Source: Acidobacteriota bacterium (GTDB taxonomy: Bacteria; Acidobacteriota; Vicinamibacteria; Vicinamibacterales; CAVVIG01). From it: a stretch of DNA of 64,000 nucleotides. Every line of letters starts with the position of its first letter. Position 1 is the stretch's first letter. The notes below the pieces were generated by a model. It was given only the letters and a program-made list of their open reading frames with translations. It made no database searches and had not been told where the DNA came from. Both the position numbers and the translations under genes were made by a program. Positions 1-64,000 of the stretch are shown piece by piece. The stretch is from NCBI GenBank assembly GCA_016195265.1, contig JACPZW010000086.1, positions 1-64,000 on the forward strand, written 5' to 3'.

Positions 1-264
1 AAGTCCTTGTTGACACGTCTCCAGATCCCGGAGGAGGTCATTGCTGGGGAAGTGCGTGAGATGCGATACGTGGCGTTCGGCACCACCGCCAGTCGCAGCG
101 TCCTGGGCACGATGAACGACTACGTCAACCACATCGAATGGGCCTTCCACGACCGTGCTGACGTGACGCTCCATATGTTGAGTCTGGAGTTGGCCGACAC
201 GCCAGTCAGTCCACTCGGGTACGAGCGACCGATGGACGTGGTCCGACGATGTCTGGCCCGCTGA
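1..264 (+). CDS. DUF6933-like protein, C-terminal part (5' truncated by window edge)
   Basis: Frame open from the window start; 'TASRSVLGTMNDY...PLGYERPMDVVRRCL' resembles the DUF6933 C-terminus. Confidence 0.55.
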   Translation, partial: KSLLTRLQIPEEVIAGEVREMRYVAFGTTASRSVLGTMNDYVNHIEWAFHDRADVTLHMLSLELADTPVSPLGYERPMDVVRRCLAR

Positions 265-549
265 AGCTCACGTAGTGCGCAGGAGCCCTCTGCGATCGGG
301 GCAGGTGGCCGGTTGCCCCGAGCCTGTTGACGATTCTCTGCCGCGCGGATTGCGCAGCGCGTCAGCGACTCTCCAGCACGGTTACCTCGAAGCGGCGTCC
401 AGCGACATAATTCTTGACCGCTTGCTTGGCTGCTACGTTGCCCGACCACCCCGGGCGCTAGCCGTGCATTCCCTTGCACGGAGCGTGTGGCAAACGCGAA
501 GTGATTACCTGTTAGAGCCTGCCCCAGAGATACTCATTCCACCTCCCTC

Positions 550-870
550 ATCAGCGGTTGCAACACCTCGACGTCACGGCCGCACGACGAACGGCGCGAC
601 TCCGCCTGCAACCTGTCCCGCTGGAGACAGCTGACCGCAGCACCTGACGGTTTTCGTGGAACGAATGCGCCGACATGCGACACAGAAAACCGTCAGGATA
701 GCGAACACTAGGGGATTTATCATGCCACGATGGGAATGATTCTTGCTCTCTCAGCCACTCGCTGCGAGTGACAGATGCGTGTCCGAAGTGCGGCGGTCAG
801 CGAACGCTCGCTGTTGCGCCCGCCCTGGACCCGCCGCCCGCATGTCCGACAGGCGCCGCACACGACTCGT
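550..870. repeat. Copy A of ~310-bp imperfect direct repeat flanking the histidine kinase
   Basis: Aligns by eye with 4243-4560, e.g. 'catcagcggt', 'gcacgacgaacggcg', 'acctgtcccgctggagacagctgaccgcagc', 'ccacgatgggaatgattctt'. Confidence 0.8.
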
Positions 871-1047
871 CGGACAGTCGGAGGACCAAAAGGGACTGAT
901 GCGCTCCACCTATCCCCTCGTCCTGAATCTGCTTCTCCCCGTCTCGCCCTGCCTGCCCGCGGTCCCGTCCTTGGCGACGTCCCGCGTGGCACGCCCCGCG
1001 TCGGTCTCCATCCAGGCGGGTCGACCGGACGCATAGGACGACGGTTG

Positions 1048-4056
<3,009 letters not shown>

Positions 4057-4242
4057 CATGTCTCGAGAATGTCGTGTTACAGAGGCGCCCACGCCCACGC
4101 TCCTGCAGACATACTTGCCCGTCCCTGTCTTGTCCGCACGAATAGTTCCGGTGCAGTCGGCTCCGTGCAGGCGTCGCGCCCGGTTTGATCTCGAGGAGGG
4201 ACTCGAGCACGCCGTCGATGCTGCGCCCCCCAGTGACACTTG

Positions 4243-4560
4243 CATCAGCGGTCGCGACAGCTTCGGCGTCAGGACCGCACGAACGGCGTGACTCAGCACC
4301 CTGAAACCTGTCTCGCTGGAGACGGCCGACCGCAGCGCATGACGGTTTCCGTTGAAGGAATGCTCCGACGTGGGACATTAGAAAGCGTAAAGATAGCAGA
4401 CACTAAGGGATTATTCCTGCCACGATGGAATGATTCTTGTAACCTCCGCCTCGGTGCAGCGAGTGACCCCTGCGTGTCCAAAGTGCGGCAGTCGCCGCAC
4501 GCGGATTGTCGAACAGTCTGGCAACCCGCCGCTGGATCACCGCCGTTGCGAAGATTGTGC
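4243..4560. repeat. Copy B of ~310-bp imperfect direct repeat flanking the histidine kinase
   Basis: Aligns by eye with 550-870, e.g. 'acctgtctcgctggagacggccgaccgcagc', 'ccacgatggaatgattctt', 'gcgtgtccaaagtgcgg'. Confidence 0.8.
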
Positions 4561-4594
4561 GCACGTCTTTTCCTGCGCTCTCGTTGGCGAGTGA
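4430..4594 (+). CDS. 54-aa zinc-ribbon protein
   Basis: ATG at 4430; CPKCGSRRTRIVEQSGNPPLDHRRCEDCAHVFSCALVGE; below the ORF-track length cutoff. Confidence 0.6.
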   Translation: MILVTSASVQRVTPACPKCGSRRTRIVEQSGNPPLDHRRCEDCAHVFSCALVGE

Positions 4595-4878
4595 CTGTGG
4601 CGGATCACGATCGCGACGACGCCGAGAAGCCGCCGCCGTGTCCGTGGTGTAACCACACGGGTGTCATAGAGATCACGGGGGCAGGTGGTAGCGACGCCCG
4701 GTGGTTCATGTGCCAGTCCTGCTCTCGCGTCTTCTGCATTCATCTTGTGCCGGTGACGTGTGCCCTGTGCGGGAGTGCTCGCACGCGCATCGTGGGTCAG
4801 TCCGGCACGCCGCCACTCATTCACTATCGCTGCGAACAGTGTGGACAGGTCTCGTCACGCGCGCTGCTTGATGACTGA
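4591..4878 (+). CDS. Double zinc-ribbon small protein (~95 aa)
   Basis: GTG at 4591 overlaps the upstream TGA (GTGA); CPWC..CQSC and CALC..CEQC knuckles; second ribbon closely resembles the 54-aa upstream protein. Confidence 0.6.
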   Translation: MTVADHDRDDAEKPPPCPWCNHTGVIEITGAGGSDARWFMCQSCSRVFCIHLVPVTCALCGSARTRIVGQSGTPPLIHYRCEQCGQVSSRALLDD

Positions 4879-5214
4879 ACGGCGCGGCAAACAGCGACGG
4901 CTCACACTTCGTTAGTCCGCCGCCGTCGGCGACTCGCGATCAGTTCACGACCACTTAGCGAGAGGATCTTCGCGGGTCGACCAGAAAATGACTAGCTGCC
5001 CCTTGGCCTCGCGACCGTGCGGTCGGCTAGCGTCATAGGCCGGGGCGCGTTAGCGCCCGCGCAAGAGCATGTGACCGAGAACCCTCGGGAGGAACCCGCG
5101 TGCGAGTGACATTTCGAGTGGTGGCGCCCTGTAACGGGTTGCGACTTTGTCGTGTGCATCCCATTCCGGACCGGACGTTCTTCCCGGTTTGCGGGTTCCG
5201 GAAATTCTGACGGT

Positions 5215-6006
5215 TCAGCGCGCTGGCGCGCTCTGTCGCCGGACGAACCATAGCGCGATCGCCGCCGGGCCCAAAATTAAGCCAATGAACTGCGATGTCG
5301 AAAGTAACCCGCCAAAGACGAAGCCGCGGTCCGCGTCACCTCGGAAGAACTCGAGGACGAACCGCGCCATCGCGTAGAGCGCCGTGTAGGCCAGAATGAC
5401 CTCGCCGTCGAACCGCGTGCGCCGACTGAGTCGCACGAGGACGGCGAATAACGCAAGGCAGACGATCGACTCGTACAGCTGCACGGGATGTAAGGGGACG
5501 CCAAGCGGCGCGCCGCCGATGCGCGCGGCGTCTGGGTCCGTGAACGTGACAGCCCAGGGCAACTGCGTCGGCCGTCCATAGTCGTCACCCGCCATGAAGC
5601 ACCCCATGCGGCCGATCGCCTGGCCGAGTGCGATGGCCGGGCCGCACAGATCGGCCGTGCGCCACACCGGTAGCCGAAGATCGCGCCGGAAGAAGATCGC
5701 GGACGCCATCAGCGCGCCTATGAACCCGCCGTAGAAATCGCCGGCGCTCGCGAGCACCGACCGCGAGAACACTTCGGACGGCGCCGCCGCGTACTCCGGG
5801 AAGTCTCGCACAATCATCAACGCCTTCGCGCCGATGAATGCGCCGCCGATCGCCCAGAATCCGAGGGACGAGAGCGCGTCGACATCCACCCCTGTGCGGC
5901 GTCCCTCGCGCATCAGCCACCCGAAGGCGGCGACGTACGCCGAGGCGAGCAGCAGCCCAAACGTGTGCACAGTGAAGAGTGGCGTCGTCAGCAGGCGAGG
6001 ATGCAT
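5215..6006 (-). CDS. lgt: Prolipoprotein diacylglyceryl transferase
   Basis: 'GQAIGRMGCFMAGDDYGRPT' and 'PLHPVQLYES' Lgt motifs, multiple TM segments. Confidence 0.93.
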   Translation of the reverse strand: MHPRLLTTPLFTVHTFGLLLASAYVAAFGWLMREGRRTGVDVDALSSLGFWAIGGAFIGAKALMIVRDFPEYAAAPSEVFSRSVLASAGDFYGGFIGALMASAIFFRRDLRLPVWRTADLCGPAIALGQAIGRMGCFMAGDDYGRPTQLPWAVTFTDPDAARIGGAPLGVPLHPVQLYESIVCLALFAVLVRLSRRTRFDGEVILAYTALYAMARFVLEFFRGDADRGFVFGGLLSTSQFIGLILGPAAIALWFVRRQSAPAR

Positions 6007-6277
6007 CCATTAAAGAGTACAAGATTCGGAACAGCATTCACCGTGCCGCCGCTCGTTCCCGCGGACCCTTTGTCAGCGGTGACGGACGATGTCCACGCGG
6101 GTGCTGGCCCTGCCGCTGATGACGAACCTGCTGAAGCGTGCTGAAGCGTCGGCCATGGGTTACACTGCCGGTGACACAGCCCGGTCATCTTCATCGCTCG
6201 GAATTGCGCGCGGTCGGGGCGTCGGGTGCCGCGCGATGATCGCTGGGAGGGGCGCGCGACACGCGACCGTGACGTCG

Positions 6278-6895
6278 ATGGATCGCAAAGCGCACTGGGA
6301 CGAAATCTACGCCACGACGGCGTCGGACGCGGTCAGTTGGTTCCAGCCAGAGCCGTCGGTGTCCCTCCGCTTGCTCGACGCGGCAGGCATGACGCCAGCG
6401 ACGTGAGTGATCGACATTGGGGGCGGGGATTCCCGCCTCGTGGATCATCTCCTCGCGCGCGGGCTGCGCTGTCTCACGGTGTTGGACGTCTCCCACACCG
6501 CGCTCGCCCGTGCGCGTGCCCGGGTTGCGCCGCTGGCACACCACGTGTCGTGGATCGAGGCGGACGTGACGGCTGACACCTGGCCCGTGCCGCCGGTCGA
6601 CATCTGGCACGACCGGGCCGTGTTCCATTTTCTGATCGAGGCCGACGACCGCGCGCAATACGCCGCCCGCGTGCGTCAGGCGGTCATGCTGGGGGGCTCC
6701 GTCATCATCGGGACCTTTGCGCTCGACGGCCCTGAGCGGTGTAGCGGTCTGCCGGTCCGCCGCTACGATGCTGAGGGGCTTTGCGCCGAACTCGGCGACG
6801 GATTCACCCTGGAAGAGACCCTGACGGACGCGCATCGGACGCCAGCCGGCACCGTGCAGTCGTTCCTCTACGTGCGGCTCGTTCGGCAACGATAA
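6278..6895 (+). CDS. Class I SAM-dependent methyltransferase with one in-frame TGA (6404-6406): candidate selenoprotein or nonsense-disrupted gene
   Basis: MDRKAHWDEIYATTASDAVSWFQPEPSVSLRLLDAAGMTPAT[TGA]VIDIGGGDSRLVDHLL...; frame is continuous on both sides of the TGA; SAM motif I follows it. Confidence 0.75.
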
Positions 6896-6914
6896 CGGCT
6901 AGTGCAGTGTGACA

Positions 6915-7123
6915 ATGACGGAGCCGACGCGGACCGCGATCGTGACGTGCCCGCTCTGCGGCCATCAGGCCGAAGTGACGATGCCAGCAACGCCTGCCAG
7001 TTCTTCTACGAGTGCAAGGGCTGCGGGATGCTTCTGAAGCCGAAGCCGGGCGACTGTTGCGTGCTCTGCTCGTACGCGAACACGCCGTGCCCGCCGAAAC
7101 AGGACGAGCACGGCGGCTGCTGA
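6915..7123 (+). pseudogene. Cys-rich 'GDCCVxCSY..PCPP' small protein interrupted by a 1-nt frameshift
   Basis: MTEPTRTAIVTCPLCGHQAEVTMP in one frame, NACQFFYECKGCGMLLKPKPGDCCVLCSYANTPCPPKQ in the next; one base appears missing near 6984-6992. Confidence 0.65.
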
Positions 7124-7468
7124 CGATCGCGTTGTTGGTCAGAGACCGAAACGCGGCATTACAGACGCGTTCACGTCGGGTGCGCTGACCGTCCGTCACC
7201 GGCCATCCAGGCGATCAACCGCATGTGCCCTGCCAATGATCTCCAACGGAAGTCGTGGCGCTCGGCAGGCTAGAGGTGGTGGCCGTCGTCGTCGCTGAAA
7301 ACATTGGCGCGTGCGGCAGGACTCGACCCTGCGACCGCAAGCTGCTTAGGAACCTTGAGGATCGAGATCAGAACGGTCGACGGATTCCGTCCGACGAGCA
7401 TTTCGCCGTGGCGATCGATTAGCGATTCGTTGGAGGAACTCAACAGCTACAAAAACAGCTACAGTCGG

Positions 7469-7495
7469 AAAAACGGCCGCCGAGTGGCGGCCGTA
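7469..7495 (-). terminator. Rho-independent terminator downstream of tRNA-Pro
   Basis: Minus strand CGGCCGCC-ACTC-GGCGGCCG followed by TTTTT. Confidence 0.85.
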
Positions 7496-7510
7496 AAGTA
7501 TTGATTTAAT

Positions 7511-7587
7511 TGGTCGGGGCGACTGGATTCGAACCAGCGACCCCCTGCGCCCAAGGCAGGTGCGCTACCAGGCTGCGCTACGCCCCG
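7511..7587 (-). tRNA. tRNA-Pro (anticodon UGG), CCA encoded
   Basis: Minus strand CGGGGCGTAGCGCAGCCTGGTAGCGCACCTGCCTTGGGCGCAGGGGGTCGCTGGTTCGAATCCAGTCGCCCCGACCA folds as a cloverleaf. Confidence 0.97.
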
Positions 7588-7777
7588 ACTGAACTCGATC
7601 ATACCCCGGCTCGACGGTGCGACCCGCGACAGAACTGTTCGCGGGTGTTCAGAAATGAGCCGCACGCGCGCGGACTGGAAACGGACCGGTAAATCCCTGC
7701 CGCTGGAAATGCCCGCAGATTCGTGCCAATTCGCGCCCGGCGCTGGCGGCACGGAATCGGCAAAAGGCAGGCATGCC

Positions 7778-8194
7778 ATGCCCAGCTGCCCGCACGACAC
7801 GATCGACGACGCGGCGTTCCTTGTCGCGCTCGAAAACTTCGACGGTTCGCCGACAGCCAGCGCCGCCGAGACGCAGGCGATCCCCGATCGCGGGGACCCA
7901 CTCAACAGGACGTTCCCGTTCGCCGGGCACGGCGCGGCGGCTTCGGAACCGTATCCCGCGTTCGCCGATCTGCCTCCGTATCAGGGGACGGACGCCGAGT
8001 CCGCCATGTTGGCGAGCGATGCGCGCGCCGGGATGTCCGAGTCAGGCCGGACGTCTCGACGTAGCGATGCGCCCACGCTCGCCGTGGCCCTCGTTTTCGT
8101 GATGGGGCTGGCCGCCGGCGCGAGCGCCGCCGCCATCGTCTTCTACGATCGCGCCGCGCAGATCGTCGCCGCCTGGACCGGACCGCACAGCTAA
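7778..8194 (+). CDS. Small protein with C-terminal TM helix, paralog of the next gene
   Basis: C-terminal hydrophobic segment followed by 'YDRAAQIV'. Confidence 0.5.
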   Translation: MPSCPHDTIDDAAFLVALENFDGSPTASAAETQAIPDRGDPLNRTFPFAGHGAAASEPYPAFADLPPYQGTDAESAMLASDARAGMSESGRTSRRSDAPTLAVALVFVMGLAAGASAAAIVFYDRAAQIVAAWTGPHS

Positions 8195-8341
8195 TCGGAC
8201 CGGATACATCCGCGCGGGGCAGGTGATGTGCGGGTGCGCCCACCGTTGCGCGCGCCACGATGTGCGCGCCGGCGTCCGTCGGGTTCGCGGCGTGCGAAAC
8301 ACGTGCAGCAGTGCGAAGGTTCAGCCCAGGGTGACGACGGC

Positions 8342-8770
8342 ATGGAACTCGCTTACGTGGAAAGTAGAATGCAGGCCTCCGATCTTCCGTCGCTGCTCGA
8401 CGATGCGGGCTTCCAGGCGGAGCTCGAGCGGTTCGAACGCTCGACCCTCGCCATTGAAGAGCGGCCGATCACCGACGCCCAGCTGGACGCGATTGCTGAA
8501 ATCGTTCCGCGCCGGTCTGGAAATTCCCCGTCCGCGTTCGACGAACAGGCGCAACGCCGTGCTCACGCCGCGCTGGAACGCGCGCTCGAGCCCGAATTCC
8601 ACGAGCAGCAGCAGCACCACCATCACGCGCACGCGCGGTCGGCTCGTGTGCCGCGGGCGGTGGTCGCGCTTGTCGCCGCCCTCGGATTCCTGGCCGGCGC
8701 GGGAGCGGCCGGAGCGATGTTCCGCGACCGCGTCGCGCAGATCGTCGTCGAGCGCATCCACCTGAAGTAA
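8342..8770 (+). CDS. Small protein with His-rich linker and C-terminal TM helix, paralog of the previous gene
   Basis: 'EQQQHHHHAHARSARVPRAVVALVAALGFLAGAGAAGAMFRDRVAQIV'. Confidence 0.5.
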   Translation: MELAYVESRMQASDLPSLLDDAGFQAELERFERSTLAIEERPITDAQLDAIAEIVPRRSGNSPSAFDEQAQRRAHAALERALEPEFHEQQQHHHHAHARSARVPRAVVALVAALGFLAGAGAAGAMFRDRVAQIVVERIHLK

Positions 8771-8863
8771 CGACGCGTCCCGGGCCGCCCTTCCGACACG
8801 GCATCCGAATTGCCCCCGTCGTCATGATCTCGCGATTCTTGTCGCCTTCCCGACAGGACGACC

Positions 8864-10028
8864 ATGGTCCGCCGAGCCGCACTCTTGCTCCTGATCGCTG
8901 CCTGCGCCGTTCCCGTCGCGGGCCAGGAGCGCCGCGGTCCGATTGCCGGCGTTGTGGTCGATCCAATGGCCGCGGTTGTCGTCGCTGCGACGGTCGTCGT
9001 CGAGGGCGACGGCGGACGCACGGTGACCGTGCGCACGTCGGTCGACGGCCGCTTCAGCATTCAAGATCCGCCGGCCGGCGTCCTCGTCCTCCGAGTGACG
9101 GCGACGGCTTCGCGGACGCGGTGCTGCCCGACACGCCGTTTTCCGTTGCTGGCGTTCGCGGTCCCACAGTCGTTGCCGGCGGGGTGGAGCATGTGGAATC
9201 GGCGTACGGACGCGCGGCGCTGCTTGCGGCGCCTCGGCTGACGGTGATCGCGGGTGCGCGCGCCGACTTCTGGACGTCGACGCCTGCAGAAGCTGGAGCG
9301 CCGGCGCACGCGGTGAATTTCTTCAGTCCACGCGTGTCAGCGGCCTGGCAGGCGAGCAAGTCCATCGCCGTACGCGCGTCAGCCACGCGCGCATCGCGCA
9401 CGCCGACGCTCGACGAGCTGCATCGCAGCTCGCGCATCGGCAACTCGCTTCAGCTGGGCAACCCGCTGCTCGATCCCGAGCGCCTGACCGGCCTCGAAGC
9501 CGGCGTCACCCTGCTGCACACGCGGACCTCCATGCGCGCGACGTGGTTCTGGAACGATCTCACGCAGGCGATCACGAACATCACCATCGGCACGACGCCG
9601 ACGCTGGTCACGCGGCAGAAGCAGAACGCGGACAACGTGCGCGCGCAGGGACTCGAGCTCGACGCCTTCGTTCAACCCACGCCGCGTAGCTCATTGAACG
9701 CATTCCTCAACTTCGACAAGGGCACGAGTTTCGAGCGATCGATCGAGTTCAACGAGAACAACAAGCAGAACCCGGGCACGATCGCGACCGCGGTGCTGTG
9801 GCCGTGGACTCGCGCGAGCAGTCAGTGGGCGGCGGACTTCGACGATCGGACCTGGAGCGGCGGCGCGGGCGCCACGCTGGAGCTCGTGCCAAACCGCGTG
9901 ACGCTGGTTGCCGACTACACGCTGTCGCTCGCCACCGTCGACATCGCGTACGGGGGGTACGGCGTGACCAGCTTCGATGGAACGCCGTTCGCGCCGAACA
10001 GCGAATTCGCATTCTCCTCACCGGCGGC
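8864..10028 (+). pseudogene. Composite remnant of outer-membrane beta-barrel gene(s): signal peptide and CarboxypepD_reg-like start, TonB-receptor-like barrel piece, then a different barrel-like segment
   Basis: MVRRAALLLLIAACAVPVAGQERRGPIAGVVVDP..., frame change ~9090; 'RASATRASRTPTLDELH...NPLLDPERLTGLEAG...NVRAQGLELDAF' TonB-like; 'VPNRVTLVADYTLSLATVDIAYGGYGVTSFDGTPFAPNSEFAFSS' MtrB/PioB-like; no plug domain. Confidence 0.6.
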
Positions 10029-10439
10029 TTACGAAGCGCCGAGCGCCGCGGCGGCCCTTTTCACGTCGCGCGGCGCGACCCAGCACAGCGCGCCGTATCG
10101 GCCGTCGACGGCAATCGCGTCGAGCGCGGTGACGTTGATCTTCGCGTCGGCCAGCCTGCCCATCAGGTTGGCGATGACGCCGGCACGATCGTCGCCCTGG
10201 ATGAGAAACCCCTTCTTGGGGCCGACCGCCTTCCACTTGTTGGCTTTCGCGACACTCTTGAACACGGCCGGGTCGGCGGGGATGAAATCCAATTGCCCTC
10301 GCCGGCCTTCGGGAAAACCGGAGAAGGCAAGCAGGTTGACGCCGGCGTCCCTCAAGACCCCCAGCGCTTTCGCGGCTTCTCCGGGCTTGTCGGGTACCAG
10401 GAGGTGGAAGTAGTCGACCTGTCGAATCATCTCTGCCAT
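10029..10439 (-). CDS. Tandem ACT-domain protein
   Basis: MAEMIRQVDYFHLLVPDKPGEAAKALGVLRDAGVNLLAFSGFP..; 'GDDRAGVIANLMGRLADAKINVTAL'. Confidence 0.8.
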   Translation of the reverse strand: MAEMIRQVDYFHLLVPDKPGEAAKALGVLRDAGVNLLAFSGFPEGRRGQLDFIPADPAVFKSVAKANKWKAVGPKKGFLIQGDDRAGVIANLMGRLADAKINVTALDAIAVDGRYGALCWVAPRDVKRAAAALGAS

Positions 10440-10455
10440 GGCGTACCTCCGTCTT

Positions 10456-11268
10456 CTAGGCGAGCGTTCCCGCCCTCTTCATCTGTGCGGCGCGCTGCCG
10501 GCCGAGCCGCGCGGCGCCCAGCGCGCCCACGAACTGCACGAGATCGGGCGCCGGCAGATTGACCGCGGCGCCGAGACGCGCAGACAGCAGGCGCCCCATC
10601 GATTCGAAGCGCAGAATTCCACCGACGAGCGTGTACTCGGGCTCGAGCTGCACGCGCCGCATCAGCTGAATGGAGCGATCCACGAGCGACTCAATCGCCC
10701 CCTGCATGATGTCGGAGGGCGACGTGCCCTGCGACAGATGATTGATGACCTCCGATTCCGCGAACACCGCGCAGACGCCGGAGATCGTCGCCGGTGTTTT
10801 CGACATCGCCGCGAGCGGTCCGATCTCTTCGGTGCCGTAGCCCATGTAGCGCGCCGTTTTTTCCAGAAAGGCGCCGGTGCCGGCCGCGCACTTGTCGTTC
10901 AGCCGGAACGACCGCACCTTCGACAGCGCGTCCACGCGCGTCGCCTTCATCGTCTGGCCGCCGACGTCGAGGATCGTGCGCGTGCCGGGGTAGAGCAGCG
11001 TGGCCCCGCGCGCCGCCGCCGTCAGATCGGTGACGTACACGTCGGCGAACGTCACCTGATGGCGGCCGTAGCCGGTGGCGATGAGATACGCGACGTCCGC
11101 CTCGCGGATTCCTGCGCCGGCGAGCGCGGCGTCGTAGGCGCGGCGCGCCGCGTCCGCCAGCTTGAATCCCGTCTTCAGCATCGCGCGGCCGGCGATGCGC
11201 GCGTCGTCGCCGAGAATCGCGGCCTTCGTGTACGTCGAGCCGACGTCGATACCGGCCGTGAACGTCAT
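10456..11268 (-). CDS. bcrD: Benzoyl-CoA reductase ATPase/activase subunit (BcrD/BzdQ-like)
   Basis: '[18 protein letters not shown]' ASKHA phosphate loop; '[13 protein letters not shown]' cluster-ligand motif; operon context. Confidence 0.85.
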
Positions 11269-12104
11269 ACGTTCCGGACTCCCGAATCTGAATTCTGAAT
11301 TCTGAATTCTGAATTCTCCCGGTTTCCCACAATGTGATCCCGCGCGAACAGGGCGGCGCCGATCGCACCCATGAAGTGCGCCTCGTCACTGACGTTCACG
11401 TCGAACCCGAGCGCCTCGTTCAAGCCGCGCACCATGCCGACGTTCTTCGTCACGCCGCCCGTGAACGTGACCTCGCGCTCGATGCCGACGCGGCGCAGGA
11501 GGCCGACCGATCGCGACACCATCGATCGGTGAATGCCGAGCAGGATGTCCTCGACCTTCTTGCCGCGTCCGAGCCACGACAGCACTTCCGACTCGGCGAA
11601 CACGGTGCACGTCGTGGTGATCTTCACGGGCTTGTCGGACTGCAGCGCGATCGCGCCGAGATCCTGCAGCGGGATGTCGAGCGCCGACGCCACCGCGCCG
11701 AGGAAGCGGCCGGTGCCCGCGGCGCACTTGTCATTCATGCAGAAGTCCACGATCTCGCCCGTCGGCCCGACGCGGATCGCCTTCGTGTCCTGACCGCCCA
11801 TGTCCAGGACCGTGCGCGTGCCCGGGAACAGATGGACGGCACCGCGTCCGTGACAGCTGATTTCGGTCACCTGCGTGTTGCCGAACGTCACGCGATACCG
11901 TCCGTAGCCGGTGCCGACGACGTAGCCGACTTCCTCTTCCTGGATGCGCGCGTCGGTCAGCGCCCGCACGTAGGCGTTCTCCGCCGCGACGACGACGTTC
12001 GCGCCCGTGTCGATGAGGGCGCGGCCGGTGACGACGCCACGCTCGTCGACGATGACGGCTTTCGTTTGCGTCGATCCCACGTCCACGCCTGCAGCGTATG
12101 CCAT
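11265..12104 (-). CDS. bcrA: Benzoyl-CoA reductase ATPase/activase subunit (BcrA/BzdP-like)
   Basis: '[19 protein letters not shown]'; '[13 protein letters not shown]'; operon context. C-terminal tail [17 protein letters not shown] lies in a heptamer repeat. Confidence 0.85.
11290..11317. repeat. Heptamer tandem repeat (GAATTCT x4) at the bcrA 3' end
   Basis: gaattct x4. Confidence 0.93.
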
Positions 12105-12116
12105 GATGAGCTTTCA

Positions 12117-12183
12117 AATTAGGAATTAGGAATTAGGAACTAAGAATTCTTAGTTCTTAATTCTTAATTCTTAATTCTTAATT
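12117..12183. repeat. Heptamer repeats forming a large inverted repeat between bcrB and bcrA
   Basis: aattagg x3, aactaag | aattctt agttctt aattctt aattctt aattctt. Confidence 0.93.
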
Positions 12184-13453
12184 TCCTTCCTGCCAGTCCC
12201 TCGAAGAACGCGTCGATCCGGTTCTTGAGTTGCGCTTCCGACACGACGCGCTTGTCCATCATGTCGGACTCGATGAACAGACTCGGGATGTCGGTGCGAG
12301 CCATCAGCGCGCGCCGGCTGTCGGCCAGCCCCGTCGAGACCGTACGGCAGCTCTTGATCGGGTGGTACACGACGCCGTCGACGTGGAACGGCTCGAGGAT
12401 CTCGGCGATGGCGCGATCCTGGTGGAACATGCTGTCCATCGCGTGACGCACCGAAATCAAGACGCCTTCGGCGAGACTCTCGAGCGGGCGCGCGAGGTCG
12501 TACTCGAAGCCGAGATCCGCGCCGCCTGAGGCGAACCACAAGTACGTCGAGTTGACGAACACCCCGCCCCACTCGGAGAACATCTCGTTGAACCGCCGGA
12601 AGATGGGATAGCAGGGCACGCCGACGAAGATCAGCCGGTGCCGCTCGGCGTCAATCGTGCCGAGCCCGTGCGCGACCTTGTGCGCCATCTCCTCGACGAG
12701 GTCCTCGAAGTAGCGCCGGCCCTCCGGCGTGCCGCGCAATCCGTTGGCCACGCCGAGATATACCGTGCCGTCGGTGAGCGCGCCGAAGACCGCCGGCTCG
12801 TGCCGGTTGAGCGCGATCACGCGGCGCCAGGCGGCCGTCATCGCGTTGGCGTGCCCGAGCACCTCGCGCAGCCGATCGATGTCGAAGCGCGTGTCGGTCA
12901 CGTGCTCGCACAGCGCGATCAGCTCCTGAAGCTGCGCGGCCACGTACGCGCAGTCGGCCGCGAAGTCCGGGTCGCCCGGCCACGTCTGGCCGCCCGCGCG
13001 CCGTGTGCCCGGCACGTCGAGCGTGAAAACGGGGACGTGATAGAGCCGCTCCCAGATCTCCGCCCACTTCACGTACGTGTTGCACGCGTTGGTGGCGACG
13101 GCGAGCGACGGCGGCGGCAGCGTGCCCATCGGATGCGCGCCCTTGCGCAGCTGCACGGCGACGTCCGCCTTGACGTAGCCGCAGATGTCTGGGGAGTAGC
13201 CGTAGTCCTCGGCCTGATTCAGATACTCGTGCGCCACGCGGCGCACCGCCGTCTGCAGCGAGTTGATTTCCGGAAAGCTGAGCTCGAAGTCGAACACGCG
13301 CAGGAGCTCCGCGAGGCTGCCCATGACGAACACGTAGGCCGTGGGATGACCCGAATGTGCCGCGGCGGTCAGGCGGTCGAACCAGTCGCGGAACAGCGCC
13401 GCGCCCGCGGTGACGCCGCGTCCCACGATGGCGTGCGCGGGCTGGGGCGTCAT
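12164..13453 (-). CDS. bcrB: Benzoyl-CoA reductase subunit B (2-hydroxyacyl-CoA dehydratase D family)
   Basis: 2-hydroxyacyl-CoA dehydratase-like architecture, overlaps bcrC, operon context. Confidence 0.85.
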
Positions 13454-14625
13454 GCGAACAACACGTTCTCGACGAACGTCTCCAGCTGAATCTGCAGGTG
13501 CTCGAAGCTCGTCATGTTCTCTTCGAACTCGCTGACGAAGTACGGCACGCCCGCGTCATCGAGGGCTCTCGAGTAGGCCACCTGTTCCTCGAGGCCGGGC
13601 TCGCACATCTTGGCCGCCGTGACAATCGCGGCGCCGGCGCCGGATGACCTAATCCGCTCGAGCAGCATCCGCTCCTTGGGCTTGCGCAGGTCGTGCTGGA
13701 CCGGGCTGTACGCGGAGTGCTCCAGATAGGCGTGCGCCAGGTCGCGTAGCGGGTCGCCTTTCGCGCTGACGTCGGCCGTGATCCACCGCAGGCCGATCAG
13801 CAGATCATCGTCGACGACGTAGCACGATTGCGCGATCGTGCGCAGCAGGTCGAGCGGCGGCTGCTCGCAGAAGCCGCCTTCGAACACGACGCGCAGGCGA
13901 TCCTGCGGCCGCGCCGGGCGTTCCTCGATCTGCGGCAGCAGCGCGCCGAGCAGCGCGTTGTGCTCTTCGCGCGGGATCGCGCCGCCGATCGCCATGAGGA
14001 CCCAGGCCTCGTCCGCCGCGAGCAGCCACGGCCGATCGCGCCTGATCGCGTACAGCTCGCGCAGCAGGCGGCGGTTCTCGTTGAAGACGCCGATCGAGGC
14101 GCGCAGGTCGTCGTCGGTGACCGCACGCCCGGCGATCTGTTCGATCAGGCGCCGGAGCCGGTCGTACTCGTGGCGCAGGTAGTCCACGGCCTGCGCGGAA
14201 TTGGCGTTCTGCGGCAGGTACAGGATCTCGCAGGGATAGGCGACGTTGCGTCCCCAGACGGCCGCGAGGTTGCGCGCCGCGTCGCAGATCGGATGCGTGA
14301 CGAACAGGTCGAGCTCGACGTGCCCGCTCAGCGCGAGCTCGAGCGACGTCTTGACGATCGAGCAGAGGTACGACCCGAATCGCGCCTCGGCTTGGCGCGG
14401 CTCGATCGGCGCGCCGTGAATCTTGAGCGGCAGGAGCCCGGCGGCGTGCGCGATCTCCTCTGGGAAGTACACCTGGAAATGCCCGACGACCCTGCCGCCG
14501 CCGGCGCGCCAGCGCCTCACGGTCGGGTAGTCCACGTCCTCGAGCACGTCGCGCAGCGCGGCGAGGGCCGCATCCAGCGGGACGTTGCTGGGCGCGACGG
14601 GCGTCAAGTCGCCGAGCGTGCTCAT
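13450..14625 (-). CDS. bcrC: Benzoyl-CoA reductase subunit C (2-hydroxyacyl-CoA dehydratase D family)
   Basis: '[28 protein letters not shown]' and '[15 protein letters not shown]'; start at 14625 (MSTLGDL), not the longer ORF start. Confidence 0.85.
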
Positions 14626-15386
14626 GCGTTGCTCCACACAGGTGCGCGCTTGCCGAGGAACGCCTCGATGCCCTCGATCGCGTCGTGCGTCCGCATCAGC
14701 GTGTCGAGATACAGGCGCTCGAGCTCGGGCAGCACCAGATCGACCTGGTGCCGCAGCGTCGCCCGGCTGGCCAGCGCTGCGCACCGCAGCGCGGCGGCCG
14801 AGCGGGGCGCCAGGTGCGCCTCGAACCAGTGATCGACGGCGGCGCCGAGCTCCTGCGGCGGCACCGTCACCTCGATGAGGCCGGCGGCCGCCCACGTGTC
14901 GACCGGCGACGTGCGGCCGGTCAGCACACTGCTTGCGGCACGGGACGCGCCGACACGCAGCGGCAGCAGCGCCGCCGCGGCGGGCGGAAAAACGCCGAGC
15001 GTGATCTCCGGCACGCCGAGCATCGCGGTGGAGCCGGCGAACACGAGGTCGCACGCCAGCGCCAGCTCGAAACCGCCGCCGAGGCAGCGGCCGCGGACGA
15101 CCGCCGCTGTCGGCGCGGGCACGGACAGCAGTTCGAGAATCAGGCCGTGGAGCTCGGTCAGCGCGGCGTGAATGACGCCGGGCCGGTGATCTTCGACGCT
15201 CGCGCCGAAGCTGAAGTGGTCGCCGGCTCCCTCGATGGTCACGAGTTTGATCGCAGGCGCACAGAGCACGCCCGCGAGCGCGCGCCGCAGCTCGCGCATG
15301 ACCGCGATCGACACGAGGTTCGCCTTCGGCGCGTCGATGACGAGCCGCAGGTGACCGCCGCCATGGCGGATTTCAGTGTTCACCAT
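14622..15386 (-). CDS. dch: Cyclohexa-1,5-dienecarbonyl-CoA hydratase (crotonase family)
   Basis: Crotonase fold '[20 protein letters not shown]'; position between oah and bcrC. Confidence 0.8.
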
Positions 15387-16488
15387 GCAGGGCCTCCGCC
15401 TTCGGTTGAATCGCGTCGCACAGCTCGTCGGTCCATCCGTCGCCACGAGCCAGCCGCCGCCGCAGCTGGGCGAAATCCACCTCGCGGCGTCCGGGCGGGC
15501 CGTCGTTGAACGCGCGGAATCCCGCGCGGCCCTCGGTCATCATGTTCAGCGCGAGCCAGCTGCGATTGGTCTCGCAGTTCTGCTGCCAGTGCTCGAGCTT
15601 CTTCTTGCGCAGGCTCTCGATCGTCTTCTGCAGGCAGTCGGGGAAGGTGTGCAGCAGTTTGGCCGACCACGTCGCGACCGCGGCGTCGAGCCGGCTCAGA
15701 TCGATCGTCGACGTCGTCATCAGCGCCTTCGCGGCCGCCGCGCGCTCGGCCGGCACCGGCTCGCCGTACACGATCGCGCCCTGCTCGTCGATCCAGCGGT
15801 CGGTCGTCACCAGCGGGTTGGGGATGAACGCCCCGTCGTGCACGAGCGCCGGGACGATCTGGTTGAGCAGCCCGAGGCGCAGGGCCTTGTGCGCGGACCA
15901 CGGCTCGCAGAGCGTGCAGCTCTCAATCGCGTGCGCGAAGCCGACGTAGAGGTGCAGGAAGTCAGTCGATCCGCCGTCGGGCGCCGATCCGTGGCGCGGG
16001 CCGGCCTGGCCGAAGCGCGCGAGGTCGGAGGCGATCGAGAAATCGCACGCCGTGCCGATCTCCTGTCCGCCGCCGACGCGCAGGCCGTTCACGCGGTTGA
16101 TGACCGGCTTGTCGCACGTGAGGATGCCGGTGACGGTGTCGTTGAAGAGCCGCATGTACTGCTTGTACTCGCCCGGCCGGCCGCCGTAGTACTCGGCGTA
16201 CTCCTTCGTGTTGCCGCCCGCGCAGAACGCGCGATCGCCGACCGCCGTCAGCACGACGCTCACCGCGCTGCGGTCCGTCGAGGCTTCGCGAAACGCGAGG
16301 ATCAGCTCGCGCAGTGCCGCCGTCGTGTAGCTGTTCAGCTGCGACGGGTTGTTGAGCCAGATCCAGATGTCGTGGAGATCCGGCACGAGACGGCCGCCCA
16401 GATCGCGCGCCGGCCGGCGTTCGTACAGGATGTGCTCGAATCGATGGTCGGCAACCAGCCGGTGATCCTTGAGTGTCGGCGTCGTCAC
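15373..16488 (-). CDS. oah: 6-oxocyclohex-1-ene-1-carbonyl-CoA hydrolase
   Basis: Crotonase family 'AFCAGGNTKEYAEYYGGRPGEYKQYMRLFNDTVTGILTCDKPVINRVNGLRVGGGQEIGTACDFSIA' typical of Oah; GTG start overlapping the had stop. Confidence 0.92.
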   Translation of the reverse strand: MTTPTLKDHRLVADHRFEHILYERRPARDLGGRLVPDLHDIWIWLNNPSQLNSYTTAALRELILAFREASTDRSAVSVVLTAVGDRAFCAGGNTKEYAEYYGGRPGEYKQYMRLFNDTVTGILTCDKPVINRVNGLRVGGGQEIGTACDFSIASDLARFGQAGPRHGSAPDGGSTDFLHLYVGFAHAIESCTLCEPWSAHKALRLGLLNQIVPALVHDGAFIPNPLVTTDRWIDEQGAIVYGEPVPAERAAAAKALMTTSTIDLSRLDAAVATWSAKLLHTFPDCLQKTIESLRKKKLEHWQQNCETNRSWLALNMMTEGRAGFRAFNDGPPGRREVDFAQLRRRLARGDGWTDELCDAIQPKAEALHGEH

Positions 16489-17546
16489 GGTGCCTCCGTT
16501 TCGTCCGGGATGAGGATCGCGCGGCGATCCGCGCCGCCATGCGAGTCCGCCAGGTGCGCGAACAGCTCCAGGCCGTCGGCGATCGGCCGCCGTTCGATGA
16601 ACGGCCGCAGCGTCACCTGTCCAGACGTGACGAGCGCGATCGCATCGGCGTAGAGCGCGGGACTGCAGCCCCAGCTGCCGAACGCCCGCGCGTCGAGCGC
16701 CATCAGGTTGGACAGCCGCACCTGCGGCTTGTCCATCGTGAAGCCGATGATGCCCAGCGTCGCGGCGGGCACGAGCAGGCTCCAGGCCAGCTCCTGTCCG
16801 GCCAGCGTCCCGCTCATCTCGAAGATCTTCCAGCTTGTGGCGATACCGCTGTCGGCCGCGAGGCGCTTCTTGACGGCGGCGCCGTCGGTCTCGCGCGCGT
16901 TGAACCGCCACTCGACGCCGAACGCCGCGAGCCGTTCGAGCTTCGCCGCGTCGATGTCCACGACGGCGACGCGCGCGCCGCGCGCGCGCGCGATCTGCAC
17001 GGCGTACGTCCCGATGCCGCCGGCGCCAACGACCACCACGAGGTCGCCGCGGCTGACGCCCGCCCGCAGAATCGCCTGATAGGGCGTCGTCACCGCGTCG
17101 GCGACCACCGCGAGTTCGGCGAGCGCGTAGCCGCCGCGGTCGGCGCCGAGCGTCACGAGATGGCGCGCCGGCACGACGATCTCGCCGGCGAAGCCGCCGT
17201 GGACGTGGTTGCCCGGCATGATCTGATTGAGGCACGCGTTGTCGTGCCCCAAGCGGCAGAGGTCGCAGTCGCCGCAGGGCAGGACGGCCGGCACGATGAC
17301 GTCGCGTCCGATGAGGGGGCGGAAGGCGGGGGCGGCGTCAACCACCGTGCCGGCGATCTCGTGGCCGAGGACCAGAGGCAGGGGATGGCGGGTGCGGACC
17401 TGTCCGGTGTAGAAGCTGATGTCGGTGTGACAGAGGCCGCAGCCGGCGACGCGGATGCGCGCGTCATCCGGCCCGAGGGGCGGCAGCTCGAAGGCGCGGA
17501 GCGCCAGCTCGCGCGGCGCCGTCAGGACCAGCCCGCGTGTCTGCAT
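16485..17546 (-). CDS. had: 6-hydroxycyclohex-1-ene-1-carbonyl-CoA dehydrogenase (Zn-dependent MDR)
   Basis: 'GCGLCHTDISFYTGQVRTRHPLPLVLGHEIAGTV' and 'GAGGIGTYAVQIA'; adjacent to oah. Confidence 0.9.
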   Translation of the reverse strand: MQTRGLVLTAPRELALRAFELPPLGPDDARIRVAGCGLCHTDISFYTGQVRTRHPLPLVLGHEIAGTVVDAAPAFRPLIGRDVIVPAVLPCGDCDLCRLGHDNACLNQIMPGNHVHGGFAGEIVVPARHLVTLGADRGGYALAELAVVADAVTTPYQAILRAGVSRGDLVVVVGAGGIGTYAVQIARARGARVAVVDIDAAKLERLAAFGVEWRFNARETDGAAVKKRLAADSGIATSWKIFEMSGTLAGQELAWSLLVPAATLGIIGFTMDKPQVRLSNLMALDARAFGSWGCSPALYADAIALVTSGQVTLRPFIERRPIADGLELFAHLADSHGGADRRAILIPDETEAP

Positions 17547-17704
17547 GGAACGGCTTGAGGCAATGCGCGTACCACGCGCGCGGCGACGACTGCTTTGAAC
17601 GGGCGTTCAATTGCAGGCGGGGAGGCGCGGCCGGCGGCGCGCCGGGATCGGCCACCGCCGGTTGCGCGGCGGCGGCTGCCGGAATTCCGGCAGGGATGCC
17701 TGGG

Positions 17705-17739
17705 AGATTTCAGATTGCAGAATTCAGATTTCAGATTCG
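17705..17739. repeat. Heptamer tandem repeat (AGATTTC/AGATTGC/AGAATTC)
   Basis: Consecutive 7-mers agatttc agattgc agaattc agatttc agattcg. Confidence 0.8.
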
Positions 17740-18157
17740 GGGAGCGGCACAGAACCTTCCGGAGCTATCCTGGCCTGCTCGCCGTGGGCAACTTGCCGTG
17801 GGTGCCACAGCGGGCAGCTGTGGCAATACGTGCTCGAAGGGAGCAAGCGCACCTCTCGATCGTTCCAACAGCACCACGCGCTGTCCCACGCCGACAACCA
17901 GTAGGGCCGAGGCATGAAGAGCGTGGGCACCGACCAGTGGCAGCTCTGAACGGTCTGGTGAAGCGGCAGGAGTTTCACAAGCCCTCCCTGCAGTTGGCCC
18001 ATAGTGTGCCACAAACCGCGGTTCAGCCCCTGAAAATGGCCCGGCGCCGCCGCCGCTCTCCGTTGCCGGGTCAGAACGCGTCAGCTACAATGCCGGCCTC
18101 GGACAATGGGCACCTAGATATGCCGGTTTCCTGAACGTCCCCGGCAGGGAGTGCGCC

Positions 18158-21100
18158 GTGAGTACGCCAGAGCGACCCCGTTATCCCGGAATCCGCGTCA
18201 CCGCCAACGGCAACCAGTTGGTGTCTTACCACACCGAAACCCGCATTGCCGACGCCGGGATCTTCTATCCCATCACGCCATCCACGGAGGGTGGAGAGCT
18301 GTACCAGCAGGCCTTTGCCGAAGGCCGGTTGAACGCCTTCGGCCGCAACACGCTCGCCGTGGAGGCGGAAGGCGAGCACGCCGCGCAGGGCGGGGCGATC
18401 GCCTTCTCGGTGTGCGGCCGGCGGGTGGTCAACTTCACGTCCGGTCAGGGTGTTGTCTACGGCCTCGAGCAGTACTATCACGCGCCGGGCAAGTGCTCGA
18501 CGATGGTGCTGGAGGTGGTGGCGCGCGCGCTGACCAAGCACGCGCTGAACGTGCATTGCGGGCACGACGACATCTACGGGGCGCTCGACACCGGCTGGAT
18601 CATGGTGTTCGGCAAGGACGCGCAGCAGACCGCGGACCAGGCGCTCATCCTGCGCCGCGTGACCGAGCTGAGTCTCACGCCGGGCATGAACATCCAGGAC
18701 GGATTCCTGACGTCGCACCTGGAGCGAACGTTCTACAAACACGAGTCCGATCTCATCCGGGAGTTTCTCGGCGCGCCCGACGACATCATCGAGTGTCCCA
18801 CCGAGAGCCAGCGGATTCTCTTCGGCCCGACGCGCCGGCGCGTGCCGCGCATGATCGATCTCACGAATCCCGTGCTCCTGGGGCCGGTGCAGAACCAGGA
18901 ACACTACATGAACGGCGTGGTGGCGCGTCGGAACAACTTCACTGCGCCAATCCTCCAGTTTCTCGAGGCGTCGTATGCCGAGTTCGGCCGGCTCACGGGC
19001 CGGCACTACGGGTTGATCACCCGATATCGGACCGCCGACGCCGATACGGTCTTCGTGTCGCTCGGGTCCGCCGCCGAGAACATCGAAGCGGCGGTCGACT
19101 ACCTGCGCGAGCGCCGCGGCGCGCCGGTCGGCTCTATTCACCTCAACGTGATCCGTCCCTTCCCCGAGGCGGCCGTCATCACGGCGCTGGCCGGCAAGAC
19201 GAACGTCATCATCCTCGAGCGCACCGACGAGCCCATGGCGGGCGACAACCCGATGGGCCGGGATATCCGCACGGCGCTCAATAAAGCGCTGGCGACCGCC
19301 GGGCGTCCGGCCGTCGAGGGACTGCCGGCCATCGCGCCGGAGCAAATGCCGCGGCTTCTGTCGGGGGTGTACGGCCTCGGGTCGCGGGACTTTCGTCCCG
19401 AGCACGTGCTGGGCGCGTACGAGTTCGCGACCCACTCGCGCGCGCGCAAAGACGGCAAGCGGGCCGCCGATGGCACGTCGTTCTTCGTGCTCGGCGTCGA
19501 TCATCCCTACGCGGTCGTCTCGGAGGAGCAACCGTCGCTGCTGCCCGAGGGCGCGATCGCGGTGCGGTTCCACTCGATCGGCGGCTGGGGCGCGATCACG
19601 ACCGGGAAGAACCTGGGTGCGATCATCGGCGACCTCAACGATCTGCTCTACGCGCGCGACAAGATCGTCGACGACCACGGCAACCCGAAGGAGATCATCC
19701 ACGTCAGCGCGAATCCCAAGTACGGGTCCGAGAAGAAGGGCGCGCCGACGGCGTATTTCATGGTGGCGGCACCGGAGCGAATCCGCGTCAACTGCGACCT
19801 GCGCCACGTGGACGTCGTGCTGTGCTGCGATCCGAAAGCGTTTACCCACACCAACCCGCTCGACGGCATGGCGGCAGGCGGCTGCCTCGTCTGGGAGTCG
19901 GACGAAGAGGCGGACCAGGCCTGGGAGCGCCTGCCGCTCCGGGCGCGGCGTCAGATCATCGAGAAGAAGATCCGCGTGTTCACGTTGCCGGGGTTCGACA
20001 TCGCGCGGCGCGCCACCGATCGCGCCGACCTGCAACTCCGCATGCAGGGCAACGCCTTCCTGGGCGCGTTCTTCGCCGTGTCGCCCCTGCTCGACGAGTT
20101 TGGCATCACGGGCGAGCAGTTCCGTGAAGTCGTGCGGTCGCAGTACGTGAAGAAATTCGGGCGGCTGGGCGACGCGGTCGTGCAGTCGAACATGGAAGTC
20201 ATGACCCAGGGGCTCGAGCGGGTCCGGGAGATCCGGATCGGCGAACTGCACGCCCCCGATCGGTCAACGCTCCGGGGGGAGGCGTTGCTGCCGATCGCGG
20301 CCGGCGCTGACGCCGGGGGGTGCGCCGGCTGCCGCTCGGTCGCGGTGCCGGTCGAACAGGCCGCCCGCACGCCGGCGACGCGCATCGCGACCTTCGACGC
20401 CGAATTCCGCGCCGGGCTCGGCTACCACCAGCCGGCGTCCACGCTGTCGTCGGTGGGCGTGATGGCCGCGGCGAGCGGCGACACGGCGTCCAAGTACGTG
20501 GCCCGCCGCGAGACGCCGCTCTACATTCCCGAGAACTGCACGCAGTGCATGGAGTGCATTGCGGTCTGCCCCGACACCGCGCTGCCGAACTGCTCGCAGG
20601 ATCTCGAGACGATCCTGCGGACCGCGGTGTCGCACTACGTGAGCGAGGCAGGTCAGCGCGACAAGATGATGCGGTCGCTGCCGGAGATCGAGCGGCGCAC
20701 GCGCGAGAGGATGCGCGAGGCCGTCGCGAAGAACACCGCGACGCCGCTGCCCGAGATCCTCCGCCACGTGACCGGCGAGGTCGACGGCTTCTCGCCGGAG
20801 GCGACGCGGCAGTTTCTGAGCGTCATCGACAAGATTCCGATGGCGTACCAGAAGACGAACGCGATCTTCGCGACGCCCGAGAAGCGCGCCCCGGGCGGCG
20901 GGGGCGTCTTCTCGATCTTCGTCTCCGACCTCTGCAAGGGCTGCGCGGCGTGCGTGACCGCCTGCGGCGAGCACCAAGCTCTCAAGATGGTGCAGGAGAC
21001 CGAGAAGGTGAACGCCGAGCACGAGACCGGCACGGCGTTTCTGAACCTGCTGCCCGACACGGCGCAGAAATATCTGGGCCTCTACAACGACGCGCGCCCG

Positions 21101-22882
21101 CAGGACTCGAAGACCGCCACGCTCAGGAACATGCTGATGGTGCGCCGCAACTACGACGCGCTGGTCTCCGGCGACGGCGCGTGCGCCGGCTGCGGGGAGA
21201 AGAGCGTCCTGCGCGCGATCGCGTCGGTCACCGAGGCCTACATGCGTCCGCTGTACCACGCGAAGGCGGATCGCCTCCGCGCGGCGGCCGACGCGCTCGA
21301 TCGCTCCGGCGTCCAGAAGCTCACCGCGATCCACGACAGGGCTCCACAGGAGCACGAGCTGTTCCGCCAGGCCGTGAGCCACCTCATCCTGGGTCTGGGC
21401 GGCGAGGACGACACGGACACGCGGGCGCGCCTGGCTCGGGCCCCCTCGATGTCGGACGCGCAGATCGTCGGGGCGATCGGTGCGGTGCTGCGGCAGGAGG
21501 CCTTCAACCACAAGAACCTCCAGGCCGTCGACGGCCGGCTCGCCAACGGCATGTCGGTGATGGCGATGGCGGCGCACACGGGATGCAACACCGTGTACGG
21601 ATCGACGCCGCCGAACAACCCGCATCCGTACCCGTGGATGAACTCGCTCTTTCAGGACGGCGTCACCGTCGGGTGGCTCATGGGCGAGAGCTTTATCGTC
21701 GATCACGCCAGGCGGTCCGTGGTCCCCGAGCGCCTCGCGCGAGCGCTGCTGGATCGCGCGGGGACGGTCATCACGCCGCGCGAGTACTACGAGCTCACGC
21801 ACTTCACCGACGCGCTGATGACCGACCAGGAGATCCTGGAGCTGCCGAAGATCTGGGTCGTCGGCGGCGACGGCGGCATGGGCGACATCGGGTACCAGAA
21901 CACCTCGAAGGTCGTCCTGCAGAACCGGCCGAACGTCAAGGCGCTCATGCTCGACACGCAGGTCTATTCGAACACGGGCGGCCAGAACTCCGACTCGACG
22001 CCGATGCTCGGCGGGAACGACATGAACGTGTTCGGGGCGGCTACGCAGGGCAAGAGCGTCGAGAAGAAAACCGTGGCCGAGACGTTTCTGGCGGGACACG
22101 GGTCGCCGTTCGTCGCCCAGGTCTCGATCGCGAACGCCCCGAAGCTGTTCCGGGCCATTCTCGACGGCCTCGAGTACCGGGGCACGGCCTTCCTGCAGTG
22201 CTTTACGACCTGTCAGCCCGAGCACGGCGTGGGTGACGACATGGCGCTCATCGAGGCCCAGCGCGTGCGCGACTCGCGCGGCGCGCCGGAGTTCGTGTTC
22301 GACCCGCGGCTCGGCGAGGCCTACGCGGACGCGCTCGACCTCAAGGGGAATCCATCGATCGACATGGACTGGTACGAGACCAGGTTCAAGAGCGTCAACG
22401 AGCCCTATCGCTACACGGTGGCGCATTGGTGCGCCAGCGAGGCGCGGTTCCGCAACCACCTGAAGAAGATCAAGGCCGAGGACGCCGCGAAGCTCATTCC
22501 GCTCGAGAACATGCTGGTCCGCCTCACGCAGCAGGACGTCGTGTACCGGCGGTACCTGGACGCGGCGCACCGCGCGTTCGTGCCGGACTTCGGCGTGTTC
22601 ATCAAGATCCAGGGGACGAACGGGTCCGTCGAGTATCGCGCGATTTCCCGACAGCTCGTGCTGTTCTGCGTCGAGCGCCGGAAGGCGTGGCGTCTGCTGC
22701 AGAGCAAGGCCGGTATCGAGAACCGGGAGTATCAGGCGCAGCGCGCGCTGCTCGCCGAAGTCGACGCCGGCCGGATCTCGAGGGAAGACTTTCTCGCGCA
22801 CGCCGAGTTGATGCTGAAGGAACGCCTCCGAACGACGTCGAAGGCGCATGCCGCGCCCGTCGCGCGGGCGGCCGCGTCGTAG
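18158..22882 (+). CDS. Single-chain 2-oxoacid:ferredoxin/flavodoxin oxidoreductase, NifJ-like, 1574 aa
   Basis: alpha 'GIFYPITPSTEGGELYQQAF'; gamma 'RFHSIGGWGAITTGKNLG'; clusters 'CTQCMECIAVCP' and 'CKGCAACVTACG'; TPP region 'CAGCGEKSVLRAI...GGDGGMGDIGYQNTSKV'. Confidence 0.92.
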   Translation: MSTPERPRYPGIRVTANGNQLVSYHTETRIADAGIFYPITPSTEGGELYQQAFAEGRLNAFGRNTLAVEAEGEHAAQGGAIAFSVCGRRVVNFTSGQGVVYGLEQYYHAPGKCSTMVLEVVARALTKHALNVHCGHDDIYGALDTGWIMVFGKDAQQTADQALILRRVTELSLTPGMNIQDGFLTSHLERTFYKHESDLIREFLGAPDDIIECPTESQRILFGPTRRRVPRMIDLTNPVLLGPVQNQEHYMNGVVARRNNFTAPILQFLEASYAEFGRLTGRHYGLITRYRTADADTVFVSLGSAAENIEAAVDYLRERRGAPVGSIHLNVIRPFPEAAVITALAGKTNVIILERTDEPMAGDNPMGRDIRTALNKALATAGRPAVEGLPAIAPEQMPRLLSGVYGLGSRDFRPEHVLGAYEFATHSRARKDGKRAADGTSFFVLGVDHPYAVVSEEQPSLLPEGAIAVRFHSIGGWGAITTGKNLGAIIGDLNDLLYARDKIVDDHGNPKEIIHVSANPKYGSEKKGAPTAYFMVAAPERIRVNCDLRHVDVVLCCDPKAFTHTNPLDGMAAGGCLVWESDEEADQAWERLPLRARRQIIEKKIRVFTLPGFDIARRATDRADLQLRMQGNAFLGAFFAVSPLLDEFGITGEQFREVVRSQYVKKFGRLGDAVVQSNMEVMTQGLERVREIRIGELHAPDRSTLRGEALLPIAAGADAGGCAGCRSVAVPVEQAARTPATRIATFDAEFRAGLGYHQPASTLSSVGVMAAASGDTASKYVARRETPLYIPENCTQCMECIAVCPDTALPNCSQDLETILRTAVSHYVSEAGQRDKMMRSLPEIERRTRERMREAVAKNTATPLPEILRHVTGEVDGFSPEATRQFLSVIDKIPMAYQKTNAIFATPEKRAPGGGGVFSIFVSDLCKGCAACVTACGEHQALKMVQETEKVNAEHETGTAFLNLLPDTAQKYLGLYNDARPQDSKTATLRNMLMVRRNYDALVSGDGACAGCGEKSVLRAIASVTEAYMRPLYHAKADRLRAAADALDRSGVQKLTAIHDRAPQEHELFRQAVSHLILGLGGEDDTDTRARLARAPSMSDAQIVGAIGAVLRQEAFNHKNLQAVDGRLANGMSVMAMAAHTGCNTVYGSTPPNNPHPYPWMNSLFQDGVTVGWLMGESFIVDHARRSVVPERLARALLDRAGTVITPREYYELTHFTDALMTDQEILELPKIWVVGGDGGMGDIGYQNTSKVVLQNRPNVKALMLDTQVYSNTGGQNSDSTPMLGGNDMNVFGAATQGKSVEKKTVAETFLAGHGSPFVAQVSIANAPKLFRAILDGLEYRGTAFLQCFTTCQPEHGVGDDMALIEAQRVRDSRGAPEFVFDPRLGEAYADALDLKGNPSIDMDWYETRFKSVNEPYRYTVAHWCASEARFRNHLKKIKAEDAAKLIPLENMLVRLTQQDVVYRRYLDAAHRAFVPDFGVFIKIQGTNGSVEYRAISRQLVLFCVERRKAWRLLQSKAGIENREYQAQRALLAEVDAGRISREDFLAHAELMLKERLRTTSKAHAAPVARAAAS

Positions 22883-22902
22883 ACGACGTCAAGGAGCGAC
22901 AC

Positions 22903-23325
22903 ATGAAGCGCAGCGCGAGTGCCGTCTGGAAGGGCGGTCTTCAGGACGGCAAGGGAACGGTCTCGACCGACAGCGGCGTGCTCGCGGGAACGCCGTACAA
23001 CTTCAAGATGCGGTTCGAGAACGAGAAAGGCACGAACCCCGAGGAGCTTGTCGCGGCGGCGCACACCGCGTGCTTTTCGATGGCGCTGTCGCTCTTCCTG
23101 GGTCAGGCGGGCATGACGGCGGACAGCATCGAGACGCGGGCGACGGTCAGCCTGGATCAAGTCGACGGCGGATTCGCGGTCACCGCGTCACACCTGCAGA
23201 CGCTGGTCAGGATTCCGAATGCCGACAAGGCGGCCTTCGACAAGGCGGTCGAGACGGCCAAGACCGGCTGCCCGATCTCGAAGCTGCTGAACGCAACGAT
23301 CACGCTGGACGCGACGCTGATCTGA
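22903..23325 (+). CDS. OsmC/OhrA-family protein
   Basis: 'NPEELVAAAHTACFSMALSLFLG' and 'KTGCPISKLLNA' OsmC motifs. Confidence 0.9.
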   Translation: MKRSASAVWKGGLQDGKGTVSTDSGVLAGTPYNFKMRFENEKGTNPEELVAAAHTACFSMALSLFLGQAGMTADSIETRATVSLDQVDGGFAVTASHLQTLVRIPNADKAAFDKAVETAKTGCPISKLLNATITLDATLI

Positions 23326-23333
23326 CGGGGGGG

Positions 23334-23451
23334 AATTTCAGATTGCAGAATTCAGATTTCAGATTGGATTTCAGATTGGATTTCAGGATTGATTGAAGAA
23401 CCGGATCCCCAATCTTCAATCAATCTGAACTCTGAAATCTGAAATTCTTCA
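23334..23451. repeat. Heptamer repeats in inverted arrangement (CAGATTT family) ending at the DUF4175 stop
   Basis: aatttcagattgcagaattcagatttcagattgg... and ...aatctgaactctgaaatctgaaatt in opposite orientation. Confidence 0.85.
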
Positions 23452-26400
23452 TCGCTGCGGTTTTTTCGCCAGCGAGCGGTAGTACTCCTCGATCGCCTGC
23501 CGGAAGCCTTCCGGCACCTGATCGGATCCGGACAGCGACAGCGACTCGTTGCTCTGCTCGACGCTGCGCCGCAGGTTGAACTCGAACTTCTTCATCTTCT
23601 CGAGCGCCTGCGCCTGGAGCTGCTCGAGCCCGCGCGGATCCGCGTACACCTTGTCGTTGTCGAACCGTTGCAGATCACGGATCACGTCGTCGAGCGGCCG
23701 CGGGTCGACGCCGGTCGCCTGCAGCTGCTGCCGCAGCGCCTGCGCGTCGTTCAGCCACTCGCGGTACTGGCCGCGCCACTGCCGGATGTCGTCCGGATTC
23801 CAGACGCCGCCGTTCCAGTAGCCGCCGCCCCAATTGCGCGCGTCGCCGCCGTACGCGCCGCCGCGCGGGCCCTGATTGACGTCGCCGCGATTGCCGCCGC
23901 CGCCGCTCTGCTGGCCGCCCTGCGCCTGCTGGCCCTGCGCACCCTGCTGACCCTGCGATCCCTGCTGGCCTTGTTGACCCTGTTGACCCTGTTGACCCTG
24001 TTGACCCTGGTGACCCTGCTGGTTCTGTGAATTCTGCTGACCCTGGTGACCCTGCTGATTCGACCGATCGCGCATGCGCTGATCCATCGACTCCATGCCG
24101 CGCACGAGGTCGCGCGCCTTATCAGCCGCGCGCGCCTGGGCGTCCTGCTTCGCGGACTTGCCCATGGCCGACGCGGCTTCGCCGATCTTCTTTTCCAACG
24201 CGGACAGGTTGGCGCCGATGTCTTCTTCCATCGCGCGCGCGTACTGCGACGGCGAGCCCTGCAGCGCGCCCTTCGAGTACCGGATCTTCTCGCGCACGCG
24301 CTTGTCGCGGATGCTGCCGGCGGCATCGTCGAGCTTGCGCGCGGCTTCGCGTTCGCTCGGACGGATCTGGTTCGCCAGCTTCTCGAGCTGGTTCTGCAGA
24401 TCCGCGACCTTTTGATCCATCTGATCCTTGCGCTGGCCGAGCGCCTGCGCCTTGGCGTCGCGCCCGGCGCCGGCTGACTCGAGCGCGTTCACGTCGCTGG
24501 CGACTTCCTTCTGCTCGTTGGCGAGCTCCTGCGCCTGGCGCTGCGCGTTCTGCAGGTCGCGCTCGCCGCGCCCGCCCTGATTGCGCTGCAGCTTGTCCTG
24601 CGCTTCCTTCAGCCGGTTCAGCGCTTCGGTCGCCTGCGCGCCGCCGTCTTTGGCGCCGCTCGCGGCCGCGCGCCGCATCGCGTCCGCCGCGTCCTGCATC
24701 CGCTTCGCGGCGTCCTGCAGATCCTGCCGCTGCTGCGGCTGATCGCGTGAGAGCTGTTGCAGCTGCCGCGCGGCTTTCTCGAGCTCGTCCGCGAGCGCGC
24801 GCTGGCTGGCGCTGCCGCCGCCCTGCGACTGCTGGCCGGCCTGCGCCATCCGGCGCTGCCGCTCGATTTCCTGCTGCTGCCGCCGCGCGAGCTCCTTCAG
24901 CTTGTCCGCGAGATCGTCGATCTGCCGGTCGTTCTGCTGCTGCTCGGCGCGCTGCTGCATCTCGTACTGATTCGCGAGCTTGTCGAGCTCCAGCTCGAAC
25001 AAATCCGCGAGATCCTCGGCGAGCTGATTCTGCTGGCCGCCGCCGCCCCCCCCGCCGCCGTTCTGCATCTGGACCTGCAGCTCATACTGCTGCTCGGCTT
25101 CCTGCAGAATCTTGAGCGCCTTCTGCTCTGGCGAGAGTGCGTCCTCGGCTTTCAGCCCGCGCAGATCCGTCTCGGCGGACTTCATCTCCTCGACGGCCTT
25201 CGGCAGGATCTCGGCGATCTTGTTGTAGGACGGATCGACGGACCCGAGCCGCGACTTCAGCTTGCCGACGAGCTCTTCCACCTGCTCGCGCAGCTTCGCC
25301 TGCGCGAGATTCAGGAAGACGACGTTCTCGCGGTACTTGTCGGGCTTGGTCTTCGCCTTGTCGCGCACCTGATTGAACGTCGCCGCGACGATCTCGCGCT
25401 GCTGCTGCGACAGCTGGCCAACCTGCTGGCCCTGTCCGCCGCCGCCCCCGCCGCCGCCCGCCTGCGACTGCGACGGCTTGTAGTCCTTCTTGAACGGGCG
25501 AATCTGCACGAAGTAGATGTCGCTCGTCGCGACCTTGGGGCCCTGAACGATGTCGGTGTCGGTCGCCTTCGCGTAGTAGGAGACGAAGTCGCCCGGCTTC
25601 AGCCCGAGTTCTTCCAGGTAAATCGTATGGCCGGCGCTCACCTCGGTCAGCGGCTTCGGCCCGCTGAAGAGATTCACGGACTTCGGCGGGCCGCCGTTCA
25701 CCGAGTAGAAGAGCTGCAGCTGCTTGATGCCGTAGTCGTCGTCGGCGCGCGCTTCGAGGAACAGATCTTCGACCGGCGTCGCCTGCGAATCGCGGCCCGG
25801 CTTGGTGAAGTGCACCGCCGGCACCTGATCGTCGATGACGTCGATCGTGTACTGCTGCGACGCGTCCACCTTCTCGCCGTGCGGGCCGGTCAGCTCGATG
25901 CGGTAGAAGCCCTGACCCTTGATCTTGAAGCTGCCCGTCAGCGTGCCGTCGGCCTGCTTCGTCAGCGGCTCCGCGCCGCCGTCGTTCAGCAGAATCCGCC
26001 CGTTCGGCGTCGCCATCGTCGCGGTGATGTGCAGCAGCACGTCGGTGCCGCGGATCGCCGCGACGTCGCCGCCGCCGTCCTGCTTGCGCGGCGGCAGATT
26101 CGTATAGGCGGGGAAGCGGTACTCGAGATCCATCTGCGCCACCGTCGGCAGATCGACCACGTCCAGCTTGAACGACGGCGAGTGGACGCCGTTGGACTCG
26201 ACGAAGTACTCGGTCGGCTTCTCGAGGTGGAACAGCATGCCCTCGAACGTGCCGGGCTGCGCGCCCGCGATCAGCGACACGCGCTCGTACGGCACGGCGG
26301 CCGACGTGCGCATCATCACCGTCACGTCTTTCGAGGTGAAGCCGACGAGCTTGACGCGAACCGCCTGATCCGCGCCGCGCGGGACTTTGGTGTTGCCCGG

Positions 26401-26997
26401 ATGGACTTCAATCTTGTACGGGCTCGAGGCTTCGATGCTGCGTGAGATCACGAGCAGCGCCGAGATGCCGTGGCGCAGGAACGCCGGACCGAGCGCGAGC
26501 ACGAGCGCGAACACGGCGGCGACGCCCGCGAGCGTGAACGCGTGACGCTTGAACGCCGCGCGGTCCACATGATGGCCGTGCTCGTACGCGCGGGCCTGTT
26601 CGACCGCCTGCTCGACGAGTTTTTCGACCAGGTGCGGCGAGTGTGAATCCGACGGCGTGCCGTGCAGGCCGCTCGCCTCGACCGCGCTGATGAGCGCGGC
26701 TTCGAGCGTCGGGTCGCCTTCTTCGAGATACATCGCGACCTGGCCGTCCGACACGCGCCGGCGCAGCGGAACCACCAGACCGACGTAGACGAGCGCGAGG
26801 AAGACGAGGAGCGCGATCACCCGGAACGCGATGATGGAAACCGGGCTGAAGCGGAAGGACTCGAGGCCCTGCGCCGAGAGCAAGAGCGCCGCGATCGTGC
26901 CGGCGACGACGATGACCGCGCCCCGCAAGGCGAGCCGCTGCCGCCAGCGATTGCGCACGCCGCGTATGACGTCTACGAGCTCAGCGCGATGGTCCAT
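23449..26997 (-). CDS. DUF4175-type large membrane/coiled-coil protein with collagen-like Gly-Gln repeats
   Basis: N-terminal TMs, Gln/Ala-rich coiled-coil, QGQQGQQGQQ repeats; start MDHRAELVDV at 26997. Confidence 0.75.
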   Translation of the reverse strand: MDHRAELVDVIRGVRNRWRQRLALRGAVIVVAGTIAALLLSAQGLESFRFSPVSIIAFRVIALLVFLALVYVGLVVPLRRRVSDGQVAMYLEEGDPTLEAALISAVEASGLHGTPSDSHSPHLVEKLVEQAVEQARAYEHGHHVDRAAFKRHAFTLAGVAAVFALVLALGPAFLRHGISALLVISRSIEASSPYKIEVHPGNTKVPRGADQAVRVKLVGFTSKDVTVMMRTSAAVPYERVSLIAGAQPGTFEGMLFHLEKPTEYFVESNGVHSPSFKLDVVDLPTVAQMDLEYRFPAYTNLPPRKQDGGGDVAAIRGTDVLLHITATMATPNGRILLNDGGAEPLTKQADGTLTGSFKIKGQGFYRIELTGPHGEKVDASQQYTIDVIDDQVPAVHFTKPGRDSQATPVEDLFLEARADDDYGIKQLQLFYSVNGGPPKSVNLFSGPKPLTEVSAGHTIYLEELGLKPGDFVSYYAKATDTDIVQGPKVATSDIYFVQIRPFKKDYKPSQSQAGGGGGGGGQGQQVGQLSQQQREIVAATFNQVRDKAKTKPDKYRENVVFLNLAQAKLREQVEELVGKLKSRLGSVDPSYNKIAEILPKAVEEMKSAETDLRGLKAEDALSPEQKALKILQEAEQQYELQVQMQNGGGGGGGGQQNQLAEDLADLFELELDKLANQYEMQQRAEQQQNDRQIDDLADKLKELARRQQQEIERQRRMAQAGQQSQGGGSASQRALADELEKAARQLQQLSRDQPQQRQDLQDAAKRMQDAADAMRRAAASGAKDGGAQATEALNRLKEAQDKLQRNQGGRGERDLQNAQRQAQELANEQKEVASDVNALESAGAGRDAKAQALGQRKDQMDQKVADLQNQLEKLANQIRPSEREAARKLDDAAGSIRDKRVREKIRYSKGALQGSPSQYARAMEEDIGANLSALEKKIGEAASAMGKSAKQDAQARAADKARDLVRGMESMDQRMRDRSNQQGHQGQQNSQNQQGHQGQQGQQGQQGQQGQQGSQGQQGAQGQQAQGGQQSGGGGNRGDVNQGPRGGAYGGDARNWGGGYWNGGVWNPDDIRQWRGQYREWLNDAQALRQQLQATGVDPRPLDDVIRDLQRFDNDKVYADPRGLEQLQAQALEKMKKFEFNLRRSVEQSNESLSLSGSDQVPEGFRQAIEEYYRSLAKKPQR

Positions 26998-27033
26998 GTC
27001 GCCGGTCTCCCTTTGGACGAAAGAGTAGCATCT

Positions 27034-27099
27034 GGCGGGTCCAAAAGGACCCGCCCTACGAAGAAAAAAGGATGGCGGGTCCCAAAGGACCCGCCCTAC
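27034..27099 (-). repeat. Two direct copies of REP-like palindrome GTAGGGCGGGTCC-TTT-GGACCCGCC
   Basis: ggcgggtccaaaaggacccgccctac and ggcgggtcccaaaggacccgccctac. Confidence 0.9.
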
Positions 27100-29168
27100 A
27101 AGAACTTCTCTTTGCGGGACAGGTGATTCGAAATTACGGTCTCGACGGCGAGGAGTAACAGGCCTCCAAGCAGCAGATACCACCACAGGCTCTGCCGGCG
27201 TTCGGCTTCCTCGCGGGTCATCTCCTGCGCCGCGACGGGTTCGGAAACGGCCGGTGTCGCGTGTCCGGTCACCGCGGCCACCAGTTCGCCCGGATCGAGC
27301 GGCGCGAGGTCCGACTCCGGCGGGTCGAGGTTGACGGCGATCGACTCCGGACGCCCGGTCGTCGCGCCAGCGGGACGAATCTCGTAGACGCCGTGCTCGT
27401 TCAGCTCCAGCAGGCCTTCCGCGCCCGACTCGCTCGTGCCTTTCTGGGTGGACCGCTGGCCCGACGGCGTGACCACGATCCGATCCGCCTTCGTCCTGGC
27501 GCGGGCGGCGAGGTCGAGCACCTGGCCGACGGTCATCCACGACGTCGGCGTCTCGTAGTTGGCGAGGTAGCGCGCGAACTGCTGCACGAGCGGCAGGTAG
27601 ACGGGCTTGACCGCGATGTCGGTCCACGAGTCGTCGAGCGTCGTCGTCCAGACGATCACACGGCCCGCGCCGATCTTGCGCTCCACAGCCGCGGCCGCGC
27701 CGTCGTCGAACCGCGCGAGCACGCGATCGCCGGGTCCCGGCTGCAGTCCGCGGTACTTGAAGACGTGCGCGGCGGAGAAGTCGCCGCTGCGCGGCGCTTT
27801 GAAGACTTCGAAGACCTGGTGGCTGTAATCGAGGAAGCCGAGCGATCCGCCGCGGCCCGACGTGCGATCGACCGCGGGGCCGAGCTTGCCGGGGAAGAGA
27901 TCCGCCTCGGACGTTGTCCCCTGGGGCCACGACGTGCGATCGCCGCTGACGATCAGCAGCCCGCCCCCGCGCTCGACGTACTTCTTCAGGACGCCGCTCG
28001 CGCCGGCCGGCGGGAACATCGTGTCGTTGAGGATGACGACCGCGCGCTTGTCGAATGACGCGGGCGTCGCGCGCGACGCGGTCGTCACGTCGATCTGAAA
28101 GATCGGATTGGTGCCGATCGACAGCGCCTTCGTCAAGTAGAGGCTGGCATCGCGGTCGCCTTCAGCGCCGTTGACGACTTCGAGCGACACCGGAACGGCC
28201 GGCGACAGCACGAAGTGGAACACGTTGTCGGCCGGGAGCGGGTCCGTGCCGGCGCGCACCGAGCCGCGGACGTTGGGGCCGACCAGCGTGAACTGCGCGA
28301 ACGTCACCGATCCAGCGGCGTGCGGCTGCACGGCGGCTTTGACGGTCTCGATCTCGTGGCCGTCAACGGTCAGCGTGACCGGGATGTCCTTGAGCGGCGC
28401 GTCGCCCTTGTTGCTCAGGCCGGCGGTGACGGTGATGCGCTCCTGGCCGGAGAAGTTGGCGCGCGCGAACGAGACGGACGGCACCGCGAGGTTCGCCGTG
28501 TCCGGCTGTGCCACCGACACGGTCTTGACCGTGACGCCGTCGGGGAAGCGGACCTCTTCGGACCCGCTCCATCCGGTCTTCTGGAAGTCACTGACGAGGA
28601 CGACCTCGCGCCGCTTGAGCGCGGACCGGCTCAGGATGCTGTCGGCGAGCTTCAGCGCCGGACCGTAGCGCGTCGCGCCGGACGTGACCTTCGCCGCATT
28701 GACGGCGCCGGCGAGGCGCAGGCGGTCGGACGTCGCGCGCATGTTCTCTTCGGCGTTCTTGGCGAACAGGACGAGCGTCGCCTTGTCGTCGGCGCCGAGA
28801 CCGTCCACGGCCGCCCGCGCGGCGTTCTGCGCGCGGGTCCAGTGGTCGCCGTAGCCCATGCTGGCGGACTGATCGAGAAGGATGACCACTTCACGCGCGC
28901 CGCCGCTGACGACGGCGGCGATCGCGTTCTGGCGCATGAACGGCCGCGCGAACGCCGCGACGATGAGCGCAATCGCGGCCGCCCGCAGCAACAGGAGGAA
29001 CCAGTGGCGGATCCGCCGCCGCCGCACGGACTGATAAGGAATCCGCCGCACGAACATCAGCGATGGGAACTGCACGACGTGCTTCTTCTCGCGCTGGATC
29101 AGATGGATCAGTACTGGAATGGCGAGTGATCCAAGAGCTACGAAGAAGAGCGGCGTGAGAAACGACAT
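27096..29168 (-). CDS. BatA/VWA-domain membrane protein
   Basis: 'FLTPLFFVALGSLAIPVLIHLIQREKKHVVQFPSLMFVRRIPYQSVRRRRIRHWFLLLLRAAAI' BatA N-terminus; VWA 'VVILLDQSASMGYG'. Confidence 0.88.
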   Translation of the reverse strand: MSFLTPLFFVALGSLAIPVLIHLIQREKKHVVQFPSLMFVRRIPYQSVRRRRIRHWFLLLLRAAAIALIVAAFARPFMRQNAIAAVVSGGAREVVILLDQSASMGYGDHWTRAQNAARAAVDGLGADDKATLVLFAKNAEENMRATSDRLRLAGAVNAAKVTSGATRYGPALKLADSILSRSALKRREVVLVSDFQKTGWSGSEEVRFPDGVTVKTVSVAQPDTANLAVPSVSFARANFSGQERITVTAGLSNKGDAPLKDIPVTLTVDGHEIETVKAAVQPHAAGSVTFAQFTLVGPNVRGSVRAGTDPLPADNVFHFVLSPAVPVSLEVVNGAEGDRDASLYLTKALSIGTNPIFQIDVTTASRATPASFDKRAVVILNDTMFPPAGASGVLKKYVERGGGLLIVSGDRTSWPQGTTSEADLFPGKLGPAVDRTSGRGGSLGFLDYSHQVFEVFKAPRSGDFSAAHVFKYRGLQPGPGDRVLARFDDGAAAAVERKIGAGRVIVWTTTLDDSWTDIAVKPVYLPLVQQFARYLANYETPTSWMTVGQVLDLAARARTKADRIVVTPSGQRSTQKGTSESGAEGLLELNEHGVYEIRPAGATTGRPESIAVNLDPPESDLAPLDPGELVAAVTGHATPAVSEPVAAQEMTREEAERRQSLWWYLLLGGLLLLAVETVISNHLSRKEKFL

Positions 29169-29171
29169 CGG

Positions 29172-29249
29172 GGTTCAGGGTTCTGAGTTCTAAGTTCTAA
29201 GTTCTGAGTTCACCAGCCACCAGTCACCAGCCACCAGCCACCAGTCACC
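29172..29249. repeat. Heptamer tandem repeats (GTTCTAA family changing to AGCCACC family)
   Basis: gttcagg gttctga gttctaa gttctaa gttctga gttcacc agccacc agtcacc agccacc agccacc agtcacc. Confidence 0.9.
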
Positions 29250-30156
29250 TGACCCTCATTAGTCTTTCGCGACTGGACAGATAACTGAACAGCGCGCGGT
29301 CGAGCGGCTCGGACGTGTTCAAGACGGTGTAGTCGATGCGATGCTCGGAAAACTTCGTCGTCAGCGCCTCGATATGCGCGGTGATCATCGCGCGGTATTC
29401 CTTCACGAGCGATTCGGGCACGACCGGCACCTGCTCGCCGCTTTCCAGATCTTCGAAGCTCGAGGCGTCCTCGTAGCCGAAGTTCAGTTCCGCCTCGTCC
29501 AGCACGTGGAACACGATCAAGTCGTTGCCGAGGAACTTGAGCGGATTGATGGCTTCGAGGATGGACTCGGGCTCCTCGTAGAAATCCGAGATGAGCACAA
29601 GGATGCCCCGGCGCTTGAAGTGCTCCGCCATCTTGTTGAGCGGCACGGCGAGATTGCCGGATCGCTCCGCGCGCGCGCGGTCCAGCGTGTGCAGCACGAC
29701 GTTGAAGTGCTTCGCCGACGGCGGCACGTGCGAGACGATGTCTTGGTCGAACGAGATCATGCCGACGCGGTCGCGCTGCCGCTGCGCGAGGTAGGCCAGG
29801 CACGCGCCGACGTAGGACGCGTAGTCCAGCTTCGACACGCCGCGGCTCGCGAACTGCATCGACCGCGAGATGTCGAGCAGGATCGAGAGGTTCGTGTTGG
29901 TGTCGGCTTCGTACTGCTTGACGTAGTAGCGATCGGTGCGGGCGTACAGCCGCCAGTCCACGCGGCGGATGTCGTCGCCCGCCACGTAGCCCCGGTGCTC
30001 GGCGAAGTCGATCGACGCGCCGAAGAACGGCGCGCGGTGGAGGCCGTTGATGAAGCCCTCCACGACCGTCCGCGCGAGCAGCTCGAGATTGCCGATCCGC
30101 CCGAGGACTTTCGGATCGACGAACCGCGCGCCGGGCATGTTGGTGTGCTGTTCCAT
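29245..30156 (-). CDS. DUF58 / VWA-like protein
   Basis: 'DDIRRVDWRLYARTDRYYVKQYEADTNTNLSILLDISRSM'. Confidence 0.92.
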   Translation of the reverse strand: MEQHTNMPGARFVDPKVLGRIGNLELLARTVVEGFINGLHRAPFFGASIDFAEHRGYVAGDDIRRVDWRLYARTDRYYVKQYEADTNTNLSILLDISRSMQFASRGVSKLDYASYVGACLAYLAQRQRDRVGMISFDQDIVSHVPPSAKHFNVVLHTLDRARAERSGNLAVPLNKMAEHFKRRGILVLISDFYEEPESILEAINPLKFLGNDLIVFHVLDEAELNFGYEDASSFEDLESGEQVPVVPESLVKEYRAMITAHIEALTTKFSEHRIDYTVLNTSEPLDRALFSYLSSRERLMRVR

Positions 30157-30161
30157 GATGT

Positions 30162-30218
30162 GTAGGCCGGGTCCTTTCGGACCCGGCTGCCCGGCGGGTC
30201 CAAAAGGACCCGCCCTAC
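30162..30218. repeat. Inverted pair of REP-like palindromes (BIME-like) filling the moxR-DUF58 gap
   Basis: gtaggccgggtcctttcggacccggc...ggcgggtccaaaaggacccgccctac. Confidence 0.9.
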
Positions 30219-30222
30219 ATAT

Positions 30223-31260
<1,038 letters not shown>

Positions 31261-31279
31261 GATTGAGTCCTTTCGGTCA

Positions 31280-31344
31280 GGCAGCCCTGAAGGGCTGCGC
31301 TACAGGTGCCACTAACAGCCGTAGCGCAGGCCTTCAGGCCTGCC
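31280..31344. repeat. Inverted pair of REP-like palindromes (GTAGCGCAGGCCTTCAGGCCTGCC family)
   Basis: ggcagccctgaagggctgcgctac ... gtagcgcaggccttcaggcctgcc. Confidence 0.9.
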
Positions 31345-31346
31345 GA

Positions 31347-32153
31347 CTAGTGTGTCATGCCGTAAATCACCTGATTGACGCCCAGCTTGTACGCCTCGTT
31401 CGATTCGTCGATCGGCTTGAGCCCCGTGTCCGACCATTCCCAGTATTCGGAAATGTCCGTGTTGTAGTTGATCATCATCACGATCCGCTTCGCCGTGTCA
31501 TTGTCCTCGAACACCGCGCGGAAGATCGCCGGCGGCGGATCGTAGTACTGGGGCACGTCGAGCGACTTGATCTCGAAGAACGAATGGAAGATCGGATTCG
31601 AGAGCTCGAGGTCGTAATACCGCGCGCTCGGCAGCACCCGGCTCATCTGCGCCTGAAAATTGCCCCAGTGTCCGTAGCGGAAGTCGTCGACCATGACGAA
31701 GCCGCCCTTCTGAATGTACGCGCGCAGGCCCGCCGCCTCCGCCTCGGTCATCTCCCACGCGCCGGGTTCGCACAAGTACGCGATCGGATACTTCAAGAGC
31801 GCGGGGTCGTCGAACGTCAGGATGTTCGTCTCCTCCGTGTGCGGATTGAGGTTGCTCAGCTCGTTCACGATCTTCATGAAGTGCTGCTCGCCGGCGGGGT
31901 AGTCGTGCGACCACGGCAATCGCTGCGACGCGAAGCCGTAGTCCGGGCCGTAGCGCACACGGACGAACGTGAAGCGTCCGTCGTACGGGGTGTTCGGGCT
32001 GATCGGAATCTGGCTGCGATAGCCTCCGCCGCCCCGGCGTCCGCCGCCGAAGCCGCCGCCGCGCTGGGCGACGAGCGTCGAGACGCCGCCCATGAAGACG
32101 ACCCCCACGAAGACCGTCGCCGCGGCCGCGATGAGGACGTCCGACCGTCTCAC
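31347..32153 (-). CDS. DUF4159 protein
   Basis: 'NPHTEETNILTFDDPALLKYPIAYLCEPGAWEMTEAEAAGLRAYIQKGGFVMVDDFR'. Confidence 0.85.
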   Translation of the reverse strand: MRRSDVLIAAAATVFVGVVFMGGVSTLVAQRGGGFGGGRRGGGGYRSQIPISPNTPYDGRFTFVRVRYGPDYGFASQRLPWSHDYPAGEQHFMKIVNELSNLNPHTEETNILTFDDPALLKYPIAYLCEPGAWEMTEAEAAGLRAYIQKGGFVMVDDFRYGHWGNFQAQMSRVLPSARYYDLELSNPIFHSFFEIKSLDVPQYYDPPPAIFRAVFEDNDTAKRIVMMINYNTDISEYWEWSDTGLKPIDESNEAYKLGVNQVIYGMTH

Positions 32154-33109
32154 GGCTTATCTTTCTTCGCCTGCAGATCGCGAATCGCCTTGGTCTTCAG
32201 CGCCATGTCGGTCAGCAGCTTCTCCATCTGCGTGTCGTACTGCGCCGGATCCATCGACGCCTTGAGCAGCCGGAGCGCCGCGATCTCCTGCTCGATCCTG
32301 TCGCGCTCCTCGACGAGCGCGCGCATCGCGGGATCGCTCATGTCCACCTTCGCCGCCACGTCGCTGCGGCCGGTGCCGAGAAACGCCTGCGCCGCCAGAC
32401 TCGGCAAACCGCCTTCGTCGAGCGTCGCGTGCTCGGTCAACAGGTACCCTTTCTGCTGGAACGCCTGCGCCACCTTGGCCTTGGCGTACTCGAACGCTTC
32501 CGCCACCGAAACGTGCCCGTTCCGATCCCGGTCCGCGGCATCGTCGCTGAACGCGGCGATGAAGAACTCCGGGAACATCGTTTCGTTGCGCTCGCCGCCG
32601 GTCTTGGTCGCGGTCACGACGACGCGCCCCGGCGAGGACACCGTGGGCAGAAAGGCGCCGCTCGAGCTGCTCGTGTTCACGAAGACGACGTGCGTGGACG
32701 TCAGCGAGCCCAGCAGCTTCGAATAATCGGCGGCGGTGAGATCGGGGCCGGGCAGGTTGAAGGCCGCCGACGCGCCGTCGAAGCTGCCGTGCCCGATGAG
32801 CAGGATGAAGACGGTGTCGCTCGGCCTGGCGCGCCTGGCGAGATCGGCGAACGCCTGCGTCACGCCCTCGCGCGTGGCCTTGCGATCCGCGAGCAGCGTG
32901 ATGTTGGCGTCGGGGACGTTCTCCTTCTTCTTCGCCGCGTCGATGAAGCTCGCCGCCCACTTCTGAAAGGTCGCCGCGTGCTCCTCGTCGCCCGGCACGC
33001 CGACGACGACCAGGACGTGCGTCTGCTGCGCTGCAGCGTTGCGGACTGGCGCGCACATCAGGACCGCCAGCGCGGCAGAAATCCGCAACCCGCAATCCGC
33101 AATCCGCAT
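32150..33109 (-). CDS. Secreted caspase/C13-like protein with EF-hand-like loop, apparently lacking the catalytic Cys
   Basis: 'DTVFILLIGHGSFDG', 'THVVFVNTSSSSGAFLP' (Ser where Cys is usual), 'DRDRNGHVSVAEAF'; signal peptide MRIADCGLRISAALAVLMCAP. Confidence 0.6.
   Translation of the reverse strand: MRIADCGLRISAALAVLMCAPVRNAAAQQTHVLVVVGVPGDEEHAATFQKWAASFIDAAKKKENVPDANITLLADRKATREGVTQAFADLARRARPSDTVFILLIGHGSFDGASAAFNLPGPDLTAADYSKLLGSLTSTHVVFVNTSSSSGAFLPTVSSPGRVVVTATKTGGERNETMFPEFFIAAFSDDAADRDRNGHVSVAEAFEYAKAKVAQAFQQKGYLLTEHATLDEGGLPSLAAQAFLGTGRSDVAAKVDMSDPAMRALVEERDRIEQEIAALRLLKASMDPAQYDTQMEKLLTDMALKTKAIRDLQAKKDKP
33080..33109. repeat. Heptamer repeat (AATCCGC) encoding the start of the caspase-like ORF
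   Basis: aatccgc aacccgc aatccgc aatccgc at. Confidence 0.85.
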
Positions 33110-33120
33110 TGACGGCGTCC

Positions 33121-35487
33121 TCACGCCAACCCCTTCATGCGTCGATAGCCCCACTCGGCGAACACCAGACCGACCAGCGCGAGGAACAGCGCCGGCATGT
33201 CCCACAGCTCGCGCTCCTCGACGACCGTCACGCCGCGGCCGCTGTAGCTGATCGCCTCCGGCAGCGACGCGGCCGTCGCCGGCGTGAAGAACCGTCCGCC
33301 GGTTTCCTCCGCCACGCGCTTCAACAGCGGCGCGCGCATCGCGGCGTCGAAGTACTCCGCGTCACCCGCCGACACGCGCACTTTCATGCTGGCGCTGCCC
33401 GGCTGTCTGTTCGTCTGGCTTGCGCCTCCCTGAGAGGCTCCCGAGCCCGGCGGGCCCTGTGCCGCGCCTGCCGACGCACGCTCGGCGTTCACCTTGATGT
33501 CGTACACGCCGGCTTCGTCGGGCACGAAGCTCGTGCGGTATTCGCCGTCGCGCGACACCGTCCAGTCCACCGGCAGATCGGTCGTCTTGCCGGACGGCGA
33601 CGTGACGTGCGCAACAACCCGGCTGTCGTTCACTTCGACGTAGGCGCCGTCGAGCACCTCGACCGACAGCTTCACCGGCTCGCCCGGCTCGACGCGATCG
33701 GCGGTGGTGGACACGTTCACCTGCTCCGGCACGCCGTCCACCATCCATCGCACCATGCGGCGCCAGAACATCGAGTGCGTCGTGTCGCTGACCGCCATCT
33801 TCGCGTCCATGCGCCACGTCCAGACGTCCTGCACGGGCATCGCGATCGCCTTGCCGCGGCCGTACCGCTGATACGCGAGGACGATGTGGTCCTGGCGGGT
33901 CTTGTCGCTGCCGGTCAGGAGGATCGTCGCGCCCGGCTTGACCTCTCTCACGGGGTTGACGGCGGACAGGTCGGGCATCTCGTCCCATTTCTTCGCCGAC
34001 GCCTCTTCAGTCGCCATCAGCTGCGTGACCGGGAACGTCGCGCCCGCCCGCGTCGGCCGCGCCGTCAGCGGCGTGAAGTACTTCGTGTTGGGCGCGCCGG
34101 TGATGACCACCGGGAGGACGTCGCCGACCGGCGTTCCACCCCATCCGCCCTCGGCGAACGAGCGCCGGCCGCCGAGCATCAGCAGCGCGCCGCCCCGCTT
34201 GTTGACGAAGTCCGCGATCATCCGCAGCTGCTCCGGCGTGAACGACGCGGCTTCGACGCTGCCGAGAATGAGCGCGCGGTAACCGAACAGCTCTTCGCGC
34301 GTCCGCGGAAAGCCGCCCACGACTTCGTCCGGGCTGCTGACGTGCTGCCGGTAGTACTTGTTCTCGGCCGTGCGCACCAGCGTGACGACCTGCAGGTTCT
34401 TGTCGTCGGCGAGCTTCAGGTTCGCGTCCTGTTCGAGGGCGCGGCTGACGAACTTCATCTCGGACCGCGGCTCGCCTTCGTAGTAGAGGACCTTCTCGAC
34501 GCGATCGTTGACCTGCATCAGCGCGTCGCGCGCGTTGTTCTGGGTGACCTGCTCGCCGGTCTGCACGGGCACCTTGAAGCGGAAGAGGCGCGCGCCGGCT
34601 TCGGACGCCGTAAAGCGGACCTTGACCGTGGCGGATTCGCCGTCGGGCGGCAGCGCCACTTCCTGCGTGCTGATCAACCGGCCATCGTCTTCGACGGTGA
34701 TCGGGACCTTCTGGCCGCCGTACCCGGTCTGCGACAGCACGACGTCCACGACCATCGCCGAGCCCTTCAGGACGGACCGCGGCGTTTCAACTCTCGTGAC
34801 CTGGATGTCTTTCTGGAATTTCTCGGCGCCGACGCCGACGGTAAAGACGGGAATCGATCGCGCCTTGAGGCTCGCGAGCGTCTCGTCGATCGCCGCGTCG
34901 GACGTGTCCGCGCCGTCGGTCACCATGACGAGCCCGGCGAGCGGCAGGCCCGACAGTTCGTCGCGCGCGCGTTCGAGCGCGGGCGCCAGCCGCGTGGCCG
35001 TGCCGTCGTACTTCGCGCCGGCCGCCGTCGCGACGCGGCCGGACGAGGAGGCGAAGCTGAAGAAGCGGAGGACGAAGCGCTGAGAGAGCGCGGCCAGCAG
35101 CTTCGCGTCCTTCGCGCCGAGCTGCTCCTGGATGAACGCGCTGCGCGGCTTGCCGTCCAGATCCGCGATCATCATGCTGCGCGAATCGTCGACGAGGACG
35201 CCGAGGAAATTCTGCTGCGGCACCGCGGCCTTGAGAATCAGCGTCGGGCGGAACAGGCAGATCAGCAGAATCGCGAGCGCGCCGAGGCGCAGGCCGATGA
35301 GGACCGCGCGATCGCGCAGCCGCTCGATCGACGGGACGCCGCGATACGTCAGCAGCGCGCCGACGCCGACCGCGAGACCCGCCGCGACGGCCAGCAGCAC
35401 CGGGCGCGACAGGCCCCAGGTGAAATCGCCCTGCTGGAACATGAGGGGCGGGTACTTGAAGAGGAAGCGGAAGAGGCTCTCGAGCAC
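33121..35487 (-). CDS. VWA / glutamine-amidotransferase-like membrane protein
   Basis: 'FLGVLVDDSRSMMIADLDG' VWA; 'GYRALILGSVEAASFTPEQLRMIADFVNKRGGALLMLGG' GATase-like. Confidence 0.85.
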   Translation of the reverse strand: MLESLFRFLFKYPPLMFQQGDFTWGLSRPVLLAVAAGLAVGVGALLTYRGVPSIERLRDRAVLIGLRLGALAILLICLFRPTLILKAAVPQQNFLGVLVDDSRSMMIADLDGKPRSAFIQEQLGAKDAKLLAALSQRFVLRFFSFASSSGRVATAAGAKYDGTATRLAPALERARDELSGLPLAGLVMVTDGADTSDAAIDETLASLKARSIPVFTVGVGAEKFQKDIQVTRVETPRSVLKGSAMVVDVVLSQTGYGGQKVPITVEDDGRLISTQEVALPPDGESATVKVRFTASEAGARLFRFKVPVQTGEQVTQNNARDALMQVNDRVEKVLYYEGEPRSEMKFVSRALEQDANLKLADDKNLQVVTLVRTAENKYYRQHVSSPDEVVGGFPRTREELFGYRALILGSVEAASFTPEQLRMIADFVNKRGGALLMLGGRRSFAEGGWGGTPVGDVLPVVITGAPNTKYFTPLTARPTRAGATFPVTQLMATEEASAKKWDEMPDLSAVNPVREVKPGATILLTGSDKTRQDHIVLAYQRYGRGKAIAMPVQDVWTWRMDAKMAVSDTTHSMFWRRMVRWMVDGVPEQVNVSTTADRVEPGEPVKLSVEVLDGAYVEVNDSRVVAHVTSPSGKTTDLPVDWTVSRDGEYRTSFVPDEAGVYDIKVNAERASAGAAQGPPGSGASQGGASQTNRQPGSASMKVRVSAGDAEYFDAAMRAPLLKRVAEETGGRFFTPATAASLPEAISYSGRGVTVVEERELWDMPALFLALVGLVFAEWGYRRMKGLA

Positions 35488-35560
35488 CAGGCGCTCATTC
35501 TATAGGGAAGGGGTCCGGCCCGTACCCGGCCCATTTTTTTCATACGTTAGACTACGGGCC

Positions 35561-36187
35561 GTGACCACGCTCGTCGTCGCGACAAGCAATCCCAACAAAG
35601 TGCGCGAGGTTCGGGAACTGCTGGCCGGCGCGCCCATCGAGCTTAGGACGCTCGCGGCGTGGCCCCAGTTGGAGGCGCCGGAGGAGACCGGACGAACGTT
35701 CGAAGCGAACGCGCGCGACAAAGCGCTCTACTACGCTGCGCGCACGGGCGAACTGACGGTGGCGGAGGACTCGGGGCTCGAGATCGACGCGCTCGGCGGC
35801 GCGCCCGGCGTCGGATCGGCGCGCTACGGCGGCGTCGATGCGACCTATCCGGAGAAGTTCGCTCTGATTTACGCCGCGCTGCGCGAGCGAGGCGCGCTCG
35901 ACAGCCCGGCGCGGTTCGTCTGCGCGCTGGCGCTCGCCAGGGGCGAGAGCGTCCTGTTCGAGGCGCGCGGCACGGTCGAGGGACGAATCGCCACGGCGCC
36001 GGAAGGCGAGGGCGGTTTCGGCTACGACCCGATCTTCTTCTATCCGCCGTTCGGGATGACGCTCGCCGAGGCCGGGGACCGCAAAGGGGACGTCAGCCAC
36101 CGCGCGAACGCGTTCCGCCAGCTGCGGGCGTTTCTCGCCGAGGGCTTGAGTGGTTTCGTGTCTTCGTGGCCACAGGCGCTGCGTTGA
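35561..36187 (+). CDS. rdgB: XTP/dITP diphosphatase (Ham1/RdgB)
   Basis: 'VVATSNPNKVREVRELL', 'FEANARDKALYYA', 'VAEDSGLEIDALGGAPGVGSARY', 'GFGYDPIFFYP'. Confidence 0.95.
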   Translation: MTTLVVATSNPNKVREVRELLAGAPIELRTLAAWPQLEAPEETGRTFEANARDKALYYAARTGELTVAEDSGLEIDALGGAPGVGSARYGGVDATYPEKFALIYAALRERGALDSPARFVCALALARGESVLFEARGTVEGRIATAPEGEGGFGYDPIFFYPPFGMTLAEAGDRKGDVSHRANAFRQLRAFLAEGLSGFVSSWPQALR

Positions 36188-36202
36188 ACCCAGGGTACTC
36201 GC

Positions 36203-36733
36203 CTAGAAGAGTTGACCGGTGCGCCAGCGGCGCTCGTGCTCGATGAGCCACGTCTTCTTGTCGAGGCCCCCGCCGTAGCCGGTGAGCGACCCTGACGCGC
36301 CGATGACGCGGTGGCAGGGGACGATGATCGCGATCGGATTCGCGCCGTTGGCCGCGCCGACGGCGCGCGCGGCGTCGGGCGATCCGACGGCCTTCGCGAT
36401 CGCGCCGTAGCTCGTCGTCTCGCCGGGCGGAATGGCGCGCAGCGCGTCCCAGACGCGCAGCTCGAACGGCGCGCCGCGCATGTCGAGCGGGATGCCGCTG
36501 ATGTCGGCGCTCTCGCCGTCGAAGTACGCGCGGAGCCACGCGCGGGTCTTCCTGATGACGGGCGTGTCTTCGTCCACGACGTCGTGCGGCGGAAACCAGC
36601 GGCGGAGGCGCGCGTCAAGGCGCGGCAGGCGTTTGCGGGGCCCGGTAAATTCCAGCGCGCAGAGCCCCGAGTCCGACGACAGCGCGAGCATGTCGTCGAG
36701 CGGCGTCTTGATGATGGCCCGGGAGAGTTTCAT
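36203..36733 (-). CDS. ogt: Methylated-DNA--[protein]-cysteine S-methyltransferase
   Basis: 'ANGANPIAIIVPCHRVIGASGSLTGYGGGLDKKTWLIEHE'. Confidence 0.95.
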   Translation of the reverse strand: MKLSRAIIKTPLDDMLALSSDSGLCALEFTGPRKRLPRLDARLRRWFPPHDVVDEDTPVIRKTRAWLRAYFDGESADISGIPLDMRGAPFELRVWDALRAIPPGETTSYGAIAKAVGSPDAARAVGAANGANPIAIIVPCHRVIGASGSLTGYGGGLDKKTWLIEHERRWRTGQLF

Positions 36734-36750
36734 AAGGCGACTGATCGTCG

Positions 36751-37482
36751 TTACGGTATCTTCACGAGATGTCCGACGATGGCGCGCTGCTTTTCGACGA
36801 GCTGCCTGATCCCGAGGTCCGCCAGATCCAGCAGCGTCAGCAGCGCGTCGCGGCCGAACGGCTCCGCCTCGGCCGTGCCTTGGACTTCGATGAACCGGCC
36901 GTCGCCGGTCTTCACGACGTTCATGTCCACATCCGCGCGGCTGTCGTCGTCGTAGGCGAGGTCGAGCAGCGGCTCGCCGTCCACGATGCCGACGCTCGTC
37001 GCCGCGACGTAGTCGTTGAGCGGAATGCTCTTGATGGCGTCGCGCGCGCGCAGCTTCTCGAGTGCGAGCGCGAGCGCGACGAACGCGCCCGTGATGGACG
37101 CCGTCCGCGTGCCGCCGTCGGCCTGCAGGACGTCGCAGTCGATCCAGATCGTCCGCTCGCCGAGCGCCGGCAGGTTGGTGACCGAGCGCAGCGAGCGCCC
37201 GATGAGCCGCTGGATTTCCTGCGTGCGCCCGCCCACTTTTCCCGCCGACGCTTCCCGCTGCGTGCGCGTACTCGTGGCGCGCGGCAGCATGCCGTACTCG
37301 GCCGTCACCCAGCCCTTGCCCGTGTTGCGCAGGAACGGCGGCACGCGTTCTTCGACGCTGGCCGAGCAGATAACGCGCGTGCGCCCCGCATCGATCAACA
37401 CGGAGCCTTCGGCGTGCATCAGGTAGTGCGGCGTCAGGGTCGTCTCGCGCAGTTGGTTCGCCGGTCGTTGATCGGATCGCAT
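36751..37482 (-). CDS. rph: Ribonuclease PH
   Basis: '[45 protein letters not shown]' and '[24 protein letters not shown]'. Confidence 0.96.
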
Positions 37483-37494
37483 GGAGTCCTTGTC

Positions 37495-37540
37495 GGAATT
37501 CAGATTTCAGAGCTCAGATTTCAGATTATTTCAGATTGCG
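37495..37540. repeat. Heptamer repeat (CAGATTT family)
   Basis: cagattt cagagct cagattt cagatta tttcaga. Confidence 0.8.
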
Positions 37541-37586
37541 AATGTTGTGAATGCCGAGTGTGCACTTTCATTTTTCACTTTCAAGT

Positions 37587-38159
37587 TTATTGCACCCACG
37601 CCAGATTCCTCGTCAGCGGACGCCGCAGATCGACGTGGCCCGCGAGCGTATCCACTTCCTTGCCGTCGACGAGCACCTGCACGGCGGTGACGGCGGGCAG
37701 ATTCACGGTCAGCGCATCGACGATCGCGTAGACCGTCAGCAGTTCGCCGACGGTGCCGCCGGAATGCGCGGCCGTGACTTCGCGGCTCAAGTCCACGTAG
37801 GCGTTGCCGCCCTCGGCGATGAACACCGCGCGCAGTGTCGTGCCCGTCGGCACCGGCGAGACGATGGGCGCGGGCACCGGCGCAATCTGCGCGCTGATGA
37901 TCTCGCGCGCCTGATCCGCAGCCGACTCGCCGTACGCGATGTCGCGCTCGACGCTTGTCAGATGCGCACCATCGTCGGCGATATAAAACAGGTGCGCCTT
38001 GATCTTCCGTCCCTGCGGCGCCTGCGCGGCGGCCGCCGGCGGCGGGCCGACATTGACCGGCGTGCGACGCCTCAGCCCCGGCAGGCCGACGAAGAGCACA
38101 AGGCCCAGAACAACCGCGGCCAGCAGGACGGTCGCGACGGCGATCGAGCGCTGCGTCAT
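37587..38159 (-). CDS. GerMN-domain protein
   Basis: 'GTTLRAVFIAEGGNAYVDLSREVTAAHSGGTVGELLTVYAIVDALTVNLPAVTAVQVLVDGKEV'. Confidence 0.88.
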   Translation of the reverse strand: MTQRSIAVATVLLAAVVLGLVLFVGLPGLRRRTPVNVGPPPAAAAQAPQGRKIKAHLFYIADDGAHLTSVERDIAYGESAADQAREIISAQIAPVPAPIVSPVPTGTTLRAVFIAEGGNAYVDLSREVTAAHSGGTVGELLTVYAIVDALTVNLPAVTAVQVLVDGKEVDTLAGHVDLRRPLTRNLAWVQ

Positions 38160-39718
38160 CAGCGCGCGCCTCCCGCGGCGGTCGTGTCGCGGTACTTCAC
38201 CACCGCGTCGGCGAGCGCCTGCACGAACGCGTTCGCGAACGCGTCGCCGGTGAGCAGCTTGTCCTGATCGCCGTTGGTCAGGTAGCCGAGTTCGATCAGC
38301 ACGGCGGGCATGTTCGCCGATTCGAGGACGCGCAGCGGCGCGCTCGCGATCGGCCGGCCGGCCAGTGGAATCCGGTCCTGCAACTGCGCCTGGAGCAGCT
38401 CGGCGAACGCCGTCGATTGATCGAGATGCCGGCTCTGCGCGAGCTCCCACGGCACGAGCTCGATCTCGCGAACGGCGCCGTTGAACGCCGGCACGCGGCC
38501 GGCGCTCACCGCCGGCGGGGAGTCGGTGTCGAATGCCGCGGCGAAAATCGTGGCGCCCGCCGCCGACGGCCGTGGCGACGCGCCGGCGTGCAGGCTGATG
38601 AACAGATCGGCCTTGTTGTTGTTCGCCATCGCCGTGCGTTCGTCGATCGCGACGTGGCGGTCGTCGTCTCGCGTCAGCAAGACGCGGATGCCGAGGCGCC
38701 CTTCGATGGCGGCCTTGGCGCGCCGGGCGATCGCGAGCACGAGATCTTTTTCCTTCGCGCCGCTCGTGCCCGTGGCGCCGTCATCCTCGCTGCCGCCGTG
38801 CCCCGGATCGATCACGAGCGTGCGGAACGGCGGCGGGGCCTGATTCAGCGCGGGCAGTTCCGGCGCGCGACCGGGCGGCGGCGCCGCGGGCGCCGGCGCG
38901 GTCTCGATCTGTGCGGCCAGATCGATCACGACCCGCATCGTGGACTCGAGCGTCTGGGTGCTGGCCTTGAAGCCGGCGAACCGCGGCGCGAGGTCCACGG
39001 CGATCGTCGCCGGGTCGACGACCCGCACGGCCGTGACGAGCGCGGACCCGGCCGGCGCCGGCAACAGCGGACCGGGCGCGTCGAGCGCGTCCGCGTCGAA
39101 CCTGATCGAGAGCCGGTCGTTGTCCTGGGCGATCGTGCTCGTCGCGCGCGGCGTCGCGTCGATCGTCAGCCGGCCGGACGGCCCGAGCGCCTCGTACCGC
39201 ACGACGATCCGTGGCACACGGAGATCGCCGACGATGAGCAGCCGCGACGGCTTCCGCAGATCGAGCTTGACGTCGTAGACGGTGGCCAGCGCGCGGCTGA
39301 TGAACTCGACCGGCACCAGCCATCGGCGTCCGTTGCGCGTGAGCGGGGCCGGCAGGGAGATCAATCGGCCGGACACGGACGCCAGCGCCTGCGCCGGCTG
39401 GACGACGATCGTCTTGCCCTTGTACGAGACCGTGATCGCGCCGAGCGATTCTTCGCGCACGGCGAGCTGGAACGCGGTCGCGAGATCGTCGAGCGCGACG
39501 AATTCCTGATCGCCGGTGACGCTGAGCGGCAGCGCGCGCCGGCCGTCGCGCGCGAGCAGCGTCAGCGCCGGTGCTTGCGACGCCTGGGAAGCGGGTTGGG
39601 TCTGGCTCGACAGAACAGCCGCAAGCGCGACCAGCAACGCGACGATGAGACCAGCGAGCGGGCGTCGGGAGATGAACGGGATGCCCCATTGTATCGAAAG
39701 GCCTCGTGCCTGAGGCAC
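38159..39718 (-). CDS. N-acetylmuramoyl-L-alanine amidase with AMIN-like region
   Basis: 'LVIDPGHGGSEDDGATG', 'DLFISLHAGASP', 'PAVLIELGYLTNGDQDKLL' Amidase_3 motifs. Confidence 0.93.
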   Translation of the reverse strand: MPQARGLSIQWGIPFISRRPLAGLIVALLVALAAVLSSQTQPASQASQAPALTLLARDGRRALPLSVTGDQEFVALDDLATAFQLAVREESLGAITVSYKGKTIVVQPAQALASVSGRLISLPAPLTRNGRRWLVPVEFISRALATVYDVKLDLRKPSRLLIVGDLRVPRIVVRYEALGPSGRLTIDATPRATSTIAQDNDRLSIRFDADALDAPGPLLPAPAGSALVTAVRVVDPATIAVDLAPRFAGFKASTQTLESTMRVVIDLAAQIETAPAPAAPPPGRAPELPALNQAPPPFRTLVIDPGHGGSEDDGATGTSGAKEKDLVLAIARRAKAAIEGRLGIRVLLTRDDDRHVAIDERTAMANNNKADLFISLHAGASPRPSAAGATIFAAAFDTDSPPAVSAGRVPAFNGAVREIELVPWELAQSRHLDQSTAFAELLQAQLQDRIPLAGRPIASAPLRVLESANMPAVLIELGYLTNGDQDKLLTGDAFANAFVQALADAVVKYRDTTAAGGAR

Positions 39719-39728
39719 AATCGCCGCC

Positions 39729-40181
39729 GTGGACGACGTGGACGCGTTCCTTCAGGCGGCCATCGACGAAGCCGAGCGCGGGCTGGCCGAGGGCGGCATC
39801 CCGATCGGATCGGTGCTCGCGCACCGCGGCGCCATCATCGGCCGCGGCCACAACCGTCGCGCCCAGCAGGGTAGTGCGATCCTGCACGCCGAGATGGACG
39901 CGCTCGAGCGCGCCGGGCGGCAGCCCGCCTCGGTCTATCGCGAGAGCGTGGTGTACACCACATTGTCGCCCTGCGCGATGTGCAGCGGCGCGATCCTGCT
40001 GTACGGAATCCCGCACGTCATCGTCGGCGAGAACCGGACGTTCATGGGCGAGGAAGATCTGTTGCGCAGCCGCGGCGTCCGCGTCGACGTGCTGCAGGAT
40101 GCCCGCTGCATCCGCCTGATGCGCGAGTTCGTCGCGGCCCATCCGGAGCTGTGGAACGAAGATATCGGACGGGAAGAGTGA
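39729..40181 (+). CDS. Nucleoside/cytosine deaminase, resembling yeast Fcy1
   Basis: 'LHAEMDAL', 'TTLSPCAMCSGAILLYGIPHVIVGEN', C-terminal 'ELWNEDIG'. Confidence 0.85.
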   Translation: MDDVDAFLQAAIDEAERGLAEGGIPIGSVLAHRGAIIGRGHNRRAQQGSAILHAEMDALERAGRQPASVYRESVVYTTLSPCAMCSGAILLYGIPHVIVGENRTFMGEEDLLRSRGVRVDVLQDARCIRLMREFVAAHPELWNEDIGREE

Positions 40182-40186
40182 ATCGA

Positions 40187-40272
40187 ATTGGGTAGTTGAG
40201 TAATTGGGTAAAGGGGTAATGGCTTCGGCGCCCTTACCCAATTACCCAACTCCTCACTTACCCAATTGATGT
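40187..40272. repeat. Inverted, roughly heptameric repeats (GGGTAAT/TTACCCA family)
   Basis: attgggtagttgagtaattgggtaaaggggtaatgg...cccttacccaattacccaactcctcacttacccaatt. Confidence 0.8.
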
Positions 40273-40273
40273 G

Positions 40274-40951
40274 TTACTGAATCTCGGCGTGATAGGTGAT
40301 CGTCTGGCCCGGCTGGATGTCCACGTCGAACTGGACCGGCGGCCGGCCCTGCGCGTGGATTTCGACCTTGTGCGGCCCGGCCTGGAGATTCAAGTGCTGG
40401 AGCGCGCCGTCGAAGTCGTCGACGATGCCCGCGTAGTACCCGTCGACGAAGACCTGCGCCTCGCGGGGCGCGCCCTGAATCTTCAGGCCGCCGTACGCCG
40501 CCGCAGCCGGGCCGGCGCTGACGTTGTACCCGGGAGCCGGGGGCGGGGGATACGCGTAGCCTGGATAACCGTAGCCGTAGCCGTAGCCGTAGCCGTAGCC
40601 GCGGTAGCCGTACGGATACGCAGAGTAATAGGGATAGCCGTACGGGTACCCATCGTAATAAGGATAGCCGTACGGGTAGAAACCGTAGCCGCCGTAGATG
40701 CCGATCGAAATGCCCGGCCGGAAGTACGGAAAGTAGTACGGCCGGTACGGCACGCGGCCGACGACGCGCGGGTAGATCACGGTCGGCCGGACGCCGCCGG
40801 GACGCGGCACCGCGCGGCCGACCGTTCCGCCGGGGGCACGACCGCCGGCGCGTCCGCGCGACTGCGCGTCCGCCTCCACGACGGACGCCGCCAGACACAG
40901 GAGGCACACGGGCACCGCGAGCAGAACTGGAATGCGCTTGCAGAGTTTCAT
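40274..40951 (-). CDS. PEGA-domain lipoprotein/secreted protein with Gly-Tyr-rich region
   Basis: Signal peptide MKLCKRIPVLLAVPVCLLCLAA; (GY)n tract; 'LKIQGAPREAQVFVDGYYAGIVDDFDG' PEGA. Confidence 0.8.
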   Translation of the reverse strand: MKLCKRIPVLLAVPVCLLCLAASVVEADAQSRGRAGGRAPGGTVGRAVPRPGGVRPTVIYPRVVGRVPYRPYYFPYFRPGISIGIYGGYGFYPYGYPYYDGYPYGYPYYSAYPYGYRGYGYGYGYGYGYPGYAYPPPPAPGYNVSAGPAAAAYGGLKIQGAPREAQVFVDGYYAGIVDDFDGALQHLNLQAGPHKVEIHAQGRPPVQFDVDIQPGQTITYHAEIQ

Positions 40952-41005
40952 AACCCGACCCGAACACTCAGGCGGCGAGGCTGGCAGGGACATTCTATCG
41001 CACAA

Positions 41006-41033
41006 AGGGCTGAGGGCGAAGGGCTGAGGGCTG
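41006..41033. repeat. Heptamer repeat (AGGGCTG)
   Basis: agggctg agggcga agggctg agggctg. Confidence 0.85.
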
Positions 41034-41046
41034 AATGCCCGCAGCC

Positions 41047-41508
41047 CTACGACCTGTAGTACCTGACAATCCACTCCGCAACGCAACTCGGTTTATCCCC
41101 GCCCTCCCGTTCCACCGTGACCTGCCAGGTCACCTGGATGCCGCCGGTGACGTCCTCGACGGTCGCGGGCGTGAACCGTCCTCGCACCTTCGAGCCCGAG
41201 GGCACGGGCGAGACGAAGCGCACGCGGTTGACGCCGTAGTTGATCGCCATCCGCAGCCCGGTGAACCGGATGGCCCCGCGCATCAGCTCGCTGACGAGCG
41301 ACAGCGTCAGGAATCCGTGCGCGATCGTTGTCTTGAACGGCGACTCCGCGGCGGCGCGCGCAGGGTCCACGTGAATCCACTGGCGATCGCCGGTCGCGTT
41401 CGCGAATTCGTCGATGCGCTGCTGCGCGATTTCGAGCCAGTCGCTGACGGCGAGTTCCTGGCCGATGCGGTCGCGGATGGTCGTGACGTCGATGTCGATG
41501 ATGGCCAT
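41047..41508 (-). CDS. MaoC-family dehydratase
   Basis: 'FANATGDRQWIHVDPARAA' and 'FKTTIAHGFLTLSL'. Confidence 0.95.
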   Translation of the reverse strand: MAIIDIDVTTIRDRIGQELAVSDWLEIAQQRIDEFANATGDRQWIHVDPARAAAESPFKTTIAHGFLTLSLVSELMRGAIRFTGLRMAINYGVNRVRFVSPVPSGSKVRGRFTPATVEDVTGGIQVTWQVTVEREGGDKPSCVAEWIVRYYRS

Positions 41509-41564
41509 GTAGGGCGGGTCCTTTGGACCCGCCGGTCAGCCGGGTCCGAAAGGACCCGGCCTAC
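41509..41564. repeat. Inverted pair of REP-like palindromes between fadJ-like stop and maoC start
   Basis: gtagggcgggtcctttggacccgcc...gccgggtccgaaaggacccggcctac. Confidence 0.9.
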
Positions 41565-43684
41565 TGCTCGAACGAGCTCTTGCCGGCCGTCACCAGCTTC
41601 TCCAACAGCGGCGCCGGCTCCCAGTAGTCGCCGAACCGCGCGCGGTACTCGTGCACGCGCGACAGCACGGTCGCCAGGCCGACGGTCTCCGCGTAGAACA
41701 TCGGGCCGCCGCGATGCCGCGGGTACCCGAAGCCGTAGCAGTAGATGACGTCGATGTCGCCGGCGCGCGTCGCGTAATGTTCCTCGAGCACGCGCGCGCC
41801 TTCGTTGGCGAGCGCGATCATGATGCGCGCGAGAATCTCCTCGTCGGCAATCGGTCGCCGCTTGAGGCCGCGCTTTGCGGCTTCTTCCTCGGCCATCTGC
41901 TCGATCAGCGGATCCGGCGTGCGATTGCGGCTGAAGGGTGCGTCGTACTTGTACCACCCCGCGCCGGTCTTCTGGCCGTAGCGGCCCATCTCGAACAGGC
42001 GATCGGGAATCGCCGACTGCGGGCCTTCCGCGCGCGTCTTGCCGATGGACGCCAGGTACTGCCGGATACGCGCGCCGACGTCGATGCCCGCGATGTCCTG
42101 CATGCCGTACGGACCGACCGGCAGCCCGAAATCCGTCAGCACCTTGTCGATCTGCGGGACGCTCGCGCCTTCCTCGAGCAGCAGGTACGCCTCGCGCATG
42201 TAGTAGGCGAGCATGCGGTTGGCGACGAAGCCGAAGCAGTTGCCGACGACGACGCCGGTCTTGTTCAGCTTCTTCGACAGCTTGAGCGATGTCGCGATGA
42301 CGTCCCTGCTCGTCTCGCGGCCACGGACTATTTCGAGCAGCTTCATGACGTTGGCGGGGCTGAAGTAGTGGTGACCCAGCACCTGCGCCGGCCGCCCGCT
42401 CGATTGCGCGAACTGATCGATGTCGAGCGTCGACGAATTGCTCGCGAGGATGCAGTCGGGCCGCGTCACCGCGCCGAGCTCCTTGAACGTCGCCTTCTTC
42501 AGGTCCATGTTCTCGAAGACGGCCTCGGTGACGATGTCCACCTGATCGAAGCCGTCGTAGGTCGTCGTCGGCGTGATGAGCGCCATCGTTTTTTCGACCT
42601 GCTCGGCCGTCATCTTGCCTTTCGACATCGTGATTTCGTAGTTCTTGCGGATCGTCGCCAGGCCCTTCTTCAGCGCCGCCTCGTCGACTTCCTTCAGCAG
42701 CACCGGGATGCCCGCGTTCGCGTAATTCATCGCGATGCCGCCGCCCATCGTGCCGGCGCCGACAACGGCGGCGCGCTTGATCTCGCGCGTGGGCGTGTCC
42801 TTGGGGATGTCCGGGACCTTCGCGGCCTCGCGCTCGGCGAAGAACATGTGCCGCAGCGCCTTCGACTCAATCGAGACGACGCAATTCGCGAAGAGCTCGC
42901 GCTCGCGAATCGACCCGGCGTCGAAGCCGTCCTTGAGGCCGGCTTCGACGGCGTCGACGACGGCGAACGGCGCCTTCACACCGCGCGCGGTCTTTGCGAG
43001 CGACTCGCGCATCTTCGCGCACGCGTCGAGTCCGGCTTTCGCTGCGTCCGCACTGATAGCAATCTCGCGCACTTTTCGGATCTCGCGCGCGGCCGCCTTC
43101 TTCTTCGCGAATGCGATGGCGCCGGCCAGCAGATCGCCCTCCAGGATCTCGTCGACCATGCCGGCCGCTTTGGCTTTCGGCGCCGCCACAGGCTTGCCGT
43201 CGGTGCACATCTGCAGCGCGAGCTCGGCGCCCGCGAGCCGCGGCAGACGCTGCGTGCCGCCAGCGCCGGGAATGATGCCGAGCAGCACCTCAGGCTGGCC
43301 GACCTTCGCGTCCTTCGCCGCCACGCGGAAATGGCAGGACATCGCGACTTCCATGCCGCCGCCGAGCGCGTTGCCGTGAATCGCGGCGACGAGCGGTTTG
43401 CTCGCGTCCTCGACACGCCTGAGAAGCGCGTGCGTGCCCGCGGACCGCGTCATCGAGTCCTGCGGCGTCTTGAGCACGTCGAACACTTTGATGTCCGCGC
43501 CGGCGATGAACGTCGTGCCCGCGCCGACGAGGACCATCGCGTCGGCGCCCGCGTCGGCCACGCCGCGCGCGACCGCCTGATCGATCTGTTCCCAGACCGC
43601 CGGCGCCAGCGCGTTGACCGGGGGATTGTCGATGGTGATGACCGCGACGCGGTCCTTGACTTCGTAGCGAACGAGATCAGGCAT
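41561..43684 (-). CDS. Enoyl-CoA hydratase / 3-hydroxyacyl-CoA dehydrogenase fusion (FadJ-like)
   Basis: Crotonase 'AAIHGNALGGGMEVAMSCHFR'; NAD-binding 'VVGAGTMGGGIAMNYANAG'; 'GHHYFSPANVMKLLEIV'. Confidence 0.95.
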   Translation of the reverse strand: MPDLVRYEVKDRVAVITIDNPPVNALAPAVWEQIDQAVARGVADAGADAMVLVGAGTTFIAGADIKVFDVLKTPQDSMTRSAGTHALLRRVEDASKPLVAAIHGNALGGGMEVAMSCHFRVAAKDAKVGQPEVLLGIIPGAGGTQRLPRLAGAELALQMCTDGKPVAAPKAKAAGMVDEILEGDLLAGAIAFAKKKAAAREIRKVREIAISADAAKAGLDACAKMRESLAKTARGVKAPFAVVDAVEAGLKDGFDAGSIRERELFANCVVSIESKALRHMFFAEREAAKVPDIPKDTPTREIKRAAVVGAGTMGGGIAMNYANAGIPVLLKEVDEAALKKGLATIRKNYEITMSKGKMTAEQVEKTMALITPTTTYDGFDQVDIVTEAVFENMDLKKATFKELGAVTRPDCILASNSSTLDIDQFAQSSGRPAQVLGHHYFSPANVMKLLEIVRGRETSRDVIATSLKLSKKLNKTGVVVGNCFGFVANRMLAYYMREAYLLLEEGASVPQIDKVLTDFGLPVGPYGMQDIAGIDVGARIRQYLASIGKTRAEGPQSAIPDRLFEMGRYGQKTGAGWYKYDAPFSRNRTPDPLIEQMAEEEAAKRGLKRRPIADEEILARIMIALANEGARVLEEHYATRAGDIDVIYCYGFGYPRHRGGPMFYAETVGLATVLSRVHEYRARFGDYWEPAPLLEKLVTAGKSSFEQ

Positions 43685-43689
43685 AAATG

Positions 43690-43737
43690 GGTTCAGGGTT
43701 CAGGGTTCTAAGTTTTCAGTTCTCACTTCTAACTTTA
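43690..43737. repeat. Heptamer repeats (GGGTTCA / CAGTTCT family)
   Basis: gggttca gggttca gggttct aagtttt cagttct cacttct aacttta. Confidence 0.85.
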
Positions 43738-44202
43738 TGGCTCGAGGCGCCCCCGTCGTTCCTCGACGACAATCATTGTCGTGGTTCCGTGCGCGTAGAG
43801 CTTGCCCTTGCTGTCGACGATCGTGCCTTCAGACGTTGCGACACGGCCCCCGACGTGGATGACTTTCGCCTCGCACCGCACGAGACCGACGTCTTTCGTG
43901 AGCGGCCGCGTCAGGTTCACTTTCAGTTCGAGCGTGGTGAAGCGTCTGCCCGGAGGCATCAGCGTGTTGATGCAGCACCCAAGCGACGAGTCGAGCATCG
44001 TCGCGGCGAAGCCGCCGTGCGCGACGCCCAGGCCGTTGTAGTGCTTGTCTTCGATCGTGGCCGCGAAGACGACACGGCCTTCCTCGGCCTCGACGAGGCG
44101 GATGCCCAGCAGCGCCAGCATCGGCGGCGGCTCGGCCTGGCCCGCGATCATCTTCTTGAAGTAGTCGAGACCGCTGAGGCCGCCGCGAATGTGCGCGCTC
44201 AT
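43735..44202 (-). CDS. PaaI-family thioesterase
   Basis: 'NGLGVAHGGFAATMLDSSLGCCINTLMPPGRRFTTLELKVNLTRPL'. Confidence 0.92.
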   Translation of the reverse strand: MSAHIRGGLSGLDYFKKMIAGQAEPPPMLALLGIRLVEAEEGRVVFAATIEDKHYNGLGVAHGGFAATMLDSSLGCCINTLMPPGRRFTTLELKVNLTRPLTKDVGLVRCEAKVIHVGGRVATSEGTIVDSKGKLYAHGTTTMIVVEERRGRLEP

Positions 44203-44204
44203 GA

Positions 44205-45944
44205 TTACGATTGGAGCTGCGCCGTGTGCTCATCGCGCAACACGCGATAGAGAATCTTGCCGACGGCGCTCATCGGCAACGTGTCGCGGATCTCGACGTG
44301 GCGCGGGATTTTGTAGTCCGTCAGGCTTCCGCGGCAGTAGGCGACGATCTCGTCCGCGGTCGCCGACGATCCCGGCTTCAGCGCGACGCAGGCCTTGACG
44401 ACTTCGCCATGATACGCGTCGGGAATGCCGATGACGGCGGCGAGCCGCACGGCGGGATGCGCGTAGAGGACCGACTCCACCTCCGACGGATAGACGTTGA
44501 AGCCGTCGACGATGATCATGTCCTTCTTGCGCTGCACGATCGACGTGTAGCCGTCCGCGTCCATCGTCGCGATGTCGCCGGTGTGGAACCAGAGGCGGCC
44601 GCCGGCGTCGCGCCGCAGCACGCGCGCGCTTTCGTCGGCCTTGTTCCAGTAGCCCTTCATCACCTGCGGACCGCAGATGCAGATCTCGCCGGCCTCGCCG
44701 ATCGGCATGTCGCGCGTGCCGGTCTCGACGTCGACGATCTTCTGATCCGTGTCCGGCACGGGCAGGCCGATCGTGCCCGGCTTGCGGAGCGCCAGCTGCG
44801 GCGTCGAGTGCGTGACCGGCGACGTCTCCGAGAGCCCGTAGCCTTCGTTCAGCGGCCGCCCGATGCGGCGCTCGAACTCCTCGATCACGTCGACCGGGCA
44901 CGGTGCGCCGCCGCTGTTGAAGAGGCGCACGCGATCGAGGCCGTGATCCAGCACGCGCGGATGATTCAGCAGCGAGACGAATACGGTGGGCACGGCGGGG
45001 AAGTAGGTCGGACGGAGATCGCGAATCGACGCGAGCACCTGCTCGGGATCGTACTTGGGGTGGATGATCTGCAGCGCGCCGACGCGGATGCCCATCATCA
45101 TGCAGACGGTGAACGCGTAGATGTGGAAGTACGGGATGACGACGAGGTAGCGTTCGGTCCGGCCGTACACGTACGCCGGGTTCGTCCAGACTTCCGTCTG
45201 CACCACGTTCGCGAAGATGTTGCCGTGCGTCAGCATCGCGCCCTTGGGCGTGCCGGTTGTGCCGCCCGTATACTGCAGGACCGCGAGATCGTCCGGCGCG
45301 ATGTCGACCGTCGGCAGCGGCGTGTGCGGCGCGGCGATCAGATCCACCAGCGTCAGCGTGCCGTCCACGCGCGGCGGCGCGGCTGCGGCCGCCGAGTATT
45401 CGGCCAGAGACGTGACGATGACGTGTTCAATCGCCGTAGGGGCGGCGCTTGCTCCGCCCTGCCCGGGCCGACCCCGGTCGCCCCGCACGCCTGTTGTAGG
45501 GGCGGAGCTTGCTCCGCCCACGCCCAGCACGAGCGGCGCGAGCGCGTCGAGTGTGATCACGATGCGCGGCGTTGAGTCGCTCACCACCGTCAACACTTCG
45601 CGCGCCGTGTAGCTCGGGTTGATGTTCACGACGACCGCGCCGAGCCGCAGGATGGCGAACGCCGAGATGATGTACTGCGGGCAGTTCGGCAGCATGATGC
45701 CGACGCGATCGCCCTTGGTGATGCCGAGTTCCGCCAGCGCGGCCGCCAGCGCGGCCGACCGGCGCTTGATGTCGGCGAACGTGAGCTCCGCGCCGAGGAA
45801 CGACGTCGCCGGCCGATCCGGCTGCTCGACCGCGCTGATGCTCAGGATGTCGGACAGCGGCCGTTCGGGATACGTCAGGTTCGGCCGGACCCAGTAGTCG
45901 TAATGCCGCAACCAGGGCCGCGCCGCGTAGGGAGATTCACGCAT
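44205..45944 (-). CDS. Long-chain acyl-CoA ligase (AMP-binding) with in-frame REP-derived insertion
   Basis: 'LQYTGGTTGTPKGAMLTHGN', 'GYGLSETSPVTHS', 'GYWNKADES'; insertion LGVGGASSAPTTGVRGDRGRPGQGGASAAPTAIE. Confidence 0.92.
   Translation of the reverse strand: MRESPYAARPWLRHYDYWVRPNLTYPERPLSDILSISAVEQPDRPATSFLGAELTFADIKRRSAALAAALAELGITKGDRVGIMLPNCPQYIISAFAILRLGAVVVNINPSYTAREVLTVVSDSTPRIVITLDALAPLVLGVGGASSAPTTGVRGDRGRPGQGGASAAPTAIEHVIVTSLAEYSAAAAAPPRVDGTLTLVDLIAAPHTPLPTVDIAPDDLAVLQYTGGTTGTPKGAMLTHGNIFANVVQTEVWTNPAYVYGRTERYLVVIPYFHIYAFTVCMMMGIRVGALQIIHPKYDPEQVLASIRDLRPTYFPAVPTVFVSLLNHPRVLDHGLDRVRLFNSGGAPCPVDVIEEFERRIGRPLNEGYGLSETSPVTHSTPQLALRKPGTIGLPVPDTDQKIVDVETGTRDMPIGEAGEICICGPQVMKGYWNKADESARVLRRDAGGRLWFHTGDIATMDADGYTSIVQRKKDMIIVDGFNVYPSEVESVLYAHPAVRLAAVIGIPDAYHGEVVKACVALKPGSSATADEIVAYCRGSLTDYKIPRHVEIRDTLPMSAVGKILYRVLRDEHTAQLQS
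45436..45519 (+). repeat. Two REP-like palindromes (GTAGGGGCGGAGCTTGCTCCGCCC family) inside the acyl-CoA ligase CDS
   Basis: gtaggggcggcgcttgctccgccc and gtaggggcggagcttgctccgccc. Confidence 0.92.
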
Positions 45945-46027
45945 CTGTTTACCGAAAGGCTCTACCACGGAGGACACGGATACGAACCGTGAACTCCGTG
46001 GTCCCGTCTTGTGTGGTCTGCAAGGGA

Positions 46028-46801
46028 CTAGGCGATCGTGCGCCCACCGTCGACGACAATCGTCTGGCCGGTGATGTAGTTGGATGCGTCGGCGGCGAGA
46101 AATACCGCGACGCCCTTCAGCTCGCCGGCCGCGCCGACGCGCGGAATCGGATTCGACGCACGGATGGCCGGCTCGGTCATTTCGATCGCCGCGTCCGCGA
46201 GGCGCGAGTGAAAGAAGCCGGGCGCGATCGCGTTCACGCGGATGCCCTGGCGGCCCCACGACGCGGCGAGCTCGCGCGTCAGGCCCATCAGTCCGGCCTT
46301 GGTCGCGGCGTACGGCGCGTAGTGCGGACCGTTCACGGATGCGTGCAGGCCCGAGATCGACGCGACGTTGATGATCCGTCCCCACTGGCGCGTCAGCATG
46401 TCGCGGCCGGCCGCCTGCGAGAAGAGAAACGCGCCGGTGAGGTTGACGTCCACGACCTTCTGCCACTTGTCGAGCGGCATGTCCTGCGGTTCGGCCGCCC
46501 ACGTGACGCCCGCGTTGTTGATCAGGATGTCGACTCTGCCGTACGTGGCGATCGTCCGATCGACGACGCGCTGGACGTCGGCCGCCTTCGCGACGTCGCA
46601 CAGTGCGCCCTCGACCGTGAACCCGCGCGTGCGCATCGCGGTCACGGTCGGCGTCAGCCATTCGTCGCGCCGCGCGCACAACATCAACGCGGCGCCGGCT
46701 TCGGCCAGGCCCTCGGCGATTTCCTCGCCCAGGCCGCGCGAGCCGCCGGTGACGATCGCGACGCGTCTGGCCAGACTGAACAATTCGCTGATGGTGGGCA
46801 C
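46028..46801 (-). CDS. SDR-family oxidoreductase
   Basis: 'VAIVTGGSRGLGEEIAEGL', 'YAPYAATKAGLMGLTRELA'. Confidence 0.93.
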   Translation of the reverse strand: MPTISELFSLARRVAIVTGGSRGLGEEIAEGLAEAGAALMLCARRDEWLTPTVTAMRTRGFTVEGALCDVAKAADVQRVVDRTIATYGRVDILINNAGVTWAAEPQDMPLDKWQKVVDVNLTGAFLFSQAAGRDMLTRQWGRIINVASISGLHASVNGPHYAPYAATKAGLMGLTRELAASWGRQGIRVNAIAPGFFHSRLADAAIEMTEPAIRASNPIPRVGAAGELKGVAVFLAADASNYITGQTIVVDGGRTIA

Positions 46802-46944
46802 GTTGTTCAGGCTTATACTTTCGCACCCGTTGGGCTGTCAACCGCCCGACACGTCGCGCGTCTTCCGCGCGCGACTATGAACGCGCGACTATGAAGACGT
46901 GGCGCGATCCGGTAAGGCGAGCCATTGTTCGACGACGGAGCATC

Positions 46945-48711
<1,767 letters not shown>

Positions 48712-48720
48712 TGCTGTCAC

Positions 48721-48799
48721 ATTAGGAATTAGGAATTCGGAATTAGGAATGAAGAAGCCTGAGTCGCATTCTTCATTCTTCATTCTTCATTCCTAATTT
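48721..48799. repeat. Heptamer repeats in inverted arrangement (ATTAGGA / CATTCTT)
   Basis: attagga attagga attcgga attagga atgaaga ... cattctt cattctt cattctt cattcct aat. Confidence 0.9.
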
Positions 48800-48810
48800 C
48801 AGGAGCACTC

Positions 48811-50205
48811 ATGTCCCCGTCCGCGCTCTACGCGATCGTCGTGCTCTTCGCGATCAACCTGATGAACTTCTTCGACCGCCAGATGATCGGCGGCGTCGGG
48901 GAGGGCATCCGGCGCGAGTGGGGGCTCAGCGACACGGCGCTCGGTCTGCTCGGCACCGTCTTCACCTTGTTGTACGCCGTCGTCGGGCTGCCGCTCGGCC
49001 GGCTGTCAGACCGCAACGAGCGCCGCAAGATTCTCGCGGGCGGCGTCTTCTTCTGGAGCGTGCTGACGGCGGCGTCCGGTGTCGCGCGCAATTTCTCGCA
49101 GTTGATCGTCGCGCGGCTCGGGGTTGGCGTCGGAGAGGCGACCTGCTCGCCGGCGACGACGTCGCTCATCGGCGACATGTTTCCAACGACGTTGCGCGCG
49201 CGGGCGATGGCGATCTGGATGCTTGGGCTGCCGCTCGGGCTTGGGCTTGCGAACGGCGCCGGCGGCTGGATTGCGCAGCACTGGGGCTGGCGCAACGCGT
49301 TCTACATCGCCGCCGCGCCCGGCATCCTGTGCGCGATCGCGGCGCTGCGAATCAAGGAGCCGAAGCGCGGCACCGTCGAAGAGCATCCGGTGGGCGAGCG
49401 GCGGCGCGACGGTAATCCGTTTCTCCTCGTGATGTCGATCCCCACGATGTGGTGGATCATCGCGTCGGGCGCGCTGCACAACTTCAATATGTACGCGCTC
49501 GGCGCGTTCGTCTCGCCGTTCCTTATTCGCTTCCATCACATGAGTCTGTCCAGCGCCGGCTGGACGGCCGCCGCCGTGTACGGCTTCTCCGGCATCGTCG
49601 GCCTCGTCGCCGGCGGCGCGCTCGCCGATCGCCTGTACAAAGCTCGCGTCGACGGCCGGCTGATTGTCGGCACGACGGCAATCGCGATCTGCGCGCCGTT
49701 CATGTTCCTCGGGCTCTTGCAGGCCGGCGGCGACGTCTGGTCGTTCGCGCTGCTGATGGGGACCGGCTGCGGCGTCATGTACGCGTACTATTCGACCGTC
49801 TACTCGACGATTCACGACGTCGTCGAACCGGCGCTGCGCGGGACGGCGATGGCGCTCTACTTCTGCGCGATGTACCTGCTCGGCGCGTCGCTCGGTCCGG
49901 TCGGCACGGGTCTGGTGAGCGACTACTTCACGTTCCAGGCCGCCAGCGCCGCCGGGGCGGTCGAGCCGCTGCGGTTCGGCGCGCTGATGGCAGCGGAGCT
50001 GCGCAGCCTGGTGGGCGAATCGAAAGGCTTCAACCTGCGCGCGCTCGAGCCGTTCCGTGCGCAAGGTCTGCATACGGCGATGTACATCGTCCCGATCCTC
50101 GCGGCGATGCTCGCGCTCGTGCTGTTCGCGGCGTCGCGCACGGTGACGAAGGACGTCGAGCGGCTGCGGTCGTGGATGCGCCAGCCTGCCACCAAAGCTT
50201 CTTAG
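48811..50205 (+). CDS. MFS transporter
   Basis: Multiple TM helices; 'GLPLGRLSDRNERRKIL' MFS signature loop. Confidence 0.94.
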   Translation: MSPSALYAIVVLFAINLMNFFDRQMIGGVGEGIRREWGLSDTALGLLGTVFTLLYAVVGLPLGRLSDRNERRKILAGGVFFWSVLTAASGVARNFSQLIVARLGVGVGEATCSPATTSLIGDMFPTTLRARAMAIWMLGLPLGLGLANGAGGWIAQHWGWRNAFYIAAAPGILCAIAALRIKEPKRGTVEEHPVGERRRDGNPFLLVMSIPTMWWIIASGALHNFNMYALGAFVSPFLIRFHHMSLSSAGWTAAAVYGFSGIVGLVAGGALADRLYKARVDGRLIVGTTAIAICAPFMFLGLLQAGGDVWSFALLMGTGCGVMYAYYSTVYSTIHDVVEPALRGTAMALYFCAMYLLGASLGPVGTGLVSDYFTFQAASAAGAVEPLRFGALMAAELRSLVGESKGFNLRALEPFRAQGLHTAMYIVPILAAMLALVLFAASRTVTKDVERLRSWMRQPATKAS

Positions 50206-50308
50206 AAAGGTTGAAGTCTGATCGCGGTCGCCTTGCGCAGCTCTAAGTACCCGCGTCTTCGCCTGGCTTGTGCCCATGCCCAAGGCCAGACGGCTAAGAT
50301 CACGCAGC

Positions 50309-51292
50309 TTATTCAATCAAGCGGTGCTCGACGATGTAGTCAGCGAACACACGCGCCACTGCCGCGTTTCCTTCCACCGTGAAGTGAACGGCGTCGGTGT
50401 GATACCTCCTGTCGAAATGAGGGATTGATCGAGCCACGTCCACATACGGAATCTGCCTTTCTTCGTAATGCCTGCGGGTCCTCTCGAGCTGCGCCCGATA
50501 GGAAACGCCGTCTTCAATTCCCTCCCGCTCGTCTTCGTCGAAAAAATGAAATGTCGAGGCCAGAAACCGGTTCTTGTGTGAGGTGGCGAGCGTGTATAGG
50601 GAATCGATATTGCGAAACAGAACAGGTAGTCCGGCACGCACGTGAATGATCGGATCCGACGTGGGGAGATAGACATAGTCGAGGATGTTGCCGGTCTCCG
50701 GACGCTGGAGGCTGGCGTCCACCAGACCGACGAGGGCTCCCACCGCCCGACTGTAGAAGAGCGCACGAGGCAGGCGCCACGCGAGAGGAACATGCGAGGG
50801 ATCATAGTGCCGCATGATGTGCGAGTAATCGCCGCGCACGTTTCCGCGCCACGCCCATCGATCGTTGATCCCCTCGTAATGAATCACCAGATCTGGACCA
50901 AGGTCCACGCCGAATAGCTCATACTCGACGAGCGAGGTGGCGCTGTTGGCCCCGTCGATGGCGAGATTGATCACCTCGAGACGTTTGCCGGCTGCTCCCT
51001 TCTGCAACATCTTTTCGAGCTGAGCCGGCCAGGTCTCGTCCTCATCACATTGGCCGTAGGTCGTCGACGCGCCGAAGACGACGATTCGAAACATGCCCGG
51101 GGGTTTTTCCGCTGTGAAGGAGCGTCCGCGAAAGCCATACTCGTTATGGCGGATGGTGAACGAGACCGACGCCTTCTGGAGAGGTGGACGCCACGTAATC
51201 TGTCCGGTATATCCGGGGCGGCCGGCAAACGGAAGATACGGGTGCTCGGCGAATCTCGGCGCCTGCAGATACGCAATCGGATCCGCCGGCAT
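50309..51292 (-). CDS. SGNH/GDSL-hydrolase-like protein
   Basis: 'FRIVVFGASTTYGQCDEDETWPAQLEKML' and 'TDAVHFTVEGNAAVA'. Confidence 0.85.
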   Translation of the reverse strand: MPADPIAYLQAPRFAEHPYLPFAGRPGYTGQITWRPPLQKASVSFTIRHNEYGFRGRSFTAEKPPGMFRIVVFGASTTYGQCDEDETWPAQLEKMLQKGAAGKRLEVINLAIDGANSATSLVEYELFGVDLGPDLVIHYEGINDRWAWRGNVRGDYSHIMRHYDPSHVPLAWRLPRALFYSRAVGALVGLVDASLQRPETGNILDYVYLPTSDPIIHVRAGLPVLFRNIDSLYTLATSHKNRFLASTFHFFDEDEREGIEDGVSYRAQLERTRRHYEERQIPYVDVARSIPHFDRRYHTDAVHFTVEGNAAVARVFADYIVEHRLIE

Positions 51293-51335
51293 TCGCAGAT
51301 GGACACGACCGTCGCGCGTCTTCAGTCCCCAGCCT

Positions 51336-51647
51336 TTACACTTTCACCACCTCGCCGATCAGCATGTCAGGCATCCCGTCGAGGAAGTTCTTAATGTCGC
51401 CCACCAGTTCTCCGCTCCGCGGGCTCTGCATCGCTTTCTACAGCGCGGGTCCGGATTCGAAATACTCCGAGAAGATCACCTGGTAGGACGGCGCCGCGCC
51501 GTTCGGCGTGGCGGTGATCTTGACCATCTCCGTTCCGGTCACGCCGTGCGGACCGAAGATGGCGCCCGCGAGCCGCAGCTGCTTCGCTACGTAATAGGCT
51601 TCGTTGAACCGAACGCCGTGCTTGTGGCAGACTCTCAGAACCGTCAT
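51336..51647 (-). pseudogene. EthD-like protein interrupted by in-frame TAG (51438-51440)
   Basis: MTVLRVCHKHGVRFNEAYYVAKQL...YFESGPAL[TAG]KAMQSPRSGELVGDIKNFLDGMPDMLIGEVVKV*; same frame continues past the TAG. Confidence 0.75.
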
Positions 51648-51898
51648 CGCGGCTCGGCTCCACATCCAGTCGGTTTGAACACGCGCTCCGTCAACGCAGG
51701 ATTCTTCGCGAGCGCCGCGCCGACGCGCGCCGGACGGCGGACCAGGTCGCCGCCGCAGTTGGGACAACGACCCTTCAACTTCGTCCGAGCGCACGCCGCG
51801 CAGAACGTGCACTCGAACGAACAGATCATCGCGTCCGCCGAATCCGGCGGCAGGTCGACGTTACAGCACTCACAGTTCGGGCGAAGCTGGAGCATCAT
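51644..51898 (-). CDS. DUF1272-family Cys-rich protein
   Basis: MMLQLRPNCECCNVDLPPDSADAMICSFECTFCAACA...CPNCGGDLVRRP. Confidence 0.9.
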   Translation of the reverse strand: MMLQLRPNCECCNVDLPPDSADAMICSFECTFCAACARTKLKGRCPNCGGDLVRRPARVGAALAKNPALTERVFKPTGCGAEPR

Positions 51899-52338
51899 CC
51901 GTGCTCATCCAGGAGCGCGAGGTCGGCAAGGTCCTTCGGACGGCCGGATGCGCGCTTGTTGGCGACGAAATCCTCGCGTGAAAGCACGGACACGCTGAGG
52001 CCGGCCACGGGAACCGTCACGCGTCGCGCCCACGCGTCGTCGAAGCGAACACCCGTGATGCCGGAGAGGAGATCAATGCGGGCCGGCGGCAGCCCGATCT
52101 GGAACACGGTGTCGGCCTGCGTCAGGTCCTCGGCCCGCAAGTCGGACAGCGGCGCGCCAAACTTCTTCAACGCCGTGAGCACACGCTCGGCGTTCTGTAA
52201 TGTCGGCCGCACCCAGACATCGAGATCGCCTGTGGCCCTTGGAACTCCGTGCGCCGCGAGCGCGTGCGCGCCCACGACGAGAAACTCAGCGCCGGCCGCG
52301 GACAGTTCGGACAACATCTCGACGAAGTCGCGGTTCAT
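51895..52338 (-). CDS. DUF6036-like nucleotidyltransferase
   Basis: 'AAHGVPRATGDLDVWVRPTLQNAERVLTALKKFG'. Confidence 0.8.
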   Translation of the reverse strand: MNRDFVEMLSELSAAGAEFLVVGAHALAAHGVPRATGDLDVWVRPTLQNAERVLTALKKFGAPLSDLRAEDLTQADTVFQIGLPPARIDLLSGITGVRFDDAWARRVTVPVAGLSVSVLSREDFVANKRASGRPKDLADLALLDEHG

Positions 52339-52489
52339 CGATCAGCGGCTCCTTGAACTGCCAGGCATCGAGCGAGAGAGACCAGACCGCGGCCACACGT
52401 TCCTCCGCGGTCGTCGCGCGGCGCAGGGAAGACCGCTGTTCAGCGGCCAGCGTCGTGCGTCGAGTCGGGTAATGTGCGCGATCAGGCAT
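52286..52489 (-). CDS. 67-aa partner protein overlapping the nucleotidyltransferase
   Basis: MPDRAHYPTRRTTLAAEQRSSLRRATTAEERVAAVWSLSLDAWQFKEPLIDEPRLRRDVVRTVRGRR. Confidence 0.65.
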   Translation of the reverse strand: MPDRAHYPTRRTTLAAEQRSSLRRATTAEERVAAVWSLSLDAWQFKEPLIDEPRLRRDVVRTVRGRR

Positions 52490-52531
52490 GCGCGTCGTCG
52501 GTAAGTATAATGCGGGCGCGCCGCGGACCCC

Positions 52532-53638
52532 ATGCACATTCACGCCGCGATTCTCTGGGAACAAGGCCAGCCGCTGTCGGTCGAGCCCGCGGAGCTCGAC
52601 GGCCCCGGCCCGGGCGAACTGCTCGTCGAAATCAAGGCCGCCGGCGTCTGCCACAGCGATCTCCATGCCGCGCGCGGCGACTGGGCCATGAAAGTCCCCG
52701 TCGTCCTCGGTCACGAGGGCGCGGGAATCGTGCGCGAGGTTGGACCATCGGTTACGCGCGTCCGTGAGGGCGATCACGTTGTGCTGTGCTGGGCGCCCGC
52801 GTGCGGCGTCTGCCCGCCGTGCAAGGAAGGTCGGGCAGTCCTGTGCGACCGGCTCGAGAAGGTCACGTATCGCAACAAGCTGCCGTCGGGCGCGGCGCGC
52901 CTCCACGCGCGCGGGAAGGACGTCGCGCCGTTTCTCGGGACCGCGTGCTTCTCGGATTTCGTCATCGTGTCCGAAGAAGCGGCGGTGCCCGTGGCGCAGG
53001 ATCTGCGGTTCGACGCGCTCGCGACGCTCGGCTGCGCCGTGCTGACCGGCGTCGGCGCGGTGACCAACGCGGCCCGTGTCACGGCCGGATCGCGGGTCGT
53101 CGTGATCGGCGCGGGCGGGATCGGCCTCAACGTCATTCAAGGCGCCGCGATCGACAAATGCGATCTGATTATCGCCATCGATCTGCGGCCGGCGCCGCTC
53201 GCGCTCGCGACACAGTTCGGCGCCACGCACACAGTACACGTGGGGACGGGAGTCGGTGTACAGGAGGCGGTTCGCGAGCTCACGGGTGGCCGCGGCGCGG
53301 ATTTCGTGTTCGACACGGTCGGCAGTCCCGCGACGCTGACAACGGCCATCGCGTGCACGCGCAAGGGCGGCGCGGTCGTGCTGACCGGCTTGTCGCGGCA
53401 GGACGCGCAGGGATCGATCCCGATGTTCCCGTTCGTCATGCAGGAGAAGCGGCTCATCGGATCGGTGTACGGATCGGGGCAGCCGCTGAAAGACATCCCG
53501 CGGCTCGTCTCGCTGTATCAGGACGGCCGATTGAAACTGAACGAGCTCGTGTCGCGGACGTACGCGCTCGACAAGGTGAACGACGCGCTGTCGGCGCTGG
53601 CGGCGAGCGACGGTGCGCGGGGAGTCATACGGTGGTAG
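52532..53638 (+). CDS. Zn-dependent alcohol dehydrogenase (class III-like MDR)
   Basis: 'GVCHSDLHAARGDW', 'VLGHEGAGIVREVG', 'CGVCPPCKEGRAVLC', 'GAGGIGLNVIQGA'. Confidence 0.94.
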   Translation: MHIHAAILWEQGQPLSVEPAELDGPGPGELLVEIKAAGVCHSDLHAARGDWAMKVPVVLGHEGAGIVREVGPSVTRVREGDHVVLCWAPACGVCPPCKEGRAVLCDRLEKVTYRNKLPSGAARLHARGKDVAPFLGTACFSDFVIVSEEAAVPVAQDLRFDALATLGCAVLTGVGAVTNAARVTAGSRVVVIGAGGIGLNVIQGAAIDKCDLIIAIDLRPAPLALATQFGATHTVHVGTGVGVQEAVRELTGGRGADFVFDTVGSPATLTTAIACTRKGGAVVLTGLSRQDAQGSIPMFPFVMQEKRLIGSVYGSGQPLKDIPRLVSLYQDGRLKLNELVSRTYALDKVNDALSALAASDGARGVIRW

Positions 53639-53648
53639 TCACGCGTGG

Positions 53649-53720
53649 GGCGGGTCCTTCGGGATCCGCCCTAGGTGCCGGGTCCGACCGCCTCCGCCAA
53701 GGCTACGGCGGTCCGGTCGG
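53649..53720. repeat. Two adjacent palindromic repeats at the adh/esterase-remnant junction
   Basis: gggcgggtccttcgggatccgccctag and ccgaccgcctccgccaaggctacggcggtccggtcgg. Confidence 0.75.
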
Positions 53721-54347
53721 CGCCGATTCGCTCAAAGCACTGCGCGCGGTTCCGGCCGAGAAGCTCGCCGCCGTCCAGTCGTTCCGGACCTCATATTAAT
53801 GTCGACGGCTGGGTGCTGCCGGACGACGTGCGCAGTCTCTTCGCGCAGAAGAAACACAGCGAGGTGCCGATCCTCGTCGGATCGAACGCGAACGAGTGGA
53901 CGACCCTCAGCAATCCGGCGACGTTTCCGAAGACGATGGACGCTTTCCGCCAGCGCATCGAGGCGCGGTTCCCCGGGCTCGCGAAGGAATTCGACGAGGT
54001 GTATCCCGTGAAGAGCGAGGCCGACATCGCGGACGCGATGCTGGGCCTCGGCCGGGACACGACGTTCACTCTCGAGATGCGGACGTGGGCGCGGATGGTG
54101 ACCGCGGGCGGGTCCGGCGTTCACGTGGACCGACGCGGATCGGAAACTCTCGGACGCGATGTCAAGTTACTGGGTGAACTTCGCGAAGACGGGCGGTCCG
54201 AACGGCAAGGGTCTGCCGGCGTGGACGGCGTACGACGCCGACACCGAACCGTACCTCGAGATCGGCGATCCGGCGCGGATGAAGGGCCATCTGCTCAAAG
54301 CGCAGCTCGACTTTCTCGAGATGGCGCAGCAGCGTCGTTCGCGCTGA
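53721..54347 (+). pseudogene. Carboxylesterase type B C-terminal remnant, N-terminus absent, internal deletion/frameshift
   Basis: 'NVDGWVLPDDVRSLFAQKKHSEVPILVGSNANEWTTL...' and, in another frame, 'WTDADRKLSDAMSSYWVNFAKTGGPNGKGLPAWTAYDADTEPYLEIG'; no esterase nucleophile region. Confidence 0.85.
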
Positions 54348-54350
54348 TTG

Positions 54351-55943
54351 TCAGCGCGAGGCGCCGGTCGTCTTGCGCACCGGCGTCGCGGGCGCTTCGG
54401 TGACGCACATGAAGTTCGCGGCGTCGTCCGTGCTGCCCGTCCCCTTCCAGCGCGCGACCTGCGGATAGAGGCACAGCGGCCGCGTGCGATCGACCTTGCC
54501 GCCGGTGGAATGCGAGGCGATCAGCTTGTCGGGCGCGACGCCTTTTTCGACCCACTGTTCGAGGGCCGTCAGCGTGTCGAACTGATTCGGTCCCGGCCCG
54601 CCGCTGCAATGGCCCATGCCCGGCGCAATGAAGAAGCGGTAGAACTCGCGCGTCTTCTCCAGCCCGCCCATCGTCTTGACGACGGCGTCGTAGTAAGCGA
54701 CGGTGTCCTGCGGCGGCACGACCGGATCGGCCCAGCCGGTGTACATCAGCAGCTTGCCGCCGTGCTTCTTGAACGGCGTCAGGTCTTTCTCGACGGCGCT
54801 CATCCACGGCATCTTCTGCTCGGCGTACGCCAGGTCGCGGTCGTAGTCGATCGTCCGCGGATCCCAGTTCGGATCGTGGAACAGGAAGTACTTGAAGAAG
54901 CCGACGCGCATCGGCTCCTGTGGGTCCATGATGTACTGCCGCCAGCTCTGGATCGCGTTGTCGCCAAAGCCTTCGCTGCCGCGCGGCCAGCCGGTGAAGA
55001 TCTGTTCGCCGGTCCGCGGATTCTTCGCGCCCTCGTAAATCTTGCGCACGGTGTCGACCTGCGGCGCCGACAGGCAGGTGGCGTCATCGCCACCGTTCCT
55101 GCACAGCAGCTTGCCCGGATCGAAATGGCAGCGGCGCGGATCGTCGATAACGCCGTCTTTCAGTCCATCGAGACCGTCGCACGAGTCGACGACGGCCTTC
55201 GTCACCAGTGACAGCTTGCTCTGCGTCAGGATCGGCGAGCCGTCCTTCGCATGCGACGCGTTCCACGACCAGAGGAAGCCGAACGTCTGGCGGATGCGAT
55301 TGTGCGCCGGATCGCCGGCGATGATGCCGTCGTAGTCGTCCGGGAAACGTTGGGCTTCCGAGAGCGCCTGATGCCCGCCGCTCGAGCAGCCGTTGAAGTA
55401 CGCGTGCTCGGGAAACCGGCCGGCGTTGTTGTGCACGATGAGTTTCGCCGCGTCCGCCGTCACGTGAATCGCGCGGTACGCCCAGTCCACGATCTTTTCC
55501 GGATGGCCCTGCCCGAACTTCATGTCGTCGCCGGCGTGGCCCGTGTCCGTGCTCGCGACGGCGTAGCCGCGCCGCAGGCCCACGGCCATGGCGGCGTAGC
55601 CGATCGCGCCCGAGTAGCCGCCGTTGCCGACGCCTTCGAGCTTGCCGTTCCACGCCTCGGCCGGCGGAATCCAGACTTCGAACTTGATGTCGGAATCGCT
55701 CGTCGGCCGCGCGGTCGCCTCGACGCGGCAGAACGCGGGCAGCGTCATCGTCGTAGTGCCGGTGCCGCCCGGCGGCGTGAAGGGGCCGGCGCCCACGGCG
55801 GCCGCCGACTTGATGGTGACCGTGGGAATCGTCAGCGCGGCGAGATTCGCGCACGCGGTGCCGCCGGCCGCGGCTGGGGTCGCGACCTCGGCGCCGAGCG
55901 GGAGCAGCGCGACGGCAAGACCGGCAAGCAGTCGACGGGTCAT
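54351..55943 (-). CDS. Tannase/feruloyl esterase family protein
   Basis: 'YFNGCSSGGHQALSEAQRFPDDYDGIIAGDPAHN', signal peptide, C-terminal 'MGHCSGGPGPNQFDTL'. Confidence 0.93.
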   Translation of the reverse strand: MTRRLLAGLAVALLPLGAEVATPAAAGGTACANLAALTIPTVTIKSAAAVGAGPFTPPGGTGTTTMTLPAFCRVEATARPTSDSDIKFEVWIPPAEAWNGKLEGVGNGGYSGAIGYAAMAVGLRRGYAVASTDTGHAGDDMKFGQGHPEKIVDWAYRAIHVTADAAKLIVHNNAGRFPEHAYFNGCSSGGHQALSEAQRFPDDYDGIIAGDPAHNRIRQTFGFLWSWNASHAKDGSPILTQSKLSLVTKAVVDSCDGLDGLKDGVIDDPRRCHFDPGKLLCRNGGDDATCLSAPQVDTVRKIYEGAKNPRTGEQIFTGWPRGSEGFGDNAIQSWRQYIMDPQEPMRVGFFKYFLFHDPNWDPRTIDYDRDLAYAEQKMPWMSAVEKDLTPFKKHGGKLLMYTGWADPVVPPQDTVAYYDAVVKTMGGLEKTREFYRFFIAPGMGHCSGGPGPNQFDTLTALEQWVEKGVAPDKLIASHSTGGKVDRTRPLCLYPQVARWKGTGSTDDAANFMCVTEAPATPVRKTTGASR

Positions 55944-55980
55944 GGGGGAGCCCTCCGTTCGGCGTGATTATACGCACTTG

Positions 55981-56016
55981 GTGACAGGTAGGTGACAGGT
56001 AGGTGACAGACACCGG
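55981..56016 (+). repeat. 11-bp tandem repeat (GGTGACAGGTA)
   Basis: ggtgacaggta ggtgacaggta ggtgacagaca cc. Confidence 0.9.
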
Positions 56017-56044
56017 TTACAATCCGGCGTTCAAGGAGGCGGGT

Positions 56045-56944
56045 ATGCGACGTCGACTATTCGTGCTGGCGGCGTGTTTCGGGCTCCTGGCGTCAGTCGC
56101 GACGGTGCAAACCGCGCTCGACGACAAGTTCTTCGACTCGAACGGCGTCAAGATTCGCTACGTCGACGTCGGACAGGGCGAACCGGTCGTCGTGCTGATT
56201 CATGGCTTCTCGTCGAGCATCGAGGGCAACTGGGGCGCGCCGGGCGTCATCGCCGCGCTCGAGCACGACTTCCGTGTGGTCGCGCTCGACTGCCGCGGGC
56301 ACGGCAAGAGCGACAAGCCGCACGACGCCTCCGCCTACGGCTACGAGATGGTCGAGGACGTTGCGCGCCTCATGGACCATATCAGCATTCGCCGCGCGCA
56401 CATTGTCGGCTACTCGATGGGCGGCGCGATTACGGGCAAGTTCATCGTCGCGCATCCTGACCGCGTCATCACGGCCGTGTTTGGGGGATCGTCGCCGCGA
56501 TTGGGGTGGACCGTGCAGAACGAGCGCGACAGCGAAGAACTCGCGACGTCGCTCGAGCAGGGCCACGGCATGCGGCCGCTGATTCTGCGGCTGCTCCCGC
56601 CCGGCGAGCCGAAGCCGGCGGATGACGTCATCGATCGGCAGTCGCAGGCGAGCGTGGGCCGCAACGATCCGCTGGCGCTCGCGGCCGCGCAGCGCGGCGG
56701 CAAGCAGCAGGTGGTGACGCTCGGGGAGGTGCGCGCGCTGAAGATGCCGCTGCTCGCGGTGATCGGCAGCGCCGATCCGATTAAAGTCGGTGTCGACGCG
56801 TTCAAGAAGCTGCGGCCCGATCTCAACGTGGTGGTGATCGACGGCGCCACGCACAGCGGCGCCCGCGGCGCGCCGGCGCGGCCGGAGTTCCGGACGGCCG
56901 TGCACGACTTCATTGCCGCCCACAAAGTCACGCCGACGATGTAG
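56045..56944 (+). CDS. Alpha/beta hydrolase
   Basis: 'VVLIHGFSSSIEGNWG', 'HIVGYSMGGAITGKFI'. Confidence 0.93.
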   Translation: MRRRLFVLAACFGLLASVATVQTALDDKFFDSNGVKIRYVDVGQGEPVVVLIHGFSSSIEGNWGAPGVIAALEHDFRVVALDCRGHGKSDKPHDASAYGYEMVEDVARLMDHISIRRAHIVGYSMGGAITGKFIVAHPDRVITAVFGGSSPRLGWTVQNERDSEELATSLEQGHGMRPLILRLLPPGEPKPADDVIDRQSQASVGRNDPLALAAAQRGGKQQVVTLGEVRALKMPLLAVIGSADPIKVGVDAFKKLRPDLNVVVIDGATHSGARGAPARPEFRTAVHDFIAAHKVTPTM

Positions 56945-56951
56945 GGCGCAC

Positions 56952-57008
56952 GGTGACAGGCAGGTGACAGGCAGGTGACAGGCAGGTGACAGGCAGGTGA
57001 CAGGCACC
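56952..57008 (+). repeat. 11-bp tandem repeat (GGTGACAGGCA x5)
   Basis: ggtgacaggca repeated five times followed by cc. Confidence 0.93.
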
Positions 57009-57023
57009 GGAGACCAAACTCAG

Positions 57024-57046
57024 GGCGGGGCAAGCTCCACCCCTAC
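57024..57046 (-). repeat. REP-like palindrome (GTAGGGGTGGAGCTTGCCCCGCC)
   Basis: ggcggggcaagctccacccctac; same family as 45436-45519. Confidence 0.88.
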
Positions 57047-58029
57047 ACGGTCAGCACGACCTTGCCCTTGACCTGGCGGTTGGCCATCAACGTCAGTGCG
57101 TCGGCTGCACGCGCGAGCGGGAACGTCGCCGAGATGTGCGGCTTCAGGCGGCCGCCGGCCCACCACTGCGCGAGCTGCCGCATCGACTCGGCGACGCGCG
57201 CCGGCTCCCGCCGCGAGAAGTCGCCCCAATACACACCGACGATCGACGATCCCTTGATCAGAGGCAGGTTCAGCGGCATCTTCGGGATCTCGCCGGCGGC
57301 GAAGCCAATCACCAGAAAGCGGCCGCGCCACCTGACCGCGCGCAGCGCCGGCTCCGCGTACGCGCCGCCGACGGGATCGTAGACGACATCCACCCCCTGA
57401 CCGGCGGTCAACTGTGTGATGCGCCCCCGCAGATCGTCCGTCGCGTAGTTGATCGTCTCGTCGGCGCCGTGCGCGCGGCACACCGCGAGCTTGTCGTCGC
57501 TCGAGGCGCACGCGACGACGCGAGCGCCGAGGATCTTGCCGATCTCGATCGCCGCGATGCCGACGCCGCCGGCCGCGCCGAGCACCAGCAGCGTTTCCCC
57601 GCTCTGCAGCTGTCCGCGATCGCGGAGCGCGTGATCGGACGTTCCGTAGGTCAGCACGAACGATGCGGCGGTCGGGAAGTCCATCCCGTGCGGGATCGGA
57701 AAGAAGCGATCGGCGGTCGCCTTGATCTCTTCGGCGAACGCGCCGTAGCCGGTGCAGCCCATCACCGCGTCACCGACGTTCACGTTGACCACGCCATCGC
57801 CGATCGACTTGACGATGCCGGAGAGTTCGCTCCCCGGCGAGAAGGGGAGCGGCGGCTTCACCTGGTACTTGTTCTGGATGATGAGAACGTCAGGGAAATT
57901 GACGCTCGCAGCTTTCACCGAGACCACGACTTCGCCCGGACCCGGCGCCGGCGACACGACGTCCTCGAAGACGAGCGACTCGGGCGGACCGTACGACTTG
58001 CAGAGAACGGCCTTCATGAATCTGGTCAT
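57043..58029 (-). CDS. NADPH:quinone oxidoreductase-like MDR protein
   Basis: 'GETLLVLGAAGGVGIAAIEIGKILGARVVACASSDDKL', 'GVDVVYDPVGGAYAEPALR'. Confidence 0.93.
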   Translation of the reverse strand: MTRFMKAVLCKSYGPPESLVFEDVVSPAPGPGEVVVSVKAASVNFPDVLIIQNKYQVKPPLPFSPGSELSGIVKSIGDGVVNVNVGDAVMGCTGYGAFAEEIKATADRFFPIPHGMDFPTAASFVLTYGTSDHALRDRGQLQSGETLLVLGAAGGVGIAAIEIGKILGARVVACASSDDKLAVCRAHGADETINYATDDLRGRITQLTAGQGVDVVYDPVGGAYAEPALRAVRWRGRFLVIGFAAGEIPKMPLNLPLIKGSSIVGVYWGDFSRREPARVAESMRQLAQWWAGGRLKPHISATFPLARAADALTLMANRQVKGKVVLTV

Positions 58030-58049
58030 TGAGTCATCTGGTTATCGGA

Positions 58050-58622
58050 TCATTTGCCGCGCTCGAGGACCAGCTTCAGTGCCGCCTGTTTGATCTGCGG
58101 CTTGATCTGCCAGCTCTTGGCCATGACCTGGAGATGCTTGATGTTCAGTCCGCCAAGCAGCTTCAGGGCTGTTGGCGTGGGCGTCTTGGGGTTTTGCACG
58201 AGGTTGAGCCGCACTTGCTCGCTGGCGATCCATTGCGACGTTGTGGCGATCAGGTCCGCGACCGATCCATTCAGGGTCGCGAGCTTGGTGATCTCTAGAA
58301 TTTCATCCAGCGTAATCCTCGGGTTCTTGCACAGGTAGTACAACACTTGCGGGTCCACGTCCCGCATCAGCAGGACGCGCGTCGCGCGATCCGCCTTCCC
58401 GGCGAGAATCAGCTTCTGCGGCCGCGGCATCGCACGCAGCTCGTCGATCGGCGCGAGCCGCTCACGTTCGGAGGGAGCGTCTTCGATCGCCTGATCGTGT
58501 TCCGGCACCTGCGCCGGGTCTGTTGCTCGATCGGTCTCGTGGTGTTCGAAGCAGTCCGGGCACCCCGGCGACCCGGGGTCGGCGCTGTGGCAGGCGCAGC
58601 TGCAGGCTGTGGCGTCGCTCAC
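58050..58622 (-). CDS. Protein with N-terminal Cys/His cluster and helical-repeat-like C-terminus
   Basis: 'CSCACHSADPGSPGCPDCFEHH' then 'KNPRITLDEILEITKLATLNGSVADLIATTSQWIASEQVRLNLVQNPKTPTPTALKLLGGL'. Confidence 0.65.
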   Translation of the reverse strand: MSDATACSCACHSADPGSPGCPDCFEHHETDRATDPAQVPEHDQAIEDAPSERERLAPIDELRAMPRPQKLILAGKADRATRVLLMRDVDPQVLYYLCKNPRITLDEILEITKLATLNGSVADLIATTSQWIASEQVRLNLVQNPKTPTPTALKLLGGLNIKHLQVMAKSWQIKPQIKQAALKLVLERGK

Positions 58623-58723
58623 GATCGTGTTTCCCCCTGAGAATATATCCGTCCGCTCAAGCCTTCGTGTCTTCGTACCTTACGTGGCCCGCGAGCGCCT
58701 CGAACAGGCCACGCCGCTCGGAT

Positions 58724-59506
58724 CTACGATGCGGGCTCGCCGGCGGTCACCGGGATGCACTGTCCTGAAATGTTGCGCGCGTGGTCGCTGCACAGGAACG
58801 CCGCGAGCGACGCGATGTCTTCCGCGGTCGACATCCGGCGCAGCGGCGACCGTTCGACGAACGACTGCCGCATCTTCTCGACGTCGACGCCGCGGACGTC
58901 GGCCTGGCCCTGGATCACGCGGTCGATGCGGTCGCCGGCCACGGCGCCCGGCGCGATCGCGTTCACGGTGATGTTGTGGCGGCCGAGCTCGAGCGCGAGG
59001 CCGTAAGTCATCCCGATCTGTCCCGCCTTCGCGGAGCAGTACCCGACGCGATACGCGAGGCCGCGGCGGCCCGCCATCGACGCGATGTTCACGATCGATC
59101 CGCGTCCAGCCGCGATCATCGCCGGCACGGCGAAGCGCGAGCACAGATACGCGCTCGTCAGGCACGAGTTGACGGTGTAGAACCAGTCGTCGAGCGTGTA
59201 GTCCTGGATCGGTTTGGTCGGCCCGCCGTCGCCCGCGTTATTCACCAGGGTGTCCACATGGCCGAACGCCTTCACGCCGGCGTCGACAATCGCGCGTGCG
59301 CCAAATTCGGTCGCGGCGTCGGCGGCGACCGCGACGGCCTCGCCGCCCGCATCCTTTATTAAGGTGACGGTCTCCGCCACCAGCCCTTCCGACCGGGCCG
59401 CGCACACGACCTGCGCGCCCTCTTTCGCGAACCGCTGGCTCATGATGCGGCCGATGCCCTTGCTCGCGCCGGTGACGATCGCGACGCGATCAGTGAGTAG
59501 TCCCAT
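58724..59506 (-). CDS. SDR-family oxidoreductase
   Basis: 'VAIVTGASKGIGRIMSQRFAKEGA', 'YRVGYCSAKAGQIGMTYGLALELG'. Confidence 0.94.
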   Translation of the reverse strand: MGLLTDRVAIVTGASKGIGRIMSQRFAKEGAQVVCAARSEGLVAETVTLIKDAGGEAVAVAADAATEFGARAIVDAGVKAFGHVDTLVNNAGDGGPTKPIQDYTLDDWFYTVNSCLTSAYLCSRFAVPAMIAAGRGSIVNIASMAGRRGLAYRVGYCSAKAGQIGMTYGLALELGRHNITVNAIAPGAVAGDRIDRVIQGQADVRGVDVEKMRQSFVERSPLRRMSTAEDIASLAAFLCSDHARNISGQCIPVTAGEPAS

Positions 59507-59523
59507 TCAGTCCTCCGCAGGTC

Positions 59524-59580
59524 GGCAGGCCTGAAGGCCTGCGCTATGACCGGCCGGTAGCGCAACCCTTCAGGGTTGCC
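59524..59580. repeat. Inverted pair of REP-like palindromes
   Basis: ggcaggcctgaaggcctgcgctat...gtagcgcaacccttcagggttgcc. Confidence 0.88.
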
Positions 59581-60772
59581 CGGCTCGAATCACGTTCGCA
59601 TCTTTCAGTCGCGCGATCTTCTTCGCGCTCATGCCGAGCCGATCGCGCAGCACGTCTTCCGTGTGCTGACCGAGCAGCGGCGCCGGCGCGCGCACCGATC
59701 CGGGCGTGTCCGACATCCGGACCGGCGGGGCGACGACCTTGATCGTGCCGGCGATCGGATGCGTGCTTTCGACGAGCGATCCGCGCGCGGCCACCTGCGG
59801 ATGCGCGACGACCTGATCGATCGTGTTGATCGCGCCGATGGGTATGCCCGCCGGCAGCAGGATTGCCTCCCACTCTTCGTACGACTTCGTCAGCAATGCC
59901 GTCTGGAGCCGTTCGATGAGCGACGGGCGATTCGCATGGCGCGCGGCGTTGGTGACGTAGCGCGCGTCGGCCGCCATATCCGCGAGACCGAGCAGCGGGC
60001 AGAGCGCGCGCCACACCTTGTCGCTGCCGACACCGACGGCGATGTCGCGCGTCTTCGTCCGAAACGTCTGGTAGGGCAGCACCGCGCCGTAGGCCGTGCC
60101 CATCGGCTTCGGCACGTTGCGATCGGCGAGGTAGTTGCCGATCATGCCGGACAGCAGGCCGAGCTGGCCGTCGAACATCGAGACGTCGATGAACTGTCCG
60201 CGCCCGGTCCGCCGGCGCGCGTGCAGCGCGGTCAGGATGCCGAACGCGGAGTACATGCCCGCCGTGATGTCGGCGATCGACACGCCGCAGCGAACGCCGC
60301 GTCCGCCGGGCTCGCCCGTGATGCTCATCATGCCGCTCTCGGCCTGCGCGACGAGATCGAGCGCGGCGCGATCGCGGTACGGCCCGTCCTGCCCGAAGCC
60401 GGACACGGAACAATAGATAATGTCCGGCCGCCGCTCCCGGGCCCGCTCGTAATCGATGCCGAGCTTCGCGACGGCGCCGATGCGCAGGTTCTCCAGCACG
60501 ACGTCCGCGCGGTCGAGCAGCCGGAAGAAGATATCCTTGCCGTCGGGATGCTTCAGATCGACCGCGACGCTCTTCTTGTTCCGGTTCAGGTTGACGAAGT
60601 ACGAGGTCTCGGTCCCGTAGAAGGGTGGGCCCCATCCGCGCGCGATCTCGCCGTCGAGCGGCTCGATCTTGATGACCTCGGCGCCGTAATCGGCGAGCAG
60701 CGTCGAGGCGAACGGTCCGGCCAGGGCGTGCGACAGATCCAGAATGGTGACATCGTCGAGGGCGAGCGGCAT
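59570..60772 (-). CDS. CaiB/BaiF-family CoA-transferase (class III)
   Basis: 'MPLALDDVTILDLSHALAGPFASTLLADYGAEVIKIEPLDGEIARGWGPPFYG'. Confidence 0.95.
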   Translation of the reverse strand: MPLALDDVTILDLSHALAGPFASTLLADYGAEVIKIEPLDGEIARGWGPPFYGTETSYFVNLNRNKKSVAVDLKHPDGKDIFFRLLDRADVVLENLRIGAVAKLGIDYERARERRPDIIYCSVSGFGQDGPYRDRAALDLVAQAESGMMSITGEPGGRGVRCGVSIADITAGMYSAFGILTALHARRRTGRGQFIDVSMFDGQLGLLSGMIGNYLADRNVPKPMGTAYGAVLPYQTFRTKTRDIAVGVGSDKVWRALCPLLGLADMAADARYVTNAARHANRPSLIERLQTALLTKSYEEWEAILLPAGIPIGAINTIDQVVAHPQVAARGSLVESTHPIAGTIKVVAPPVRMSDTPGSVRAPAPLLGQHTEDVLRDRLGMSAKKIARLKDANVIRAGQP

Positions 60773-60819
60773 GGGGCGGACATTCTGCGGGAAACGTGGA
60801 CTGCTTGTAAAATGCCGGC

Positions 60820-61998
60820 ATGCATGAGGCCGTCATCGTCTCCACCGCGCGCACGCCACTCTGCAAGAGCTGGCGCGGCGCGTTCAACATGACCCACGGC
60901 GCGTCGCTCGGCGGTCACGCCCTGCGCCACGCGATCGAACGCGCGAAGCTCGATCCCGGCGATGTCGAGGACGTCATCATGGGCTGCGCGAATCCGGAGG
61001 GCGCCACCGGGCGCAACATCGCGCGGCAGATCGCGATCCGCGCCGGCTGTCCCGTCACCACGTCGGGCATGACGGTCAATCGCTTCTGCTCGTCGGGCCT
61101 GCAGACGATCGCGCTCGCCTCGCAGCGCGTGATGACCGGCGAGGGCGACATCTACGCGGCCGGCGGCGTCGAGTCCATCTCGTGCGTGCAGAACGAAGCC
61201 AACACGCACATGATCACCGAGGACTGGATCGTCGCGAACAAGCCCGAGCTCTACTGGCCGATGCTGCTCACGGCCGAATACGTCGCGAAGACGTACAACA
61301 TCGGGCGCGAAGCGCAGGACCAGTACGGCGTCCGCAGCCAGGAGCGCGCGTCGGCGGCGCGCATCGCCGGCAGGTTCAACGACGAGATCGTCCCGATGGC
61401 CGTGAAGATGAAGGTCGTCGACAAGGCGACCGGTGTCGAGTCCATCAAGGACCACACGGCGTCGCAGGATGAAGGCATCCGGCCCGACACGACGTACGAG
61501 GGCGTGTCGAAGATCAAGCCGGCGATCGAAGGCGGCGTGATCGCGGCGGGGAACGCGAGTCAGTTCTCAGACGGCGCATCGGTCGCGATCGTCATGAGCG
61601 ACAAGATGGCCGCCAAGCGCGGGCTGAAGCCGCTCGGCGTCTTCCGCGGATTCGCCGTCGCCGGCTGCGAACCGAGAGAGATGGGCATCGGCCCCGTGTT
61701 CGCCGTGCCGAAGCTGCTCAAGCAGACCGGCGTCAAGATGAGCGATGTCGATCTCTGGGAGCTGAATGAAGCTTTCGCCGTGCAGGTGATCTACTGCCGC
61801 GACCGGCTCGGCATTCCGGACGACCGGCTGAACGTCAACGGCGGCGCGATCGCGGTCGGCCATCCGTACGGCATGTCCGGCGCGCGGCTCGTGGGCCACG
61901 CGCTGATCGAAGGCAAGCGCCGCGGCGCGAAGAAGGTCGTCGTGACGATGTGCATTGGCGGCGGCATGGGCGCCGCAGGGTTGTTTGACGTCGTCTGA
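60820..61998 (+). CDS. Acetyl-CoA C-acyltransferase (thiolase)
   Basis: '[25 protein letters not shown]', '[20 protein letters not shown]', '[12 protein letters not shown]'. Confidence 0.96.
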
Positions 61999-62215
61999 TT
62001 GCAGATCGCGGATTGCCGAAAGGCCGTAAACCTCCATTCTTTTATACGATTGCCGAGGCCGGATCCAAGTTCTCGGTCCTCGCGCCCGTAGAACGTCAAC
62101 CCGGGCTTGGGCTGGGTTGTTTCCAATTGACTTCGTTTGTTGCTATTCGTAACCTCCTGCAAACCAGACCGCGATCGGATTATTGGTCGTTCACACGCGA
62201 ATGCGGGAGGTGGGC

Positions 62216-64000
62216 ATGACGAGACGTTTCCTGTTGTCGGCGTGCGCAGTGGCGTGCTTTCTGGTGTTTCCAACGGCCGCTCGCGGGCAGAGCGCGATCG
62301 CGGGAGTCGTCAAAGATCCGTCCGGCGCCGTCTTGCCCGGTGTCACCGTGGAAGCGTCGAGCGACGCGCTCATCGAGAAGACACGCGCGGTGGTCACCAA
62401 CGGCCAGGGGCAGTACACCATCGTCGACTTACGACCCGGCGTCTACAGCCTGTCGTTCACGCTGCCCGGGTTCAGTGTGTTCAAGCGGGACGGGATTGAG
62501 CTGCCCACCAACTTCACGGCGACGATCAACGCCGAGATGAAGGTCGGTGCACTCGAAGAGTCGGTGACCGTGTCAGGCCAATCGCCCGTCGTCGACACGC
62601 AGAGCGCGGCTCGCACGACGGTGCTCTCGCGGGAAACGATCGACGCCATTCCGACGGGACGCACCATTCAGGGCCTGGGTCAGCTCGTCGTCGGCGTGAC
62701 GCTCAACGTGCCCGACGTCGGCGGCTCGCGGGCCATGCAGCAGACCTACATGTCCGTTCATGGCCTGAGCGCGTCGCAAGTCGTGGCGCAGGTGGATGGC
62801 ATGATCGTGAACGGTCTGGATGGCGACGGCGCCGTGCAGAACTACTTCAACAACATGATGAGTCAGGAGATGGCCTACCAGACCGCGGGCGCCGGCACCG
62901 ACGTGTCGGGCGGCGGCGTGCGCATGAACATGATCCCGAAGGAGGGCGGCAACCGGTACAGCGGCGCGTTCTTCGGCGCGTGGAGCGACGGCAAATGGCA
63001 GAGCGACAACCTGACGCAGTCGCTGCAGGATCGCGGCCTGAGCGTGCCCGACAAAATCACGAAGATCTACGACTTCAACTTCTCCTTCGGCGGGCCGCTC
63101 AAGAAGGACAAGCTGTGGTTTTTCACGTCGGAGCGACGGTGGGGCGTGGACGCGCCGATCGCCGACACGTACTACACGCCTGCCAATTCGAATTACTCGA
63201 CGACCTATCAGCAATGCAAGTCGGGGGCGATTCAGTGCGAGCAGGGTATCGACGATCAGCACATCAAGAGCGCGATGGCCCGCCTGACCTGGCAGGTCTC
63301 GCCGAAGAACAAGTTGGGGATGTACTACGACCGGGTCGGTAAGGATCGCGGGCACGGGATGAACGCCGGCGACGATCCGGCGACAGCGTCACAGATCTGG
63401 AACTCGCCGAACTACAGCACGGGCTCGGTGAAGTGGACGTCCACAGCCAGCAGCAGACTGCTGGTCGAAGGCGGGTACTCGTTCAACATCGAACGGTACA
63501 CCATCGAGAACCAGCCGGGGATCACGCAGGAGCGGGGCACGGCTGCGTGGTATTCGCGCGCCAGCCGGCGAGATATCAATCTCGGCACGCACTATGCCTC
63601 GCTCGACCAGGACCTGGGCCAGTATCCCGACCGGTACAACCTCCAGGGATCCGTGTCCTATGTGACCGGCTCGCACAACGTCAAGACGGGCGCGCAGTGG
63701 ACGTGGGGCCCGTACCAGCGGACGCGGATCGGAAATGCCGACCTGGTCCAGCGGTACAGAAACGGCGTGCCGGACTCCGTGTTGGCGTACAACACGCCGA
63801 TCGATTGGACGGATCGCTTGAATGCCGATCTGGGGGTGTTCGTGCAGGACGCGTGGACGCTCAAGCGCCTGACCGTCAACGCCGGTGTGCGTTGGGAATA
63901 TTTCAATTCCGAAGTGTCGGCGTCGACGGCGCCGGCGGGGCGGTTCGTACCGGCACGGACGTTCGACAGAATTCCGATGCCCGTGTGGAAGGATCTCGCG
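62216..64000 (+). CDS. TonB-dependent receptor with CarboxypepD_reg-like N-terminal domain, 3' truncated by window edge
   Basis: Signal peptide [26 protein letters not shown]; '[22 protein letters not shown]'; plug and barrel; open to the window end, so absent from the ORF track. Confidence 0.93.

Follow-up and report, generated by a model that had tools for sequence, protein, structure and literature searches.

Does the single in-frame TGA of a methyltransferase gene from an Acidobacteriota genome interrupt that gene, or does it encode selenocysteine (Sec)? The gene lies at 6278-6895 on the forward strand of the window, the 64,000-nucleotide stretch of DNA that we analysed. An earlier note, made from the letters of the window, described a methyltransferase frame unbroken except for a TGA at 6404-6406, directly before SAM motif I, and proposed that this TGA may encode Sec. 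The frame and all of its coordinates proved correct. When the TGA is read as a residue, the frame encodes 205 amino acids (MDRKAHW...PAT-U43-VIDIGGGDSR...), with the TGA at residue 43 as its sole internal stop and a terminal stop at 6893-6895. The start at MD(R/x) is common to the homologs of the protein, and an alternative in-frame GTG start is present at 6269. The read-through protein scored above the cut-offs of Pfam Methyltransf_25, Methyltransf_12 and Methyltransf_11 (PF13649, PF08242, PF08241), and it carries both a Rossmann methyltransferase domain and the motif I sequence VIDIGGGDS, as class I SAM-dependent methyltransferases do. We conclude that the gene very probably encodes a Sec-containing class I SAM-dependent methyltransferase. 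Computationally, Sec at the TGA is close to certain; the substrate proposed below for the enzyme is something we infer.

We found the methyltransferase in 26 of the 193 genomes of the class. TGA occupies codon 43 in five genes, that of the window and L014, L015, L029 and L030, which represent five genera in four families (f1, f5, f2 and f15). Aligning homologs at the TGA column, a check that the earlier note had suggested, gave TGA in these five; among the nearest relatives that lack the TGA, most have Cys and a few have Arg or Ser. Thus Sec pairs with Cys at the UGA column, as expected of a bacterial selenoprotein, and the UGA stands in a conserved frame that is constrained on both sides. Distant homologs carry Ser, Ala, Arg, Pro, Thr, Lys or Glu at column 43, and therefore Sec43 is not essential to the chemistry of the whole family. 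In the tree all five fall into one clade of TGA genes (support 98/94), and its neighbours are a pair of genes from one genome, G131 (L032 with Cys and L045 with Arg), and a further Arg form, L021. No further TGA form was found outside the class in a phylum-wide sample. A scan of viral contigs found no relatives, and a scan of genome contigs found a single one.

Behind the TGA lies a hairpin resembling a bacterial SECIS element. At 6420-6439 on the forward strand an 8-bp stem, with arms GGGGCGGG (6420-6427) and CCCGCCTC (6432-6439), closes the loop GATT (6428-6431), just as had first been described. The loop starts 22 nt after the TGA, a position that fits bacterial SECIS, and its first base is G, so that the hairpin has a G within the first two bases of its loop and stands just 3' of the UGA. 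Folding of the 45 nt after the TGA with ViennaRNA extended the hairpin to 6407-6448 through a lower stem (6407-6412 with 6443-6448, and 6414-6415 with 6440-6441) and gave a minimum free energy of -24.2 kcal/mol. The earlier note had doubted its own hairpin, which might have arisen by chance. This doubt did not hold up: an equally good stem whose first two loop bases include a G appeared in 0.9% of synonymous recodings of the same peptide (p = 0.009), and the stem recurs behind the TGA in the four orthologs, where the same test gave p values of 0.004-0.06. Standard pairs fill 97.5% of the pair cells in the five TGA genes, versus 52-72% when the partner is slid, and the few differences in the stem are G-U/A-U and G-C/G-U exchanges and one opened closing pair. 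No two-sided compensatory change was seen in the hairpin among the five TGA sequences. Because these are only five sequences, and the hairpin overlaps a conserved coding motif, compensatory covariation is uninformative here and we used third-position constraint instead.

At conserved residues of the TGA genes, the fraction of third positions that differ was 0.23 over codons 44-57 versus 0.50 elsewhere, whereas in the Cys genes it was 0.52 over the same codons versus 0.44 elsewhere; these comparisons are mutually non-independent and carry no p-value. The lowest third-position windows of the entire gene start, in the TGA genes, at codons 40-44, that is, at the TGA. The hairpin is under synonymous constraint in the TGA genes only, and we rank this as the strongest evidence that it is a SECIS element. 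A stem as strong as that of the window was found in only one of the scored TGA-free homologs, the Arg form L045. The genome of L045, G131, has no SelB over the cut-off, yet the gene keeps a hairpin as strong as a SECIS. L045 may be a former Sec gene that has lost its UGA, and its hairpin a possible fossil SECIS.

The host genome (G000; 87 contigs, 91% complete) carries the machinery for Sec insertion. We found a tRNA-Sec (56.7 bits against the Rfam model, with anticodon TCA according to ARAGORN), SelA (535.8 bits) and SelB (333.7 bits, frame uninterrupted). The earlier note had seen no sel genes; this is true within the window but not of the genome, where the search that it recommended recovered tRNA-Sec, SelA and SelB. 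SelD was not found above the cut-off in the host draft assembly, at its 91% completeness, or in the draft G007. It is present, with a TGA of its own, in G001, from the genus of the host, and in all but one of the five other genomes that have a Sec-position TGA, and we read its absence from the host assembly as an apparent assembly gap. Both tRNA-Sec and SelB were over their cut-offs in 6/6 genomes with a TGA at position 43 or 29 (for position 29, see below), and SelB was over its cut-off in 11 of the 20 other methyltransferase-bearing genomes that were checked. Seven of ten genomes checked for SelD (G001, G003, G029, G042, G071, G092 and G124) have a selD gene with one in-frame TGA. This indicates that these lineages use Sec, and SelD itself is probably a selenoprotein in the host lineage.

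Sec machinery, the TGA/Cys column, conservation of the TGA across genera and constraint on the hairpin all support the original proposal that this TGA may encode Sec, and the checks of the genome and of the homologs that the earlier note had named as able to refute it did not do so. In the mechanism that we propose, the UGA at 6404-6406 would be decoded by tRNA-Sec, delivered by SelB bound to the hairpin about 20 nt downstream. Decoding would place Sec at residue 43, with which strand beta-1 is predicted to begin, just ahead of SAM motif I.

Genome-wide reassignment of UGA to another amino acid such as Trp would likewise open the frame, but it is exceedingly improbable given SelA and SelB frames free of internal TGA, a column 43 without Trp in any homolog, and a SECIS-like hairpin kept beside the TGA in the TGA genes.

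A second reading holds that there are two products: the UGA would end a 42-residue leader, and translation would re-initiate at an overlapping GTG to give a 162-aa protein. The window does have the sequence TGAGTG and a 162-aa open reading frame from 6407. However, the codon after the TGA is GTC in L029 and ATC in L030, which are not usual starts, and we rejected re-initiation at GTG 6407 on the ground that this start codon is not conserved. The supposed leader also contains H6, W7, S20 and W21, all invariant or near-invariant, and is under constraint equal to that on the rest of the protein. Finally, re-initiation leaves the Cys at column 43 of the relatives unexplained. We consider this reading very improbable.

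The gene might instead be broken, a Cys (TGC/TGT) or Arg codon having become TGA in a pseudogene or through a sequencing or assembly error. Damage of this kind does occur nearby, since the neighbouring gene at 6915-7123 is frameshifted and another gene of the window has an internal TAG. The family also offers a precedent in L039, from G110, where TGA replaces the invariant Trp7 of the HWxxxY motif and no ATG is present at the usual place. Neither SelB nor tRNA-Sec was over the cut-offs in G110. With a TGA at an invariant Trp and a genome lacking Sec machinery by these cut-offs, L039 was rejected as a Sec candidate and attributed to decay or error; it is probably a pseudogene or an error, and serves as a negative control for a TGA that does not encode Sec.

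The genes with TGA at codon 43 behave differently. When the window gene was compared with L014 or L015, dS exceeded 1, and dN/dS was 0.16-0.20 upstream of the TGA and 0.16-0.17 downstream. Against L029 and L030 it was 0.20 downstream of the TGA, and upstream dS was saturated. The low dN/dS 3' of the TGA indicates that the gene is not truncated at codon 43. Moreover, four further genomes carry the identical codon although dS exceeds 1, and a TGA retained between genera whose synonymous sites have saturated cannot be a sequencing error. On codon conservation and dN/dS we rejected pseudogene or error for the family. The synonymous constraint specific to the hairpin, and the Sec machinery in every genome with a Sec-position TGA, likewise speak against a broken gene, which we regard as very improbable for the window copy. 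Sec at residue 43 thus remains our reading of the TGA.

Residue 43 may not be the only Sec site of the family. In G071, a genome of the same class but a different family, two paralogs (L043 and L046) each have a TGA at residue 29 (PAT-U-LELIG), a column that is Ser in 48 of the 51 aligned homologs. Both have a hairpin, TCGGCGC/AGTT/GCGCCGA, with a correctly placed start and a stem p value of 0.10, and G071 has tRNA-Sec and SelB. No homolog with Cys at column 29 was found among those aligned, and the residue-29 TGA occurs in one genome only. It is likely that residue 29 of L043 and L046 is Sec, and that it represents a second, independent Sec site in this methyltransferase family.

A 2026 review counts 119 prokaryotic selenoprotein families or subfamilies (PMC13188914). 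The methyltransferases in that inventory are ArsM and its fusions, MduS, the UXPK-star fusion and the DNA-protein-cysteine methyltransferase, and the window methyltransferase is absent from it (PMC13188914). We also found no earlier report of this Sec methyltransferase in the literature searched, which was the main text of papers outside subscription journals. We call it a new selenoprotein family, the Sec variant of a known methyltransferase family.

Comparison with cut-offs covered the methyltransferase families of the inventory with models that we examined. The ArsM selenoproteins (NF008823, NF041536, NF041537) are likewise class I SAM methyltransferases that contain Sec in some bacteria and act in metal(loid) detoxification. 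However, their Sec motif is UxxG (PMC13188914), whereas the window protein has U43-V-I-D; no ArsM family matched the window protein, and ArsM_AhpD_UU reached 16.6 bits against a cut-off of 510, in L014 only. MduS (NF045649) shares a PF13649-type methyltransferase domain and aligned weakly over residues 2-119, but the window protein scored 17.6 bits against a cut-off of 380, and the MduS model, of 338 aa, has two Sec and a CxxU motif while the window gene has one TGA. The methyltransferase/UXPK-star double selenoprotein (NF047649) also combines a methyltransferase domain with Sec, but it has two Sec, the window protein has no UXPK domain, and the score was 15.5 bits against 460. With scores so far below the cut-offs, membership in ArsM, MduS or UXPK-star was rejected.

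Which residues might serve the chemistry of the enzyme? The one invariant cysteine of the family is Cys155 (GPx-x-CSGLP), in the loop after beta-5. Also invariant are W7, W21, D46, H111, D112, H117, H186, T188, P189 and Q194. Because Cys155 is conserved in 51/51 homologs, it is, judged from the alignment, the core soft residue of the family, and Sec/Cys43 is a supplement found in part of it. A structure model built from two sequences had low confidence (pLDDT 64), too weak for residue distances; its nearest folds were halide methyltransferases, TehB, the bacillithiol methyltransferase NmbA and other class I methyltransferases. By sequence profile, the matches were 6mro, 8gdu and 9w6x. The halide and thiol methyltransferases, TehB and NmbA methylate soft nucleophiles and resemble the low-confidence model in fold, but they are only about 20% identical to the window protein, and they are not known to be selenoproteins. 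This suggests that soft-nucleophile methyl transfer is a likely chemistry for the family. Cys155 may handle a substrate that is a soft metal(loid), a chalcogen or a thiol, and in one clade Sec/Cys43 could contribute a further soft ligand or a partner in redox chemistry. Substrate, role of Sec43 and any spatial pairing of Sec43 with Cys155 are, at this stage, what we infer.

The gene neighbourhood bears on the substrate. Immediately downstream of the methyltransferase, at 6915-7123 on the forward strand, is a gene for a GDCCVxC-domain (seleno)protein in its Cys form (GDCCVLC), which matched NF041374 with 69 bits against a cut-off of 40. The earlier note had called this gene frameshifted, and we confirmed that its CPLCG N-terminal part and its FFYECKGC...GDCCVLC part lie in different frames. 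The frameshift reflects error or decay, and local sequence errors or decay near the methyltransferase are possible. GDCCVxC, or GOS_B, is a separate small protein whose Sec/Cys family is already in the review (PMC13188914). In 4 of 17 cases in the class no more than about 1.5 kb separates its gene from the methyltransferase, and the two are also adjacent on a Paraburkholderia plasmid. Near other homologs we found RND pumps, P-type ATPases with heavy-metal-binding (HMBD) or YHS domains, a cation diffusion facilitator (CDF), CusB-type adaptors, an ArsR-rhodanese regulator, and DUF302 and DUF411 proteins. Plasmid homologs adjoin heavy-metal ATPases, an ArsR-family regulator, heavy-metal two-component genes and chrA. 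At some Sec-form loci, L070 and L072-L074, no obvious metal gene was present among the genes checked.

We propose that the enzyme is a thiol/selenol-assisted methyltransferase, which probably works alongside the neighbouring GDCCVxC protein in detoxifying heavy metal(loid)s. Because some Sec-form loci have no obvious metal gene, we put a metal(loid) role for the methyltransferase at slightly under even. The strongest competing view accepts Sec and has the enzyme act apart from metals, as a small-molecule thiol methyltransferase or a redox-regulated one in which Sec43 is a redox switch. The neighbourhoods of L070 and L072-L074 agree with it, as do the thiol methyltransferase NmbA and the echinomycin thioacetal enzyme among the fold neighbours. 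Against it, metal-efflux and GDCCVxC neighbours recur in unrelated lineages, and we give it a substantial chance that nevertheless falls short of even. The boldest reading is that Sec was acquired at residue 43 in one clade and at residue 29 in two paralogs, that in both it works with Cys155 so that a soft metal(loid) or chalcogen is bound or activated for methylation, and that the enzyme and GDCCVxC form a two-gene module. Taken with all its parts, this reading is speculative and rather unlikely to hold entire.

Nucleoside phosphorylase may be another partner of the family. The Cys form of G094 (L076:2595-4016) is one frame of 473 aa, in which the methyltransferase is followed by a nucleoside phosphorylase domain (PF01048), and a nucleoside phosphorylase gene also adjoins the homolog L096 on a Mesorhizobium plasmid.

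Standard gene calling stops or restarts at the TGA, so that databases miss such a protein or carry it in truncated form. If it is confirmed, the methyltransferase adds a selenoprotein family that is missing from the 2026 inventory and lies outside the thioredoxin-fold majority. Its parent family is widespread, including on plasmids with metal-resistance genes. The natural Sec, Cys, Ser, Ala and Arg variants at one site allow a direct test of what selenium contributes to a methyltransferase, and the link to GDCCVxC offers a way into a second selenoprotein family whose function is unknown.

Elsewhere in the window, a crude GC3-based scan gave no convincing second split-frame candidate. The internal TAG that the earlier note had reported in the gene at 51336-51647 (minus strand) is indeed there; this small gene is EthD-like by eye, and its TAG looks like ordinary decay or error. 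Two adjacent minus-strand genes at 10456-12104 resemble, by eye, 2-hydroxyacyl-CoA dehydratase activators.
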